From Herbaspirillum sp. AP02 (GTDB lineage Bacteria > Pseudomonadota > Gammaproteobacteria > Burkholderiales > Burkholderiaceae_D): a DNA stretch of 64,000 nucleotides. The DNA lies in NCBI RefSeq assembly GCF_015767275.1, contig NZ_JADWMY010000005.1, positions 124,001 through 188,000 of the forward strand, written 5' to 3'. Each line of letters starts with the position of its first letter. The first letter of the stretch is position 1. Position numbers and translations under genes: made by a program. Below the pieces are notes generated by a model that was not told where the DNA came from, made no database searches, and saw nothing but the letters and a program-made list of their open reading frames with translations. Below, piece after piece: positions 1 to 64,000 of this stretch.

Positions 1-411
1 ACCCTGCTGGACTATGGTTGCGGCTCGGGCATCTTGGCACTGGTCGCGGCCAAGATCGGTGTCCCCCAGGTGATCGGGGTGGACATCGACCCGCAGGCGC
101 TGGAAGCAGCCCACCACAATACCGAACGCAATCGCTGCAGCGCCACCTACTATCTGCCAGAACCCTTCGCCCAGGCCTACCCGGAAGGTGAAAAGTTTGA
201 CATCGTGGTCGCCAATATCCTGGCCGGCCCGCTGCAACTGATGGCCCCCATGCTGGCCGGCCGCGTCCGCGCCGGTGGTGCCCTGGTACTGTCGGGTGTG
301 CTGGACCGCCAGGCCACGGAAGTCATCGCTGCCTATGCGCCCTACATCACGCTCTCGGTGTGGGCCGAGCATGAAGGCTGGGTGGCGCTGGCAGGCCGTC
401 TGCCGGAGTAA
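1..411 (+). CDS. prmA: Ribosomal protein L11 methyltransferase PrmA, 3' part
   Basis: The gene is cut by the left edge; 136 codons of the C-terminal catalytic domain remain, in frame from base 1. PrmA trimethylates lysines and the N-terminus of ribosomal protein L11 using S-adenosylmethionine. The SAM-binding glycine motif is visible as DYGCGSGIL at the very start, followed by the acidic end of the second strand ([11 protein letters not shown]) and the NIL motif ([10 protein letters not shown]) typical of PrmA. The stop codon lies 3 bp before the next gene, so the two are probably co-transcribed, and the SD sequence of the next gene sits inside the last codons of this one. The missing part is only the N-terminal L11-recognition domain. 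Confidence 0.93.
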
Positions 412-414
412 TCC

Positions 415-1644
415 ATGGCGTTGGCGACCCAGTGTCCGCACTGCCTGACCATCTTCAGGGTCGCCAGCGATCAGCTCAAGCTGCGCAACGGACTGGTGCG
501 CTGTGGCAGTTGCCGCGAGGTCTTCAACGGCAATGAGTTTCTGGTCGAACCCAGTATCGCCGACGGTCATTACCAGCCGGCGCCGGGTAGCAAAGCCCAG
601 GCTGGCACGCTTGACATGGCCATCGCGCCACAGCGCAGTAACGCTGGCGCCCGCCGCGATCCCCTGCCCGATGTGCACTCGCCGCTCATCGCCGTACCCG
701 CAACTCCACCTGCCCCAGAAGCGCCCCTACCGGGTCCTGCCATTGCCGCCGACACTGCCCCTGCGGCAGTCCCGCCTGCAGCGACCATTCCACTGATCGC
801 CGAACCGAAGGTATTTCGTTCGCCCGCCAGCCCCGGCTATATCCCTGATCTCGGCGCGCCACTGAAGCCGGCGCAGTCTGTGGATAACGACAAGTCGCAT
901 CAGACCGAAACCGTTGACGATGATGACCGCGACAGTGGCGCCCTGCTGCGCCGTTCGTCGGACGAGCCGGAAGACCTGGCGGCGCCTCCGGAGGTCGCAG
1001 CCGTCTTCCGGATCGAGAGCGCAGCGTCACCCGGCTCGACGGACGTCCCACCCGAGCTTGAGCCGACCCTCGAGGAGGGTGACGACCGCCCCTCGCACGA
1101 TGAACAGGAAGCGGCCGAGGAGCCCGGTTTCGTCAAGCGCGCCGAGCGCAAGGCACGCGTAGGCCATGCGACGAAGATGCTGATGATGGTGCTGGCCGGC
1201 GTAATGGTACCGGTGCTGCTGCTGCAATCGCTTTATTACTGGCGCAATCCGCTGGCCGCCTCGGTACCGGTGCTGCGCCCGATGCTCAATGGCATGTGCG
1301 TTGCCTTCCATTGCACGGTCGGGTTGCCGACCGAGATCGACCGGCTGTCACTGGAATCCAATGAACTGCAGGTGGTGCCGCCCAACCAGAACGTCTACGG
1401 CCTGACGGTCGTGATGCGCAATCGCGGCACCAGCGCGCAGGCCTGGCCGCATATCGAACTTACCCTCAACAACGACGACGAGAAGGCCGTGGTGCGGAAG
1501 GTCTTCCGTCCACGCGACTATCTCTCCGATGCCAGCCTGATCGACAACGGCCTGGCGGCCGACACCGAGCGCCAGATCAAGCTCAACTTCGAGCTCAAGG
1601 ACGCGCTGGTCTCGGGTTATCGCATCTACCTGTTCTATCCCTGA
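415..1644 (+). CDS. Zinc-ribbon, DUF3426-type membrane protein
   Basis: 409 residues. The N-terminus is an MJ0042-type zinc ribbon with CPHC at residues 7-10 and CGSC at 30-33. A long acidic, Pro/Ala-rich linker with no clear fold follows (about 45-235). One membrane segment lies near residues 255-276 (MLMMVLAGVMVPVLLLQSLY). The C-terminal domain, about 130 residues, matches the DUF3426 pattern, ending in a beta-rich part with the HIELTLNN and IKLNFELKD strands. The start is supported by GGAG 7 bases upstream, inside prmA. The likely topology is a cytoplasmic zinc ribbon with the DUF3426 domain outside. Linkage to prmA is common in Burkholderiales; the function is unknown. Confidence 0.85.
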   Translation: MALATQCPHCLTIFRVASDQLKLRNGLVRCGSCREVFNGNEFLVEPSIADGHYQPAPGSKAQAGTLDMAIAPQRSNAGARRDPLPDVHSPLIAVPATPPAPEAPLPGPAIAADTAPAAVPPAATIPLIAEPKVFRSPASPGYIPDLGAPLKPAQSVDNDKSHQTETVDDDDRDSGALLRRSSDEPEDLAAPPEVAAVFRIESAASPGSTDVPPELEPTLEEGDDRPSHDEQEAAEEPGFVKRAERKARVGHATKMLMMVLAGVMVPVLLLQSLYYWRNPLAASVPVLRPMLNGMCVAFHCTVGLPTEIDRLSLESNELQVVPPNQNVYGLTVVMRNRGTSAQAWPHIELTLNNDDEKAVVRKVFRPRDYLSDASLIDNGLAADTERQIKLNFELKDALVSGYRIYLFYP

Positions 1645-1745
1645 ACCACTCCCGTCTTCAGGGCGCCCTTGCGCCGTGAGGGCTGCCTGCGTGCCACTTT
1701 TCTTCTACAATGCGGCATCATTCACTTTTTCCGGCGGCCATCTCC

Positions 1746-2681
1746 ATGAGCTCACTGATCTGCGGTTCCCTCGCTTACGACAACATCATGCAATACGAGG
1801 GCCGCTTCGCCGAAGCGCTGCTGGCCGACCAGTTGCACAAGGTCAACGTATCCTTTCTGGTCCCGACCATGCGCCGCGAGTTCGGCGGTTGCGCCGGCAA
1901 CATCGCCTACAACCTGAAGCTGCTGGGCGGTGAGCCGATCGTGATGGCCACCGTCGGCCTGGACAGCGCGCCCTACATGGAACGCTTGGCCGCGCTGGAC
2001 ATCTCCACCGGCTGCGTGCGCCAGATCGATGATTCCTTCACCGCGCAATGCTTCATCACCACCGATGCCGACAGCAACCAGATCACTGCCTTCCACCCAG
2101 GCGCGATGACCTGGTCGCACGAGAACAAGGTGGCCGATGCCGGCCCGGTCAAGTTCGCCATCGTGGCGCCGGACGGCCGCGACGGCATGCTGCAGCATGC
2201 ACAACAGGCGGCAGAACTCAGCATCCCGCTGATCTTCGATCCGGGCCAGGGCATGCCCATGTTCGATGGCAACGACCTGAAGAACTTCATCGACCTGGCC
2301 ACCTATGTCGCCGTGAACGACTACGAAGCCGAACTGCTGACGGCCCGCACCGGACTGTCGCTGACGCAGATCGCCGAACGGACCAAGGCCCTGGTGGTCA
2401 CCCGTGGCGAACTGGGCGCGGAAATCTTCGTGGGCGGCCAGAAGTTCGACATCCCCTGCGTACCGGCCGACCGCATCGCCGACCCCACCGGCTGTGGTGA
2501 CGCCTTCCGCGCTGGCATGCTGTATGGCCTGACCGAAGGCTACGACTGGGAGACCACCGGTCGCCTGGCCAGCCTGATGGGCTCGATCAAGATCGCGTCA
2601 CAGGGTCCGCAGAACCACGCGCCGTCGCGTGCGGAGATCGAAGAGCGCTTCCACAAGGCTTTCGGTTACCGTTTCGCTTGA
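1746..2681 (+). CDS. PfkB-family carbohydrate/nucleoside kinase
   Basis: 311 residues from ATG 1746; an in-frame ATG 36 bases upstream would add 12 residues unlike the family start, while MSSLICGSLAYDN begins directly with the first beta strand. Both PfkB signatures are visible: the N-terminal glycine-rich one (GGCAGNIAYNLKLLGG, about residues 45-60) and the C-terminal anion-hole/catalytic-base motif DPTGCGDAFRAG (about 246-257, catalytic Asp in GCGD). The protein should transfer phosphate from ATP to a sugar or nucleoside hydroxyl. Homologs are usually named adenosine kinase or ribokinase-like, but the substrate cannot be fixed from sequence. A TACAAT hexamer at 1706-1711 could be its -10 element, with no good -35. 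Confidence 0.85.
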   Translation: MSSLICGSLAYDNIMQYEGRFAEALLADQLHKVNVSFLVPTMRREFGGCAGNIAYNLKLLGGEPIVMATVGLDSAPYMERLAALDISTGCVRQIDDSFTAQCFITTDADSNQITAFHPGAMTWSHENKVADAGPVKFAIVAPDGRDGMLQHAQQAAELSIPLIFDPGQGMPMFDGNDLKNFIDLATYVAVNDYEAELLTARTGLSLTQIAERTKALVVTRGELGAEIFVGGQKFDIPCVPADRIADPTGCGDAFRAGMLYGLTEGYDWETTGRLASLMGSIKIASQGPQNHAPSRAEIEERFHKAFGYRFA

Positions 2682-2740
2682 TACCGGAACCGGTGTTCCC
2701 TCTGCGCGGGCCATCCGCAAGACATACCAGGAGATCGATC

Positions 2741-3328
2741 ATGCCAGACCATTCATCCACGCTGCGCCCGGCAGGTCTTTCCCTGCGCGGCCTGATCGCC
2801 GGCGGTGTGCTGCTGGGAGCGGCGCTGGCGTCCCCACTGGCGCTGGCGGCACTCAAAGCCGGCGACAAGGCGCCCGAATTTTCGGCACCGGCCTCACTGG
2901 GTGGACAGGTCTCGACCTTCTCGCTGTCGGCGGCGCTCAAGAAGGGACCGGTGGTGCTGTACTTCTACCCGGCCGCCTTCACCTCCGGCTGCACCATCGA
3001 AGCCCACCTGTTCGCTGAAGCGGTCGACCGCTACAAGGCGCTGGGGGCGACTGTGATCGGCGTGTCCGGTGACGATATCGAGACACTCAACAAGTTCTCC
3101 GTCAGCGAATGCCGCAGCAAGTTTGCCGTGGCGGCCGACGTCGACAAGAAGATCATGAAGGCCTACGATGCGCAGTTCATGAAGGTGACCGGTTATGCCA
3201 GCCGCACTTCCTACGTGATCACGCCCGACCATGCCATCCTCTACGAATACACCGACATGAATCCGGAAAAGCATGTGGAAAACACGATGCAGGCACTGGA
3301 ACAATGGACGGCCCGACAGAAACGTTGA
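2741..3328 (+). CDS. Exported AhpC/TSA-family peroxiredoxin (thiol peroxidase)
   Basis: 195 residues. ATG 2741 is chosen because AGGAG lies 7 bases upstream. A signal peptide is seen at about 1-37: a basic start (LRPAGLSLRG), a hydrophobic core (LIAGGVLLGAALASPLALA) and a small-residue cleavage region, so the enzyme probably works in the periplasm. The peroxiredoxin fold begins at GDKAPEFSAP. The active site is the PxxxTxxC motif in YPAAFTSGCT, where the Cys reduces peroxides. A second Cys in SECRSKF may be the resolving residue. Family members of this type resemble BCP/PrxQ. The gene ends at a strong bidirectional terminator shared with yggT. Confidence 0.85.
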   Translation: MPDHSSTLRPAGLSLRGLIAGGVLLGAALASPLALAALKAGDKAPEFSAPASLGGQVSTFSLSAALKKGPVVLYFYPAAFTSGCTIEAHLFAEAVDRYKALGATVIGVSGDDIETLNKFSVSECRSKFAVAADVDKKIMKAYDAQFMKVTGYASRTSYVITPDHAILYEYTDMNPEKHVENTMQALEQWTARQKR

Positions 3329-3386
3329 ACAGGGCGATGAGGAGAGCTGCCCGCTCTTCGCTACCTCAGTGCAGCGATACCACGCA

Positions 3387-3416
3387 AAAGAGCCGGACTA
3401 GTCCGGCTCTTTTTTT
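3387..3416. terminator. Bidirectional intrinsic terminator
   Basis: The 20-bp perfect palindrome GAGCCGGACTAGTCCGGCTC (3390-3409) has A4 on the left and T7 on the right. It separates the peroxiredoxin gene (+) from yggT (-) and should stop transcription from both sides. Confidence 0.9.
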
Positions 3417-3443
3417 CGTCGGTGCAATACCAAAGAGGGAGGT

Positions 3444-3983
3444 TCAGACCGCTCCGAACAACAGGCCACTCACCACCCGCACGGCGATCTGCAGCAGGAT
3501 CAGCAGCACCAGCGGCGACAGGTCCACGCCACCCAGCGGCGGGATGATACGGCGCAGCGGACGCAGCAGCGGCTCATTGAGGGCACGTACGAAAGGCGCC
3601 AGTGGCGCATAGGGATTGACCCAGCTGAAGATGGCTTCGATGATCAGGGTGGCCATGAAGCCATAGCAGATCCATTCGAAGAAACGCTCCAGCGCGATGA
3701 GCAGGATGAGCTTGAAATCGAAATTGGTCTGCAGTCCCAGGATGGCGATGATGGACAGCAGCACGATGATGAAGGCACCCAGCAGCGACGCCCAGTCATA
3801 GGTACCGCCTGGCAGCACCCGGCGCAGGGGACGCACCAGCCAGTCCGAGAGCTGGTAGACGAACTGGCCGACCGATTGCGGCGGACGCACGCGCACCACC
3901 TGCATCCAGAAACGCAGCAGCATGACACCGGCCAGGATGCTGGCGACGGCATTGACGATCATCGTGAAAATACTATGCAGCAC
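3444..3983 (-). CDS. YggT family integral membrane protein
   Basis: 179 residues from GTG 3983, chosen because GGAG lies 6 bases upstream; an in-frame ATG 12 bases upstream would overlap that SD. The protein has two tandem YggT repeats: each has a hydrophobic helix pair and a motif of the type W(L/V)xPLRRxLPG, seen as WLVRPLRRVLPG in the first half and EPLLRPLRRIIPP in the second. About four membrane segments are visible. YggT proteins of bacteria have been linked to osmotic or ion-flux tolerance and, in relatives, to division-plane or chloroplast nucleoid organisation; the molecular role is not settled. It stands alone, bounded by a terminator downstream. Confidence 0.88.
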   Translation of the reverse strand: MLHSIFTMIVNAVASILAGVMLLRFWMQVVRVRPPQSVGQFVYQLSDWLVRPLRRVLPGGTYDWASLLGAFIIVLLSIIAILGLQTNFDFKLILLIALERFFEWICYGFMATLIIEAIFSWVNPYAPLAPFVRALNEPLLRPLRRIIPPLGGVDLSPLVLLILLQIAVRVVSGLLFGAV

Positions 3984-4143
3984 AGGGTTCTCCATCAGTG
4001 AGAGGCAGGGCACATACTAGAGTGCATGGGACGTCGGTGCAATCATCACGCCATGCGCGAGCCAGAGGCAGGCATGCACGATTCTTCATATATTGTGCCA
4101 TCCCCGGAGATTGCCAGAGCCTTGCGGCCTGCAATGCGGGTAT

Positions 4144-4184
4144 AAAAAAACCGCTGCATGGCGACGTGCCATACAGCGGCTTTT
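4144..4184 (-). terminator. Intrinsic terminator of the histone-like gene
   Basis: On the minus strand the stem GCCATGCAGCGG pairs with CCGCTGTATGGC (one mismatch) and is followed by seven T (4144-4150). It lies 35 bases past the stop codon of the H1-like gene. Confidence 0.85.
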
Positions 4185-4218
4185 CGTCTGAGGGACTCAG
4201 ACGGGACGCGCGCCGATC

Positions 4219-4989
4219 TTACGGACGGCCAGCGCCGGTCGGGAACGGCCATGCTGCGGCCGGATTCAGCACGGTCTTGGCGGCCGGTGCTGCAGCGGCC
4301 GGCTTGGCGGCTGCCTTCTTCGGAGCGGCTGCCTTCTTGGCAGCTGCCTTCGGTGCTGCTGCCTTCGGTGCTGCTGCCTTCGGAGCTGCAACCTTCTTGG
4401 CAGCTGCCTTCGGAGCGGCGACCTTCTTGACTGCTGCCTTCGGAGCGGCAACCTTCTTGGCGGCTACCTTCGGAGCTGCAACCTTCTTGGCGGCTGCCTT
4501 CGGAGCTGCGACCTTCTTGGCGGCTGCCTTCGGAGCTGCAACCTTCTTGGCGGCTGCCTTCGGAGCTGCGACCTTCTTGGCGGCTGCCTTCGGAGCTGCG
4601 ACCTTCTTGGCGGCTGCCTTCGGAGCTGCAACCTTCTTGGCGGCTGCCTTCGGAGCTGCAACCTTCTTGGCGGCTGCCTTCGGAGCGGCGACCTTCTTGA
4701 CGGCTGCCTTCGGAGCTGCGACCTTCTTGGCGGCTGCCTTCGGAGCTGCAACCTTCTTGGCCGCTGCCTTCGGAGCTGCAACCTTCTTGGCGGCTGCCTT
4801 CGGAGCTGCAACCTTCTTGGCGGCTGCCTTCGGAGCGGCTGCCTTCTTGGCTGCTGCCGGCTTGGCGGCGGCCTTCGCTACGGTCTTCTTGGCAGTAGCC
4901 GCGACGACCTTCTTGGTGGTTTCCTTAGCGGCTGCTGCCTTCTTTGCCGCCGGCTTCTTGGCCGCGGGCTTCTTTGCTGCTGTTGCCAT
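4219..4989 (-). CDS. Histone H1-like, Lys/Ala-rich DNA-binding protein
   Basis: 256 residues, almost entirely Ala, Lys, Pro and Val. The centre is fifteen tandem decapeptides of the form VAAPKAAAKK, with rare variants AAVKK and VAAKK. The N-terminal part (about 1-60) is a less regular KKPAAKK tract with ETTKKVV, and the C-terminal 19 residues (KTVLNPAAAWPFPTGAGRP) are not basic. Such AAKK/H1-like proteins, comparable to AlgP and BpH1-type proteins, bind DNA non-specifically and compact or remodel the nucleoid. The ATG has GGAG 7 bases upstream. The repeat number is likely to vary between strains by slippage. No globular domain is present, so any claim of specific regulation would be inference. 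Confidence 0.85.
   Translation of the reverse strand: MATAAKKPAAKKPAAKKAAAAKETTKKVVAATAKKTVAKAAAKPAAAKKAAAPKAAAKKVAAPKAAAKKVAAPKAAAKKVAAPKAAAKKVAAPKAAVKKVAAPKAAAKKVAAPKAAAKKVAAPKAAAKKVAAPKAAAKKVAAPKAAAKKVAAPKAAAKKVAAPKAAAKKVAAPKVAAKKVAAPKAAVKKVAAPKAAAKKVAAPKAAAPKAAAPKAAAKKAAAPKKAAAKPAAAAPAAKTVLNPAAAWPFPTGAGRP
4381..4830 (-). repeat. 15 tandem copies of a 30-bp unit inside the H1-like gene
   Basis: The plus-strand unit starts CGGAGCTGCAACCTTCTTGG and recurs every 30 bp from 4381 to 4830. Third-position changes (GCG/GCA, GGC/GGA) and a few first-position changes distinguish copies, so the array is old enough to have diverged slightly. Each copy encodes one decapeptide and keeps the reading frame. 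Confidence 0.92.
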
Positions 4990-5241
4990 TTTGTTTCTCC
5001 TTCTTCACGTGAATGGAAAAAATCAAGCTTGATATAAGCAACCCGCAAGCGACATCGCGATGACGCGGGCGGGCTATTCATCGGCACAAGCAGCCTGTCG
5101 CTTGCGCTAATGAATTCGGCACCAGCTGAACTGCTGCATCCCCTCACCTATGCAGCGCTTCAGCTATCTTGGCGACGCCCCTCCGGTAGTGCCCGCGCAA
5201 TGGCGCAGGATGAAATCGACTACGGGAGCAGGCGCGACACC

Positions 5242-5275
5242 AAAAAAAACGCCAGCGTGTTCAAACGCTAGCGTC
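5242..5275 (-). terminator. Intrinsic terminator with eight T, downstream of nrdB
   Basis: On the minus strand ACGCTAGCGT pairs with ACGCTGGCGT around a short loop and is followed by T8 (5242-5249). It is the last and strongest of three hairpins after nrdB. A weaker hairpin with a UUCG-containing loop (TGAAAAAC/GTTTTTCA) sits at 5289-5310. Confidence 0.75.
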
Positions 5276-5314
5276 GGAATCGCGTTCCTGAAAAACTTCG
5301 GCGTTTTTCAAAGG

Positions 5315-5351
5315 AAAAGCCGCCTGACCCGACAAGATGGGGTTAAGCGGC
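5315..5351 (-). terminator. Terminator-like hairpin after nrdB
   Basis: On the minus strand GCCGC...ACCC pairs with GGGT...GCGGC (5319-5351), followed by four T at 5315-5318. It is the first hairpin met by transcripts leaving nrdB, about 140 bases past the stop codon. Confidence 0.55.
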
Positions 5352-5492
5352 GATAACAGAGAAGAATGGTTCGGTCTCTGACGGTTCATTAATTTGGCGT
5401 ATGCCTTTCAGTTTCAGTGACCGGGCATCTTGCAAGCTACCCGATCACCGTTGTGCATCCTGTCTCGCGGAAGAGTACTTCGAGACTGCACG

Positions 5493-6668
5493 TCATTCCC
5501 AACTCAGCGCGCCCCCGGTTTGGTATTCGATGACTCGGGTCTCGAAGAAGTTGCGCTCCTTCTTCAGGTCGATCATCTCGCTCATCCAGGGGAACGGATT
5601 TTCTTCTTGTGCGAACAGCGGGTCCAATCCGATTTGCTGTGCGCGGCGGTTTGCGATGAATCGCAGGTAGCCCTTGAACATCGGCGCGTTCAACCCTAGC
5701 ACGCCTCGCGGCATTGTATCCTCTGCGTAACGATATTCCAACTCCACCGCGCGTAAAAACAACGATTTGATCTCGTCGCGGAACTCCGGAGTCCACAGGT
5801 GCGGGTTCTCCATCTTCACGGTGTTGATCAGATCGATGCCGAAGTTGCAGTGCATCGATTCATCACGCAGGATGTACTGGTACTGCTCGGCTGCGCCCAT
5901 CATCTTGTTCTGGCGACCCAGCGCCAGGATCTGCGTGAAGCCGACGTAGAAGAACAGACCTTCCATGATGCAGGCGAAGACGATCAGCGAGCGCAGCAGC
6001 TTCTGGTCATTCTCCATCGTGCCGGTCTTGAACTCGGGATCAGTCAGCGTATCGATGAAAGGGATCAGGAATTCGTCCTTGTCACGGATCGACGCGACCT
6101 CGTGATAGGCGTTGAAGATCTCGGCTTCATCCAGGCCCAGCGACTCCACGATGTACTGGTAGGCGTGGGTGTGGATGGCTTCCTCGAAGGCCTGGCGCAG
6201 CAGGTACTGGCGGCATTCGGGGGCGGTGATGTGGCGATAGGTGCCCAGCACGATGTTGTTGGCGGCCAGCGAGTCGGCGGTGACGAAGAAGCCCAGGTTG
6301 CGCTTGACCAGGCGACGCTCGTCCTCGGTCAGGCCATTCGGATTCTTCCACAGCTCGATGTCGCGCTGCATGTTGATCTCTTGCGGCATCCAGTGGTTGG
6401 CGCAGCCGGCCAGGTACTTGTCCCAGGCCCACTTGTACTTGAAGGGCACCAGCTGGTTGACGTCGGTGTGACCGTTGATGATGCGCTTGTCGGCGGCGTT
6501 GACGCGGCGGGTGGTATCGACCGCATCGCCACTGCCAGCCACCAGCGCCGGGTTCAGCGCGGCGTTGGACTGCTGCACATTGCCGAAGGCAGGTTGCAAC
6601 TGCGGCTGCGCCATGTTCGGAGTGCGCGGTGCCTGTGTCGGCTTGGCTTCTTCATCCCAAGAAAGCAT
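5493..6668 (-). CDS. nrdB: Ribonucleoside-diphosphate reductase class Ia, beta subunit (R2)
   Basis: 391 residues. ATG 6668 is chosen over upstream in-frame starts because GAGGAA lies 7 bases before it and MLSWDEE is a typical betaproteobacterial R2 start. R2 carries the diiron site and tyrosyl radical that drive reduction of ribonucleotides in NrdA. The first half of the metal site and the radical Tyr are seen in [10 protein letters not shown] (Glu, His at +3, Tyr at +7), and the second half in DESMHCNFG (Glu and His). The C-terminal tail, which docks into R1, ends in GGALSWE. It follows nrdA on the same strand after 221 bp and is probably expressed with it. Confidence 0.96.
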
Positions 6669-6889
6669 CGGTGGTTCCTCTTTTACTTTGTCGGTAGCCG
6701 CCACCAGGTCGGTGACCTGGGCATGGCGGAGTTCCGGGTATCTATCAGGTGACAACGGCGCATCCGGTGAAGTTCACCGCGATGCGCCGACTAGGTTGGG
6801 TGGGGCTGGGGACAGTGTAGCTGCCGGCATCTCGGATGACCTTGATCATCCTCATCGGCAGGCCATCCCGCCCCCACCCGGATTGCTGC

Positions 6890-9874
6890 TTACTGGCAGG
6901 CCTCGCACTCTTCGAAGCCGGCATCGCCCGGACGCATGGTGCAGACCGGACCGTCGGCTTCGATGGAAGCACCAGGGTTCGGCATCACATAGGCTGCGGA
7001 AGCAGACGCAGCCGAGGCGATGGGTGCGGCCGGAACCGCATTGCCCGAGGCCGACGCCATGTTGCCGACACCGCCATCGACTCCCACCGCATTGAGAGCA
7101 CCCGCACGGGAAGTCGACTTCTCGGTGTGGGTGGCGCCGATGGTGCGCAGGTAGTAGGTGGTCTTCAGGCCGCGCAGCCAGGCCAGCTTGTAGGTCTCGT
7201 CCAGACGCTTGCCGGAGGCACCGGCCATGTAGATGTTCAGCGACTGGGCCTGGTCGATCCACTTCTGGCGACGCGAGGCGGCTTCCACCAGCCAGGACGG
7301 ATCCACTTCGAAGGCGGTGGCGTAGATGTCGCGCAGGTCTTGCGGGATGCGGTCGATCTTGGCCAGGCTACCGTCGAAATACTTGAGGTCGGCGACCATC
7401 ACTTCGTCCCACAGGCCGCGGGCCTTCAGGTCGCGCACCAGGTACTCGTTGATCTCGGTGAATTCGCCCGACAGGTTCGACTTCACGTACAGGTTCTGGT
7501 AGGTCGGCTCGATGCAGGCCGACACGCCGATGATGTTGGAGATGGTCGCCGTCGGCGCAATGGCCACGCAGTTCGAGTTGCGCATGCCGTGTTCGGCGAT
7601 GCGTGCACGCAGGGCGGCCCAGTCCAGGGTCTCGCTGGTGTCGGTTTCCAGATAGCCGCCGCGTTCTTGCGCCAGCAGCTTCAGGGAATCCTGGGGCAGG
7701 ATGCCGCGATCCCACAGCGAACCGCGGTAGGAGGCGTAACGGCCGCGCTCTTCGGCCAGTTCGGTCGACGCCATGTAGGCGTAGTAGCAGACGGCTTCCA
7801 TGGAGCGGTCGGCGAATTCGACGGCGTCCATCGAGGCGTACGGCACGCGCTTGACGTGCAGGCAGTCCTGGAAGCCCATGATGCCCATGCCGACCGGACG
7901 GTGACGCAGGTTGGAGTCACGGGCCTTCTTGACGGCGTAGTAGTTGATGTCGATGACGTTGTCCAGCATGCGCATGGCGGTGCGGACGGTCTTTTGCAGC
8001 TTGGCATGGTCCAGCTCGCCATTGACCAGGTGCGCCGGCAGGTTCACCGAGCCCAGGTTGCACACTGCGATTTCGCTTTCGTTGGTGTTCAGGGTGATCT
8101 CGGTGCACAGGTTGGAGCTGTGGACCACGCCCACGTGTTGCTGGGGCGAACGGATGTTGCAGGGATCCTTGAAGGTGATCCACGGGTGGCCGGTCTCGAA
8201 GAGCATCGACAGCATCTTGCGCCACAGGTCGTTGGCTTGCACCTTCTTGAACAGCTTCAGCTCGCCGCGGGCCGCCTTGGCTTCGTAGCCGGTGTAGGCC
8301 TCTTCGAAGGCACGGCCGAACTTGTCGTGCAGGTCCGGGGTGTCGGAGGGCGAGAACAGGGTCCACTCACCCTTTTCCATCACGCGCTTCATGAACAGGT
8401 CGGGAATCCAGTTCGCGGTGTTCATGTCATGGGTACGGCGGCGATCATCGCCGGTGTTCTTGCGCAGTTCGAGGAATTCCTCGATGTCCATGTGCCAGGT
8501 TTCCAGGTAGGCGCAGACCGCGCCCTTGCGCTTGCCGCCCTGGTTGACTGCCACGGCGGTGTCGTTGACCACTTTCAGGAACGGGACCACGCCTTGCGAC
8601 TTGCCGTTGGTGCCCTTGATGTGGGCGCCCAGGGCGCGCACCGGGGTCCAGTCATTGCCCAGGCCGCCGGCGAACTTGGCCAGCAGGGCGTTTTCCTTGA
8701 TGGCTTCGTAGATGCCGTCGAGGTCGTCGGCCACGGTCGTCAGGTAGCACGAGGACAGCTGCGAGCGCAGGGTCCCCGAGTTGAACAGGGTCGGGGTCGA
8801 GCTCATGAAGTCGAAGGACGACAGCAGGTCGTAGAACTCGATGGCGCGGGCTTCGCGGTCGATCTCGTTCAAGGCCAGGCCCATCGCCACGCGCATGTAG
8901 AAAGCCTGCGGCATTTCGATGCGGGTGCCGCTGATGTGCAGGAAGTAGCGGTCGTACAGGGTCTGCAGGCCGATGTAGCCGAACTGCAGGTCGCGCTCGG
9001 GCTTGATGGCGGCCGCCAGCTTGGCCAGGTCGAACTGGGCCAGCTTGGTGTCGAGCAGCTCGGCGTCGATACCCTTTTTGACGTATTGCGGGAAGTATTC
9101 CAGATACTCGGCCGGCGCATCAGCCTGGGCCACTTCCTTGCCGAAGACTTCCTTGCGGATGGTGTGCATCAGCAGACGCGAAGTCACCTGGCTGTAGGCA
9201 GGGTCCTTTTCCATCAGCGCGCGGGCAGCCAGGATGGCGGACTTGTACAGCTCTTCGACGGGCACACCGTCGTACAGGTTCTTGACGGTCTCGGCCAGGA
9301 TGGCATCAGCATCGACATGACCGTCCAGGCCGACGCAGGCGGCGTCGATCAGGGCGCGCACTTCGGCGATGTCCAGCGGGCGGCTCTGGCCGTCTTCGGT
9401 CACGTGCAGTTGCGGTGCGGCCACTTCGGTCTTGGTGGCGGCACCCTGCTGGGCGCGCTCTTCCATGCGCTTGGCACGGTACAGCACGTAGGCGCGGGCC
9501 ACATCATGCTCGCCCGAGCGCATCAGGGCCAGCTCGACCTGGTCCTGGATGTCTTCGATATGGAAAGTGCCGCCGGTGGGCTGGCGACGCACCAGCGCCG
9601 ACACCACGTTGGCAGTCAGTTGCTCGACCATCTCGCGCACGCGCGCCGAGGCCGCGCCCTGGCCACCGTTGACGGCCAGGAAGGCCTTGGTCACGGCGAT
9701 GGAAATCTTGGAGGGCTCGAAACCGACCACGGCGCCGTTGCGGCGGATGATGCGGTATTCGCTCAGGCCAGCGGTCTGGGACACGATGGTCTGGCTTTCA
9801 GCGGAACCTTCCAGCTCGGCGGAGACGCCAAACGGAGCAGGCGATTTGACGGAAATTTCTTGGGTTGAGCGCAC
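6890..9874 (-). CDS. nrdA: Ribonucleoside-diphosphate reductase class Ia, alpha subunit (R1)
   Basis: 994 residues from GTG 9874, which has a perfect AGGAGG 4 bases upstream. The N-terminus has an ATP-cone (about 40-130, beginning YRIIRRNGAVVGFEPSKI) for allosteric activity control. The catalytic barrel shows the redox Cys in SQLSSCYLTT, the Asn-Cys-Glu triad in NLCTEITLN followed by AVCNLGSVNLP, and the substrate-binding PTATISNIIG. The last residues EECEACQ hold the CxxC pair that is re-reduced by thioredoxin or glutaredoxin. Between barrel and tail lies an Ala/Ser-rich linker (about 925-965). It heads the nrdA-nrdB unit; an NrdR-type control region lies about 320-360 bp upstream. Confidence 0.97.
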   Translation of the reverse strand: MRSTQEISVKSPAPFGVSAELEGSAESQTIVSQTAGLSEYRIIRRNGAVVGFEPSKISIAVTKAFLAVNGGQGAASARVREMVEQLTANVVSALVRRQPTGGTFHIEDIQDQVELALMRSGEHDVARAYVLYRAKRMEERAQQGAATKTEVAAPQLHVTEDGQSRPLDIAEVRALIDAACVGLDGHVDADAILAETVKNLYDGVPVEELYKSAILAARALMEKDPAYSQVTSRLLMHTIRKEVFGKEVAQADAPAEYLEYFPQYVKKGIDAELLDTKLAQFDLAKLAAAIKPERDLQFGYIGLQTLYDRYFLHISGTRIEMPQAFYMRVAMGLALNEIDREARAIEFYDLLSSFDFMSSTPTLFNSGTLRSQLSSCYLTTVADDLDGIYEAIKENALLAKFAGGLGNDWTPVRALGAHIKGTNGKSQGVVPFLKVVNDTAVAVNQGGKRKGAVCAYLETWHMDIEEFLELRKNTGDDRRRTHDMNTANWIPDLFMKRVMEKGEWTLFSPSDTPDLHDKFGRAFEEAYTGYEAKAARGELKLFKKVQANDLWRKMLSMLFETGHPWITFKDPCNIRSPQQHVGVVHSSNLCTEITLNTNESEIAVCNLGSVNLPAHLVNGELDHAKLQKTVRTAMRMLDNVIDINYYAVKKARDSNLRHRPVGMGIMGFQDCLHVKRVPYASMDAVEFADRSMEAVCYYAYMASTELAEERGRYASYRGSLWDRGILPQDSLKLLAQERGGYLETDTSETLDWAALRARIAEHGMRNSNCVAIAPTATISNIIGVSACIEPTYQNLYVKSNLSGEFTEINEYLVRDLKARGLWDEVMVADLKYFDGSLAKIDRIPQDLRDIYATAFEVDPSWLVEAASRRQKWIDQAQSLNIYMAGASGKRLDETYKLAWLRGLKTTYYLRTIGATHTEKSTSRAGALNAVGVDGGVGNMASASGNAVPAAPIASAASASAAYVMPNPGASIEADGPVCTMRPGDAGFEECEACQ

Positions 9875-10191
9875 TTAGCCTCCTGGATACATGGAGCAGA
9901 CGAACGGGGTGATCGCCTGCGTTGCTCATAACTAAACTAATCTAATCAATCCCGACCTGCGGGGGATTGGAGAACGACAGAAGCGCCGCACAATGACTAT
10001 CCCTTGCGGAGATATTCATGCTGAGGCAAGAACTGCTTGAACCTGATGAGTGGAACGTCGGAATAAAAGAAGGATGAACCGCGGGCGTTGTCGTACTTGG
10101 TTACTGCCTCACGGGTCTTTCACCTTCTGAAGCACTGCCGAAACGGGTCGTCTGTGGATGAAGACCCTTGTACAAAAATAAGTTCACCAGA

Positions 10192-10237
10192 ACACTACAT
10201 CTAGTATCAAAACATCGATTGAGACTAATTCTAGTGG
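10192..10237 (-). promoter_or_regulatory. Two NrdR-like boxes upstream of nrdA
   Basis: ACACTACATCTAGTAT (10192-10207) matches the NrdR-box consensus acaCwAtATaTwgtgt at 13 of 16 positions. A second copy, AGACTAATTCTAGTGG (10222-10237), matches 11 of 16. Both contain the inverted repeat ACTA-N4-TAGT, and their centres are exactly 30 bp apart, close to three helical turns, as expected for paired NrdR boxes. Confidence 0.72.
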
Positions 10238-10256
10238 CGCCACTTTGATGATGCAA
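10228..10256 (-). promoter_or_regulatory. Predicted sigma-70 promoter of nrdA
   Basis: On the minus strand TTGCAT (10251-10256) and TAGAAT (10228-10233) are separated by 17 bp. The -10 element lies inside the upstream NrdR-like box, which is the layout expected for NrdR repression. The ampD stop codon is only 10 bp further upstream. Confidence 0.5.
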
Positions 10257-10265
10257 CCGCTATTT

Positions 10266-10907
10266 CTAGAATTTTTCGTCCGTGAAAGCTTGACTTTTGT
10301 GTAGCCCAAGAGGGAAGCGCAATTGCGCCCCGTTAATGATTTTCACCATTTCCTCCCGATAGCGGTCCCAGTCGAAACAGGGACCGGGATCGGTCTTGCG
10401 CACCGGCGCGATGTGTTCGTGACCGACTACGGCGGTGAGGCCATAGCGTGCCACCAGGGCCTGGGACAGGCGAACCAGCGCCGAATACTGGGCTTCAGCG
10501 AAGGGCTCGACGTCGGTCCCTTCCAGTTCGATGCCGATGGAAAAATCGTTGCAGCGCTCGCGGCCGTCGAATACCGACACCCCGGCGTGCCAGGCCCGCC
10601 GGTGCGCCGGGACGAACTGCACGACCTCGCCATCGCGGCGGATCAGGAAATGGGCCGAGACCCGTAGCGGTCGCAACTGCTCGAAATAGGGATGGGCATC
10701 GAAGTCGAGGCGGTTGCAGAACAGGTCTGCTATATAGGGACCGCCGAACTGGCCGGGCGGCAGGCTGATGTTATGAATTACCAGCAGGTCCGTCACCGCT
10801 CCCGCCGGGCGCTCATCGCAGTTGGGCGAGGGCTCGCGGCGGGCCGGCTGGTACCAGCCCTCGTCGTCGATGTCCCCGGCACCAGCCTCGATGATGGGCG
10901 CGCTCAT
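10266..10907 (-). CDS. ampD: 1,6-anhydro-N-acetylmuramyl-L-alanine amidase AmpD
   Basis: 213 residues, near the family length of about 190. AmpD is a cytosolic zinc amidase that removes the peptide from anhydro-muropeptides during cell-wall recycling, and so lowers the inducing signal for AmpC-type beta-lactamases. The amidase_2 fold shows the zinc His in LVIHNISLPPG (about residue 46), the second His in GHEHIAP and the zinc Asp in KTDPGPCFDW. There is no signal peptide, which favours AmpD over the periplasmic AmiD. It is the last gene of a minus-strand run with the PP0621-like and CcsA-like genes, 3 bp after the former. Confidence 0.93.
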   Translation of the reverse strand: MSAPIIEAGAGDIDDEGWYQPARREPSPNCDERPAGAVTDLLVIHNISLPPGQFGGPYIADLFCNRLDFDAHPYFEQLRPLRVSAHFLIRRDGEVVQFVPAHRRAWHAGVSVFDGRERCNDFSIGIELEGTDVEPFAEAQYSALVRLSQALVARYGLTAVVGHEHIAPVRKTDPGPCFDWDRYREEMVKIINGAQLRFPLGLHKSQAFTDEKF

Positions 10908-10910
10908 GAT

Positions 10911-11201
10911 TCAGAAGGAGGCCAGGCGGCGGTGCTCTTCCGAGCAGTAATAGGCACCGGAGGCATGCACCACCGCTTCGGAGGCGGGGAAGTGGATGCC
11001 GCAATGGGCGCACTGGACCATGGTCTCGACATTGCTGTCGGTACGACGCCGGAAACGCGAGGGCTTGGGACGGGGCATACCGGGTTCTGCAGCCGCCTCC
11101 CCCTCAGCGGCCGCGTCATTGCCGGCCAGCATGGATTTCTTGGCGCGCTGGAACCACACCACCACGGCCAGCAACACGACCAGCCAGATCAGATATTTCA
11201 T
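10911..11201 (-). CDS. PP0621-like small membrane protein with C-terminal zinc knuckle
   Basis: 96 residues. An N-terminal membrane helix (YLIWLVVLLAVVVWFQ, about 3-18) is followed by a charged linker and a C-terminal Cys cluster, CAHCGIHFP near residues 64-72 and a further Cys in GAYYCSEEH, which looks like a TRASH/zinc-knuckle site. This matches the PP0621 family of conserved hypothetical proteins. The start codon overlaps the stop of the CcsA-like gene by 4 bp (ATGA), and ampD follows 3 bp later, so the three genes form one operon. No function is known; membrane-anchored metal sensing or redox work is only a guess. Confidence 0.8.
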   Translation of the reverse strand: MKYLIWLVVLLAVVVWFQRAKKSMLAGNDAAAEGEAAAEPGMPRPKPSRFRRRTDSNVETMVQCAHCGIHFPASEAVVHASGAYYCSEEHRRLASF

Positions 11202-12010
11202 GTCAGTACCCGATGCAGCACGACTTCAAGCACGAACCGGCTGCCCACATAAGCCAATAAAAGAATGGCGAACCCGGCCAGCGTGAAGCTGAGCGCGGTC
11301 CGCCCCCGCCATCCCTGCCAGCGTCGGCCGGCCAGGAGCAGGCCGAACAGCAGCCAGGACAGCATCGTGAAGACCGTCTTGTGGTCCCAGCGGAAGGGTG
11401 TCCCGAACAACTGCTCGGAAAAGACGACGCCCGACAGTACAGTCAGCGTCAGTAACGCAAAACCGAAGGCAATCAGGCGGAACAGCAATTTTTCCATCGT
11501 CAACAGCGCCGGCAGCCGGTCCAGTGCCAGGCCGAACCAGCTGGCCTGGGCCGTCGGACCGGGGCGGGTATGCAGACGCGACTCCTGCAACACCATCAGC
11601 ACCGCATGGAAGGCAGCAATGGTCAGGGTACTGTAGGCCAGGATGGAGATGGCGATATGCGCCAGGAACCAGTCCGACTTGCCCGTCAACGCCACCAGGT
11701 TGCCGGGAAAGACGCTGGGCAGGATCACCGACAGTGCCGCCACGGGCAGCACCAGGACCCGCATGCTGTCGAGCGAGAAATTGCGATTTTCCAGCCAGTA
11801 GGCGGCCACCGAAATCCACAGCGTGGACGAGAGCATGACCGCAAAACCCACCCGCACGGCGTCGGGCGCGAACATATCCGACAGCAGGGCTCCCCCATGC
11901 AGCATCCAGCCGACCACGATGCCCAGCGAAATCGGCATGCGCCGTTGCGAGGGCATGAAGGCGCATGCCAGATAGAGCAGCGCAGCCAGGATGAAAAAAT
12001 AAGTTTGCAT
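11198..12010 (-). CDS. CcsA/YpjD-type cytochrome c assembly-like membrane protein
   Basis: 270 residues with about eight hydrophobic segments. The family (cytochrome C assembly protein, CcsA/HemX/YpjD) is recognised from the overall pattern and from the conserved SDWFLAHIAISILAYSTLTIAAFHA stretch (split by me at about residues 111-135), where a membrane His-rich helix lies. True CcsA holds a WWD haem-handling motif, which I do not see here, so this is the shorter YpjD type of uncertain function. YpjD-type genes are commonly next to ffh; here a three-gene ABC operon intervenes. The gene is the first of an operon with the PP0621-like protein and ampD. Confidence 0.82.
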   Translation of the reverse strand: MQTYFFILAALLYLACAFMPSQRRMPISLGIVVGWMLHGGALLSDMFAPDAVRVGFAVMLSSTLWISVAAYWLENRNFSLDSMRVLVLPVAALSVILPSVFPGNLVALTGKSDWFLAHIAISILAYSTLTIAAFHAVLMVLQESRLHTRPGPTAQASWFGLALDRLPALLTMEKLLFRLIAFGFALLTLTVLSGVVFSEQLFGTPFRWDHKTVFTMLSWLLFGLLLAGRRWQGWRGRTALSFTLAGFAILLLAYVGSRFVLEVVLHRVLT

Positions 12011-12139
12011 CGCCCAAGTTTACACTATCTCGGCCAACGGCCCGGTTGCGCACGGTCAGACCAACTGCACAGACGCACCTGCAAATGCGACACGGCAGGA
12101 CTGGCCTGCCGTGTCCGGACCACCTACCGCGACCATCGA

Positions 12140-12949
12140 TCAGTCGACCGCAGCAGCCTTCATCTCTGCATTGTGATGACGTTGCTGCTCTTCCATCACC
12201 AACTGACCCAGCTCCCGCTTCAAGGCATTGAATTCGGGGTCGGCCGGATCGCGCAGGCGCGGCAGATTCACCAGCATGTCACGCTTGACGGTACCGGGGC
12301 GGTAGGTCATGACGACGATACGGTCAGCCAGGTAGATCGCTTCCTCGATGCTGTGGGTCACGAAGACGATGGTCTTCCTGAACTCGTCCCAGATGCGCAG
12401 CAATTCGTCCTGCAGGTTGCGACGGGTCAGGGCATCCAGGGCGCCAAAGGGCTCATCCATGAGCATGATGGGCGAATCCAGCGCCAGCACCCGGGCGATC
12501 GCCACCCGCTGGCGCATCCCGCCCGACAGGTCCTTGGGAAAACGGGTGCGGAAGTCGATCAGGCCCAGCTTGTCCAGCAACTGGGTCACGCGCTGGACGA
12601 TCTCGGCCTTGGGCGTTCCCTTGATTTCCAGGCCGAAGGCGACGTTCTGCTCCACCGTCATCCAGGGGAAGAGCGCATATTCCTGAAATACCATGCCGCG
12701 ATCCGGTCCCGGTTCGCTCACCACCTTGCCATCGGTGAGGATTTCCCCGGTGGAAGGCAGTGCGAAGCCGGCGATGGCATTCAGCAACGTGGACTTGCCG
12801 CAGCCGGACGGCCCCAGCAGGCAGACGAACTGGCCGTCGGGGATGTCCAGGTTGATGTCCTTCAAGGCGACCACCTCGCGGTCATCGGCCTTGAAGACCT
12901 TGTGTACGCCCTGCACGCGGATGCGGGGCGAAGAATTGGCTTGGTTCAT
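12140..12949 (-). CDS. Taurine/sulfonate/nitrate-type ABC transporter, ATP-binding subunit
   Basis: 269 residues, typical for TauB/SsuB. The ATPase signatures are GPSGCGKST (Walker A, about 46-54), QEYALFPW (Q-loop), LSGGMRQRVAIAR (ABC signature), LMDEPFGALDA (Walker B and D-loop) and VTHSIEEA (H-loop). The PFGALD and HSIEEA forms are characteristic of the NitT/TauT subclass. It energises the permease encoded 1 bp upstream. A 3' tail rich in Gln/His/Glu is ordinary for the subclass. The substrate is not predictable: no sulfonate oxygenase, nitrate reductase or thiamine-precursor gene is adjacent. Confidence 0.92.
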   Translation of the reverse strand: MNQANSSPRIRVQGVHKVFKADDREVVALKDINLDIPDGQFVCLLGPSGCGKSTLLNAIAGFALPSTGEILTDGKVVSEPGPDRGMVFQEYALFPWMTVEQNVAFGLEIKGTPKAEIVQRVTQLLDKLGLIDFRTRFPKDLSGGMRQRVAIARVLALDSPIMLMDEPFGALDALTRRNLQDELLRIWDEFRKTIVFVTHSIEEAIYLADRIVVMTYRPGTVKRDMLVNLPRLRDPADPEFNALKRELGQLVMEEQQRHHNAEMKAAAVD

Positions 12950-12950
12950 G

Positions 12951-13772
12951 TCAGTTCTCCAGCCCGCGATGCCAGCGCAGCATGTAATTGTTGAGGCGGC
13001 TCATGCCCAGGTCGATGGCCAGGCCCAGAAGGCCGATGGTGATCATGCCGGCGATGATCTTGTCGGACCAGAAATACTCGCGCGCCTCCATGATGCGGAA
13101 ACCCAGGCCATTGCTGACCGCGATCATCTCGGCCACGATCACCACGATGAAAGCCGTGCCGATGCCGATGCGCACGCCCGAGAGGATGTAAGGCACCGAC
13201 GCCGGCAGCATTACCCGCAAGAACAACGTGGACTGGCTGGCGCCCAGGTTGCGCGCCGCACGCAGGTAGATGCTGTCGACCTGGCGCACCCCGGCGATGG
13301 TGTTCATCAGCACCGGGAAGAAAGCGCCCAGCGAGATCAGGAACAGTGCCGGGGGATTGCCCAGCCCGAACCACAGGATGGCCAGCGGGATATAGGCAAT
13401 CGGCGGAATCGGGCGGATCACCTGGACGGTCAGGTTCATCAGGCCATAGATACGCTGGCTCGATCCCATCAGCAGGCCCAGCGGCAAGGCCAGGCCGGCA
13501 CCGATCAGGAAACCCGCCACCACGCGGTAGAGACTGCCGATGGCGTCCATCACCAGTTCCCCCGAGAACACCCAGGCCAGCCAGCTGCCGGCCTCGGGGT
13601 CATAGGGCTTCAACGGCGAGGCGTATTCGCCCCACTTCTTGAGCACCGCCCAGGGCGAGGGCAGGATCTGCGGATTGATCCAGCCAGCGCGGGAGGCGCC
13701 TTCCCACAGCGCGATCACCACCAGCGGCACCAGCAGCCCCTGGAGGAAGCTGCCATTCTTGTTCTTTGCCAT
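12951..13772 (-). CDS. Taurine/sulfonate/nitrate-type ABC transporter, permease
   Basis: 273 residues with about six membrane segments and the BPD_transp_1 domain. The EAA-loop motif that docks the ATPase is seen as RAARNLGASQSTLFLRVMLPASVPYI (about residues 175-200, given as landmarks RAARNLGAS and LPASVPYI). Length and the FGLGNPPALFLI stretch match SsuC/TauC. The gene lies 15 bp after the binding-protein gene and 1 bp before the ATPase gene, all on the minus strand, so they form a single three-gene operon. Confidence 0.92.
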   Translation of the reverse strand: MAKNKNGSFLQGLLVPLVVIALWEGASRAGWINPQILPSPWAVLKKWGEYASPLKPYDPEAGSWLAWVFSGELVMDAIGSLYRVVAGFLIGAGLALPLGLLMGSSQRIYGLMNLTVQVIRPIPPIAYIPLAILWFGLGNPPALFLISLGAFFPVLMNTIAGVRQVDSIYLRAARNLGASQSTLFLRVMLPASVPYILSGVRIGIGTAFIVVIVAEMIAVSNGLGFRIMEAREYFWSDKIIAGMITIGLLGLAIDLGMSRLNNYMLRWHRGLEN

Positions 13773-13787
13773 GCAGGATTCCCCTTC

Positions 13788-14747
13788 TTACTTGAGGTTC
13801 ATGCTCTTCTTGGCCTGCTCCAGCAGATCGGTCTTCACCCAATCCTTGGCCACGGGCGGCTTGGCCATCTTGCCGGTGCCGTACTTGGCCATGGTGTCGG
13901 TGGTGACCTGCACGTGCTCGACGGTAATGTCGTAGGCGTAGGGCGAATTGCCGATGGCGTCGTAGAAGTCTTCCTTGCTGATCTGGTTCTTGAAGATCAC
14001 TTCACGCACGTACTTCTCGGCCACTTCCGGCTTGTCGATGAAGGTCTTGGTCGCTTCCAGGAAGCAGCGCATGAACTTCTCGGCCAGCGGGCGCTTCTCG
14101 GTGTAGAACTTCTCGGTCATCACCATGGTGCGGTAGGGTTCGCCGATCGGGGTGTCATAGGGCTTCATCACTTCCACGCCAAACCCCTTGTTGATGGCCT
14201 GCGAGGATTGCGGCTCGCTCTGCATCATGGCGTCGATGTTCTTGCCCAGAAGCGCCTGGTTGAGGTCGGCGAAGGCCAGGTAGACGATGGTCACGTCCTT
14301 GGGAGTCAGGCCGTTCTGGCCCAGTTCGGCGTCCAGCAGTACTTCGTGGATGCCGCCCCGGGTCACGCCGACCTTCTTGCCCTTCAGGTCCTTGACCGAC
14401 TTGATGTTCGAATCCTTGCCGGCCACCAGGCGTGCGCCCCCCTTGGCGAAGCCGGCCACCACGTAGATCGGTGCGCCGTTGGCGCGACCCGAGATGGCAG
14501 CCTCCGAGGCAGTGGTACCCACGTCCAGCTCGCCGGCCAGGATACCCTGCATCACGTCGGGGCCCTTGGCGAAGACCTTTTCATCGACCTTGATGCCGCA
14601 TTTGGGCGCAATCTCCTTGATGTAGGACACCGCACCATAATGGGCGAACTTCAGGTTGCCCAGGCGGATCACGTCGTCTGCGGCATGGCTGGCGGTCGCG
14701 AAGCCGGCGCTTGCCAGCAGGGCCAGGGCGATCAATTTCTTGTGCAT
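13788..14747 (-). CDS. Taurine/sulfonate/nitrate-type ABC transporter, periplasmic binding protein
   Basis: 319 residues. ATG 14747 is chosen because GAGGAG lies 8 bases upstream and the protein then begins with a classical signal peptide (MHKKLIALALLASAGFATASHA, cleavage about after residue 22). The mature part is the NMT1/SsuA-like fold: VIRLGNLKFAHYGAVSYIKE at the start and a two-lobe body with LAGELDVGTTASEAA, where the ligand cleft of this class lies. Upstream, on the same side, two inverted repeats may be operators: GTATC-N6-GATAC at 14767-14782 and TGTATACA at 14889-14896. It is the first gene of the transporter operon. Confidence 0.9.
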   Translation of the reverse strand: MHKKLIALALLASAGFATASHAADDVIRLGNLKFAHYGAVSYIKEIAPKCGIKVDEKVFAKGPDVMQGILAGELDVGTTASEAAISGRANGAPIYVVAGFAKGGARLVAGKDSNIKSVKDLKGKKVGVTRGGIHEVLLDAELGQNGLTPKDVTIVYLAFADLNQALLGKNIDAMMQSEPQSSQAINKGFGVEVMKPYDTPIGEPYRTMVMTEKFYTEKRPLAEKFMRCFLEATKTFIDKPEVAEKYVREVIFKNQISKEDFYDAIGNSPYAYDITVEHVQVTTDTMAKYGTGKMAKPPVAKDWVKTDLLEQAKKSMNLK

Positions 14748-15081
14748 TTCCACTCTCCTCTTGTGTGTATCGTTATTGATACGGCAGGCCGGCGGCGGCA
14801 GTGCAGGGCCGGCTGTCTCGATGGCGTTGGCCGCCGCTGCGTGGCGGCTGGCCTTGATTATTATTTGTGCTCGGAAATTCAGCGCCCATGTATACACAAA
14901 GAGCGCGGGCTGTACAAGCTGTTAATTTTACGTAGCGGCCCCATCTGGCCCTGCAGGCGGGCTTGCAGACGCGGGCGCGGTAGGGCTCTTCGGTTAAAAT
15001 GCAGGATTGCCCGTCGCCTGCGGCGCCACCTTGCCGCTCAAGTCCTGGCCCGCGGCCATCCACTCATTTGCAGATATCACC
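14748..15081. other. Divergent intergenic region between the ABC operon and ffh
   Basis: 334 bp. It holds a possible promoter and operators for the ABC operon (14767-14917) and the ffh leader; TAAAAT at 14995-15000 may be the ffh -10 element. The rest is GC-rich with no gene seen. Confidence 0.55.
14889..14917 (-). promoter_or_regulatory. Possible promoter with TGTATACA palindrome for the ABC operon
   Basis: On the minus strand TTGTAC (14912-14917) and TATACA (14889-14894) are 17 bp apart. The -10 element lies within the 8-bp palindrome TGTATACA (14889-14896), a core often bound by GntR-type regulators. The -35 match is poor. Confidence 0.35.
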
Positions 15082-16452
15082 ATGCTAGACAACCTGACCC
15101 AACGCCTCGCCAAAGTCGTCAAAACCATGCGCGGCGAGGCGCGACTGACCGAATCCAATACCGCCGAGATGCTGCGCGAAGTGCGCCTGGCCCTGCTGGA
15201 GGCCGACGTGGCCCTGCCGGCCGTGCGCGAGTTCATCGCCAAGGTGAAGGAAAAAGCCCTGGGCGAGGAAGTCATCGGCTCGCTGACCCCCGGCCAGGCC
15301 CTGGTGGGCGTGGTACAGCGCGAACTGGCCAGCCTGATGGGTGCCGATCTGGGCCCGGAAGCCTCGCAACTGAACTTCGCCACCCAGCCGCCGGCTATCA
15401 TCCTGATGGCCGGCCTGCAGGGTGCCGGTAAAACCACCACCGTCGGCAAGCTGGCCAAGTACCTGCGCGAGACCACCAAGAAAAAGGTGTTGACGGTATC
15501 GGCCGACGTCTATCGTCCGGCCGCCATCGGCCAGCTGCAGACCGTGACCGGCCAGGCCGGCGCCGACTTCTTCCCCAGCCAGCCGACCGACAAGCCGGTC
15601 GATATCGCCCTGGCCGCGCTGGACTATGCCAAGAAGCACCACCACGAAGTGCTGATCGTGGACACCGCCGGCCGCCTGGGTATCGACCAGGCCATGATGG
15701 ACGAAATCCGCGCCGTGCACGCCGCCATCAAGCCCATCGAAACCCTGTTCGTGGTCGACGCCATGCTGGGCCAGGATGCCATCAACACCGCCAAGGCCTT
15801 CAGTGACGCCCTGCCCCTGACCGGCATCGTGCTGACCAAGCTGGATGGTGATTCCCGCGGTGGTGCGGCGCTGTCGGTGCGCCACATCACCGGCAAGCCC
15901 ATCAAGTTCGCCGGCGTGGCCGAAAAGCTGGACGGCCTGGAGGCCTTCGACCCCTCGCGCATGGCCAACCGCATCCTGGGCATGGGCGACATCCTGGCCC
16001 TGGTCGAGGAAGCCCGCAAGGGCGTGGACATGGCGGCCGCCGAAGGCCTGGCCAACAAGATCAAGGGCGGCGGCAAGTTCGACCTCAATGACTTCAAGGC
16101 CCAGCTGTCGCAGATGAAGAAGATGGGTGGGCTCACCAGCCTGCTGGACAAGCTGCCGGCGCAGATGCAGGCCGCCGCCGGCAACGCCAACATGGACCAG
16201 GCCGAGAAGCAGGTGCGTCGCATGGAAGGCATCATCAACGCCATGACCCCCCAGGAACGCGCCAAGCCGGAACTGATCAAGGCCACCCGCAAGCGCCGCA
16301 TCGCCGCCGGCGCGGGTGTGCAGGTGCAGGAAGTCAATCGCATGCTGTCGCAGTTCGAGCAGATGCAATCGATGATGAAGAAGCTCAAGGGTGGCGGCAT
16401 GATGAAGATGATGCGCGGCATGAAGGGCATGCTGCCCGGCGGCATGCGCTGA
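15082..16452 (+). CDS. ffh: Signal recognition particle protein Ffh
   Basis: 456 residues. ATG 15082 starts with the canonical MLDNLTQRLAKVVKTMRG. Ffh binds 4.5S RNA and signal sequences of nascent membrane proteins and, with FtsY, targets ribosomes to the SecYEG channel. The N domain is residues 1-85. The SRP GTPase (G) domain has GLQGAGKTTT (111-120), DTAGRLGID, and TKLDGDSRGGAAL. The M domain follows (about 300-456) with the finger-loop region KKMGGLTSLLDKLP and a Met-rich C-terminus (KKLKGGGMMKMMRGMKGM). It is a single gene read away from the ABC operon. The SRP RNA gene itself is not in the window. Confidence 0.97.
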   Translation: MLDNLTQRLAKVVKTMRGEARLTESNTAEMLREVRLALLEADVALPAVREFIAKVKEKALGEEVIGSLTPGQALVGVVQRELASLMGADLGPEASQLNFATQPPAIILMAGLQGAGKTTTVGKLAKYLRETTKKKVLTVSADVYRPAAIGQLQTVTGQAGADFFPSQPTDKPVDIALAALDYAKKHHHEVLIVDTAGRLGIDQAMMDEIRAVHAAIKPIETLFVVDAMLGQDAINTAKAFSDALPLTGIVLTKLDGDSRGGAALSVRHITGKPIKFAGVAEKLDGLEAFDPSRMANRILGMGDILALVEEARKGVDMAAAEGLANKIKGGGKFDLNDFKAQLSQMKKMGGLTSLLDKLPAQMQAAAGNANMDQAEKQVRRMEGIINAMTPQERAKPELIKATRKRRIAAGAGVQVQEVNRMLSQFEQMQSMMKKLKGGGMMKMMRGMKGMLPGGMR

Positions 16453-16877
16453 CCGGATCGCCGGAAAACCCTTCTGGTGCTGGCTTTGCGGCCGGCACCA
16501 CGCAACCGCTGCACGATCTTTCCCGCTGTTCTCCGCTATTCCCCGCTGTTCCCCTCGCCTTCCTGCTCGCCTCCCCGCCGCATTCCTCCCCTTCCGGATC
16601 ACTGCCTGAGGCCATCGCCGGAGGCTGCGATCATGTCCTTTTTTCATCTTCCGGGCGGCCTTGCAAACCTGATGCAACGGGTCCTTTGGCGGCCTCTCTG
16701 GATTCGCCGCGATCCCTTTACCGGCGCGGCTTGACGTCGGATCGGGGCGGCTCGTTGTTTCCTGGTTATTTCATCTGGAAATCTGCCAAAAAATACTTGC
16801 ATGGCCGTGCAAAGAGCACCACTATTAGCGGTGCGTAAATTGACGCATTCATCTCATTCTTGTGAGGAGTCTTTCAG
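16453..16877. other. Intergenic region between ffh and the SWIB gene
   Basis: 425 bp without a convincing gene. Just after ffh is a 6-bp-stem GC-rich inverted repeat (TGGTGC...GCACCA, 16473-16500) without a T run, so a poor intrinsic terminator. The middle is GC-rich. The right end holds a palindrome and promoter-like element of the SWIB gene. Confidence 0.5.
16797..16812. promoter_or_regulatory. 16-bp imperfect palindrome upstream of the SWIB gene
   Basis: TTGCATGGCCGTGCAA is palindromic except for one central pair. Its left end TTGCAT could be a -35 element, with CACTAT (16820-16825) a weak -10 17 bp downstream. A repressor bound here would block the promoter; the site lies about 65 bp before the start codon. 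Confidence 0.4.
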
Positions 16878-17369
16878 ATGGCCACAGCAAAAAAAGCAGC
16901 AGCCGCAGTAAAGAAGCCAGCAGCAAAACCCGCCGCCAAGGCGGCTGCAAAGCCTGCAGCGAAAACCGCAGCTCCGAAGGCAGCAGCCAAGGCGGCTCCG
17001 AAGGCAGCGGCCAAACCCGCCGCCAAGCCTGCAGCAAAGGCCGCTCCGAAAGCTGCACCCAAGAAAGCCGCAGCAAAGCCGACAGCCAAGCCCGCCGCCA
17101 AGAAGCCCGTTGCAAAACGTACTCCCAACGCCGCTTTCATGAAGCCGCTGACGCCGTCGGCAGCACTGGGCGAAGTGGTCGGCGCCAAGCCGTTGCCACG
17201 CACGGAAGTCACCAAGAAGGTGTGGGAATACATCAAGAAGAACAAGCTGCAGAACGCCGAGAACAAGCGCAACATCGATGCTGATGACAAGCTCAAGGCG
17301 ATCTTCGGTGGCAAGAAGCAAGTCACGATGTTCGAAATGACCAAGCTGATCTCGGCTCACCTGAGCTGA
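16878..17369 (+). CDS. SWIB/MDM2-domain protein with histone-like Lys/Ala-rich N-terminus
   Basis: 163 residues. Residues 1-83 are a basic Ala/Lys/Pro tract resembling histone H1 tails (KKPAAKPAAKAAAKPAAK). Residues about 85-163 form a SWIB/MDM2 domain: MKPLTPSAALGEVVGAKPLPRTEV, then KKVWEYIKKNKLQ, NKRNIDADDKLKAIFGGKKQVTMFEM (cited as landmarks). SWIB domains are best known from eukaryotic chromatin remodelers and from chlamydial and plant-type fusions; bacterial versions with this tail are thought to bind DNA. GAGG lies 10 bases before the ATG. The gene is monocistronic, ending in a strong terminator. Confidence 0.9.
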   Translation: MATAKKAAAAVKKPAAKPAAKAAAKPAAKTAAPKAAAKAAPKAAAKPAAKPAAKAAPKAAPKKAAAKPTAKPAAKKPVAKRTPNAAFMKPLTPSAALGEVVGAKPLPRTEVTKKVWEYIKKNKLQNAENKRNIDADDKLKAIFGGKKQVTMFEMTKLISAHLS

Positions 17370-17706
17370 TCGACGCCCGCGGTTTGCAAGCGACTTGCAA
17401 ACAAAAACGCCCGCAGAAAACATGCGGGCGTTTTTGTTTCTGGATGTTTCAGGACGCCGCAGCCGCGCTCCAAAGCTGGTTTCCATTGAAGCCCTTTCCG
17501 CTTTTCCGACGCCCGTTGGCGACCTTTTCTGATGGTGGCCCTGGCCTGGTTTTCGTAGGATGCTTGTTCTACAAGGGTGCGCCTGGCAAGCAAGCTTGTG
17601 TACCGTCGCCTTCGATCCTGCAGAACTGAACAGCTAACGCCGGGTCTATCAACATGCCATCCACTGATGAGCCTGGAAGCTCAATACCAAGAGAAAGGAA
17701 ATGACC
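17370..17706. other. Intergenic region between the SWIB gene and a small secreted-protein gene
   Basis: 337 bp. The left part holds the SWIB terminator (17402-17436). The remaining 260 bp show no gene and no clear promoter; only the AAGGA SD of the next gene is evident at the right end. Confidence 0.55.
17402..17436 (+). terminator. Intrinsic terminator of the SWIB gene
   Basis: The perfect 14-bp stem CAAAAACGCCCGCA / TGCGGGCGTTTTTG encloses a 7-base loop; the T5 is part of the right arm. It lies 33 bases after the stop codon and could work in both directions. Confidence 0.92.
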
Positions 17707-18114
17707 ATGCCAAACCAATCTCCCAGCCTGCGTCACCAGGTCGTGCGCTCGGCCAGCGCACTCGTGATCGGCCTGGCCGCCCTCGGTAGTGCCGCGCATG
17801 TATTGGCTGCCGGCAAGGCGGGCAATTCGGAGTACCAGCAACAGATCGCTGCCTGCAAGAGCGGCAGCGCCACCGAAGACCGCGCTACCTGCCTGCGTGA
17901 AGCGGGAGCCGCGCAACAGGCCGCTGCGCGCGGCACTCTGACTGATCCGGGCGCCACCCAGTTGAAGGAAAACGCGCTGCGCCGCTGCGAAGGCCTGCCG
18001 CAATCGGATCGCATCGATTGCGAAAAGCGCGTCAATGGCCAGGGTCGTATCGATGGTAGCGTTGCCGACGGCGGCATCCTGCGCGAGACCGTGACCATCG
18101 TTCCGGCAAAGTAA
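17707..18114 (+). CDS. Small exported cysteine-containing protein of unknown function
   Basis: 135 residues from ATG 17707; an ATG 6 bases earlier is also in frame but would sit directly on the SD AAGGAA. A signal peptide is seen (SLRHQVVRSASALVIGLAALGSAAHVLAAG; cleavage near residue 33). The mature protein has four Cys in a helical-looking pattern (QIAACKSG, RATCLREA, RRCEGLP, IDCEKRV) that could form two disulfides, and ends with a segment containing VADGGILRETVTIVPAK. I do not recognise a named family, although similar short periplasmic proteins occur in Oxalobacteraceae. It is a single gene between two terminators. Confidence 0.7.
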   Translation: MPNQSPSLRHQVVRSASALVIGLAALGSAAHVLAAGKAGNSEYQQQIAACKSGSATEDRATCLREAGAAQQAAARGTLTDPGATQLKENALRRCEGLPQSDRIDCEKRVNGQGRIDGSVADGGILRETVTIVPAK

Positions 18115-18145
18115 GACCACACTGCGGGTGGTCATCAACCAAAAT

Positions 18146-18175
18146 AAAGGCGGACGCCATGGCGTCCGCCTTTTT
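18146..18175. terminator. Bidirectional terminator between the small exported gene and proS
   Basis: The palindrome GGCGGACGCCATGGCGTCCGCC (18149-18170; one asymmetric base pair in the loop) has AAA before it and T5 after it. Two convergent genes end on either side. Confidence 0.88.
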
Positions 18176-18206
18176 CATTACTGCCTCACCGCTGCGCCAG
18201 GGTGGC

Positions 18207-19934
18207 TCAGGCTGCCAGCTTGCCCTGGATGAAGGCCAGCGCATCGGCCAGCGGCACCTGGGTAGCTTCGCTGTCGCGACGGCCCTGGTATTCGATGTTG
18301 CCATCCTTGAGGCCACGGTCACCGACGACGATACGATGTGGCACACCGATCAGCTCCCAGTCGGCGAACATCGCGCCCGGGCGTTCGCCGCGGTCATCCA
18401 GCACCACATCCACGCCCGCGTCGGTCAATTGCGTATACAGCTTGTCGATCTCGGTCTTGACCGCTTCGCTGCGGTCATAACCCATCGGACAGAGCACGAC
18501 CTCGAAGGGCGCAATCGAAGTCGGCCAGATGATGCCGCGGTCGTCGAAGTTCTGCTCGATCGCAGCGCCCAGGATACGCGTTACGCCGATGCCGTAGCAG
18601 CCCATCACCAGCGGTTGCGGCTTGCCGGCCTCATCCAGATAGGTCGCCTTCATCGCCTCGGAATAGGTAGTGCCCAGCTGGAACACGTGACCCACTTCGA
18701 TGCCGCGCTGGATTGCCAGTACACCCTGACCATCCGGTGAAGCGTCGCCTTCGACCACGTTGCGGATATCGGCCACCACCGGCTCGGGCAGGTCACGGCC
18801 CCAGTTGGCGCCGGCGTAGTGGAAGTCGGCTTCATTGGCGCCACAGACGAAGTCGGCCATGTTGGCGACGGTGCGGTCGGCCACGACCTTGACCGGCTTC
18901 TTGGTACCGATCGGGCCCAGGTAGCCCGGGGGCGTGCCGAACCATTCGACGATCTCGGCTTCGTTGGCGAAACGATAGGTGGCCAGACCGGGGATCTTGC
19001 TGGCCTTCACTTCGTTGAGCTCGTGGTCGCCACGCAGCAGCAGCAGCCAGATTTCCTTCTTGGCCGGATCATCGTTGTCTACGGCCAGGACGATGGACTT
19101 GACGGTGCGCGCCAGCGGCAGGCCCAGCAACTCGGCAACCGCCTCGCACTTGGACCTGCCTGGCGTGGCGGTCTTTTCCAGCGCCTGGGTAGCGGCACCA
19201 CGGGCGCTGTCCACCGGCAGGGCTTCGGCCGCTTCCATATTGGCGGCGTAGTCGGAGGTGGGGCAGTAGACCAGCGCGTCTTCGCCGGTGGCGGCGATCA
19301 CATGGAACTCATGCGAACCGGAACCACCGATGGCACCGTTGTCGGCCGCCACCGCGCGGAACTGCAGTCCGAAACGGGTGAAGATGCGTACGTAGGCGTC
19401 ATACATGGCCTGGTAGGACTTCTTCAGGCCGTCGATGTCGCGGTCGAAGGAGTAGGCATCCTTCATGGTGAATTCGCGACCGCGCATCAGGCCGAAGCGC
19501 GGACGACGCTCGTCGCGGAACTTGGTCTGGATGTGATAGAAGTTCACCGGCAACTGCTTGTAGCTGCGCAGTTCGGAGCGCGCCACATCGGTGACCACTT
19601 CCTCGGAGGTCGGCTGGATGGCGAAGTCGCGCCCATGGCGATCCTTCACGCGCATGAGCTCGGCGCCCATCTTGTTCCAGCGCCCGGTCTCCTGCCACAG
19701 CTCGGCCGGCTGCACCACCGGCATCAACAGCTCGACGGCGCCGGCACGGTTCATTTCCTCGCGCACGATGGCCTCGACCTTGCGGATCACGCGCAACCCC
19801 ATCGGCATGTAGGTGTAGATGCCGGCGCCCAGACGCTTGATCATCCCGGCCCGCATCATCAGCTTGTGGCTGACGATTTCAGCGTCGGAAGGGGCTTCTT
19901 TCAGGGTGGAAATAAAAAAACGTGAGGCGCGCAT
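18207..19934 (-). CDS. proS: Prolyl-tRNA synthetase, bacterial type with editing domain
   Basis: 575 residues, the normal length of the bacterial ProS type. It charges tRNA-Pro with proline. Class II motif 2 is seen in [24 protein letters not shown] and motif 3 in the [17 protein letters not shown] region. The INS editing domain that clears mis-charged Ala-tRNA-Pro occupies about 225-400, with [16 protein letters not shown] and [17 protein letters not shown]. The C-terminal anticodon-binding domain ends with [16 protein letters not shown]. The gene is divergent from rppH. Longer runs are cited only as landmarks at positions 140-160 and 430-445. tRNA-Pro(CGG), one of its substrates, is encoded 6 kb away. 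Confidence 0.97.
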
Positions 19935-20161
19935 GACGGTCGGTTCTTTTTAAAAAGAGGAGGGTTATAATCGTTCTAATTTTAAAGGATTAGCTGGCTG
20001 ATGCGCCCTTTCTTTGCAGATTTGCTCCTAGTTTCAATGACATCCGTGCATCGATGTGATTGCTCCTGACACGCCTGGCGCGCCGATTTCCATCCGCGCG
20101 CCCGCAGTCGCATGAGCCTGCCCGAAAGGCACATCCAGCCGCAGAAAGTTTGAGGATCACC

Positions 20162-20752
20162 ATGCTGGATCGAGAAGGCTTCCGCCCGAACGTCGGCATC
20201 ATCCTGCTCAACGCCAATAACGAGGTGTGGTGGGGCAAGCGCGTACGCGAGCACTCCTGGCAATTCCCGCAAGGCGGCATCAAGCACGGCGAGACCCCCG
20301 AACAGGCGATGTTTAGGGAACTGGAAGAGGAAATCGGCCTGCGGGCCGAGCACGTCAAGATCATCGGACGCACCCGTGACTGGCTGCGCTATGAAGTCCC
20401 CGACCATTTCATCAAGCGCGAAGTACGCGGCCATTACCGTGGCCAGAAGCAGATCTGGTTCCTGCTGCGCATGGTGGGCCGTGACTGCGACGTCAACCTG
20501 CGCGGCACCTCGCATCCTGAATTCGATGCCTGGCGCTGGCATGACTACTGGGTTCCGCTGGACGTGGTCATCGAGTTCAAGCGTGAGGTCTATCAGCAGG
20601 CCTTGCAGGAATTGTCGCGCTTCCTGAATCGCGCCGGCCATGCCGTGCGACGCGGTGAGCCCCCCGGCCGTCCGCTGCCACCCCACAAGAAAACCGGTCC
20701 GGCCACACAGGCCCAGCCCCTCAACGGCGCCTCCACGCCCGAATCCAAGTGA
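20162..20752 (+). CDS. rppH: RNA 5'-pyrophosphohydrolase RppH
   Basis: 196 residues from ATG 20162 ([15 protein letters not shown], the typical RppH start). RppH removes pyrophosphate from the 5' end of mRNAs and so opens them to RNase E. The Nudix box is complete at residues 38-60: [20 protein letters not shown] followed by IGL, with the RELEEE metal-binding glutamates. The C-terminal tail of about 40 residues is Pro-rich and longer than in E. coli. A perfect TATAAT lies at 19966-19971 in the proS-rppH gap, but no matching -35 was found. The next gene starts within or just after the stop codon. Confidence 0.95.
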
Positions 20753-20757
20753 GCCCC

Positions 20758-21336
20758 ATGCCCTCTTCCCCGCAGAACGCACCACAACGCCCTCCGATCA
20801 CCCTGCGTGGCCTGCGCCGCGCGGTTTTGGCATGCTCGCTGCTAGCCGCCTGCGCCGGTGCGCTGGCACAGAGCTTCGATGAGGAATTCGACGACGAGGA
20901 AAAGCCCTGGCAGGAAATCGCCGTACAGTTGCCGCCCACGCCGCAGCAGCAGAACCTGGCCGAGTTCTACCTCAGCCCGAACGCCACCATGAAGGCCTAT
21001 GTGGACCTGAACTCGGTCTCCATCGGGACTGACAAGGTGGTGCGCTATACCGTGCTCACCAAGACCGAAGGTGGCGCCGTGAACGTGATGTACGAAGGAA
21101 TGCGCTGCGAAACCTGGGAGAAGAAGACCTACGCCTTCGGCCACCCCGATGGAAAATGGTCGCGTTCGCGGCGCGACAAGTGGCAGCCGATCCGCGATAT
21201 CGGCGTCAATCGCATCGATGGTGCGCTGTTCAAGGATTATTTCTGCGAAGGCAAGATGATTGCCGACAACGAGAACCTGAAGAGCATCGTCAATCGCCTC
21301 AAGACCCAGACCCGCATCGATCCGGTGCGTCGCTGA
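20758..21336 (+). CDS. CNP1-like family exported protein
   Basis: 192 residues from ATG 20758; a GTG at 20749 overlapping the rppH stop would add three residues. The N-terminus has a signal sequence with a Cys near its end (RRAVLACSLLAACAGALAQ); LLAAC-A could be a lipobox but the following GALAQ also fits ordinary cleavage. The mature protein begins with an acidic patch (SFDEEFDDEEKPW) and has the CNP1-like pattern: YLSPNATMKAYVDLNSVSIG, VRYTVLTKT, GMRCETWEKKTYAFG and the C-terminal FCEGKM with a second Cys. The family is named from a conserved neisserial protein of unknown role. It is co-transcribed with rppH. Confidence 0.82.
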   Translation: MPSSPQNAPQRPPITLRGLRRAVLACSLLAACAGALAQSFDEEFDDEEKPWQEIAVQLPPTPQQQNLAEFYLSPNATMKAYVDLNSVSIGTDKVVRYTVLTKTEGGAVNVMYEGMRCETWEKKTYAFGHPDGKWSRSRRDKWQPIRDIGVNRIDGALFKDYFCEGKMIADNENLKSIVNRLKTQTRIDPVRR

Positions 21337-21355
21337 CCGCGACCAGCAGCGGCAA

Positions 21356-21384
21356 GAAAAAACGCGGCCAGGCCGCGTTTTTTC
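21356..21384. terminator. Bidirectional terminator between the CNP1-like gene and proB
   Basis: AAAAAACGCGGCCAGGCCGCGTTTTTT is almost a perfect palindrome with A6 and T6 flanks. It lies about 20 bp past the CNP1-like stop and 55 bp past the proB stop on the other strand. Confidence 0.9.
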
Positions 21385-21439
21385 ATATCTTTTACAGGAT
21401 TTATATCATTTATATCCTGCCCGGAGATTGCTCCATCGC

Positions 21440-22558
21440 TCAGAGCAGCACCAGATTATCCCGATGCACCAGCTCAGGCTCCTCGACGAAGCCCAGGATG
21501 GCCTGGATTTCTGAAGACGGATGACGAATGATGCGGCGCGCATCCGAGCTGTTGTAGTTGCTCATGCCACGGGCAATGGCGCGTCCGGCCTCATCGACGC
21601 AGGTGATCACATCACCGCGGCCGAATTCCCCGGCCACTTCCACCACACCGATGGGCAGCAGCGACTTGCCTTCCAGGCTCAGCTTCTGCACCGCGCCGGC
21701 ATCCAGCACCACGCGTCCGGCCGTTTTCAGGTGATCTGCCATCCACTGCTTGCGCGCTGTCAGCTGCGCGGTTTCGGCATTGAGCTGGGTACCGATCGTT
21801 TCGCCGGCCGCCAGGCGGGTCAGCACTTGATCTTCGCGCCCCCAGGCGATCACCGTGTGCGCCCCCGATGTCGCAGCGCGCTTGGCCGCCAGGATCTTGG
21901 TCAGCATGCCACCACGGCCGATGCCGGTGCCGGTGCCGCCGGCGATCAGCTCCAGCGAAGGGTCGCCAGCGCGTGCCTCGGCAATGAGCGTGGCCTTGGG
22001 GGCCTTGCGAGGATCGGCGGTAAACAGGCCAGGCTGGTCGGTCAGGATCACCAGCGCATCGGCTTCGATCAGGTTGGCGACCAGGGCACCCAGGGTATCG
22101 TTGTCACCGAACTTGATTTCATCGGTGACGACTGTGTCGTTTTCGTTGATGACCGGTACCACACCCAGTTGCAGCAGGGCAAACAAGGTGGAACGGGCAT
22201 TGAGATAGCGCTCGCGATCAGCCAGGTCAGCATGGGTCAGCAACACCTGTGCGGTGTGCAGGTCGTGCTTGCGGAAGCTGGTTTCGTAGATTTGCGCCAG
22301 GCCCATCTGGCCTACTGCAGCGCAGGCCTGCAGGTGATGGATGCCGGTGGGACGCTTGTCGAAGCCCAGGCGCTGCATACCCTCGGCGACGGCGCCGGAG
22401 CTGACCAGCACCACTTCCTTGCCGAGTGCGCGCAATTGCGCGATCTGCTCGGCCCAGCGGGCGATGGCGTTGGCGTCTAGGCCCTTGCCATCATTGGTGA
22501 CCAGCGAAGAACCGACCTTGATGATGAGCCGCTTGGCGCTTTGAATGACCGATTGCAT
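21440..22558 (-). CDS. proB: Glutamate 5-kinase
   Basis: 372 residues from ATG 22558 ([20 protein letters not shown]). ProB phosphorylates glutamate in the first step of proline synthesis and is feedback-inhibited by proline. The amino-acid kinase domain spans about 1-260: KVGSSLVT at the ATP site, [28 protein letters not shown] and [11 protein letters not shown]. The C-terminal PUA domain starts near residue 280 ([12 protein letters not shown]...SLLPIGV) and ends with [13 protein letters not shown]. It follows obgE by 111 bp on the same strand, an arrangement common in Burkholderiales. proA is not in the window. Confidence 0.96.
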
Positions 22559-22669
22559 AGTGTTCCGGATTCTGATTCTTCTGGGGGAGTCGGAAAATCC
22601 GACAGGCAGAGATGATAGCCCGAACCGCCCCCGATGCGCAGCCCCGGGAGGGACCACGCAGCGACGGAA

Positions 22670-23803
<1,134 letters not shown>

Positions 23804-23813
23804 CTAACAAAAC

Positions 23814-23845
23814 GTCGATGCGTCGATGCGCCGATGCGCCGATGC
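23814..23845. repeat. Four tandem 8-bp repeats upstream of obgE
   Basis: GTCGATGC occurs twice and then GCCGATGC twice, back to back, 35 to 66 bp before the obgE start. The run could alter spacing between promoter and SD or arise by simple slippage. Confidence 0.75.
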
Positions 23846-23945
23846 ACCCTTGCCGCAGCAGCGAATGGATCATCAGCCTGACCAACCCCTGCACCCCGGA
23901 TAGAAGGCAAGGCTCGGCGCTTTGTTGACGGCTCTTCAAAAAACC

Positions 23946-23977
23946 AAAAAGGCTCCACCATCGGCAGAGCCTTTTTT
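23946..23977 (-). terminator. Intrinsic terminator of rplU-rpmA
   Basis: On the minus strand AAAAAAGGCTC pairs with GAGCCTTTTT around an 11-base loop, with the T run in the right arm. It lies 40 bp after rpmA and before obgE, so obgE likely has its own promoter or depends on read-through. Confidence 0.85.
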
Positions 23978-24015
23978 ATGCCTGGTTTCCGGGCGAACCC
24001 GGATGACCGGAACGC

Positions 24016-24273
24016 TTACGCCGTAACGACGGTTGCGTATTGACGCTGTTGCAGGCCCTTGACAACAAACTTGACCTTGCCGTCCTTCAGGGCGAACAGG
24101 GTGTGGTCCTTGCCGACGCCGACGTTTTCGCCAGCGTGGACGCGGGTGCCGCGTTGACGGATGATGATGCCGCCAGCGTTGATCACTTGGCCGCCATAAA
24201 CCTTGACGCCCAGGCGTTTCGATTCTGAGTCACGGCCGTTGCGCGTAGTGCCGCCGCCTTTTTTGTGTGCCAT
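24016..24273 (-). CDS. rpmA: 50S ribosomal protein L27
   Basis: 85 residues with the full L27 sequence: [16 protein letters not shown] at the start (the basic N-terminus reaches the peptidyl-transferase centre), [17 protein letters not shown] in the core and [15 protein letters not shown]. No N-terminal leader needing cleavage, as in Firmicutes, is present. It follows rplU by 48 bp in the same transcript. Confidence 0.98.
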
Positions 24274-24321
24274 TTAAAACTCCTTGATGACTTTGGATGA
24301 GCAGTTCGACCAGTTCAACGC

Positions 24322-24633
24322 TTAGGCGTTGATCGAGACGATTTGCAGTTCGGTGTAGTTCTGACGATGGCCTTGACGCTTTTGGTAGTGCTTGCGACGA
24401 CGCATCTTGAAGATGCGGACCTTGTCATGGCGACCTTGGGCTACCACAGTAGCCAGCACCGTAGCACCTGCGACCAGCGGCGCACCGAACTTCACGGTTT
24501 CGCCTGCGCCCACTGCGAGCACTTGATCCAAAGTGATTTCGGAGCCAATGTCAGCCGGTATCTGTTCTACTTTGAGTTTTTCGCCAGCAGCAACTTTGTA
24601 TTGTTTGCCGCCGGTTTTTATGACCGCGTACAT
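24322..24633 (-). CDS. rplU: 50S ribosomal protein L21
   Basis: 103 residues, the normal length. The start [14 protein letters not shown] is the hallmark of L21, and the C-terminal [19 protein letters not shown] is the rRNA-binding basic tract. L21 lies in the 23S rRNA domain I region. The transcript should start about 75 bases upstream at a very good sigma-70 promoter. Confidence 0.98.
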
Positions 24634-24721
24634 GTGAAACCTCACGAATGAATGAATAAGAACGATTTTTTCCTGACGCGCCTGGGATGCAAAAACCCTT
24701 GGCGAAACAGGAAAACCCCAA

Positions 24722-24750
24722 ATTATACATGCACTTAGCTGCAGGGTCAA
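24722..24750 (-). promoter_or_regulatory. Strong sigma-70 promoter of rplU-rpmA
   Basis: On the minus strand TTGACC (24745-24750) is 17 bp from a perfect TATAAT (24722-24727). The predicted leader is about 80 nt. Confidence 0.85.
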
Positions 24751-24892
24751 AAGACTTGACACTTTGGCGGGCTGATGAACAACAGAGTTTCCGGCAGGAC
24801 AATGGAGGGAGGTGATCGCCGGATCGCCAGCGCATAAGCCCGACCGTTTCCCTTTCGACCACACCCAGCCTGCACATTGGAGAGCATGGTCT

Positions 24893-24923
24893 TTGGCGTG
24901 GCCCCGCCTTGTCATCGTATAAT
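24893..24923 (+). promoter_or_regulatory. Possible promoter of ispB
   Basis: A perfect TATAAT (24918-24923) is preceded 19 bp upstream by TTGGCG (24893-24898). Spacing is long, so the -10 carries most of the support. It lies 33 bp before the ispB start. Confidence 0.5.
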
Positions 24924-24955
24924 CCGGGGAATAACCATTTCCCACAGGTTCCGCC

Positions 24956-25945
24956 TTGTCTGCCGCCGTACAAAACGCTTCGCAACAAACCATCATGCAT
25001 CCGATCCTCTCCGACATGGAGGCGGTCAACGCAGTCATCCGCCGGCAACTGTATTCGGAGGTGCCGCTGGTCAACCAGGTCGCTGAATACATCATCAGTG
25101 CGGGCGGCAAGCGTCTGCGCCCGGTGCTGGTCGTGCTCATCGCCAACGCCTTCGGCTACAAGGGCGAGCATCATCACTCGCTGGCCGCAGTGATCGAATT
25201 CATCCACACCGCGACCCTGCTGCATGACGACGTCGTCGACGAATCCTCGTTGCGTCGCGGCAAGCAGACCGCCAATGCCATGTTCGGCAATGCCGCCTCG
25301 GTGCTGGTGGGCGACTTCCTCTATTCACGTGCCTTCCAGATGATGGTGACGGTAGGCAACCCGCGCGTGATGGAGATCGTGGCCGACGCCACCAACGTCA
25401 TCGCCGAGGGCGAGGTCCTGCAGTTGCTGAACATGCACAACCCCGACGTGGACGAAAACGGTTACCTGCAGGTGATCCGCTCCAAGACCGCCAAGCTATT
25501 CGAGGCCGCCAGCCAGATCGGTGCGCTGATTGCAGGCGCCGACGAAGCCGGTATCGAAGCCGCGGGCGAGTATGGCCGCTCCATCGGCACTGCCTTCCAG
25601 CTGATCGACGACGTGCTGGATTATTCGGGCAACAGCGCCGAGATCGGCAAGAACGTCGGCGATGACCTGCGCGAAGGCAAACCTACCCTGCCGCTGATCT
25701 GGCTCATGCAGCACGGCACGCCGCAGCAGCGCGAACTGGTTCGCACCTGCATCGAGAACGGTGACGAACAGCACTTCGACGAGGTGCTCTCGGCCATCAC
25801 CCACTCCGGCGCTCTGGCTTACACGCGCGAACAGGCCGAGATTGCCGCGCGACGCGCCGCGGACGCGATTATTTCACTTCCTGATAGCCAATTCAAAAAA
25901 TCCCTGTTAGAATTATCGGCTTTCGCAGTAGATCGAAATCACTGA
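24956..25945 (+). CDS. ispB: Octaprenyl diphosphate synthase
   Basis: 329 residues from TTG 24956, with AGG 7 bases upstream; an in-frame ATG at 24995 would lack an SD. The enzyme adds isopentenyl units to make the ubiquinone side chain (C40 in this group). The two aspartate-rich motifs of trans-prenyl synthases are present: DDVVD in [15 protein letters not shown] and DDVLD in [10 protein letters not shown], with GGKRLRPVL at the substrate site. Small residues rather than bulky ones before the first motif fit a long-chain product. It is followed 17 bp after its stop by tRNA-Pro. Confidence 0.93.
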
Positions 25946-25962
25946 CATTAGATCTCACTCGA

Positions 25963-26039
25963 CGGGGTGTAGCTTAGCCTGGTAGAGCGCTACGTTCGGG
26001 ACGTAGAGGCCGGAGGTTCGAATCCTCTCACCCCGACCA
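25963..26039 (+). tRNA. tRNA-Pro (anticodon CGG)
   Basis: 77 nt with encoded CCA. The acceptor stem CGGGGTG pairs with CACCCCG, starting with C1 as usual for bacterial proline tRNA. The D arm is AGCTTAGCCTGGTAGAGC, the anticodon stem CTACG/CGTAG encloses TTCGGGA giving anticodon CGG, and the T arm has GGTTCGAATCC. It decodes CCG. Confidence 0.97.
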
Positions 26040-26051
26040 GGAATTTCCATG

Positions 26052-26086
26052 CAAAAACAGCGAGTCAAATGACTCGCTGTTTTTGT
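26052..26086 (+). terminator. Intrinsic terminator after tRNA-Pro
   Basis: CAAAAACAGCGAGTCA pairs perfectly with TGACTCGCTGTTTTTG across a 2-3 base loop. It lies 13 bp past the CCA and probably ends the ispB-tRNA transcript. Confidence 0.92.
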
Positions 26087-26158
26087 TTGTGCGTCTTGCG
26101 TAGCGCCGTATTAACTACCCACCACCCCGCACTACCCCTCTTCCACCCAATCGCTTCA

Positions 26159-26416
26159 TCACGACGCCATTGCGCGATCCAGTGCCGGATCAAGATTATC
26201 AATGACTGCCCGAGCCCAACCCATGCCACGCTCGATGGCGAGAGCGGCGCTGTTGAAACGTCCAGGCAGGTGACGGCGGGGGAACAAGGCAGGCGCCAGG
26301 CCACTGGTGTCGACGATGTGCACCGCACTCACTTCCCACTGGTCGCGCTGACCACTACATCGCAGCGAAACCCGGAAGCCCTTGTACTGCTCCTGATGAT
26401 CGACTGGCGAATGCAT
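26159..26416 (-). CDS. Small hypothetical protein
   Basis: 85 residues from ATG 26416; a TTG 18 bases earlier is also possible. No SD is strong. The pattern YKGFRVSLRCSGQRDQWEVS near the start and a C-terminal helix with ERGMGWARAVIDN resemble short betaproteobacterial proteins of the type with an N-terminal beta sheet and a final helix (GxxWARxxID). No transmembrane segment or signal peptide is seen. I cannot name a function. It is convergent with the tRNA-Pro unit and lies 100 bp after infA on the same strand, so it may be read from the infA promoter. Confidence 0.5.
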   Translation of the reverse strand: MHSPVDHQEQYKGFRVSLRCSGQRDQWEVSAVHIVDTSGLAPALFPRRHLPGRFNSAALAIERGMGWARAVIDNLDPALDRAMAS

Positions 26417-26515
26417 ATTCTTTTTCTTTCGCAAAACCGATCCATGAGCGCGTGCCCGCCCGACTTGCCGCAGGTCGCGGCGAGCTCAAGGCGGCGTCAC
26501 GCCTCGCCCCAGCGA

Positions 26516-26779
26516 TCAGCGGCGACGGAAGCCCGGGCGGGGGCCGCTGGGGCCGCGCTGCTCCAGGTGACGGAAGATGATGCGACCCTTGTTCAGGTCA
26601 TAGGGCGACAGCTCCAGAGTGACCTTGTCACCGGCCAGAATCTTGATGAAGTTCTTTTTCATGCGACCAGCCGTATAGGCGATCAGCGAGTGGCCGTTGT
26701 CCAGCGCGACGCGGAAACGCGAATCCGGGAGGACTTCGGAAACTTGTCCTTGCATTTCAATCAGTTCTTCTTTTGCCAT
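26516..26779 (-). CDS. infA: Translation initiation factor IF-1, long paralog
   Basis: 87 residues from ATG 26779 (AAGAGAAA a few bases upstream), against about 72 in E. coli. IF-1 is an OB-fold protein that occupies the ribosomal A site during initiation. The core matches: [24 protein letters not shown], then [36 protein letters not shown] (landmarks at about 30-66). The C-terminal extension [18 protein letters not shown] is Arg/Gly/Pro-rich. Many betaproteobacteria have two infA genes, one in the spc operon and one elsewhere; this solitary copy is the second type. An RNA-chaperone role for the tail is inference. Confidence 0.92.
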
Positions 26780-27047
26780 TTTCTCTTTCTTGTGCGTGAG
26801 CACGCGACCTACAGCTAGGAAGGGCTCGGGGATTTGCAATCTCTGGCTTTGACGACCGGCCAGCCAAGCAGGCGGCCGGGAACGTTAAGGTCGGAGGACA
26901 GACGAACGCGCTTGCGGTGAAACCGACAGCGTTGGTTCTTTACTCTGGGAAGCGGATGAAGATGCGGATCACACGGATTGCAGGGATCGGACTACAGCAA
27001 GGCGCGTGGAGATCAGGATGTCCGCTCTTTTCTTGAGCGTTTTCCAC

Positions 27048-27077
27048 ATTATACGCGATTTTTGCCTCGAAGGCCAA
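27048..27077 (-). promoter_or_regulatory. Predicted sigma-70 promoter of infA
   Basis: On the minus strand TTGGCC (27072-27077) and a perfect TATAAT (27048-27053) are 18 bp apart. The start codon is about 260 bp downstream, so the 5' leader is long. Confidence 0.6.
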
Positions 27078-27160
27078 CGAGGACCCGTGCCGCGCTCATC
27101 CGCGCCACAGCCGAATTGTGAGCGATTGATTCCTCCGGCCGCTAAGCCCCGGCGCTAGCG

Positions 27161-27193
27161 AGAAAAAAAGCGCCACCGCAAAGGGTGGCGCCA
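27161..27193 (-). terminator. Intrinsic terminator of the seven-gene operon
   Basis: On the minus strand GCGCCACC pairs with GGTGGCGC around a 6-base loop and is followed by T7 (27163-27169). It lies about 80 bp after the binding-protein gene. Confidence 0.88.
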
Positions 27194-27272
27194 AAAACTG
27201 CCAGAGGTACGGTCCATTACTGCAATTGCCCAGGTAATCCGGATCATCCGAAGAACCCGCCGACGCCGCGAC

Positions 27273-28325
27273 TCATCGTTCGATGGTGCGGCTCCAGCGG
27301 GTATTCCAGACGGCCCGGTTCTTGTTGATCTCGTCCCAATCCACCGCCCGTGCCGCCTTCACGAATCCGTTCATGCGTGCCTGCTCGGTCGCGGCCGCGC
27401 CGCTGACCTGGACCTTGGTATTGGTCGGGTTGTAATTGCCGTTTTCCAGCGCCAGTGCCTGCGCCTGCGGAGAAAGAAGATAAGCCGCCAGTTCCTGGGC
27501 CAGTTGTGGCTCGCTATTGTTGGCAATCACGCATTGCGCCACCATCAGCACCACCGCCCCCTCTTTGGGTTGCACATATTCCACCGGTACACCCTTGCTC
27601 TTGAGAATGGTGGACTGGGTCGGGGTGTAAGGGAACAAGGCGGCTTCCCCGGTCTGCGCCATCTCGGAAATCTTGGCCGAGTTGGAGATGTACTCCAGCA
27701 CATTGGGGCCGATGGTCGATGGCCAGGCCTTGAAGCCCGGATCGACGTTGGCATCGGTACCGCCCTTGAGCTGGTTGAAGGCAAGGAAGGCATGCAGCCC
27801 GAAGGTCGAGGAGGGCAGCGACTGGAATACCACTCGTCCCTTCAGCTTGGGATCGGCCAGGTCCAGCCAGGAGGTCGGCGGCGCCCAGCCCTTCTCGGCA
27901 TAGACCTTGGTGTTGTAGGCCAGGCCGGTGACGCTGATGGTCACGCCGGTGGCCATGTCGTCCTTGATATGCGCGACCGGCAGCAGGTTGGCCAGGTTGG
28001 GATTGGGCTTCTGTTTCTCGCACAGGCCCATGCCCACCGCGCGGTACATCACACCGTCATCAAGGAACATCAGGTGCATCTGCGGCTTGTCCTTGGCAGC
28101 CTGGGCCTTGGCCAGGATATCGGCCGAGCCGCCCGGTACCACGGCGATCTTGACATTGTGCTTCTGTTCAAAGGGGCCGAAGACCGATTGTGTGAACGTC
28201 TTTTCCATGTTGCCACCGTTCATGCCGATGTACAGCGTCCGGGTCTGCGCCTGGGCGCTGCCACAGGCCAGCAGGGTCATGCCAAGGGCGGCGGCCAGCG
28301 CGCCGGGACGGGAAAGCGACATCAT
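27273..28325 (-). CDS. Spermidine/putrescine-type ABC transporter binding protein
   Basis: 350 residues, starting at ATG 28325, which overlaps the preceding stop by 4 bp (AAGGAAG SD). A signal peptide covers about 1-26 (ALGMTLLACGSAQAQ). The mature protein is a type 2 periplasmic binding protein of the PotD/iron-type cluster: TRTLYIGMNGGNMEKTF at the start, SADILAKAQAAK, VSVTGLAYNTKVY-like core (here VTISVTGLAYNTKVYAEKG) and LLSPQAQALALENG near the end. It is the last gene of the operon, an unusual place for a binding protein, and should deliver the substrate to the two permeases. The ligand may be a polyamine, amino acid or related amine. Confidence 0.85.
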   Translation of the reverse strand: MMSLSRPGALAAALGMTLLACGSAQAQTRTLYIGMNGGNMEKTFTQSVFGPFEQKHNVKIAVVPGGSADILAKAQAAKDKPQMHLMFLDDGVMYRAVGMGLCEKQKPNPNLANLLPVAHIKDDMATGVTISVTGLAYNTKVYAEKGWAPPTSWLDLADPKLKGRVVFQSLPSSTFGLHAFLAFNQLKGGTDANVDPGFKAWPSTIGPNVLEYISNSAKISEMAQTGEAALFPYTPTQSTILKSKGVPVEYVQPKEGAVVLMVAQCVIANNSEPQLAQELAAYLLSPQAQALALENGNYNPTNTKVQVSGAAATEQARMNGFVKAARAVDWDEINKNRAVWNTRWSRTIER

Positions 28326-29521
28326 GAGATCTTCCTTTCAGGGTGGGAGGACAGCAGGTCGGAGGTATTTGCGCCATCGATGCCGACCGAGGAAACGGCA
28401 GGCGTCGAGGCAAAACGGGCAATCGAGAATGCATCGAGGTCGATATTGCTGCGGCCATGCAGCACCAGCTCGGCCAGCGCTTCACCGGCGGCCGGGCCGA
28501 TCTGGAAACCGGCGCCGCAGAAGCCGAAGCCATGCAGCAGGCCCGGCTGCGTGCTGCTGGGGCCGATCACCGGGTGGTGGTCCGGCAGGTAGCCTTCCAC
28601 CCCGCTCCAGGTGCGGATGATGTGGACGTGCCGCAGCGCCGGCAGCAAAGCCGCCGCCTGCGGCAGCAGGCCGAGGATGGAGTCGTGCGAGGCGCGGGCG
28701 CGCTGTTCATCCAGCACATAGCCGCGACCGCCGCCCAGCACCACGTTGCCACGGGCCACCTGACGGCAATAGATCGATCCCCCTTCCACGCCCAGGCTCC
28801 AGGGCAGGAAATGCGGGATGGGCTCGGTCACCACCATGCTGGGATGGCCGCTGGTCAACGGCGCGGCCTCGCCGAAGGCTTGCGCCACCCGGTTGGCCCA
28901 GGCCCCGGCGCAGTTGATCAACACCTCGGCGCGCAACTGCAAAGGCGCTTCGCCGTGCCGTGCTTCGGCCACGAAACTCTGGCCGTCATGGCCCACCTGC
29001 AATACTTCGCAGCCCTCGATGATGCGCGCCCCGGCCGCCTGCGCAGCGCGGGCGAAGGCCGGTGACACCAGACGCGGATTGGCCTGGCCGTCTTCCGGGC
29101 ACAAGGAGCCGCCGACCGCCGCGCCACCCAGCCAGGGGCATTGCTCACGCAGGCGCTCGCCGCTGATCAATTCGATGCCCAGCCCGTAGGGCCGGCTCAG
29201 CTCGGCATAGGCTTCCAGGGCCTGCATATCGGCGGCGCTGCGGGCCAGCTTGAAGTGGCCACTGCGTTCATATTCGCCGGTGGTGCCGATGAGCGACTCC
29301 AGCTCGCCCCAGATCTGGTGCGCCCGTTGCGACAAGGGCAACTGCACCTCGGGCCGGCCCTGGCGGCGCACACCACCGTAGTTCACGCCACTGGAACGCG
29401 AACCACAGAGATCGCGCTCCAGCACCGTCACGCGGCGGCCGGCCTTGGCCAGCACCAGCGCCGCCGATGCACCGACGATGCCACCGCCGATGATGAGCAC
29501 TTCAGTGGAAACGGTGTTCAC
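28322..29521 (-). CDS. FAD-dependent oxidoreductase, HcnC/OoxB/DadA-like subunit
   Basis: 399 residues of the D-amino-acid oxidase (DAO) superfamily. The N-terminal dinucleotide fold is VLIIGGGIVGASAALVLAKAG (about 8-28) with the distal Glu in VTVLERD. The substrate domain includes GGVRRQGRPEVQLPL and ICYCR-like part (SIYCRQVARGNVVLGGG), and the C-terminal FAD motif is GYLPDHHPVIGP...GFGFCGAGFQIGPAAGEALAELV. It resembles HcnC, OoxB of octopine/nopaline oxidase and the beta subunit of D-hydroxyproline dehydrogenase, which oxidise a C-N bond. It overlaps the neighbours by 4 bp on both sides. The substrate is not predictable; a D- or N-substituted amino acid or amine is likely. Confidence 0.87.
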   Translation of the reverse strand: MNTVSTEVLIIGGGIVGASAALVLAKAGRRVTVLERDLCGSRSSGVNYGGVRRQGRPEVQLPLSQRAHQIWGELESLIGTTGEYERSGHFKLARSAADMQALEAYAELSRPYGLGIELISGERLREQCPWLGGAAVGGSLCPEDGQANPRLVSPAFARAAQAAGARIIEGCEVLQVGHDGQSFVAEARHGEAPLQLRAEVLINCAGAWANRVAQAFGEAAPLTSGHPSMVVTEPIPHFLPWSLGVEGGSIYCRQVARGNVVLGGGRGYVLDEQRARASHDSILGLLPQAAALLPALRHVHIIRTWSGVEGYLPDHHPVIGPSSTQPGLLHGFGFCGAGFQIGPAAGEALAELVLHGRSNIDLDAFSIARFASTPAVSSVGIDGANTSDLLSSHPERKIS

Positions 29522-30966
29522 GATTCATCCTCCCCGGCATGCAGGGCAATGACCTGCGCCGACGGCAACACAGTCGCAGGCACGTGCATGCCCATGGGAA
29601 TGGGCTTGATCGGCGCCTGACCGCGCAGACGTCCGACCTCGGCCACCGGCACTGCCGCCGCATGGGCCAGGATCTCTGCTGCCGCGGCACCGCACATGCG
29701 TCCCTGGCAGCGCCCCATGCCCACGCGGGTCAGGGCCTTCAGGCGATTCATTTCCGCTGCGCCCTTCTCGCGCACGGCTGCGCGCAACTCTCCGGCACGG
29801 ATGTTTTCGCAGCGGCAGACCACCAGTTCATCGGGAGCATTGGCTGCCCAGTGTTCGGGGAAGGGAAAGGCCCGCTCCAGCCCCACGCGGAAGGCGCTGA
29901 TCTGCGCGAGCGTGGCTTCGATCTGCGCCACCCGGGCGCCATCGACCGTGATGCCGCGATCCTGCAACAGCGCCAGCGCGGCACGCTCGCCAGCCAGTTC
30001 GGCGGCGTCCGCCCCCATGATGCCGGCGCCGTCACCGGCCAGGTAAACGCCCGGCACGCTGCTACGGGTCGCGCGATCGCGCAGCGGCAGATGCGCCCGT
30101 TGCAGCGGGTCGAAACGGAAGCGGCAACCCAGCAGGTCGGCCAGTTGCGTTTCCGAGCGCAGAGCATAGCCGAAGCCTACGGCGTCGCAATCGATGCGTC
30201 GCTCCACGCCTGCCTTGGCACCGGCCCGGGCAGCTTGACGACGCCACACCACGCCCTGCACGCGGGACTCCCCCTCCACCCGTAGCACCTCGGCATGGGT
30301 GTGGACCGGCACGCCATGCAGTCGGAGCCAGGCCAGGTAGTAGATGCCCTTGACCAGCAATGCCGGCTGCCCCAGCATGGCCGGCAGCGCCGCGATGCGG
30401 TCGCCCAGGCGGCTGCTGTCAAGCACGGCCGCTACGTGGGCGCCGGCCTTGGCGTATTGATAGGCCACCAGATACAGCAGCGGACCATTGCCGGCCAACA
30501 CCACCGTGCGGCCGATGGCGCATCCCTGGAACTTGAGCGCAACCTGCGCGCCACCGAGCGTATAGACGCCCGGCGTGGTCCAGCCCGGGAAGGGCAGGAT
30601 GCGGTCGGTGGCGCCGGTGGCGACGATGATGTCGTCCCAGGCCAGGGTGGCCGCGGCCTGGGCCTGGCCATCCATCAGGTCGAGCAGGCCGGGCTGGGCA
30701 TTCCATACCAGGGTCTGCGGACGATAATCGATGGCCTCGCGCAAGGCATGGAAGGTGGCATGCACCGACTGCGCGCGTCCCGCTTCGAAACCATAGAGCG
30801 TCTTGCGGCTGCGCCGGAATCCGTTGGGCGGCTGGCGATAGATCTGGCCGCCCGCCTGGGCCGCCTCGTCAATCAGCACCGGTCGCAGGCCGTGGGCCAG
30901 GAGCGTCTGCGCCGCACGCACGCCGGCCGGTCCGGCACCGACGATCACGGGAGGGAGTCGACTCAT
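29518..30966 (-). CDS. FAD/NAD(P)-binding oxidoreductase with BFD-type [2Fe-2S] domain, HcnB/OoxA-like subunit
   Basis: 482 residues. The two-dinucleotide fold begins PPVIVGAGPAGVRAAQTL with the ATGATDRILPFPGW and VVLAGNGPLLYLVAYQYAKAGA second nucleotide site. FAD-binding VYLAGDGAGIMGADAAELAG lies at about 315-335. The last ~110 residues form a BFD-like iron-sulfur domain with CRC (about 398-400) and CQGRMC (about 432-437), four Cys in the right order. This is the alpha-subunit design of HcnB/OoxA-type dehydrogenases, which pass electrons between flavin and [2Fe-2S] and then to the respiratory chain. It sits between the Fe-S gene and the DAO-type gene with 4-bp overlaps. Confidence 0.87.
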   Translation of the reverse strand: MSRLPPVIVGAGPAGVRAAQTLLAHGLRPVLIDEAAQAGGQIYRQPPNGFRRSRKTLYGFEAGRAQSVHATFHALREAIDYRPQTLVWNAQPGLLDLMDGQAQAAATLAWDDIIVATGATDRILPFPGWTTPGVYTLGGAQVALKFQGCAIGRTVVLAGNGPLLYLVAYQYAKAGAHVAAVLDSSRLGDRIAALPAMLGQPALLVKGIYYLAWLRLHGVPVHTHAEVLRVEGESRVQGVVWRRQAARAGAKAGVERRIDCDAVGFGYALRSETQLADLLGCRFRFDPLQRAHLPLRDRATRSSVPGVYLAGDGAGIMGADAAELAGERAALALLQDRGITVDGARVAQIEATLAQISAFRVGLERAFPFPEHWAANAPDELVVCRCENIRAGELRAAVREKGAAEMNRLKALTRVGMGRCQGRMCGAAAAEILAHAAAVPVAEVGRLRGQAPIKPIPMGMHVPATVLPSAQVIALHAGEDES

Positions 30967-31277
30967 GCGCCCTCCCCCTGGCCGCTGCGCAATTGCATGC
31001 CGGCACGGATAAAGGTCGAACAGGCACGCAGGCGTTCACCGCTGTCGGTGGCGATCCAGCAATCCTGGCAAGCGCCCATCATGCAGAAGCCGGCGCGCGG
31101 CTGGCCGCTGAATTCATTGCGGCGCAGGCTGCCGGCGCAGGTCAGCACGGCGGTCAGCACGGTATCGCCTTCCAGCGCGGTGACGGCGCGGCCATCGAGG
31201 GTGAAGCTGACGGTGGCCCGATCCTGCTCGGCCAGCCGCACCAGCTGCGCACCCTGAAGAGAAGCGAGATCGCTCAT
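30963..31277 (-). CDS. (2Fe-2S)-binding protein, HcnA-like small subunit
   Basis: 104 residues with a plant-type ferredoxin-like [2Fe-2S] pattern: a beta-rich start VSFTLDGRAVTALEGDTVLTAVL, then GFCMMGACQDCWI (Cys-x4-Cys-x2-Cys, about residues 65-75) and the last ligand in LRACSTF. This is the gamma/small subunit of HcnABC-, opine-oxidase- and hydroxyproline-dehydrogenase-type enzymes. It overlaps the flavoprotein gene by 4 bp (ATGA) and the permease gene by 4 bp, so translation is coupled on both sides. Confidence 0.88.
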   Translation of the reverse strand: MSDLASLQGAQLVRLAEQDRATVSFTLDGRAVTALEGDTVLTAVLTCAGSLRRNEFSGQPRAGFCMMGACQDCWIATDSGERLRACSTFIRAGMQLRSGQGEGA

Positions 31278-32068
31278 GTGCGCCCCACCAGTACGCGGTC
31301 CAGGCCGTAGACCCGGTCCAGGATGATCATCGCCACCGCCGTGATGGCCACCATCAGGGCCGACACGGCCGCCATCATCGGATCAATGGATTCGGTGGCG
31401 TACATGTACATGCGCACCGGCAGCGTCACCGTCGAAGGCGAGGTCACGAAGATGGACATGGTGACTTCATCGAAGCTGTTGATGAAGGCCAGCAGCCAGC
31501 CACCGGTAATCCCCGGCAGGATCATCGGCAGCGTGATGCGCAGGAACACCGTGGAGCGCGAGGCCCCCAGCGACAGCGCAGCCTGCTCGGCACTGCGGTC
31601 GAAACCGATCAGCGCGGCCATGATCAGGCGCATGGTATAGGGCGTCACCACCAGCGAGTGCGCCAGCACCAGCCAGGCGAAACTGCCGGCGCCGCCTACC
31701 ACCGAGAACAGGCGCAGCAAGGCCACGCCCAGCACCAGGTGCGGGATGATCAGCGGTGACAGGAACAGGCCCTGCAAGACGCCCGACCAACGATGCGGAT
31801 AACGCACCAGCGCCATGGCCGCCGGAATGGCCAGCACGGTGGAGATGGTGGCTGCCGCCAGTGCCAGCCACAGGCTGTTCCAGAAGGAGCTGACGAAATC
31901 AGGGAATTCGAACACCGCCTTGAACCAACGCAGCGAGAATTCCGGCCCGTTCATGGTGAGGGTGTTTTCCGGGGTGAAGGCGATCACGCACACCACCAGG
32001 ATCGGCGCCAGCGTGAAGAGGATCACCAGCGCATTGAACAGCAATGCAATCGGTCCGTTCTTGTTCAT
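31274..32068 (-). CDS. Spermidine/putrescine-type ABC permease, PotC-like
   Basis: 264 residues with six membrane segments. The domain start MNKNGPIALLFNALVILFTLAPILVV and the PotC-like ENTLTMNGPEFSLRWFKAVF periplasmic loop are visible. The EAA motif that contacts the ATPase is EQAALSLGASRSTVFLRITLPMILPGI (about 165-190; here cited as AALSLGAS and LPMILPGI). Length and order (second permease after the PotB-like one) match PotC. It ends by overlapping the small Fe-S gene by 4 bp, which links uptake to the dehydrogenase. Confidence 0.9.
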   Translation of the reverse strand: MNKNGPIALLFNALVILFTLAPILVVCVIAFTPENTLTMNGPEFSLRWFKAVFEFPDFVSSFWNSLWLALAAATISTVLAIPAAMALVRYPHRWSGVLQGLFLSPLIIPHLVLGVALLRLFSVVGGAGSFAWLVLAHSLVVTPYTMRLIMAALIGFDRSAEQAALSLGASRSTVFLRITLPMILPGITGGWLLAFINSFDEVTMSIFVTSPSTVTLPVRMYMYATESIDPMMAAVSALMVAITAVAMIILDRVYGLDRVLVGRT

Positions 32069-32071
32069 GGT

Positions 32072-32989
32072 TCAGCCCAGCGCTTTCTTGTAGCGACGTT
32101 CGATCATGCGGTTCCAGCCCAGCATGATGACCAGGTTGGCCACCAGCAGCAGCAGCGCGATGGCTGCGCCCAGGGGCCAGTTCAGTTCGTGCAGGTATTC
32201 GTCATAGATGATGGTGGCCATCATCTTCAGGCGACGTCCGCCCAGGAGGCCAGGAATGGCAAAGGAGCTGGCCGACAGGCCGAAGACGATCAGGCTGCCC
32301 GAGAGGATGCCCGGCATGATCTGCGGCAGCACGATACGGCGCAGCACGGTCATGGGCGAGGCGCCCAGCGACAGCGCGGCATTGGCGACGCCGCCATCGA
32401 GCTTTTGCAGCGAGGTCCACACCGGGATCACCATGAAGGGGAGCATCACGTGTACCAGGGCGATGACGATGGCCGTCTCGGTATAGAGCAGCTTGACGCG
32501 GCTGAAACCCAGCGCCATCAGCAGGCTGTTGATCAGCCCTTCCGGCCCCAGCAGCATGCTCCAGCCAAAGGCCCGCACCACCACTGAAATCATCAACGGC
32601 GCCAGCACCACCAGCAGCATGACGGAACGCCAGGGCTTGCGCATGCGATTGAGGATGTAGGCTTCCGGCGCGCCCAGGACGATGCAGATCAGCGTGACCA
32701 GGCCCGAGATCCACAGCGTGCGCCAGAAGATGGCGTAGTAGTAGGGATCGGTGAGCACCGCCTGGTAATGCTCCAGCGTGAAGGTGCCGGCCTTGGGACC
32801 GGTCTCGGCATCATAGGCATTGAAGGACAGCACGAAGGTCAGCAGCAGCGGAACCAGCAGCATCACCGTGCACAGCAGGATGGCCGGGGCCGACATCAGC
32901 CAGGGCAGGCCGCGCTGGCCGGGCGGCTTGCCACCTTGCGGCGCCGTCACGCTGGGCGCCACCGCCGGCGAGGTACCGGCCGCACTCAT
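32072..32989 (-). CDS. Spermidine/putrescine-type ABC permease, PotB-like
   Basis: 305 residues. A Pro/Gly-rich cytoplasmic start (1-28) leads into six membrane segments, the first at PAILLCTVMLLVPLLLTFVL. The EAA motif is NAALSLGASPMTVLRRIVLP, about 205-224. The loop after the first segment contains FNAYDAETGPKAGTFTLEHY as in PotB-type proteins. It overlaps the ATPase gene by 4 bp and is 3 bp before the PotC-like gene. It forms the membrane channel with the PotC-like subunit. Confidence 0.9.
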   Translation of the reverse strand: MSAAGTSPAVAPSVTAPQGGKPPGQRGLPWLMSAPAILLCTVMLLVPLLLTFVLSFNAYDAETGPKAGTFTLEHYQAVLTDPYYYAIFWRTLWISGLVTLICIVLGAPEAYILNRMRKPWRSVMLLVVLAPLMISVVVRAFGWSMLLGPEGLINSLLMALGFSRVKLLYTETAIVIALVHVMLPFMVIPVWTSLQKLDGGVANAALSLGASPMTVLRRIVLPQIMPGILSGSLIVFGLSASSFAIPGLLGGRRLKMMATIIYDEYLHELNWPLGAAIALLLLVANLVIMLGWNRMIERRYKKALG

Positions 32990-34071
32990 GCCGGCACCCG
33001 TTCATCGCCACGGGCGGTGGAGACCAGGCGCAGGTTGAAGTCGCTCCAGACCAGGCCCAGCGGCGCGCCCTGCTCCAGCGCCTCGGCCCCGTCGTTGGGC
33101 GCCAGCACCGACAGCAGTCCCAGCGGCGTCTGCACCTCGTACATCCACTGGCTGCCCAGGAAGAAGCGACGTACCACTTCGCCATTGCAGCGGCCCTCGC
33201 CGGGCGCGGTACAGCGGATCTTTTCCGGGCGCAGACCCAGCACCACGCGACCACCGCCGCGCAAGCCACTGTCGCTGCTCTCCAGGCTGAGCATCATGCC
33301 GCCCACGGCGATATCGGCGCGCTCACCGGCGGCACCCACCACCTGGCCTTCCAGCAGGTTGGCCTTGCCCACGAAGGTGGAAATGAAACGATTGGCCGGA
33401 TGTTCATACACATTGATGGGACGGCCCACCTGGGTGATATGCCCGGCTTCCATCACCACCACGCGATCGCTGATGGACATGGCCTCGCTCTGGTCGTGGG
33501 TGACCATGATCGTGGTGGTACCGACCTTGCGCTGGATGTCGCGCAGTTCGAATTGCATTTCCTCGCGCAGCTTGGCGTCCAGGTTGGACAGGGGTTCGTC
33601 CAGCAGCAGCACGGGCGGCGCGATCACCAGCGCACGCGCCAGCGCCACACGCTGACGCTGGCCGCCGGAAAGTTCGCGCGGATAACGGCTGCCATGCTTT
33701 TCCAGGTGCACCAGGGCCAGCGCCTGCGCCACGCGGTCGCGCTTCTCCCCAGGCGAGCACTTGCGCATCTCCAGGCCGAAGGCCACGTTCTGCTCCACCG
33801 TCATATGCGGGAACAGTGCGTAGGTCTGGAACACGATGCCCAGGCCACGGGTATTGGGCTTGGCGTGGGTGATGTCGCGGCCATCGAGTTCGATGCGGCC
33901 GCCGCTGACGTTCTCGAAGCCTGCAATCATCTGCAGGGTCGTGGTCTTGCCGCAACCGGAGGGACCCAGCAGGGAAATGAATTCCCCCTTCTCCACCGTC
34001 AGATTGAAGCCCGATACCGCCTGGGTATCGCCGTAGAACTTACTGACATTGGTCAGCGTGAGAAATGACAT
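32986..34071 (-). CDS. Spermidine/putrescine-type ABC ATPase, PotA-like
   Basis: 361 residues from ATG 34071 (GGAG 6 bases upstream, and MSFLTLTNVSKFYGDTQ is the natural start; in-frame ATGs upstream reach 34167). Walker A GPSGCGKTT is at about 37-45, Q-loop QTYALFPHM, signature LSGGQRQRVALARAL, Walker B LLLDEPLSNLDA and the H-loop VTHDQSEA. A C-terminal TOBE_2 regulatory domain begins near residue 290 (GRPINVYEHPANRFIS precedes it). It is the first gene of the seven-gene operon; a sigma-54-type promoter lies about 140 bp upstream. Confidence 0.92.
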   Translation of the reverse strand: MSFLTLTNVSKFYGDTQAVSGFNLTVEKGEFISLLGPSGCGKTTTLQMIAGFENVSGGRIELDGRDITHAKPNTRGLGIVFQTYALFPHMTVEQNVAFGLEMRKCSPGEKRDRVAQALALVHLEKHGSRYPRELSGGQRQRVALARALVIAPPVLLLDEPLSNLDAKLREEMQFELRDIQRKVGTTTIMVTHDQSEAMSISDRVVVMEAGHITQVGRPINVYEHPANRFISTFVGKANLLEGQVVGAAGERADIAVGGMMLSLESSDSGLRGGGRVVLGLRPEKIRCTAPGEGRCNGEVVRRFFLGSQWMYEVQTPLGLLSVLAPNDGAEALEQGAPLGLVWSDFNLRLVSTARGDERVPA

Positions 34072-34211
34072 TGCAAGCTCCCTGTCGCAAAGTTCGGGCG
34101 CTGCACGGCTGGCGGGCTTGTCGGCCGGCGGGCGCTCCGATGCATTCATCTGTAAAGTCGCATCCACCTCAAGGAATGGGGTGATATGCGCGTCTCCTGT
34201 TTCGTTATCGA

Positions 34212-34228
34212 TGCAATTTCGGTGCCAA
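34212..34228 (-). promoter_or_regulatory. Sigma-54 (-24/-12) promoter of the transporter/dehydrogenase operon
   Basis: The minus-strand sequence TTGGCACCGAAATTGCA matches the sigma-54 consensus (T/C)TGGCACG-N4-TTGC(A/T) at every conserved position but one (C for G after GGCAC). The invariant GG and GC are separated by exactly 10 bases. A transcript would start near 34200, about 130 bp before the PotA-like start codon. No enhancer-binding activator gene is in the window. Confidence 0.65.
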
Positions 34229-34276
34229 TTCTGCTATCGTATTTCGACAGACAGGAATTTTTTAATAATTATTTCG
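34216..34276. promoter_or_regulatory. Three ATTTCG direct repeats in the divergent promoter region
   Basis: ATTTCG occurs at 34216-34221, 34241-34246 and 34271-34276, the last two as ATTTCGAYCA-like (ATTTCGACAG, ATTTCGATCA). Spacing is 25 and 30 bp. They could be half-sites for the divergent IclR regulator, one overlapping the -12 element. Chance occurrence is possible at this length. Confidence 0.3.
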
Positions 34277-34280
34277 ATCA

Positions 34281-35198
34281 ATGGAATATCTGGACAGGCC
34301 TGACGCCACCGATTCCACCCAGCAGACAACAGCCCCCTTCATGAGCGACGACAACGACGAGGCTTCCTCGACCACCGCCCCGGCCACTCTTCCGGTCAAC
34401 GGCATCCAGCGCACCTTCGCGGTGTTGCGCGCACTGGCCGATGCACCACCGCAAGGCATGCGGGTGACCCAGGTGGCCAAGGCCATCGGCCTCACGCAAG
34501 GCACCACGCACCGCCTGCTGCAGGCCCTGGTGAGCGAAGGCGTGGTGGAGCAGGATGAACGCAGCAAGCTGTACCGCCTGGGGATGGACCTGTTCGCGCT
34601 GGCCGCGCGCGCCGGCAATGCCTCCGACCTGCGCAGCCTGTGCCGGCCGGCGCTGCTGCGCCTGTGCGGCAGCCTGGGCGATACCGTGTTCCTGCTGGTG
34701 CGCTCGCGCTTCGACGCGGTCTGCGTGGACCGGGTCGACGGTCCCTTCCCGATCCGTGCCTTCACCGGCGACATCGGTGGCCGCGTGGCACTGGGCGTGG
34801 GCCAGGGCGCGCTGTCCATCCTCGCCTTCCTGCCGGAACAGGAGCGCGAGGAAGTGATCCGCTACAACGTGCCGCGCCTGCGCGAGTTCGGGGTCTATGA
34901 CGAGGTCTACCTGCGCACCGAAATCGAGCGCGTGCGTGAAACCGGCTACGCGGCACGCCAGGCGGGCCTGCTCGACGGCATGGCCGGCCTGGCGGTGCCG
35001 CTGTTCGATTGCAGCGGCGCCATCGTGGGCGCCCTCAGCGTGGGTACGCTGACCTCGCGCCTGACCGAGGAACGTCTGCCGACCGTGGTACAGATGTTGC
35101 AACGGGAGGCCGCGGCACTGTCGCGCCAGATCAATCCCTTCGACCCGGCATTGCGCCGTCCCATGCACCAGGCCAATCCTGTGGAGCCCCGCCCATGA
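34281..35198 (+). CDS. IclR-family transcriptional regulator
   Basis: 305 residues from ATG 34281; neither this start nor ATG 34341 has a good SD, and the N-terminal 38 residues are poorly conserved-looking, so the true start may be 34341. The winged HTH is about residues 40-95: GIQRTFAVLRALAD, MRVTQVAKAIGLTQGTTHRLLQAL, SKLYRLG. The effector domain follows with GDTVFLLVRSRFDAVCVDRV, FTGDIGGRVALGVGQGALSILAF, and the C-terminal GLAVPLFDCSGAIVGALSVG. It is divergent from the transporter/dehydrogenase operon and overlaps the ghrA-like gene by 4 bp, so it is the likely local regulator of both. The inducer is unknown. Confidence 0.9.
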   Translation: MEYLDRPDATDSTQQTTAPFMSDDNDEASSTTAPATLPVNGIQRTFAVLRALADAPPQGMRVTQVAKAIGLTQGTTHRLLQALVSEGVVEQDERSKLYRLGMDLFALAARAGNASDLRSLCRPALLRLCGSLGDTVFLLVRSRFDAVCVDRVDGPFPIRAFTGDIGGRVALGVGQGALSILAFLPEQEREEVIRYNVPRLREFGVYDEVYLRTEIERVRETGYAARQAGLLDGMAGLAVPLFDCSGAIVGALSVGTLTSRLTEERLPTVVQMLQREAAALSRQINPFDPALRRPMHQANPVEPRP

Positions 35199-36151
35199 GT
35201 TCTTCTTCTCCCGTCCTGCTGGTCAAGTCCGGCGGTGCCGCCGCGCTACCGGAGTGGCGCGCCAGCTTCCATGAGTTCGCCCCCGGGCTGGGCCTGGAGG
35301 TGTGCGCCTGGGATGACCCCGAGGTCGATCCGGCGCGGGTGGAATATGTCCTGGTCTGGCAGCCCGAACCGGGCCGCCTGGCCGGCTTCCCCAACCTGAA
35401 GGCCGTCATCAGCAGCGCGGCCGGGGTGGATCACATCCTGGCCGATCCGCACTTGCCGGACCTGCCCATCGTGCGCATGGTCACGCCCGAGACCCAGCAG
35501 CGCATGGCCGAATTCACCGTCATGAGCAGTCTCATGCTGTTGAAGGACATGCCGCGCATCGTGGCCCAGCAGGCAAGGGCGCAATGGCTGGAGTTCTCCA
35601 CCCCGCGCACCGCCCTGGAAACCCGGGTGGGTGTGCTCGGTCTGGGGGCGCTGGGGCTGGCCACGGCGCGCATGCATGCCACCATCGGCTTCGACACTGC
35701 CGGCTGGGCGCGCTCGCCGCGCACCGAAAAGGGACTGAGCTGCTACGCCGGCATGGACGAGTTGCCGGCCTTCCTGGCCCGCACCGATATCCTGATCTGC
35801 CTCTTGCCGGAAACCGAGGACACTCGCCACCTGCTCGACGCCGACCTGCTGCACCAGTTGCCACGTGGCGCGGCCGTCATCAACGTCGGGCGCGGCAGCC
35901 ACCTGTGCCTGCCCGACCTGCTGGCGGCGCTGGACGAGGGCCAGCTGTCGGGCGCCGTGTTGGACGTGTTCGATGAAGAGCCCTTGCCTGCCGACGCGGC
36001 GGTCTGGCGCCACCCCCGCGTGCTGGTGACGCCGCATGCGGCGGCGACGCCATCGCGGCGGGAGCGCGCCCGCCAGGCAGCAGTAGCCATTTCGGCCATG
36101 CTGGGCGGGCTGCCGCCACCGCATCTGTATGACCGCGTGCGGGGTTACTGA
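35195..36151 (+). CDS. ghrA: Glyoxylate/hydroxypyruvate reductase A-like 2-hydroxyacid dehydrogenase
   Basis: 318 residues from ATG 35195, with GGAG upstream; the ATGA overlaps the iclR stop. The NAD(P) Rossmann motif is VGVLGLGALGLATAR (about 141-155). Catalytic residues of the D-2-hydroxyacid dehydrogenase family are visible: Arg in NVGRGSHL, Glu in FDEEPLP and His in VTPHAAA. The short N-terminal half and the AGVDHIL motif match the GhrA subfamily, which reduces glyoxylate and hydroxypyruvate. It may handle a 2-oxoacid released by the neighbouring dehydrogenase system; that is inference from co-location with iclR. The symbol reflects family similarity only. Confidence 0.85.
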   Translation: MSSSSPVLLVKSGGAAALPEWRASFHEFAPGLGLEVCAWDDPEVDPARVEYVLVWQPEPGRLAGFPNLKAVISSAAGVDHILADPHLPDLPIVRMVTPETQQRMAEFTVMSSLMLLKDMPRIVAQQARAQWLEFSTPRTALETRVGVLGLGALGLATARMHATIGFDTAGWARSPRTEKGLSCYAGMDELPAFLARTDILICLLPETEDTRHLLDADLLHQLPRGAAVINVGRGSHLCLPDLLAALDEGQLSGAVLDVFDEEPLPADAAVWRHPRVLVTPHAAATPSRRERARQAAVAISAMLGGLPPPHLYDRVRGY

Positions 36152-36308
36152 GGGGCAAGCGCCCCCTTCCGCGCCGGTCCGGCTTGCGGGATAGCCCCCC
36201 ATCGTCTAGACTTTGGCGCTCGCTGGCCGCCCTGCCCGCCCTGGCCACAGGCAAGCAGGTCCGCCGAATCCCTCCCGTGCGCGAGGGCAATCAACCTGAC
36301 GGCAACGT

Positions 36309-37601
36309 TTGGATACCGTACCCATATGGGTGCAAGCTCTTGCACTCCTGATCCTGATCCTGCTCTCGGCCTTCTTTTCGATGACCGAGACGGCGCTGAT
36401 GGCCGCCAACCGCCATCGTCTGCGGCACCTGGCCAAACAGGGCAATCGTGCCGCCATCACCATCCTGTGGCTGCTGGATCGCACTGAGCGACTGCTGTCG
36501 CTGATCCTGATCGCCAACACCCTCATCAATGCACTGGCCACCGCACTGGTAACGGCACTGGCCATTACCGCCTTCGGCAACCACCAGCGCGTGATTACCG
36601 CGGCCACCGCCTTCGTGGCGGCGCTGCTGATCATCTTTGCCGAAATCGTGCCCAAGGTGATCGGCGCCACCTACCCCGAACGCATCGCGCTGTTCACCAG
36701 CTTCGTGCTCAAGCCGCTCATGCGGATTGCCAAGCCGCTGATCTGGTTCGTCAACCTGTTCGTCTCGGCGATCCTGAAGCTGTTGCGCATCAAGACCGGC
36801 GCGCGGGCGGCCGAACAGCGCATCTCGCCGGAAGAACTGCGCTCCATCGTGCTCGAAGGCGGCAGCTTCATCCCGCAGAAGCACAAGAGCATCCTGCTGA
36901 ACCTGTTCGACCTGGAAAAGATCTCGGTGGAAGACGTGATGACGCCGCGTGCCCAGGTCGAGGCCCTGAACCTGGCTGCACCGGTGGAAGATATCCTGCA
37001 CCAGCTGGCCACCTGCTACCACAACAAGCTGCCGGTCTACGAGGGCGAGATCAACCATATCGTCGGCATCCTGCATGTGCGCAAGACGGTGTCGCTGTTC
37101 CGCCAGGAAGAGGACATCAGCCACGACGATATCCGTGCCCTGCTGTCGGTACCGTATTACGTGCCGGTGGAAACCGACGTCTTCACGCAGCTTCAGTATT
37201 TCCAGGAAAATCACGAACGTCTGGGCATCGTCGTCGATGAATACGGCGAGGTACAAGGCCTGGTGACCCTGGAAGACATCATCGAAGAGATGATCGGCGA
37301 ATTCACCACCTCCTCGCCCGGCTCGTCCGGCGAAGGCTTCGGCTGGGACAAGGACGGCGCCTGCCTGCTCGAAGGTAGCACCACCCTGCGCGACATCAAC
37401 AAGCGCCTGGGCCTGACGCTGCCGCTGGATGGCCCCAAGACCGTCAATGGCCTGCTGCTGGAAACCCTGCAGGACATCCCCGAGGCCAGCGTGGCCGTGA
37501 AGTTCGAGGGCTGCGTGATCGAAATCGTGCAGGTCCAGAACCAGGCGATCCGCATGGTCAAGCTGATTGCCATGCCGGCGTCGCCGAGACGGGACCACTA
37601 G
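36309..37601 (+). CDS. CNNM/CorC/HlyC-family transporter (YfjD/CorB type)
   Basis: 430 residues from TTG 36309; no in-frame ATG precedes the first membrane helix. Three to four helices form the DUF21/CNNM domain (1-180: [24 protein letters not shown], with the SxxET motif). Two CBS domains follow (about 205-325: [13 protein letters not shown] and [14 protein letters not shown]), then the CorC_HlyC C-terminal domain (about 345-425, [22 protein letters not shown]). The family is linked to magnesium or cobalt efflux and osmoadaptation. In E. coli the relative is next to ffh; here it lies upstream of the pilus genes. Whether it transports Mg is not tested. Confidence 0.9.
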
Positions 37602-37713
37602 CACCGGTTCCCGCATCGAACTCTGCGGACATTGCCGCTGGCAATCGGCCGTCCCGCTTTGCCGCAGGCAAAGTGGCGTGGGAGACTTGCCCTCCTTTGC
37701 GCGGAGGAATCCC

Positions 37714-38850
37714 ATGCAAGCTCAAACCCCGGCCGTGGCCGATGACGATGTCCCGGTAGTGCGCCTGCTCCACAAGCTGCTGGCCGACGCCATCGGCATG
37801 GGTGCCTCCGACCTGCACTTCGAACCCTTCGAGCACTTCTTCCGCGTCCGCTTGCGCATCGACGGCATCCTGCACGAACTGGCCCAGCCGCCCCTGACAA
37901 TGCGTGACAAGCTGGCCACCCGCCTGAAAATCCTGGCGCGCCTGGACATCGCCGAAAAGCGCCTGCCCCAGGACGGCAAGATGCGCCTGGCGCTGGCCCA
38001 GCGCAGCATCGACCTGCGCGTCTCCACCCTGCCCACCCAGTTCGGGGAAAAGATCGTCCTGCGCATCCTCGACACCGCCCAGGCCGCCTTTTCCATCGCC
38101 GAACTGGGCTATGAGCCGGCCCAGCAGGAAGCCCTGCTGCAAGCCATCGCCAAGCCACATGGTCTGGTACTCATGACCGGCCCTACCGGTTCGGGCAAGA
38201 CGGTCTCTCTGTACGCCTGCCTGCAGCGGCTCAACCGCCCCGGGGTCAACATCGCCACCGCCGAGGACCCGGTGGAAATCAACCTGCCCGGCATCAACCA
38301 GGTCGGCATCAACGAGCGTGCCGGGCTGGACTTCGCCACGGCGTTGCGCGCCTTCCTGCGACAGGACCCGGATGTGCTGATGGTGGGCGAAATCCGTGAT
38401 CTGGAAACCGCCGACATCGCGGTCAAGGCCTCGCAGACCGGGCATCTGGTGCTCTCCACCCTGCATACCAACGATGCCCCTGCGACCCTGACCCGGCTGC
38501 TCAACATGGGCGTGCCGGCCTACAACATCGCCGCTTCGGTGAGCCTGATCGTGGCGCAGCGGCTGGTCCGCAAGCTGTGCCGCTGCCGTCGCCCGGCCGC
38601 GGGCACGCCAGTCACCTACCTGCCGCAGGGCTGCCCGGCCTGCAACCAGAGCGGCTATCGCGGCCGCACCGGCATCTACCAGGTGCTGCCGGTCAGCGCC
38701 GCCATGCAGGCGCTGATCCTGGCCCAGGCCGGCACACTGGAGCTGGCGCAGCAGGCCCAGGCCGAAGGCATCATCGACCTGCGTCGCGCCGGTCTGCTCA
38801 AGGTACTGCGAGGCGAAACCAGCATGGGAGAAATCCTTGCCAGCACGTGA
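37714..38850 (+). CDS. pilB: Type II secretion/type IV pilus ATPase, PilB/GspE-like, short form
   Basis: 378 residues from ATG 37714, with GGAGGA 6 bases upstream. The N-terminal domains (about 170 residues in PilB or GspE) are absent: the protein begins directly with the N2 domain ([21 protein letters not shown]). The motor is complete: Walker A GPTGSGKT (156-163), Asp box ATAEDPVE, Walker [24 protein letters not shown] and the His box. The zinc tetra-Cys site is degenerate: KLCRC then [15 protein letters not shown], so the first pair is Cys-x-Cys. It powers pilus or pseudopilus assembly with the PilC-like protein encoded next, overlapping by 14 bp. Confidence 0.85.
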
Positions 38851-40102
38851 ACCACCGCGCTTTCAATGGGAGGGCCTGGACCGGCATGGCCGGCCACAGC
38901 GCGGCGTGCTGCAGGCAGTCGATGAAGCCCAGGCGCGCGCGAACCTGCGACGCCAGGGCCTGCGCGTGGCACGGCTGCGGCGCGAGGCCGAGGCCGGGGC
39001 CGGGGCTGGCACGAGCACCGGCACCGGCAACAAGCAAGCGGCCGTCTCGCGCAAGCCGTCCCGAGGGCGCATCAGCGACAAGCAGATCGCCCTCTTCACC
39101 CGCCAGCTGGCGACCATGCTGCAGGCCGGGCTGCCGCTGCTGCAGTCCCTGGACATCGCCATCCGCGGCGCCGGGCAGGGACCACTGGCCGGGCTACTGG
39201 CCGAGGTACGACAACAGGTATCACGCGGAGATAGCCTGCACGCTGCCCTGCAGGGCCATCCGCGTCATTTCGATGCGCTCTTCTGCAACCTGGTGCGCGC
39301 CGCCGAGGAAGCGGGCATGCTCGACAGCATGCTGGAACGCATCGCCCTCTATCGCGAGAAGTCGCTGGCGCTGCGGGGCAAGGTCAGGGCGGCGCTGGCC
39401 TATCCCGGCGCGGTGGTGCTGGTGGCGATCATCGTGACGGCGGTCATCATGCTGTGGGTGGTCCCGGCCTTCGAGCAGATGTTCCAGCAGTTCGGCGCCG
39501 AACTGCCACTGCCCACCCGCATCGTGATGGCCCTGGCACGCATGCTGGGCCGTTACTGGCCGCTGCTGCTACTCGGCCTGGCCGCAAGCGGCTTGCTGGC
39601 CATGCACGCCTGGCGCCGCTATCCGGTGCTGCGGGCGCGGGCGCAGCGCCTGAGCCTGTCATTGCCGATCTTCGGCAGACTGTTGCGACAGGCCGCGCTG
39701 GCGCGCTGGAGTCGTACCTTCGGCACGCTCTTCGGTGCCGGCATCGCCCTGGTGGAAGCGCTGGAGACCGTCGCCGGAGCAGCCGGCAATGTGGTCTTCG
39801 CCGAGGCCTCGCTGGCGGTGCGCGATGCGGTGCGCAATGGCGCATCCCTGCATGGGGCGATGCAGGCCACCGGGGTCTTCCCCGACCTGGCGGTGCAGAT
39901 GACCGCCGTGGGCGAGGAAGCCGGTGCGCTGGACACCATGCTGGGCAAGATCGCCGAACTCAACGAGCGCGAGGTCGACGAGGCCGTCAGCGCCCTCACC
40001 AGCCTGATGGAACCCGTTATCATGGCGGTTCTGGGCGTGGTCATCGGCGCTCTGGTGGTTGCGATGTATCTGCCGGTATTCCGCATGGGTGCAGTGGTGT
40101 AA
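38837..40102 (+). CDS. pilC: Type IV pilus/type II secretion inner-membrane platform protein PilC/GspF-like
   Basis: 421 residues from TTG 38837 (GGGAG 6 bases upstream), inside the end of the ATPase gene. A short N-terminal domain is followed by two T2SSF repeats: the first about 75-200 ([27 protein letters not shown]), the second about 280-400 ([22 protein letters not shown]). Hydrophobic segments are near residues 200-220 ([17 protein letters not shown]), 240-265, and 395-415 ([20 protein letters not shown]). It is the platform that the ATPase turns. The second of three pilus genes, it overlaps the first and is followed 81 bp later by the peptidase gene. Confidence 0.9.
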
Positions 40103-40183
40103 CGGTATGACGGTACGACATAACTGCGGCGGCGCCGCCCTCCTGCAACCTGAATTCACGACTCGATACGATTGAACCCGACG

Positions 40184-41047
40184 ATGCATTTCCTGGAAGC
40201 CTATGCCCTCCCCGGCAATCCCGCGCTGGCCGGCCTGGCGGCCCTGCTGGGCCTGCTGGCGGGCAGCTTCCTGAACGTGGTGATCCACCGCCTGCCCATC
40301 ATGATGCTGCGCGAAACGGCCAATTTCGTGGCCCTGGAGCGTGGTGAAGCGCTGCCCCATCAGGATCGCTACGACCTCTGGCTGCCCCATTCGTCCTGCC
40401 CCCACTGCGCCCGACCGCTGGCGCTGTGGCACAAGGTCCCGGTGCTGAGCTGGCTGCTGCTGCGCGGTCATTGCCGCTTTTGCCAGGCCAGGATCAGCCC
40501 GCGCTATCCCCTGGTGGAGCTGCTGACGGCGTCACTGTTCGCCCTGGTGGCCTGGCGCTTCGGACTGGGTGCCACCGGGCTGGCCGTCATGCTCTGCAGC
40601 GCCTTCCTGATTGCGCTCGCCTTCATCGATGCCGACACCATGCTGCTGCCCGATGACCTGACCCTGCCGCTGCTGTGGCTGGGGCTGCTGGTGAACCTGA
40701 ACCATCGCCTGGTGGCGCTGCCCGATGCAGTGCTGGGCGCGGCGGCCGGCTATGGCGTGCTGTGGCTGATCTTCTGGATCTTCAAACTGGCCACCGGCAA
40801 GGATGGCCTGGGCTATGGCGACTTCAAGCTCATGGCCGCCCTGGGCGCCTGGCTGGGCTGGCAGGCGCTGCCGCTGGTGCTGCTGCTGGCCTCCGTGATG
40901 GGCGCCCTGCTGGGCCTGGCGCTGATGGTCGGCGGGCGCCACCAGCGCGGCCAGGCCATTCCCTTCGGCCCCTGCCTGGCCGGCGCCGGCCTGCTGGCCC
41001 TGCTGCTGGATGGCGCCTGGCTGAACCTGACTCACTTCGCTTACTGA
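40184..41047 (+). CDS. pilD: Type 4 prepilin peptidase PilD/GspO-like
   Basis: 287 residues from ATG 40184; TTG 40172 is an in-frame alternative, neither with a good SD. About eight membrane segments. The cytoplasmic loop has the zinc-type tetra-Cys set CPHC (about residues 71-74) and CRFC (about 97-100). The catalytic aspartates are in AFIDADTMLLPDDLT and in GYGDFKLMAALGAWLGW. The enzyme cleaves and N-methylates prepilins. Prepilins and other pilus genes are not in the window. It is followed 9 bp later by coaE; this pilBCD-coaE-zapD-yacG block is characteristic of many beta- and gammaproteobacteria. Confidence 0.92.
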   Translation: MHFLEAYALPGNPALAGLAALLGLLAGSFLNVVIHRLPIMMLRETANFVALERGEALPHQDRYDLWLPHSSCPHCARPLALWHKVPVLSWLLLRGHCRFCQARISPRYPLVELLTASLFALVAWRFGLGATGLAVMLCSAFLIALAFIDADTMLLPDDLTLPLLWLGLLVNLNHRLVALPDAVLGAAAGYGVLWLIFWIFKLATGKDGLGYGDFKLMAALGAWLGWQALPLVLLLASVMGALLGLALMVGGRHQRGQAIPFGPCLAGAGLLALLLDGAWLNLTHFAY

Positions 41048-41056
41048 ACCTATTCC

Positions 41057-41677
41057 ATGACTTCCTTGACTGAACGCTTCACCATCGGCCTGACTGGCGG
41101 CATCGGCAGCGGCAAGACCACGGTGGCCAATCTCTTCGGTGAACTGGGCGCCTCGCTGGTGGATACCGATGCCATCGCCCATGCCCTGACCGCGCCCGAG
41201 GGCCTGGCCATCGCCCCCATCCGCGCCCATTTCGGCGACGAATTCATCGATGCCCGGGGCGCCATGGATCGTGCGCGGATGCGCCATCACGTGTTTGCGC
41301 ACCCCAACGCCCGCCATGCGCTGGAAGCGATCCTGCACCCGCTCATCCGCAGCGAAACGGTGCGCCAGGCCGAGGCCGCCACCGGCAGCTACGTCATCTT
41401 CGTGGTGCCGCTGCTGGTGGAGTCCGGCACCTGGGTCGGGCGCGCCAGCCGCATCCTGGTGGTCGATTGCCCGGAACAGGTACAGGTGGCCCGCGTCATG
41501 CAGCGCAACGGCCTGCAGCGCGACGAGGTGGAAGCCATCATGGCCGCCCAGGCCAGCCGCCAGGCGCGGCTGGCGGTGGCTGACGACGTCATCGACAACG
41601 GCGGCGACAATGCCACGCTACCCGATCAGGTGCGTGCGCTGCATGCGCGCTACCTGATCCTGGCAGGCGCGGCATGA
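41057..41677 (+). CDS. coaE: Dephospho-CoA kinase
   Basis: 206 residues. It phosphorylates the ribose of dephospho-CoA in the last step of coenzyme A synthesis. The P-loop is [12 protein letters not shown] (11-22), then the conserved VDTDAIAH (dephospho-CoA site) and [25 protein letters not shown] precedes the LID region with [19 protein letters not shown]. It is co-transcribed with pilBCD and probably reads into zapD across a 173-bp gap. Confidence 0.96.
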
Positions 41678-41729
41678 ATGGCGGCGGCGGCGCCACGCTG
41701 CCTAAGGCTTCATTTGATGTGGCCTGCAT

Positions 41730-41758
41730 TTGTAATTTTCTGCTGCATGGGTCAGAAT
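41730..41758 (+). promoter_or_regulatory. Possible sigma-70 promoter for zapD
   Basis: TTGTAA (41730-41735) and CAGAAT (41753-41758) are 17 bp apart, in the 173-bp gap between coaE and zapD. Matches are moderate at both ends. Confidence 0.35.
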
Positions 41759-41850
41759 CACAGACATTGCAATGTTGACGAGGTTTTTTGCACCAGCGCG
41801 CCTGTCAGCCGCCTTCAACAAGTCCGGTTCACCGATAAAGGGATCATGCT

Positions 41851-42606
41851 TTGATCGTCTACGAATACCCTTTCAATGAGCGTATTCGCACGCTGCTGCG
41901 ACTGGAAGACCTCTACGAGAAATTCGTCTTCTTCCTGCACCAGGAAAGCCCGCATCAGCATCACATCGCCCTGGCCACCATTTTCGAAATGCTGGAGGTC
42001 GCCGGACGTGCCGACCTCAAGTCCGACCTGCTGCAAGAACTGGAACGGCAGAAACAGATCCTGCTGGCCTACCAGTCCAACCCCAATGTCGAGCCCGAGA
42101 TGCTCAACGCCATCCTGGCCGAGGTAGACCAGGCCAGCAGCGCCCTCGCGGCGGCGCAAGGCAAGACCGGCCAGAATATCCGCGACAACGAATGGCTGAT
42201 GAGCATCCGCGGCCGCACCATCATTCCGGGCGGCGCCTGCGAATTCGACCTGCCGGCCTATTACGCCTGGCAACAGCATTCCTTCGAGCGTCGCTTCCAG
42301 GACATCTCCAACTGGTTCGCCCCGCTGATCCCCTTGTTCGACGCGATCGGCATCGTCATGCGCCTGCTGCGCGAATCGGGCCATGCCGTGAAGATCAACG
42401 CCGAAGGCGGCAGTTACCAGCAGATGCTGCAAGGCAAGGTCTACCAGATGCTGCGCCTGTCGCTGGATATCGATCTGGGGGCGATCCCCGAGATTTCCGC
42501 CAACAAGTACATGCTGTGGGTGCGTTTCACCCAGCAGGATGGCGACGAGAAGCCGCGCTCCTTCGAGGGTGAAGTCCCCTTCGAACTGGCCCTGTGCGGC
42601 TTTTGA
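41851..42606 (+). CDS. zapD: Cell division protein ZapD
   Basis: 251 residues from TTG 41851; an ATG 5 bases earlier is out of frame. ZapD bundles FtsZ filaments and helps early Z-ring assembly. The family sequence is clear: [24 protein letters not shown] at the start (landmark), [19 protein letters not shown], a helical N-terminal domain to about 115, and a C-terminal beta domain with [17 protein letters not shown] and the conserved WVRFTQ strand. FtsZ itself is encoded 12 kb away. It is followed 29 bp later by yacG. Confidence 0.94.
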
Positions 42607-42635
42607 CCTGTAACGAACGAATTGACGTAACGCGT

Positions 42636-42821
42636 ATGGCGACGATAGTGGATTGCCCGACCTGTGGCACCAAGGTGGAATGGAGTGAAAAGAACAAGTA
42701 TCGGCCGTTCTGCTCCGAACGCTGCAAGCAAATCGACCTGGGCGCCTGGGCGGAAGAAAAGTACACCATCCCCGCAGTGAACCTGCCGCTGGAAGACGAA
42801 GGGGACAAGCCCGTACAGTGA
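42636..42821 (+). CDS. yacG: DNA gyrase inhibitor YacG
   Basis: 61 residues from ATG 42636. YacG is a small zinc protein that binds GyrB. The four Cys are [11 protein letters not shown] (about residues 7-10) and [14 protein letters not shown] (about 26-30), exactly the family pattern. The acidic tail (EDEGDKPVQ) overlaps a terminator: the stop codon lies in the hairpin loop. It is the last gene of the pilBCD-coaE-zapD unit. Confidence 0.95.
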
Positions 42822-42834
42822 TGACGGGCTTTTT
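42807..42834 (+). terminator. Intrinsic terminator overlapping the 3' end of yacG
   Basis: AAGCCCGT (42807-42814) pairs with ACGGGCTT (42824-42831), followed by a T5 run. The left arm is coding sequence of yacG and the loop contains its stop codon. Confidence 0.85.
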
Positions 42835-42902
42835 CCTTCACATTTGCTCAAATCCCCGCTTTTGAATCCTGCATGGCGGCCAAGGCCAGGGCCTGAGCAC
42901 GG

Positions 42903-43316
42903 TCACGCCTGCTCGCCGTAGCGCAACTGGTCCAGCCACTGGATCAGGGGAATCGTCGCCGGCAGCAGCGGTTGCACCCCCACGCTCCCCTGCCAGGCAA
43001 AGGCCTGGCCTTCCAGGCTTTGCGGTTCGCCGCGCCACTGGCGGCTGATGTAGAAATGCAGGCGCACATGGGCATGCGGATAGACGTGTTCGACGCCGCA
43101 CCAGGGCTCGCCGTCCAGCACCTCGATGCCCAGCTCTTCCTTGAACTCCCGCTGCAGGGCCGCGAAGATGCTTTCTCCCGGCTCCACCTTGCCGCCCGGG
43201 AACTCCCAGTAACCGGCATAGGGCTTGCCTTCCGGGCGCTGGCCCAGCAGCACGTCGCCGTTGGGCTGCATCAGGATGCCCACGGCGACGTCGATCGGCT
43301 TGGCGGCCTGGCTCAT
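42903..43316 (-). CDS. mutT: 8-oxo-dGTP diphosphatase MutT-like Nudix hydrolase
   Basis: 137 residues from ATG 43316, whose A is shared with the stop codon of the upstream ATPase gene. MutT removes oxidised dGTP and prevents A:T to C:G errors. The Nudix box GX5EX7REUXEEXGU is complete from residue 42 (GKVEPGESIFAALQREFKEE plus LGI). The start IDVAVGILMQPNGDVLLGQRP and PYAGYWEFPGG match MutT proper. It is the second gene of a two-gene operon with the DUF815 ATPase. Confidence 0.92.
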   Translation of the reverse strand: MSQAAKPIDVAVGILMQPNGDVLLGQRPEGKPYAGYWEFPGGKVEPGESIFAALQREFKEELGIEVLDGEPWCGVEHVYPHAHVRLHFYISRQWRGEPQSLEGQAFAWQGSVGVQPLLPATIPLIQWLDQLRYGEQA

Positions 43317-44191
43317 CAGGCTTGCGCCTTGCCGGCGTAATCGCGGGCGAATTGCCAAGCCACGCGACCCGAGCGGGAACTGCGTTGCAACGCCCAGCGC
43401 AGCGCATCGGCACGGGCCTCGGCGATCTGGGCATCGGTGCAGCCGAAGTGGCGCAGCCAGTGGGCGACGATGTCCAGGAAGTCATCCTGCTTGAAGGGAT
43501 AGAAGGTCACCCACAGGCCGAAGCGCTCGGAGAGCGAAATCTTTTCTTCCACCGTCTCGCCGGGATGCAGGTCGCCGTCCTCGGTGTGGGTATAGGTGCT
43601 GTTGTCGGAGAGGCGCTCCGGCATCAGGTGGCGGCGGTTGGAGGTGGCGTAGATCAGCACATTGTCGGACTGGGCCGCGATGCTGCCGTCCAGCGCCACC
43701 TTCAGCGCCTTGTAGCCACCCTCGCCTTCCTCGAAGGAAAGATCGTCGCAGAAGACGATGAAGCGCTCCGGGCGTGCGGTCACCAGCTCGACGATGTCCT
43801 GCAGGTCGTGCAGGTCGTCCTTGTCGACCTCGATCAGGCGTAGGCCGCGGTCGGCGTACTGGTTCAGGCAGGCCTTGATCAGCGAAGACTTGCCGGTGCC
43901 ACGCGCACCGGTCAGCAGCACGTTGTTGGCGGGACGGCCTTCAACGAACTGGCGGGTGTTCTGGTCAATCTGTTCCTTTTGCGGGCCGATATTGTGCAGG
44001 TCGGACAGGCCGATCCGCGAAATCTGGCCCACGGCCTGCAGGTAGCCGGCGCGCTGGGCAGTGGCACCGCGCCAGCGGAAGGCGACGGCGCTGCTCCAGT
44101 CTGGCTCGCGGGCGGCGGCATTGGGCAGGATGGCTTCGACGCGCGCCAGCAAGGCTTCGGCACGCTGCAGGAATTGGTCTAACTGGGTCAT
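43316..44191 (-). CDS. DUF815 AAA+-like ATPase
   Basis: 291 residues from ATG 44191. The ATPase core has Walker A LLTGARGTGKSSLIKA (about 96-111), Walker B IVFCDDLSFEEGE, sensor 1 VLIYATSNRRHL and sensor 2 near SRSGRVAWQFAR. DUF815 proteins are widespread and of unknown function; their location next to mutT and zapD/yacG in betaproteobacteria is recurrent. No transmembrane segment. The stop overlaps the mutT start by one base, so translation is coupled. An inverted repeat lies upstream at 44309-44342. Confidence 0.9.
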   Translation of the reverse strand: MTQLDQFLQRAEALLARVEAILPNAAAREPDWSSAVAFRWRGATAQRAGYLQAVGQISRIGLSDLHNIGPQKEQIDQNTRQFVEGRPANNVLLTGARGTGKSSLIKACLNQYADRGLRLIEVDKDDLHDLQDIVELVTARPERFIVFCDDLSFEEGEGGYKALKVALDGSIAAQSDNVLIYATSNRRHLMPERLSDNSTYTHTEDGDLHPGETVEEKISLSERFGLWVTFYPFKQDDFLDIVAHWLRHFGCTDAQIAEARADALRWALQRSSRSGRVAWQFARDYAGKAQA

Positions 44192-44308
44192 GGTGATCGG
44201 TGCCTGGGATGGGCTTGAGAGTAGATGCGACGCCACATTGTGGCGCAACACGGCAGCGGCCGGCGTGAATTAAATTGTTCCGAGGGCGCGGGCATTCATG
44301 TTGCCGCC

Positions 44309-44342
44309 ACCATCCCGGGCGCGCCGCCAGCCCGGGGATGGT
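44309..44342. repeat. GC-rich inverted repeat between argJ and the DUF815 gene
   Basis: ACCATCCCGGGC (44309-44320) pairs with GCCCGGGGATGGT (44330-44342), one bulged G, around a 9-base loop. There is no T run on either strand, so it is not an obvious intrinsic terminator; it may still stabilise the argJ mRNA end or act with Rho. Confidence 0.6.
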
Positions 44343-44380
44343 GGGCTGGCGGGTGCGCGGTGACAGCTCCTGTCAGGGGA

Positions 44381-45616
44381 TCAGGAACGGTAGTCGGCGT
44401 TGATCGATACGTAGTCGTGCGACAGGTCGCAGGTCCAGATGGAAGCCTTGGCCGTGCCGCGCGCCAGCTTCACGCGGACCACGATCTCGGCCTTCTTCAT
44501 GACGCGCTGACCGTCTTCCTCGCGGTAGTCGGGGTTGCGGCCGCCGTCCTTGGCGACCCAGACATCGTCCAGCCAGAGGTTGATCCTGGACACATCCAGG
44601 TCGTCGATGCCGGCATAGCCGATGGCGGCCAGGATGCGGCCCAGGTTCGGATCGGAGGCGAAGAAGGCGGTCTTGACCAGCGGCGAGTGGCCGATGGAAT
44701 AGGCGATCTGGCGGCATTCCTCGACACTCTTGCCGTCTTCCACGGCCACTTCGATGAACTTGGTGGCGCCTTCGCCATCGCGCACGATCTGGTGCGCCAG
44801 GTGTTGCGAGAGGTCGGTGACGGCCGCAGCCAGCTGCTGGTACTCATCGCTGTCGGCGCTGGTGATCTCCAGTTCGCCGGCACCGGTGGCCATCAGGATG
44901 AAGGAATCGTTGGTCGAGGTGTCGCCATCGATGGTGATGCAGTTGAAGGAGTGATCAGCGGCATCCTTGACCAGCTGGTTCAGCAGCGCCTGTGGCAGCT
45001 TGGCGTCGAAGGCCAGGAAGCCCAGCATGGTGGCCATGTTGGGCTTGATCATGCCGGCGCCCTTGCTGATGCCGGTCATCACCACCTGCTTGCCGCCGAT
45101 GCTCAGGGTGCGCGAAGCCGCCTTGGGCTGGGTGTCGGTGGTCATGATGGACTCGGCCGCGTTGAACCAGTTATCGGCCTTGAGGTTGCCGATGGCCTGT
45201 GGCAGGCCGGCGATGATGCGCTCTGCCGGCAACGGCTCCAGGATCACGCCGGTGGAAAACGGCAGGATCTGCTGCGGCTCCATGCCCATCTGCTGGGCCA
45301 GGGCGGCGCAGACCGACCTGGCGCGCTGCAGGCCTTCTTCACCGGTGCCGGCGTTGGCATTGCCGGTATTGATGACCAGCGCACGGATGGGCTTGGCGGC
45401 GCTCAACTGGGCCAGGTTGGCCTGGCAGATCTGCACCGGTGCAGCGCAGAAGCGGTTCTTGGTGAATACGCCGGCCACGGTGGCGGTCTCGGCCAGCTTC
45501 ATGACCAGCACGTCCTTGCGATTGGCCTTGCGCACGCCCGCTTCGGCATGGCCGAGTTCGATGCCGGCAACGGCTTTGAGGTCGGAAGAGACGGGGATCG
45601 GGGAATTGACGGCCAT
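44381..45616 (-). CDS. argJ: Bifunctional ornithine acetyltransferase/N-acetylglutamate synthase
   Basis: 411 residues. ArgJ makes ornithine from N-acetylornithine and recycles the acetyl group in arginine synthesis. The self-cleavage motif is present, [14 protein letters not shown]; the protein is cut between Ala and Thr of MAT, and Thr becomes the nucleophile. The conserved [11 protein letters not shown] (about 83-93) and the C-terminal [17 protein letters not shown] are typical. The gene stands alone between the DUF815/mutT pair and the GDSL gene. Confidence 0.96.
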
Positions 45617-45651
45617 GGCGAGCTTTCAGCGTAAAAATCGGAACGCGTATT

Positions 45652-46422
45652 TTAAACACTTTCCGTCACCGGCTGATGACGCAGGACGCCGGTTTCGACG
45701 ATCTCGGCGCATATCAAGGCACACATCTCGGCCCACCGGGCATACTGGCCGGGGCCGGGATGGAAGCCGTCCTGCGCCATCTCCTGCGGCAACGTCCATT
45801 GCAGCAAGCAATAGCGCAACGCCGGGTCACGCCCTATCCAGGCGCGCAATGCGCGGTCCAGCTTATGGGCGCAGCGGCCCAGATACCAGCGCAGCGGCTG
45901 CGGCGCCAGTGGCAGCAGATGCATGGGTGGCAAGCCCGAAAAGACGATGTGCTCCACGCCGGCCTGCGCCCTCAGGCGCTCGCTCAGCTGGCGCAGGTTG
46001 GCGAGGTAACGGCGGGCCGACATCTGCGAGGTCACGTCGTTGACGCCCAGCGCCACCACCAGCACGGTGGCCGGGCCGATCTCGTGACGCGCCAGCAGGT
46101 CCAGGGCTTCCAGCGAATTGACGCCGCTCTGCGCCACCAGTTGCCAGGCCACCGGCCGGCCGCTGCGGGCCGCGAGGTGGCGCGCCAGCGGTTGCGCCAG
46201 TGCCTGCTCCTGATGCTCCACGCCGACGCCGGCGGCCGAGGAATCCCCGACCACCAGCACCTGCAGCGGCGCGGTGGCGGCGCTGGCGCTGACATCGCTG
46301 GCCGGTATCTCCACGCCGCTGCGCGGGCCGGTCGCCTCGGGCAGGCGCAATGCGGTCTTGCGCAGGCGCCTGCCCTGCAGCAACAGCAGCGGTCCGAGCA
46401 GGATCTTGGCCAGGATCAACAT
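45652..46422 (-). CDS. GDSL-like (SGNH) esterase/lipase, membrane-anchored
   Basis: 256 residues. The N-terminus has a hydrophobic stretch (LILAKILLGPLLLLQG, 2-17) followed by a basic tract, so the protein is anchored with the catalytic domain outside or is a signal-anchor protein. The SGNH blocks are visible: block I VVGDSSAAGVG with the nucleophile Ser (about residue 60), block III GVNDVTSQ with Asn, and block V DGFHPGPGQYARWAE with the Asp-His pair. The substrate is unknown; esterified glycans or lipids are typical. It follows the DUF2272 gene by 12 bp and probably forms an operon with it. Confidence 0.85.
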   Translation of the reverse strand: MLILAKILLGPLLLLQGRRLRKTALRLPEATGPRSGVEIPASDVSASAATAPLQVLVVGDSSAAGVGVEHQEQALAQPLARHLAARSGRPVAWQLVAQSGVNSLEALDLLARHEIGPATVLVVALGVNDVTSQMSARRYLANLRQLSERLRAQAGVEHIVFSGLPPMHLLPLAPQPLRWYLGRCAHKLDRALRAWIGRDPALRYCLLQWTLPQEMAQDGFHPGPGQYARWAEMCALICAEIVETGVLRHQPVTESV

Positions 46423-46434
46423 GCGGTCCGCCGC

Positions 46435-47235
46435 TCAGGGCAGCAGGTTCTTGACCACCACCAGCCAGGGCCGCTGTGCGATCGGCTGTGCCCGACCCTG
46501 CTCATCGACCGGGATCAGCGATTCGGACACCGAGTTGAAGACATTGCCGCCGATCACGCCGGCCCAGCCATCATCGGCATGGACTTCCACTACCATGTCG
46601 CAATGCCCGGCCAGGCCGGGGCGAATCTCGTCGATGGAAGTCACATTGTTGTTGCCACGCGGGGCACAGATCAGATCGCCGGGCGTGAGCGGCTCACTCT
46701 CAGGTGGACGTAGCACGAATTGCGGCGAGGGACGCGACTGGCGATCCTTGAGGAAGCTCAGATAGTTGAAATGGGTTTCGTTGGGCGCAAAGTCCTGTGG
46801 CGCCACATTGCTGCTGACCATCAGCCAGGAAATGAAAGCGGCCGACCAGGCCTGCTGGCAGTCGGCGCCGGTCAGGTTCTTGCCGACTGCATGCCAGTAT
46901 TCGGCCACGCGCTGCACCGCCTCGCCTTCATCTTCCAGCAGGCCCAGGCGCGGGGCGCTGAAGGGCTCGTGCCGCATGTCGATCTGCTGGTTGCCGAAGA
47001 AATCCCACTCGGCCTTGGCTGCCGCCACCAGGGCGGCGCGGGTGGGCGCGGCGGTGCTGATGGCCACCGCCGGTACGCCGGTATTGGTGACCGGCACGGA
47101 GGGCGTGACCGGCGCATAACCGGCGTTGTCGCTGTCGCGCCATTGCGGCAGGGGTGAGGAGGCGCAGCCGGCCAGCAACAGAGTGGCTGCCAGTGCGCTG
47201 CATAGGACGGGGCGGGAAAACGTGGCGGATGTCAT
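46435..47235 (-). CDS. DUF2272-type lipoprotein
   Basis: 266 residues. A lipobox is present (ATLLLAGCASS, Cys at about 24), so it is probably attached to the inner or outer membrane. The mature domain carries the DUF2272 pattern: WDFFGNQQIDM, ADCQQAWSAAFISWLMVSSNV with the catalytic-looking Cys, ICAPRGNNNVTSIDEI and AGHCDMVVEV with a His. The ordered Cys, His and Asn resemble an NlpC/P60 or amidase-like fold; DUF2272 is related to these. Its role is unknown. It may act on the same envelope substrate as the GDSL enzyme encoded downstream. Confidence 0.75.
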   Translation of the reverse strand: MTSATFSRPVLCSALAATLLLAGCASSPLPQWRDSDNAGYAPVTPSVPVTNTGVPAVAISTAAPTRAALVAAAKAEWDFFGNQQIDMRHEPFSAPRLGLLEDEGEAVQRVAEYWHAVGKNLTGADCQQAWSAAFISWLMVSSNVAPQDFAPNETHFNYLSFLKDRQSRPSPQFVLRPPESEPLTPGDLICAPRGNNNVTSIDEIRPGLAGHCDMVVEVHADDGWAGVIGGNVFNSVSESLIPVDEQGRAQPIAQRPWLVVVKNLLP

Positions 47236-47347
47236 CTTCTTGTTCTCCTGGAGGGCGGACCATCTGGCAGACCATGGCTGCCGGTGCGCTCATCATAAGG
47301 CCTAAGGCCGGCCGGGTTGCAAAGGGCACACGGGCAGCACACCCAGC

Positions 47348-47393
47348 AAAAAGGCCGTTCACCCGGGCGGGGGAACGGCCTTCTCTGGGACGA
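47348..47393 (-). terminator. Intrinsic terminator of secA
   Basis: On the minus strand AAGGCCGTTC pairs with GAACGGCCTT around a 12-base loop, followed by T5 in the right arm. It lies just after the secA stop codon. Confidence 0.88.
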
Positions 47394-47415
47394 GCGGGCG
47401 ATCAGGCGAAAGTGA

Positions 47416-50169
<2,754 letters not shown>

Positions 50170-50268
50170 GCTTGGATTCTATAAAAGCGCCGATGGACGA
50201 TCCGGCAGATAGACGTTTGGCACCCGGCCGTGGGGTTCCGGCCGACAACGCCCGAAAATAAACCATGG

Positions 50269-50277
50269 ATTTTAGCA
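50269..50277 (-). promoter_or_regulatory. Extended -10 candidate upstream of secA
   Basis: TGCTAAAAT on the minus strand fits the extended -10 form TGnTATAAT with one mismatch and lies 100 bp before the secA ATG. No -35 at proper distance was seen. Confidence 0.35.
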
Positions 50278-50428
50278 CGCAGGCCCGCGCCAATGGCTTT
50301 ACGGCCCGGCCTGAGGCGGTAAAGCCTTAGATCGGGCAGGTTTGCAAGGTTTCAAGGTGGAAGGGGCGCGTGAAGAAATATTCAGGCCGGCGCGCCCGCC
50401 CGGTGGATGCCGCCCGTGGGTGCAGGGC

Positions 50429-51406
50429 TCAGCGGCCAGCCACGAATACCGGCATCTGCTTGGGCTGGTTGCCGCCATTGGCGCCCAGCGCCAGGAACTT
50501 GCGCGGATCCTGGGCAATACCACGGATGCGCACCTCGAAATGCAGGTGGGCGCCGGTGGAACGGCCGGTGGAGCCGACATCGGCCACATGCTGACCGCGC
50601 TTGACGATATCGCCCACCTTCACGAACAGGCGCGATGCGTGGGCGTAGCGGGTGATGATGTTGTTGCCATGGTCGATTTCCAGCATGTTGCCAAACTGGT
50701 AATGATATTCCGAGGCGATCACCACCCCGGCGGCGGCGGCCACGATGCGGGTGCCGACCGGTGCCGGGAAGTCCAGGCCTTCGTGAAAGGCGTTGTGACC
50801 GGTGAAGGGGTCCAGGCGCCAGCCGAAGCTGGACGAATTGTAGGCAACGTTGACCGGCTGGTTGGTCGGCAACAGGCGTGACTTGATCTTGTCGCCCATC
50901 AGGGTGGACTCGACGGCATTGAGGTAATCGGTGCGATGCCCGGCGTCCAGGGCCAGGTTGTCCAGCATGCGGCGCAACTCGTCCAGGCCGACATCACGGC
51001 CCGGGCCAGCCAGGCTGGAGACTTCGGCGCCGCCGCGACCGGGCGACTCCTTGAAATTGAATTCCTCGGGACGAATGCCGGCCAGGCCCTGCACCCGCTC
51101 GCCCAGCGCATCCAGGCGCATCATCTGGGCCTGCATCTCGCCGACCTTGACGGCCATCATGGCCAGGTTTTCCTTGAGGAATTTTTCGTTGCGGCCGTCC
51201 TCTTCCTGGCTCATCGATACTGCCAGCTTGTGCAACAAGGGGGATGCATCGGGGTCACCGGCCTGGCGCAGCAGGAAGTAGGTGATCAGCGTCGACGAGC
51301 CGGCGATCAGGCCGACCAGCAGGAACATCATGATGAACAGATGCTTGCTGCCCAAGGTGACCGAACGGGCTTTGGTGAAACGGGGGTGCAGCAGGATAAT
51401 TTGCAT
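50429..51406 (-). CDS. M23 family metallopeptidase (LytM-type murein endopeptidase)
   Basis: 325 residues. One N-terminal membrane helix (MMFLLVGLIAGSSTLITYFLL, about 26-46) anchors the protein, with a helical region after it (LDALGERVQGLAG). The M23 domain (about 185-290) has the zinc ligands His and Asp in AFHEGLDFPAPVG, His in TGAHLHFEVRIRG, and the YAHAS core. Such enzymes cut peptidoglycan cross-links or activate amidases. The gene is divergent from dciA by 53 bp and upstream of secA, a conserved arrangement in betaproteobacteria. Confidence 0.9.
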   Translation of the reverse strand: MQIILLHPRFTKARSVTLGSKHLFIMMFLLVGLIAGSSTLITYFLLRQAGDPDASPLLHKLAVSMSQEEDGRNEKFLKENLAMMAVKVGEMQAQMMRLDALGERVQGLAGIRPEEFNFKESPGRGGAEVSSLAGPGRDVGLDELRRMLDNLALDAGHRTDYLNAVESTLMGDKIKSRLLPTNQPVNVAYNSSSFGWRLDPFTGHNAFHEGLDFPAPVGTRIVAAAAGVVIASEYHYQFGNMLEIDHGNNIITRYAHASRLFVKVGDIVKRGQHVADVGSTGRSTGAHLHFEVRIRGIAQDPRKFLALGANGGNQPKQMPVFVAGR

Positions 51407-51459
51407 CTTTGCTCCTTGGTCTCCGGCCGGTCAGACACCGGATGTGATAAGGTTTAAAG

Positions 51460-52014
51460 ATGAAGTACCCATCTACGTTCACCCCTTATCGCCCTGCCCC
51501 CACGAGCGCCCAACGCATGGCGAAGAGCACGAAGGGAGCCGCGGATTTCTTGCGGTCGAATTCGACGATGGCGGCGCTCTTGCCCGCCCTGGCTCGCATG
51601 GGCACGCTGCAGCAGTCGGTCGCCGCGTCGTTGCCGGCGATGTTTGCCGCGTGTCAGATCTTGCAGTTCGAAGCTGGCGTGCTGGTCATGAGCGCACCCA
51701 ATGCAGCGCTGGCGGCCCGGTTGAAGCAGCAAACCCCGAGGCTGCAGGACCGCCTGCTGAAGGACGGATGGCAGGTTAATTCAATCCGAATCAAAGTGCA
51801 AGTTGGCAAAACTGCCCCTCCACCTCCGCCCAAACGGGTGCTGGAGCTGACCGACGGCGCCCTCTCCTCCTTCGCCGAGCTCAGCAGTACGCTGGCCAGC
51901 GACCCGCGCAGTCAGGGTCTGAAGGAGGCGATCGATGCCATGATACGGCGTCGCGACGGGCGCAGATCGACCAAGCAGGCAGGGGAATCGTCGCCATTTC
52001 CCGAGGGAAGCTAG
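51460..52014 (+). CDS. dciA: DciA/DUF721 family protein
   Basis: 184 residues from ATG 51460 (AAGG 8 bases upstream). DciA loads or assists the replicative helicase DnaB in bacteria that lack DnaC. The DUF721 core is about 40-115: LPALARMGTLQQSVAASLPAMFAACQILQFEAGVLVMSAPNAALAARLKQQ (cited as landmark by position 42-92). The C-terminal part is Pro-rich (TAPPPPPKR) with a conserved hydrophobic segment. This helicase-loader family is standard in betaproteobacteria, so the assignment is firm on family and less on the detailed role. Confidence 0.88.
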   Translation: MKYPSTFTPYRPAPTSAQRMAKSTKGAADFLRSNSTMAALLPALARMGTLQQSVAASLPAMFAACQILQFEAGVLVMSAPNAALAARLKQQTPRLQDRLLKDGWQVNSIRIKVQVGKTAPPPPPKRVLELTDGALSSFAELSSTLASDPRSQGLKEAIDAMIRRRDGRRSTKQAGESSPFPEGS

Positions 52015-52078
52015 AGCCGCCCGCCCCTGTCCTGATAAAAGATTTACAAGATTTTTTACCAGCCCACTCTGCAGCGCC

Positions 52079-52112
52079 AAAAAGAAACGCCCCGGTCCAG
52101 GCCGGGGCGTCT
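52079..52112 (-). terminator. Intrinsic terminator of lpxC
   Basis: On the minus strand ACGCCCCGG pairs with CCGGGGCGT around a 6-base loop, followed by a T-rich tail TTTCTTTTT. It lies 34 bp after the lpxC stop and also near the dciA end. Confidence 0.85.
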
Positions 52113-52145
52113 GCATTTGAGGACTGCTGCTGTGCGGTTAAGCGA

Positions 52146-53081
52146 TCAGTTCAGCGCCCACTCCTGCTTGGCCTGCATGACGTAGGTCTGCGGCGCCTGT
52201 TCCAGCTTGTCGAAGCTGACGATTTCATAAGCATCGGGTTGCGACAGCAGCTCGCGCAGCAGCAGGTTGTTCAGTCCGTGACCGGACTTGTGGGCGTCGT
52301 AGCTGGCCAGCAGGGGATGGCCGATGATGTAGAGGTCGCCGATGGCGTCCAGGATCTTGTGGCGCACGAACTCGTTGTCGTAGCGCAAGCCGTCGGCATT
52401 GAGGATGCGGTACTCATCCATGACGATGGCGTTCTCGAACGAACCGCCCCGCGCCAGGCCCATGCCGCGCAGGGTTTCGACGTCCTGCATGAAACCGAAG
52501 GTACGCGCGCGCGCGATTTCCTTGACGTAGGAGTCGATGCCAAAATCGACCTCGGCCACCTGACCGGTACCATCCACGGCGGGATGGTTGAATTCGATGA
52601 AGAACTTCAGGCGGAAACCGTCATAGGGTTCCAGGCGCGCCCATTTTTCCTTGTCGCCGCTGCCTTCACGCACTTCCACCGGTTTCTTGACGCGGATGAA
52701 TTTCTTGGCCGCATTCTGCTCCTGCAGGCCGGCCTGCTGCAGCAGGAAGACGAAGGACGAGGCCGAGCCATCCATGATGGGGATTTCTTCGGCGGTCAGG
52801 TCGATATACAGGTTGTCGATGCCCAGGCCGGCGCAGGCCGAGAGCAGGTGTTCGACGGTGGAAACCTTGGCGCCATCCTTGGTCAGGGTCGAGGCCATGC
52901 GGGTGTCGCCCACGCCGGTGGCCATCATCGGCAGCTCGACCACCGGGTCCAGATCGACGCGACGGAAGATGATGCCGGTGTCGGGCGCGGCCGGACGCAG
53001 GGTCAGCTCGACCTTGGTGCCGGAGTGCAGACCGACGCCCGTGGTCTTGACCAGATTCTTGATTGTGCGCTGTTTCAACAT
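52146..53081 (-). CDS. lpxC: UDP-3-O-acyl-N-acetylglucosamine deacetylase
   Basis: 311 residues from ATG 53081. LpxC is the committed step of lipid A synthesis. Zinc ligands and catalytic residues are present: STVEHLLSA (His about 78), [19 protein letters not shown] (His and Asp) and KSGHGLNN (catalytic His). The start [21 protein letters not shown] is characteristic. It follows the peroxiredoxin gene, separated by 179 bp and a terminator-like hairpin, and has its own terminator downstream. Confidence 0.96.
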
Positions 53082-53215
53082 CCAGTCATTATAGCCAAGA
53101 TGCCTTCTCGCCGCCCCGCCACGGCGCGGCTTTGTTGCAAATCGTTCCCATCTGCAAAGACCCGCCAGTGCGATCTCGGGACGACTTCTTGCAAGGCTTG
53201 CCATTTCCACAAAGC

Positions 53216-53241
53216 AAAACGGCATGCCGCAGCATGCCGTT
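53216..53241 (-). terminator. Intrinsic terminator of the peroxiredoxin gene
   Basis: On the minus strand AACGGCATGC pairs with GCATGCCGTT around a 4-base loop, followed by a short T run. It lies 20 bp past the peroxiredoxin stop. Confidence 0.78.
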
Positions 53242-53260
53242 GCAGGATTCCCGGAGGAAA

Positions 53261-53767
53261 TCAGCCCAGTTGGCCCAGCAGGGTCTCGGCGTTGGAGACC
53301 TCGAACTTGCCCGGGGCTTCCAGGTTCAGCTGCTTGACCACGCCATCTTCGAGCAGCATCGAATAGCGTTGCGAGCGCACGCCCATGTTGCGTTCGGTCA
53401 GGTCGAACTCCATGCCCAGTGCCTTGGTGAGGGTGGCGCTGCCGTCGCCGAACATGCGCACGATGCCGGTGGCCTTCTGGTCGCGCCCCCAGGCGCCCAT
53501 GACGAAGGCGTCGTTGACCGAAAGGCACCAGATCTCGTCCACACCCTTGGCCTTGAACTGTTCCGCCAGGGCGATGTAGCCCGGCACGTGCTTGGCCGAA
53601 CAGGTCGGGGTGAAGGCGCCGGGCAGGGCAAACAAGGCAATCTTCTTGCCCTTGACCAGGTCGGACACCTTGAAGGCGTTGGGGCCCAGGCTGCAGCCTT
53701 CGGTCTCGGTCTCGATGAATTCGGTCAGGGTGCCTTCGGGCAGGCGGTCGCCGATCTTGATGGTCAT
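53261..53767 (-). CDS. Prx5-type peroxiredoxin
   Basis: 168 residues, cytosolic, no signal peptide. The Prx5 active site is [16 protein letters not shown] with the peroxidatic Cys near residue 56. Further landmarks are [32 protein letters not shown] and [17 protein letters not shown]. It should reduce hydrogen or alkyl peroxides with thioredoxin or glutathione. Two more Cys are near residues 25 and 81 (TEGCSLG and IWCLSVN). The gene is regularly placed between ftsZ and lpxC in Burkholderiales. Confidence 0.92.
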
Positions 53768-53860
53768 GGTGTTTCCTCGTCTGGTTGTATAAATGATCTA
53801 GGTGATGAATCTGGCCCGATTGATCAATCGGACAGATGAGTTGCCCGCAGGCGACGCACG

Positions 53861-53890
53861 AAAAAACGCCGCGCACCAGGCGCGGCGTTA
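53861..53890 (-). terminator. Intrinsic terminator of ftsZ
   Basis: On the minus strand AACGCCGCG pairs with CGCGGCGTT around a 7-base loop, followed by T6. It lies about 60 bp after the ftsZ stop and separates the division cluster from the peroxiredoxin gene. Confidence 0.88.
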
Positions 53891-53949
53891 GTATGCCTTG
53901 GAACCGGCCGGCCTGCTGCGACTGTGCAGGCCAGCGGTGAAGACCCGAC

Positions 53950-55140
53950 TCAGTCCGCCTGCTTGCGCAGGAAGGCCGGGATGTCGTAGGTTTCCATGCC
54001 GTTCTTTTCCAGTGCGCGCACGGTGTCGGAGGCCGACTCGCGACGCCACACGGCCGGCGCCTTCAAACCACCGAAAGTAGCACCGCCCGCTTGCGCGGCG
54101 CCTTGCGGCATCACGCCACCAACGGCCATCATCGGTTCGTTGTGGGTACCGGTACGCATGACCGGGGTCTGCACCAGCTGCACGGCCTTGCGGGCACGGC
54201 CCAGGCCGGTGGCCACCACGGTGACGCGGATCTCGTCGCCCATGCTGTCGTCGTAGGCAATACCCTGGGCGATGGAAGCGTCAGGGGCAGCGAAGGCACG
54301 CACGGTCGCCATCACTTCCTTGATTTCCTTACCCTTCAGGCCACGGCTGGCGGTCACGTTGACCAGCACGCCGCGGGCGCCCGACAGGTCGATGCCGTCC
54401 AGCAGCGGCGAGGCCACGGCCTGCTCGGCGGCCACGCGGGCGCGGTCCACGCCGGCAGCGGTGGCGGTCCCCATCATGGCCTTGCCCTGCTCGCCCATGA
54501 TGGTCTTGACGTCGTTGAAGTCGACGTTGATATGGCCCGGGACATTGATGATCTCGGCAATACCAGCCACGGCGTTGTTGAGCACGTCATCGGCGTGGGA
54601 CAGCCATTCGATCATGCTGTCGTCTTCGTAGATCTCTTCCAGCTTTTCATTGAGGATGATGATCAGCGAATCGACGTGCTGGGTCAGCTCTTCCAGACCG
54701 GCATCGGCGATGTCCATGCACTTCTGGCCTTCGTAGGAGAACGGCTTGGAGACCACGGCCACGGTCAGCGCGCCCAGCGACTTGGCCACCTGCGCCACCA
54801 CCGGTGCAGCACCCGTGCCGGTGCCGCCACCCATGCCGGCGGCGATGAAGACCATGTGCGCACCGCGCAGGGAATCTTCGATGCGGGCACGGGTTTCCTC
54901 GGCCAGACGGCGACCGACGTCAGGCTGCATGCCGGCGCCCAGACCGGTATCACCGATCTGGATGACGTTATGCGCCTTGGATTGCTTGAGCGCCTGGGCA
55001 TCCGTGTTGGCGGCGATGAATTCGACGCCAGACACACCCTTGTTAATCATGTGCTGCACGGCATTGCCGCCAGCACCGCCAACGCCAACGACCTTGATGA
55101 TCGTCCCCAGCGTCGCATTGTCGACCATATCGATTTCCAT
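53950..55140 (-). CDS. ftsZ: Cell division protein FtsZ
   Basis: 396 residues from ATG 55140, with AAGGAG 5 bases upstream. FtsZ is the tubulin-like GTPase that forms the Z ring. The start [16 protein letters not shown], the tubulin signature [10 protein letters not shown] (about 110-119), and the T7 loop [11 protein letters not shown] are present. The linker after about 320 is short and the C-terminal peptide [16 protein letters not shown], which binds FtsA, is intact. It is the last division gene of the cluster and is separated from ftsA by 335 bp that may carry its own promoters. Confidence 0.98.
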
Positions 55141-55475
55141 GATGACTCCTTAAAATATGTGTGTCCTGCAGCTGGCAGTTGATAGGCATCACGCGGTGTG
55201 ACGACTAGCAACTGATCACTGCTGTCTATATGTTCAATTCCCTGTTGCTGCTGCTTTTACTTTTGAAACCAATGCTGCCGATGCTACCAATGCTACGAAT
55301 GAATGTTGCGAGTCATGCGTGATACCGCTATTCCAACCAAACCGTCCTGCCCATCTGCTGGCGTACTGTCCATGTCGACTGCCTGAACCCTACAACCGTT
55401 ACGCCAGCGTCCACCAATGCTTTTACATCCTGATGCATTCCGCAGCCCGCCGGTAATGCCCGCCGGACGCGGCCC
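55141..55475. other. ftsA-ftsZ intergenic region
   Basis: 335 bp without a gene. It contains a short tandem run with a 9-bp period (AATGCTGCC GATGCTACC AATGCTACG) at 55271-55297. No promoter passes a strict -35/-10 test, but a length this great between ftsA and ftsZ suggests separate ftsZ control. Confidence 0.55.
55271..55297. repeat. Three 9-bp tandem repeats between ftsA and ftsZ
   Basis: AATGCTGCC, GATGCTACC and AATGCTACG follow each other directly, and a degenerate AATGAATGT continues the pattern. The array lies about 130 bp before the ftsZ start. Confidence 0.7.
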
Positions 55476-56708
55476 TCAGAAGTTGCCGAGGAACCATTCC
55501 TTCATGCGCTGCCAGACCGCCTTCACCGAGCCTTCCTGGCGGGTCACGATGTAGCCGCGCAGGTATTGCTTCTTGGCTTCCTGCAACAGGCCCAGGACGG
55601 TCGAGTAGCGCGGGCTGCGCACCACGTCGGCCAGCTGGCCGCTGTATTCCGGCGTGCCCAGTCGGGCCGGCTTGAGGAAGATGTCTTCGGCCAGCTCGGT
55701 CATGCCCGGCATCATCGCCGAGCCGCCGGTGAGGACGATGCCCGAGGACAGCACTTCTTCGTAGCCCGACTCGCGCACCACCTGGTGCACCAGCGCAAAC
55801 AGTTCTTCCACGCGCGGCTCGATGACCGCCGCCAGCGCCTGGCGCGACAGGGTGCGCGGATTGCGGTCGCCCAGGCCCGGCACTTCCAGCGTCTCGGTCG
55901 GATCGGCCAGGATCTGCTTGGCCACGCCATAGCGCAGCTTGATTTCCTCGGCCTCCAGCGTGGGCGTGCGCAGCGCCATGGCAATGTCGTTGGTGATCTG
56001 GTCACCGGCGATGGGGATCACGGCCGTATGGCGGATCGCACCTTCGGTGAACACCGCCACGTCGGTGGTACCGCCACCGATATCGACCAGCACCACGCCC
56101 AGTTCGCGCTCGTCAGTGGTCAGCACCGAATCGGCCGAGGCCATCGGTTGCAGGATCAGGTCCGAGACTTCCAGGCCACAGCGGCGCACGCACTTGACGA
56201 TGTTCTGTACGGCCGAGACGGCGCCGGTGACGATGTGCACCTTCACTTCAAGGCGGATGCCGCTCATGCCGATGGGCTCGCGCACGTCTTCCTGGTTGTC
56301 GACGATGAATTCCTGCGGGACCGTATGCAGCAATTGCTGATCGGTCGGGATGTTGACCGCCTTGGCCGTCTCGATCACGCGGGAGACATCGGCCGCCGTG
56401 ACTTCCTTGTCCTTGATGGCCACCATGCCGCTGGAGTTGAAGCTGCGGATGTGGCTGCCGGCAATGCCGGTATAGACATTGCGGATCTTGCAGTCGGCCA
56501 TCAGCTCGGCCTCTTCCAGGGCGCGCTGGATGGATTCGACGGTGGCTTCGATATTGACCACCACCCCCTTCTTGAGCCCCTTGGATTCGGACTGGCCCAG
56601 CCCGATCACTTCATGGCGGCCGTCGGGCAGCACCTCGGCCACCACCGCCACCACTTTCGAGGTGCCGATGTCCAGGCCGACGATCAGATTTTTTGCGTCT
56701 TTTGTCAT
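55476..56708 (-). CDS. ftsA: Cell division protein FtsA
   Basis: 410 residues. FtsA is the actin-like membrane tether of the Z ring. The actin-fold ATP site is visible: LIVGLDIGTSKVVAVVAE near the start, VVLVDIGGGTTDVAVFTEG (about 200-218), IPIAGDQITNDIAMAL and IVLTGGSAMMPGM. The C-terminal amphipathic helix that binds the membrane is AVWQRMKEWFLGNF. It lies 10 bp after ftsQ and is followed by the long ftsZ leader. Confidence 0.97.
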   Translation of the reverse strand: MTKDAKNLIVGLDIGTSKVVAVVAEVLPDGRHEVIGLGQSESKGLKKGVVVNIEATVESIQRALEEAELMADCKIRNVYTGIAGSHIRSFNSSGMVAIKDKEVTAADVSRVIETAKAVNIPTDQQLLHTVPQEFIVDNQEDVREPIGMSGIRLEVKVHIVTGAVSAVQNIVKCVRRCGLEVSDLILQPMASADSVLTTDERELGVVLVDIGGGTTDVAVFTEGAIRHTAVIPIAGDQITNDIAMALRTPTLEAEEIKLRYGVAKQILADPTETLEVPGLGDRNPRTLSRQALAAVIEPRVEELFALVHQVVRESGYEEVLSSGIVLTGGSAMMPGMTELAEDIFLKPARLGTPEYSGQLADVVRSPRYSTVLGLLQEAKKQYLRGYIVTRQEGSVKAVWQRMKEWFLGNF

Positions 56709-56718
56709 AGCGTTCCGC

Positions 56719-57489
56719 TTATTTCTTTTTCCCGTTCATTGCCGCCAGCACCATGCCATCCGCCTTCAACGCCATCCCGTTGGGATAGCGCAAGTCGACA
56801 CTTTCAATCTTGCCCTGCAATCTTTCCAGCAGTTGCGGATACACCGCCACCAGCCTTGCCACACGTTCCTTCAAGACCGCATCGCCCTGGTCGCGCCCCA
56901 GTTCGACCGTCATGCCGTTGTCCAGGCGCACCGTCCAGGCATAACGATTGGACAGCACCAGCGATTCCGGCTCCAGCTTGATCGGTGCGAACCACTGGCG
57001 GAACAGCGCCAGCCGGGCCACCACCTGCTGCTCGCTACCGGGCGGGCCATCGAATTCCAGCAGGTCACCGTCGTCCTCGGCCTCGGCCAGGTTGGCGGTA
57101 AACACATCGCCCTTCTGCGACAACAACTTGCCATCTTCACCCCAGGTACCCAGGGCCTTGTGTTCCTCGATCTTCACCACCAGCCGGTCCGGCCATTCGC
57201 GCCGCACCATGGCCTTGCGCACCCAGGGCACGGCCTCGAAGGCCGCCCGCACCGCCGTCAGGTCGGCAGTGAAGAAATTGCCGTGGATGCGCGGCACCGC
57301 CGTCGCCCGCACCGTCAACGCATTGACCTTTTCCAGCGGCAACTCGCCGGCGGATTCGATGCGTATCGTGTGCAGCGTAAACATCGGCCGCTGCGCCACC
57401 CACCACAAACCGGATGCCACCAGGGCCAGCAGCACCAGCGCAATGAGCGCACTGCTGATGGCGTTGAGCATCTTGACGTCCTGCCACAT
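56719..57489 (-). CDS. ftsQ: Cell division protein FtsQ
   Basis: 256 residues. FtsQ is a bitopic inner-membrane protein linking early and late division proteins. The single membrane helix is near residues 10-32 (SSALIALVLLALVASGLWWVA), then the POTRA domain (about 38-108: FTLHTIRIES, VRAAFEAVPWVRKAMVRREWPDRLVVKIEEHKALG as landmark region) and the beta domain (about 110-245). The C-terminal tail is short and basic. It is 30 bp after ddl. Confidence 0.95.
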   Translation of the reverse strand: MWQDVKMLNAISSALIALVLLALVASGLWWVAQRPMFTLHTIRIESAGELPLEKVNALTVRATAVPRIHGNFFTADLTAVRAAFEAVPWVRKAMVRREWPDRLVVKIEEHKALGTWGEDGKLLSQKGDVFTANLAEAEDDGDLLEFDGPPGSEQQVVARLALFRQWFAPIKLEPESLVLSNRYAWTVRLDNGMTVELGRDQGDAVLKERVARLVAVYPQLLERLQGKIESVDLRYPNGMALKADGMVLAAMNGKKK

Positions 57490-57519
57490 CGACGCGCGCG
57501 CTCCCTTAGACCCGAACCA

Positions 57520-58524
57520 TCACGACTGGCCCGCCTGCGGCGTCCAGTCCTTGGAAGGCGTCATGTCCAGCGCCGCCATCTGCAGGATTTCGCAACACAG
57601 GTCCTCATAGCTCATGCCCACCGCCTTGGCCGCCATCGGCACCAGCGAGTGACCGGTCATGCCGGGCGAGGTGTTGATTTCCAGCAGATAGGGTTCGGCC
57701 TTGCCATCGGTTTCGCGCAGCATGAAATCGACGCGGCTCCAGCCACGGCAACCCAGCGCATTGAAAGCCTGTACCGCCAGATCACGCAGATGGCGCGTCA
57801 GTTCCTCGTCAAGCGGGGCCGGACACAAATATTTCGTATCGTCGGTGAAATACTTGTTCTGGTAATCATAGTTACCCTCCGGTGCGCGGATCTCGATGAC
57901 CGGCAAGGCACGCGCCTCGCGGCCCGTTCCCAGCACCGGCACGGTCAGCTCGCGACCACGGATGAATTCCTCGGCCAGCACCACGCTGTCGTAGCGGGCG
58001 CACAGGTCGAAGCCTTCCTGCATGTCCGAATAGCCGTTGACCTTGGCGATGCCGATGGTCGAGCCTTCGTGCGGCGCCTTGAGCATCAACGGCAGGCCCA
58101 GTTCGTCCGGTACCAGGCGCAGCTGCTCGCGGCCGGTGGCCTTGGCGTCCAGCGTCAGGAAGCGCGGCGTGGGCAGGCCGTGCGAGAGCCAGATGCGCTT
58201 GGTCATGACCTTGTCCATGGCAATGCTGGAAGCCATCACGCCGGGGCCGGTATAGGGCAGGCCCATCTGTTCCAGCGCACCCTGCAGCGTGCCGTCTTCG
58301 CCATAGCGGCCATGCAGGGCGATGAAGACGCGGTCGAACTTCTCGGCCTGCAGTTCGCCCAGCGAGCGCACGGCAGGGTCGAAGGGATGCGCATCCACGC
58401 CCTTGCTGCGCAAGGCTTGCAGCACGCCATTGCCCGACATCATCGACACTTCACGTTCGGCCGAACGACCGCCGAAGAGCACGCCGACGCGGCCGAAGGC
58501 CTTGATCTGGTCCTGGCTGATCAT
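57520..58524 (-). CDS. ddl: D-alanine--D-alanine ligase
   Basis: 334 residues. It makes the D-Ala-D-Ala dipeptide used by MurF. The ATP-grasp fold is seen: [18 protein letters not shown] at the start, [24 protein letters not shown] and the C-terminal metal-binding [18 protein letters not shown]. It overlaps the murC stop by 4 bp (ATGA). Its position between murC and ftsQ in the dcw cluster corresponds to ddlB. Confidence 0.97.
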
Positions 58525-59948
58525 GCGGCCCCCTGTTCATTGTTGCCACCGGCCTGCGCCACCAGGCGGCCCGGCACGGCGGAAATCGATCCCGCGCCCA
58601 TGGTCATGACCACGTCGCCGTCGCGCACCACGTTGCGGATGGTCTCGGGCATGTCGCCGATGTCGGCGACGAACACCGGCTCGACCTTGCCGGCAGCACG
58701 CAGCGCATGCGCCAGCGAACGGCCGTCGGCGGCCACGATGGGTGCTTCACCGGCCGAATACACCTCACCCAGCACCAGCACATCCGGCGAGGACAGCACC
58801 TTGACGAAGTCCTCGAACAGGTCGCGCGTGCGGGTATAGCGATGCGGCTGGAAGGCCAGCACCAGGCGGCGGCCCGGATAGGCGCCACGGGCGGCGGCGA
58901 TGGTGGCAGCGGTCTCGACCGGATGGTGACCGTAGTCGTCTACCAGCGTGAAGTGGCCGGCCGGCTTGCCCTGGGCATCGGTGATCGGCACTTCGCCGTA
59001 GCGGGTGAAGCGGCGACCGACACCATTGAATTCGGTCAGCGCCTTCTGGGTGGCGGCGTCGTCCACGTCCAGCTCGCGCGCAATGGCGATGGCGGCGCAG
59101 GCGTTCTGCACGTTGTGCATGCCGGGCTGGTTCAGGCTCACCTGCATGGGGGCGTAGCCGTCCTGGATCACGGTGAACTCCATCTTGCCGTCCACCGCCT
59201 TGGCGTCGATGGCGCGCACGTCGGCATCGTCATGGAAACCGTAGGTGAGGATGGGCTTGGACACCATCGGCATGATCTCGCGCACATGCGGATCATCCAG
59301 GCACAGCACGGCCACGCCGTAGAACGGCAGGCGCTGGGTGAATTCGACGAAGGCCTGCTTCAGACGCGCGAAGTCATGGTTGTAGGTCTCCATGTGATCG
59401 GCGTCGATGTTGGTGATCACCTCGATGACCGGCATCAGGTTCAGGAACGAGGCATCGGACTCGTCGGCTTCGGCCACGATGAATTCGCCGGTCCCCAGTT
59501 TGGCGTTGGCGCCGGCGCTGGTGAGGCGGCCACCGATGACGAAGGTCGGGTCCAGCCCACCCTGCGCCAGCACGCTGGCCACCAGGCTGGTGGTGGTGGT
59601 CTTGCCGTGGGTGCCGGCGATGGCGATGCCCTTCTTCAGGCGCATCAGCTCGCCCAGCATCACCGCACGCGGCACGATGGGGATGTGTTTCTTGCGCGCT
59701 GCCAGCACTTCCGGATTGTCGCCCTTGACGGCGGTGGAGGTGACGATGGCGTCGGCGCCCTCGATGTTCTCGGCCGCATGGCCGTAGCGGATGCAGGCAC
59801 CCAGTTGCGCCAGGCGCTGGGTGGCGGCGTTGCTGCCCAGATCGGAGCCGGAGACGCCATAGCCCAGGTTCAGCAGAACCTCGGCGATGCCGCTCATCCC
59901 GGAGCCGCCGATACCGACGAAGTGGATGTTCTTGACGCGATGCTTCAT
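58521..59948 (-). CDS. murC: UDP-N-acetylmuramate--L-alanine ligase
   Basis: 475 residues. MurC adds the first amino acid of the peptidoglycan stem peptide. The N-terminal UDP-binding motif is [17 protein letters not shown]; the ATP P-loop is [12 protein letters not shown] (about 115-126). The central and C-terminal domains show [13 protein letters not shown] and [12 protein letters not shown]. It overlaps murG by 4 bp and ddl by 4 bp. Confidence 0.97.
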
Positions 59949-61027
59949 GGTGTTACCAGTCCTTCCAGCACGCGCGCGATTGCCTCATTGGCATCGCGCC
60001 GGCCTTGTTCGTATGCCGCCTGCGCCATTTCATGGCATGCAGCGCGGTCCAGTTTCTGCAGCAAACCGGCCAGGTGTTCCGGCGTCAGTTCGCGTTGTGG
60101 CAGGTGGATCGCCGCCTTGTTGGCGGCCATCCACCTGGCGTTGTCGATCTGGTGCGAGGTCGTCGAGACCGCCAGCGGTACCAGCACGCTGGCCACGCCA
60201 GCAGCGGTCAGCTCGGAGACCGTGATCGCGCCGGCGCGGCAGATCACCAGATCGGCCTCGGCGTAGCGACGCGGCATGTCGTCGATGAAATCGAGCACCT
60301 CGGCCTGTACGCCGGCGGCTTCATAGGCCGCGCGCAGCGCGACGATATGCTGCTTGCCTGACTGGTGCGTGACTTGCGGGCGCAATTCGACAGGCAGCCG
60401 GGCCAGCGCGGCAGGCACGTTGTCGTTCAGCACCTTGGCGCCCAGGCTGCCGCCCACCACCAGGATCTTCAGCGGGCCGGTGCGCGCGGCGTAACGCTGG
60501 CCCGGTTGCGGCAGGGCGATGATTTCCTTGCGCACCGGATTGCCGGTGACCTCGGCCTTGCCGGCCGCCCGGCCGAAATCGGCGGGGAAGCCGAACAGGA
60601 CCTTGTCGGCCAGCGGCGTCAAGGTCTTGTTGGACAGCAGCAGCGCCGCGTCGGCATTGACCAGCACCAGCGGCTTGCCGCGCAGGCGCGCCATGGCGCC
60701 ACCAGGTACGGTGACATAGCCGCCCATGCCCAGCACCACGTCCGGGCGACGCTGGCCGAGGATGCTGAAGCAACGCAAGAAGCTGGCCGCCAGGCACCAC
60801 ACGCCCTTGACCGTATGCATCAGGCCCTTGCCGCGCAGACCGGCGAAGACGATGCTGTCCATCTCCACGCCATGGCGCGGCACCAGCTCGCGCTCCATGC
60901 CGTGGGTGGTACCCAGCCAGGACACCTGCCAGCCACGCGCACGCATGGTCTCGGCAATGGCCAGGCCGGGGAAGATATGACCACCGGTCCCGGCCGCCAT
61001 GATCAGCAGCTTGCGCGGCGCGTTCAT
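59945..61027 (-). CDS. murG: UDP-N-acetylglucosamine--lipid II transferase MurG
   Basis: 360 residues from ATG 61027, which overlaps the ftsW stop by 4 bp. MurG adds GlcNAc to lipid I to make lipid II on the cytoplasmic face. The donor/acceptor motifs are [17 protein letters not shown] (about 10-26), [10 protein letters not shown] and [13 protein letters not shown], with [19 protein letters not shown] in the C-terminal domain. It has no membrane segment. Part of the continuous murD-ftsW-murG-murC-ddl run. Confidence 0.97.
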
Positions 61028-62289
61028 AGGCGACCTCCGCGCATCAGGACCCGGTTTTCGTAATCGATGCGCAACAGGATGGCCAGGCCCACGCAGTTCA
61101 ACAGCACGCCCGATCCACCGTAGCTCATCAGCGGCAGCGTCAGGCCCTTGGTGGGCAAGAGACCCAGGTTCACACCCATGTTGATGAAGGCCTGCACACC
61201 CAGCCAGATGCCGATGCCCTTGGCCACCAGGCCGGCAAAGGTCAGGTCCAGCGCGATGGCCTGGCGGCCGATCTCGAAGGCGTGCTTGACCAGCCAGTAG
61301 AACAGCAGCACCACCACCAGCACACCGACGAAACCGAGTTCCTCGCCGATCACGGCCAGCAGGAAGTCGGTATGCGCCTCCGGCAGGTAATGCAATTTTT
61401 CCACGCTGCTGCCCAGGCCCACGCCGAACAGCTCGCCCCGCCCGAAGGCGATCAGCGAGTGCGACAGCTGGTAGGCCTTGCCCAGCGCATTTTCTTCTTC
61501 CCACGGGTTCAGGTAGGCGAAGATACGCTCGCGCCGCCAGGGCGAAGTCACGATCACCAGCGAGAACACGCCCACCAGCGTGGCACCGATGCCGCCGAAC
61601 CAGACGCCATTGATACCGCCCAGGAACAGGATGCCCATGGCGATGCAGACGATCACGCCGAACGCCCCCAGGTCCGGCTCCAGCAGCAGCAACAGGCCCA
61701 CCAGGCCGACGGCCGCGGCCATCGGGAAGAAGCCCTTGACCAGCTTGTGCATCACCGCCTGCTTGCGCACCGTGTAGTCGGCCGCATACAGGACGATGAA
61801 CAACTTCATCAGCTCGGAAGGCTGCAGGTTGATGATCTTCAGCGAGAGCCAGCGCTTGGCGCCGTTGACACCCTTGCCCACACCGGGCACCAGCACCATC
61901 AGCAGCAGGATCAGGGTGATGCCGAACAGATAAGGCGCCCACTTCTGCCAGGTCTCGATGCGCACGCGGAAGGCCAGCGCGCCAGCAATGATGGAGACCA
62001 CGATGAAGATCGCCTGGCGCATCAGGAAATGGTAATTCGAGTACGAGGCGTACTTGGGCGAATCGGGCAAGGCCACCGAGGCCGAGTACACCATCACCAT
62101 GCCGAACAGCATCAGCAGCAAGACCACCCAGATCAGCGGCTGGTCGTATTCCATCATGCGCGAGCGTTGCTCCAGACCGATGCTGCCCGATGCACTGCCG
62201 CGACCGGCCCGGACCCGGCCGGCGGCCGCCGGTGCAGCCTCCTTGAGGCCACCCAGCAAACTGCGCATCGATGACAGGTTCAGTTTCAT
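61024..62289 (-). CDS. ftsW: Lipid II polymerase FtsW
   Basis: 421 residues with about ten membrane segments. FtsW is the SEDS glycosyltransferase that polymerises lipid II at the septum with FtsI. A cytoplasmic start of about 45 residues is longer than usual (includes [18 protein letters not shown]). SEDS landmarks are [40 protein letters not shown] and the catalytic-loop region [13 protein letters not shown]. It overlaps murD and murG by 4 bp each. Confidence 0.97.
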
Positions 62290-64000
62290 GCCAGTACCTC
62301 GCCGCGCGAGAGCGCCAACTCACGCACCGCGTCCACGAAGACCTCGGCGCGATGGGCGTAATTGCGGAACATGTCCAGGCTGGCGCAGGCCGGCGACAGC
62401 AGTACGATGTCACCGGCGCGCGCGATCTCGCCGGCTTTTTCGACGGCGGCTTCCAGGCTGGCGCAGTCGATCAGTTCGACACCGCTGTCGGCCAGCGCAG
62501 CGCGGATGGCGGGAGCGTCACGACCGATCAGCAGCACGGCGCGGGCATATTTCTGTACCGGCAGGTCCAGCGGCGAGAAGTCCTGGCCCTTGCCGTCGCC
62601 ACCGGCAATCAACACGATGCGGTTCGGACGACCGCCCAGGCCCAGGCCGTTCAGGGCCGCCACGGTGGCGCCGACATTGGTGCCCTTGCTGTCGTCGTAA
62701 TAATCCACTTCCTGGATCACGCCGACCAGCTCCACCCGGTGCGGCTCGCCGGTGTAGTCGCGCAGGCCGTGCAGCAGCGGCGCCATCGGCAGGTCGATGG
62801 CGCGGCACAGGGCCAGCGCGGCCAGGGCATTCATGGCGTTGTGGGCACCGCGGATCTTGAGGGCATCGGCGGGCATCAGGCGCTTCAGGGTGACCGGGGG
62901 CGGCAGCATGTCCTTCTGCTTGCGACGACGCTTGCCTTCCGGCACCTCGTCGTCCTCATGCACGAAGGCATTGGCCAGCCACAGCATGCCGTTGTCGTTG
63001 ACCAGGCCGAAGCTATTGGGCGCGGTCGGCTCGTCCAGACCGAAGGTCGACAGCGGCGCGGCGCCGGAGGCCATCTCCATCACCAGCGCATCGTCGCGAT
63101 TGAGTACGCGCACAGTATCTTGGCCAAAGATACGGGCCTTGTCGGCGGCATAGTTTTCCATGCTGCCGTGCCAGTCCAGATGGTCCTGGGTCAGGTTCAG
63201 CACGGTGGCCGCATGCGGCTGCAGGCTGTGCGTGGTATGCAACTGGAAGCTGGACAGCTCCAGCACCCAGGCCTGCGGCAGGCTGCCACGGTAGGTCGGT
63301 TCCGGGGGCGGCGGCGGCGGGACTTCCACCAGCGCATCTTCCTCGGCCTTGCGGGAGACTTCCATGAAGTCGCCCAGGTTCATGGCTTCGCCGGTCGTGG
63401 CGGGCATATCGGGATCGGCCTGCGGCACGACGTCGGAGGCCACTTCCAGGGTGGCGGCGACGGCGGGGTCAACTGCTTCTGCAGCGACCGGCGTTTCGTC
63501 CAGCTCAGCGTTTTCTGGGGCTGCGGTCGCCTCAATGGTCTCAGTGGCCTCAGTCATCTCAGCAGCAGGCAGGTCTGTTTCGACAGCCTCGTGCGGCTGT
63601 TGCATCGGCCCGGTCGCTTCGCCGTCGTCAGCCGTTGCCAGCAGATCCAGCTGCGGGGCAGCGGGTGCATCAGTCGACAGCTCAGCAGACGAATCAGTGG
63701 ACGAATCAACCGGCAGATCGGCCCGCAGCACCGGCACGGCAATCGCTGCCGCCTCTTCGATGCGGGCGGCGGCGCGGCGATGCTTTTCGGCATCGGCCGC
63801 CTGCTGGGCATCCAGCACGGCCTGCTGCGCGGCTTGCGCCTCGGCTTCGGCCTGCGCCTGGGCTGCGGCGATCGCATCCTGCTCGGCCAGTTCGGCCAGG
63901 AAGACCTTGTCCCGGATCACCGCTTCGCGCAACACATCCAGCGCGGCCGGGCTGATGTTGCCGGCCACTTGCACCGACAGGCCGGCACGCTGGCACAGCA
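62286..64000 (-). CDS. murD: UDP-N-acetylmuramoylalanine--D-glutamate ligase MurD, C-terminal part with large insert
   Basis: The gene runs off the right edge, so the N-terminus with the UDP-binding and P-loop parts is missing. What remains begins with [20 protein letters not shown], the normal end of the N-terminal region, and rejoins the family at [17 protein letters not shown], with the ATP/metal motif [52 protein letters not shown] and [18 protein letters not shown]. Between these, about 200 residues (63291-63887) are Ala/Glu/Pro-rich, beginning with a likely coiled coil ([20 protein letters not shown]) and ending in PPPPPPEPT. Normal MurD has only a few residues here. The frame is open throughout. 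The enzyme core looks functional. Confidence 0.94.

Follow-up and report, generated by a model that had tools for sequence, protein, structure and literature searches.

A Pot-like importer and three-subunit flavin/Fe-S dehydrogenase operon of Herbaspirillum with a proposed role in pipecolate uptake and oxidation

The closest described counterparts of the operon considered here are OdhABC and the NoxAB and OoxAB enzymes of Ti plasmids. The published account of these enzymes (PMC4575208) describes an α subunit with FAD and BFD domains, a DAO-type β subunit with an R-X-W motif and a [2Fe-2S] γ subunit, as in our operon, and the gene clusters likewise hold an ABC importer. Our α subunit is 32-36% identical to NoxA and OoxA, and our β subunit only about 26% identical to NoxB. 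The occ and noc importers are of the polar-amino-acid type, whereas the importer described here is Pot-like, and its genomic context in relatives is 2-aminoadipate catabolism.

A second counterpart is the archaeal L-proline dehydrogenase PDH1 (1y56, P. horikoshii), which has analogous chemistry and is the closest PDB sequence match of both flavoproteins (1y56_A for α, 1y56_B for β). The β subunits are about 25% identical, and our operon differs in its separate γ subunit, its importer and its proposed six-ring substrate. Pipecolate derives from lysine, and proline is its five-ring homologue. The step that we propose below, from L-pipecolate to Δ1-piperideine-6-carboxylate (P6C), is also that of AmaA (NCBIfam model NF050086) and of Phaeobacter inhibens PGA1_262p02210 (PMC5653290), which are encoded near AmaB and are single-chain enzymes, unlike our trio.

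Organization of the operon

The window is a stretch of 64,000 nucleotides from Herbaspirillum sp. AP02. Seven genes occupy its minus strand from 34071 to 27273 in the order and with the domain types that an earlier note on this DNA had listed, and two further genes diverge from them.

32986..34071, minus strand: PotA-like ABC ATPase (ABC_tran and TOBE_2; domain search)
32072..32989, minus strand: PotB-like permease (domain search), overlapping potA by 4 bp
31274..32068, minus strand: PotC-like permease (domain search), 3-bp gap after potB
30963..31277, minus strand: γ subunit, [2Fe-2S] (Fer2_4), Cys at 65, 70, 73 and 86
29518..30966, minus strand: α subunit, FAD (Pyr_redox_2), BFD-like [2Fe-2S] (Fer2_BFD) and SO_alpha_A3 (domain search)
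28322..29521, minus strand: β subunit, DAO-type catalytic flavoprotein (domain search, tree, structure model)
27273..28325, minus strand: periplasmic solute-binding protein (SBP), SBP_bac_8 (domain search)
34281..35198, plus strand: IclR-family regulator, divergent from the operon
35195..36151, plus strand: GhrA-like D-2-hydroxyacid dehydrogenase, ATG at 35195, overlapping iclR by 4 bp (profile search run from 35192, one codon early)

The ATG of the potA-like gene at 34071 is preceded by AGGGAG; a GTG at 34167 offers a longer alternative. The five 4-bp overlaps of the earlier note are confirmed by the sequence (potA/potB, potC/γ, γ/α, α/β and β/SBP; four ATGA and one GTGA), as is the single gap, between potB and potC, and such junctions suggest that the genes may be co-translated. 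By eye, the N terminus of the SBP resembles a signal peptide.

All of the motifs inspected are intact. The PotA-like protein carries GPSGCGKT and LSGGQ, and the γ subunit has C-X4-C-X2-C-X12-C from residue 65, which fits the C-X4-C-X2-C-X11~12-C printed for this enzyme family (PMC4575208). The α subunit has GAGPAG at 10 and C-X-C-X33-C-X4-C from 384; its four cysteines align with those of NoxA and OoxA, with a spacing of X33, unlike the published X15~20. With GGGIVG at 12 and RTW at 303, the β subunit combines the DAO fold, the N-terminal GxGxxG and the R-X-W by which β subunits of three-subunit dehydrogenases are recognized. These domains and motifs agree with the earlier view of an uptake-and-oxidation catabolic operon, and they mark the trio as a predicted three-subunit FAD/Fe-S dehydrogenase of the OdhABC, D-hydroxyproline dehydrogenase and HcnABC kind.

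The earlier description of the importer as a spermidine/putrescine type does not hold at the level of equivalogs, and polyamine import was rejected, as all four PotABCD models score under their cut-offs: 359 bits against 482 for PotA, 176 against 348 for PotB, 148 against 326 for PotC and 23.6 against 582 for PotD with the SBP. The best NCBIfam model for the PotA-like protein is PhnT2, also under its cut-off (373.8 against 457.7 bits). The structure model of the SBP was poor (pLDDT 53) and was left out of the analysis.

Conservation of the cassette and relationships of the dehydrogenase

Many bacteria of soil and plants share the cassette. Of the 80 best named GTDB loci, 75 have the exact seven-gene order, more than expected by chance, and it occurs also on plasmids of Azospirillum, Ensifer, Burkholderia and Paraburkholderia, so the earlier claim that such trios do not usually lie within a Pot-type importer is wrong or overstated. 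In four of the other loci (L041, L059, L062 and L086) a contig end cuts the cassette, and L065 has γ-α-β-SBP with no potABC match over roughly 8 kb of unmasked sequence upstream. A scan of viral_contigs gave three pattern matches and no relative. The divergent regulator accompanies the cassette in 73 of the 75 full loci, and IclR probably controls the operon. GhrA, which the earlier note had counted with IclR as completing the locus, is indeed divergent in the window, but it adjoins the cassette in only three of the 80 loci (Herbaspirillum and Duganella), as well as in genomes G403, G185 and G339; it is probably accessory.

Nor is the pairing of a Pot-type importer with such a trio an oddity of this cassette. 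The related clusters found in A. brasilense, B. multivorans and A. salinitolerans also have an importer beside them, with ATPase and permeases that share 46-58% identity with those of the window, and a second cluster of the window genome (contig C11, locus L004) has a Pot-type importer with β, γ and α genes and an SBP about 40% identical. It differs in carrying LysR and RidA genes and two α and two β subunits, one of them Nox-like, and by resemblance may be of the opine type.

In the β tree, where context-labelled stand-ins took the place of authentic HcnC, BjOdhB2, BtOdhB and LhpB references, the β subunit of the window appears to belong to a clade of its own, separate from the Nox/Oox-type clade (8 rows, 100/100). 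It also lies outside two HcnC-like rows, whose labels come only from gene order, length and ThiO-model score. The β2-like stand-ins from Ti plasmids and the second Herbaspirillum cluster form another clade (95/95) in a poorly resolved neighbourhood. The earlier match to HcnABC, OoxAB and D-hydroxyproline dehydrogenase stands for the kind of enzyme and probably not for its identity: the context examined does not fit any of the three, NoxAB/OoxAB is set aside by the Nox/Oox clade, and HcnABC and D-hydroxyproline dehydrogenase appear less likely in a tree in which stand-ins represent HcnC and LhpB. The structure model of β is good (pLDDT 86.3), with L-proline dehydrogenase as its top Foldseek match and glycine oxidase (4ysh) a near tie, yet the fold does not discriminate, since glycine oxidase and sarcosine oxidase β score as high as proline dehydrogenase. 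The β subunit scores 64.7 bits with the AmaA model, under its cut-off of 600; it is 25% identical to an FAD oxidoreductase of pPGA1_262 that we take to be PGA1_262p02210.

These relationships bear on whether the trio is a type-2 flavin-containing opine dehydrogenase for octopine-like opines, as in Bradyrhizobium, served by a Pot-type opine importer. The subunits are the same, the γ-α-β order equals that of B. thailandensis OdhC-A-B, the type-2 β subunit is described as near archaeal L-proline dehydrogenase (PMC4575208), and related trios occur on Ti plasmids. We nevertheless consider this very unlikely: β falls apart both from NoxB/OoxB (100/100) and from β2 of the Ti plasmids and the second Herbaspirillum cluster, the pTiC58 ornithine cyclodeaminase and arginase, used as labels, have no match in the 18 clusters of non-cassette genes common to at least 8 of the 80 loci, and the linkage to AmaB described below would be left without explanation.

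AmaB and other 2-aminoadipate pathway genes beside the cassette in relatives

We surveyed those 18 clusters, nine of which were searched against protein families. No hydroxyproline-pathway genes were found among them, and the window locus itself has no gene for a hydroxyproline epimerase, a DHDPS-type deaminase or a KGSA dehydrogenase. An aldehyde dehydrogenase beside the cassette in relatives, a candidate for the last of these, is named by NCBIfam as P6C dehydrogenase, the AmaB type (NF050084, 800 bits, cut-off 730), and its 310-aa neighbour is a GcvA-like LysR regulator. Little could be learned from the other neighbours searched (choline-dehydrogenase-like, efflux MFS, MlaE, DUF3034, cytochrome c, catalase and polar-amino-acid SBP).

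The linkage of the cassette to AmaB is strong. AmaB lies inside the fetched locus in 39 of the 80 named loci (38 at 55% identity or more): beyond iclR in 32, immediately behind the SBP and in its orientation in five, and further downstream in two. Six loci join AmaB, an aminotransferase and HglS to the cassette (L008, L060, L061, L160, L165 and L166). In Caballeronia sp. SBC1 (L008) and in L160 (genome G320) the order, on one strand, is HglS-aminotransferase-AmaB-potABC-γ-α-β-SBP; in L165 and L166, from the genus of the window, it is HglS-D2HGDH-LysR-AmaB-potABC-γ-α-β-SBP-aminotransferase. AmaB is present in seven of eight cassette genomes of an order sample, against 54 of 250 overall (Fisher p 1e-4, relatedness ignored), in 14 of 18 cassette genomes of a family sample, against 69 of 195 (p 1.5e-4, relatedness again ignored), and in 32 of 34 chosen named cassette genomes.

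The window locus itself is without AmaB. On another contig (C2) the same genome has an AmaB operon that is without exactly potABC-γ-α-β and retains an SBP that shares 81% identity with its counterpart in an intact relative; the cassette of the window could supply the missing part.

Some observations weigh against a role tied to AmaB: most linked loci come from Variovorax (23) and Acidovorax (7) and largely represent a single arrangement passed on by descent, and seven genomes (G371, G174, G108, G182, G184, G455 and G456) have the cassette without AmaB. The linkage might instead be inherited synteny of Burkholderiales lysine genes, the true substrate being another amino acid or amine (a D-amino acid, hydroxyproline or a glycine-type compound) oxidized independently of AmaB. 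None of the 22 Pseudomonas or two Herbaspirillum loci among the 80 is linked; nor are the plasmid stretches examined from Azospirillum, Ensifer, Burkholderia and Paraburkholderia. Against this reading, which we judge quite unlikely, the linkage recurs in varied orientations and positions, its label changes nine times on the 52 rows of the β tree, where the window sits in a 21-row clade (98/99) with 11 AmaB-linked rows, and the one-strand clusters carry the whole route. The recurrent link to AmaB and the 2-aminoadipate genes points to pipecolate or another precursor of P6C/aminoadipate semialdehyde, and so narrows the earlier choice among a D-amino acid, an N-substituted amino acid and an amine, of which a (substituted) amino acid remains probable.

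A proposed function in pipecolate uptake and oxidation

Given the AmaB context in relatives and the gapped pathway operon of the window genome, we propose that the seven genes probably encode a binding-protein importer and a dye-linked-type α-β-γ flavin/Fe-S dehydrogenase for pipecolate, most likely L-pipecolate, that feeds AmaB. The SBP would capture pipecolate in the periplasm and the PotABC-like proteins would bring it into the cell, where β, with its FAD, would oxidize the ring amine to P6C; the electrons would reach the respiratory chain by way of the α flavin and the [2Fe-2S] centres. AmaB would convert P6C, which equilibrates with aminoadipate semialdehyde, to L-2-aminoadipate, and from this an aminotransferase, then HglS and then an oxidase resembling D-2-hydroxyglutarate dehydrogenase would yield 2-oxoglutarate; in this Herbaspirillum these later steps would draw on the genes of contig C2. 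We infer pipecolate in part from the best match of β, an L-proline dehydrogenase acting on the five-ring homologue, and in part from three cassette-free genomes of the order sample in which an AmaA-type oxidase gene follows AmaB at a distance of 1.5-2.7 kb and in the same orientation; two of these oxidases score under the AmaA cut-off (428 and 439 bits).

The linkage would fit equally well if the substrate were an N6-substituted lysine (saccharopine, N6-carboxymethyl- or carboxyethyl-lysine, or methyl-lysine). As a secondary amine of opine-like structure, it would be cleaved either to aminoadipate semialdehyde, for AmaB, with release of an amine or amino acid, or to lysine and a 2-oxo acid (glyoxylate, for example) that GhrA would reduce. 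Opine dehydrogenases belong to the enzyme family (PMC4575208), and IclR and a GhrA-like glyoxylate/hydroxypyruvate reductase lie beside the cassette in Herbaspirillum and Duganella. GhrA is too rare, however, to serve as a glyoxylate clue, and the AmaA-type oxidases near AmaB in cassette-free genomes, together with the proline dehydrogenase as closest solved enzyme, favour pipecolate; we regard an N6-substituted lysine as unlikely. It would remove one difficulty of the pipecolate proposal, as all 12 Pseudomonas cassette genomes examined also hold an AmaA over the cut-off, adjoining AmaB, so that the cassette there would be redundant for L-pipecolate.

What is new here is the genomic context in relatives, the AmaB linkage, rather than the gene arrangement; the parts are of known types. 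A literature search covering few subscription papers returned no assigned role for the cassette, no such enzyme and no dedicated pipecolate importer. If the proposal is correct, the family of proline, opine and hydroxyproline dehydrogenases would extend to six-ring substrates, and the importer would be, to our knowledge, the first candidate dedicated to pipecolate. In plants, systemic acquired resistance can be initiated by pipecolate and by N-hydroxypipecolate (PMC7286885), and bacteria capable of removing these compounds would lend themselves to direct tests in plant-microbe work.

More tentatively, the cassette may represent a heteromeric pipecolate dehydrogenase not described before, coupled to the respiratory chain and served by an ABC importer of its own. 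Such a system would be widespread among proteobacteria associated with plants and soil and would let them consume pipecolate and perhaps N-hydroxypipecolate, replacing AmaA in Burkholderiales and acting beside it in Pseudomonas. It would fill the step from pipecolate to P6C for AmaB carriers without an AmaA-type enzyme. In the order sample, in a survey confined to AmaA among the routes to P6C, an AmaA relative at E <= 1e-100 occurs in only five of the 250 genomes against the 54 with AmaB, so most AmaB carriers there are without an AmaA-type enzyme. It counts against the proposal that an AmaA relative, though a weak one (333 bits against the cut-off of 600), is present in H. frisingense GSF30, so that one in the window genome probably falls just under the threshold.

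Organization and distribution of the cassette

An earlier note described a candidate system for uptake plus oxidation encoded by seven genes in the order potA-potB-potC-gamma-alpha-beta-SBP, in which the potABC-like genes specify an importer, gamma a [2Fe-2S] protein, alpha an FAD/BFD flavoprotein, beta a DAO-type flavoprotein and SBP a binding protein. Gene calls, family searches and reading of the sequence confirm this observation, including the order, the single strand, the domain types and the junctions, and every cofactor motif checked in the cassette proteins is present. At five junctions the stop and start codons share 4 bp (four ATGA and one GTGA), and at the remaining one the genes are 3 bp apart. 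Short gene overlaps are commonplace in bacterial operons, and those of the cassette suggest, as read from the sequence, translational coupling. The motif AGGGAG precedes the ATG start of potA at 34071, and a longer potA starting with GTG at 34167 is possible. Genes for IclR and GhrA (ATG 35195) are divergent from the operon, with a 4-bp overlap between the two. A further match to PotA-like ATPases runs from 12308 onward on the minus strand of the window and is 48% identical to the cassette PotA.

A scan of GTDB genomes with an alignment of five beta proteins gave at least 590 confirmed relatives, the best 80 of which were analysed. The exact seven-gene order on one strand is found in 75 of these 80. 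Four of the five exceptions are interrupted by a contig end; the fifth (L065, Acidovorax sp. SUPP3334) carries gamma-alpha-beta-SBP with no potABC match across the ∼8 kb of unmasked sequence upstream. A divergent iclR accompanies 73 of the 75 full-order cassettes, and in the remaining two (L047 and L089) potA begins at a contig end. Among the best 80 loci, GhrA adjoins the cassette only in L013, L014 and L015; the first of these, from H. frisingense GSF30, encodes a beta 97% identical to that of the window. The window itself, C5:124001-188000, belongs to a Herbaspirillum genome (G000) assembled into 24 contigs totalling 5.33 Mb. The genera represented are Herbaspirillum, Duganella, Acidovorax, Variovorax, Polaromonas, Rhizobacter, Rhodoferax, Ramlibacter, Curvibacter, Hydrogenophaga and Pseudomonas, together with other beta-proteobacteria, and the identical order occurs on plasmids of Azospirillum, Ensifer, Burkholderia and Paraburkholderia. 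Because the order is kept in these 75 loci and on plasmids of four further genera, the cassette is a standard catabolic unit and not a singular arrangement, and the novelty that the earlier note claimed for it is not borne out. A search of the accessible literature found no published assignment of its function; the enzyme architecture and importer class are known, and the function is apparently unassigned.

Relatives of the importer and the dehydrogenase

The cassette importer scores under the cut-off of all PotA, PotB, PotC and PotD equivalog models, and its SBP is more like binding proteins of the Fe(III) and 2-aminoethylphosphonate types than like PotD. 'Polyamine-type' therefore names the superfamily and no more. 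Related importers adjoin clusters of the beta1-gamma-alpha-beta2 or a related kind in A. brasilense and B. multivorans, and on a plasmid of A. salinitolerans one adjoins a gamma-alpha-beta trio; their ATPases and permeases are 46-58% identical, and their SBPs 36-39% identical, to those of the cassette. The window's own genome (G000) has another Pot-type importer beside such a cluster on contig C11 (59000-78500; 6824-18057 of locus L004). This second transport-plus-oxidation cluster comprises genes for LysR, an SBP, a Pot-type ABC importer, Nox-like beta1, gamma, alpha, RidA, a second alpha and beta2, and it looks opine-type, resembling the B1-C-A-B2 arrangement reported for Bradyrhizobium.

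The alpha, beta and gamma proteins of the cassette correspond to the three subunits of OdhABC, a flavin-containing opine dehydrogenase (PMC4575208). That paper reports that many bacteria have Oox/Nox homologues accompanied by putative ABC transporter genes, that archaeal L-proline dehydrogenase is a close relative of the 'type-2' beta subunits, and that the B. thailandensis genes lie in the order OdhC-A-B, which is gamma-alpha-beta as in the window. Compared by sequence with the PDB, alpha and beta each have the archaeal proline dehydrogenase 1y56 as best match. With a good AlphaFold2 model of beta (pLDDT 86.3), Foldseek placed 1y56_B first and glycine oxidase a close second, and by Z 1y56_B is level with both glycine oxidase and sarcosine oxidase beta. 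In a tree of 38 beta proteins, whose labels HcnC-like, D-Hyp-like and beta2 were given by gene context and length and not from authenticated reference sequences, the window falls inside its own clade of 14 rows (100/100). The sister group comes from Pseudomonas and has a Dpp-type importer (100/99), and both the Nox/Oox clade (100/100) and two HcnC-like rows are separate from the window's clade. The tree, in which long branches are flagged, does not resolve the window's clade relative to beta2 (type-2-like), DHDPS-linked proteins and 1y56.

The sister cassette in Pseudomonas loci L149 (G203), L150 (G200) and L158 (G198) consists of a DAO oxidase, a Dpp-type importer and gamma-alpha-beta, with an acetylornithine deacetylase-like hydrolase and a gene resembling succinate-semialdehyde dehydrogenase; L150 also has one resembling tartrate dehydrogenase (families from searches on L150 alone). 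In Variovorax paradoxus NBRC 15149 (G202; L152 7847-10801), a single open frame of 984 residues joins Fer2_4, FAD/BFD and DAO domains, i.e. gamma-alpha-beta in one chain, and adjoins a DHDPS-family gene, a hydroxyproline-like context. On pTiBo542 (L117) and pTiEU6 (L118), gamma-alpha-beta or beta1-gamma-alpha-beta2 lies next to ABC importers of other layout and to octopine/nopaline dehydrogenase-family genes.

Association with AmaB and the candidate substrate

Besides the cassette and iclR, the gene most commonly shared by the 80 loci, according to gene models, encodes an aldehyde dehydrogenase that is L-piperidine-6-carboxylate dehydrogenase, AmaB (NCBIfam NF050084, 800 bits against a curated cut-off of 730). 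By tblastn AmaB is present in 38/80 loci at ≥55% identity and 39/80 at ≥45%; fetched loci span at most 10 kb per side, and copies farther off would be missed. It lies beyond iclR in 32 of the 39, straight after SBP on the same strand in five (L025, L038, L064, L083 and L092), and further downstream on the opposite strand in two (L055 and L066). By arithmetic, the chance of one given gene falling within a 21-kb stretch of a 5.5-Mb genome is ∼0.4%. Linkage is found in Variovorax (23/25), Acidovorax (7/14), Polaromonas (3/4), Ramlibacter (1/1), Curvibacter (1/1), Rhodoferax (1/3) and loci with no genus given (3/4), and within the fetched loci is zero in Pseudomonas (0/22), Herbaspirillum (0/2), Rhizobacter (0/2), Duganella (0/1) and Hydrogenophaga (0/1). 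An MFS protein of Variovorax sp. KBW07 (L020 12249-13490), whose gene cluster is represented in 10 of the 80 loci, scores over the NCBIfam cut-off for the tetracycline efflux family Tet(A)/Tet(B)/Tet(C) (492 versus 475 bits).

We consider it highly probable that the importer and three-subunit dehydrogenase feed AmaB. Pipecolate, which would be imported and oxidised to piperideine-6-carboxylate, is with moderate confidence the likeliest substrate; saccharopine and N6-substituted lysines would feed AmaB too. PMC5653290 reports that Phaeobacter inhibens degrades lysine partly via L-pipecolate, and that pipecolate accumulates when the 262-kb plasmid, which has a gene for a putative pipecolate oxidase, is lost. 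The FAD oxidoreductase on that plasmid stretch which we take to be this oxidase, by an inferred match of locus tags, is a single-chain protein 25% identical to the cassette beta. PMC7286885 states that bacteria often catabolise pipecolate to 2-oxoadipate and that it can initiate systemic acquired resistance in plants, and PMC8073898 and PMC5979394 that pipecolate and aminoadipate are higher in P. phymatum nodules than in roots and lower in rpoN mutant nodules. A passage of PMC9007349 holds nothing on this, and in the accessible literature on pipecolate dehydrogenase, transporter, utilization or catabolism the sole find was a mention of an OusA-type MFS annotation.

AmaB and the cassette also co-occur across genomes (all p-values, from one-sided Fisher tests, ignore relatedness). 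In a sample of 250 genomes of the order, 54 have AmaB, eight the cassette (E ≤ 1e-120) and seven both (p = 1.1e-4), G371 having the cassette without AmaB; at E ≤ 1e-150 the figure is 7/7 (p = 1.6e-5), and by genus 5/6 versus 29/120 (p = 0.003). In a family sample of 195 genomes, 69 have AmaB, 18 the cassette (E ≤ 1e-60) and 14 both (p = 1.5e-4), with G174, G108, G182 and G184 lacking AmaB; without the three weakest matches (G108, G182 and G184) the count is 14/15 (p = 2e-6). Among 34 named cassette genomes chosen from the 80 loci, 32 have AmaB (20/22 outside Pseudomonas), 31 of them over the cut-off.

The classical single-chain pipecolate oxidase AmaA (NF050086) is matched in 5/250 genomes of the order sample at E ≤ 1e-100, one over the cut-off. 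In G256, G263 and G306 AmaB is followed on its own strand, at 1.5-2.7 kb, by an AmaA-type gene, one or two genes intervening, and the genome search found no cassette; AmaA and the cassette thus seem to be alternative neighbours of AmaB. G256 is over the cut-off, and the G263 and G306 proteins (428 and 439 bits) are 41-42% identical to the Phaeobacter FAD oxidoreductase. The other two carriers, G300 and G339 (∼345 bits, not adjoining AmaB), have the cassette. None of the 22 non-Pseudomonas cassette genomes has AmaA over the cut-off, six having weak relatives (328-345 bits), H. frisingense GSF30 included. Against the pipecolate proposal, all 12 Pseudomonas genomes of the 34 carry the cassette plus AmaA over the cut-off beside AmaB, so that their cassette would either act on pipecolate from outside the cell or on a different stereoisomer, or have some other substrate.

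Whole-pathway clusters

Some cassettes are joined to genes for later 2-aminoadipate steps. Caballeronia sp. SBC1 (L008, with HglS at the margin of the fetched stretch) and G320 (L160) have, on one strand, HglS-aminotransferase-AmaB-potA-potB-potC-gamma-alpha-beta-SBP. In the window's genus, G185 (contig C3, L165) and G142 (L166) have HglS-D2HGDH-like FAD oxidase-LysR-AmaB-potABC-gamma-alpha-beta-SBP-aminotransferase. In Polaromonas loci L060 and L061 genes for AmaB, an aminotransferase and HglS lie on the far side of iclR. L052 carries those for aminotransferase, oxidase and HglS, and no AmaB was seen within its fetched stretch. HglS (PF07063, 2-oxoadipate dioxygenase/decarboxylase) and the aminotransferase (Aminotran_1_2) were identified by Pfam in L160 and L162, and the oxidase (FAD_binding_4/FAD-oxidase_C) in L162; elsewhere they were called by similarity to the L160/L162 proteins.

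In a 56-row beta tree (52 hand-chosen cassette rows plus an outgroup of four), linkage to AmaB or to HglS pathway genes, scored as a label, requires nine changes over the cassette rows. The clade of Caballeronia, G185-C3 and G142 contains linked rows, and so does the window's 21-row clade (98/99; 11 rows linked); it is economical to read the whole cassette beta clade as having one function.

In the window the cassette has no AmaB linkage of its own, which counts against the pipecolate proposal. On contig C2 of the same genome (L162, C2:425000-442000) lies an operon HglS-oxidase-AmaB-SBP-aminotransferase, with a LysR gene called between oxidase and AmaB in its near twin L163; it is the G185/G142 cluster minus potABC-gamma-alpha-beta. 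The SBP of this operon shares 81% identity with the G142 protein and 54% with the window's, and no permease genes lie beside it in this stretch. G185 carries both cassette types (L165 and L172). In the simplest reading, the window's IclR-type cassette supplies the import and first oxidation absent from the C2 operon.
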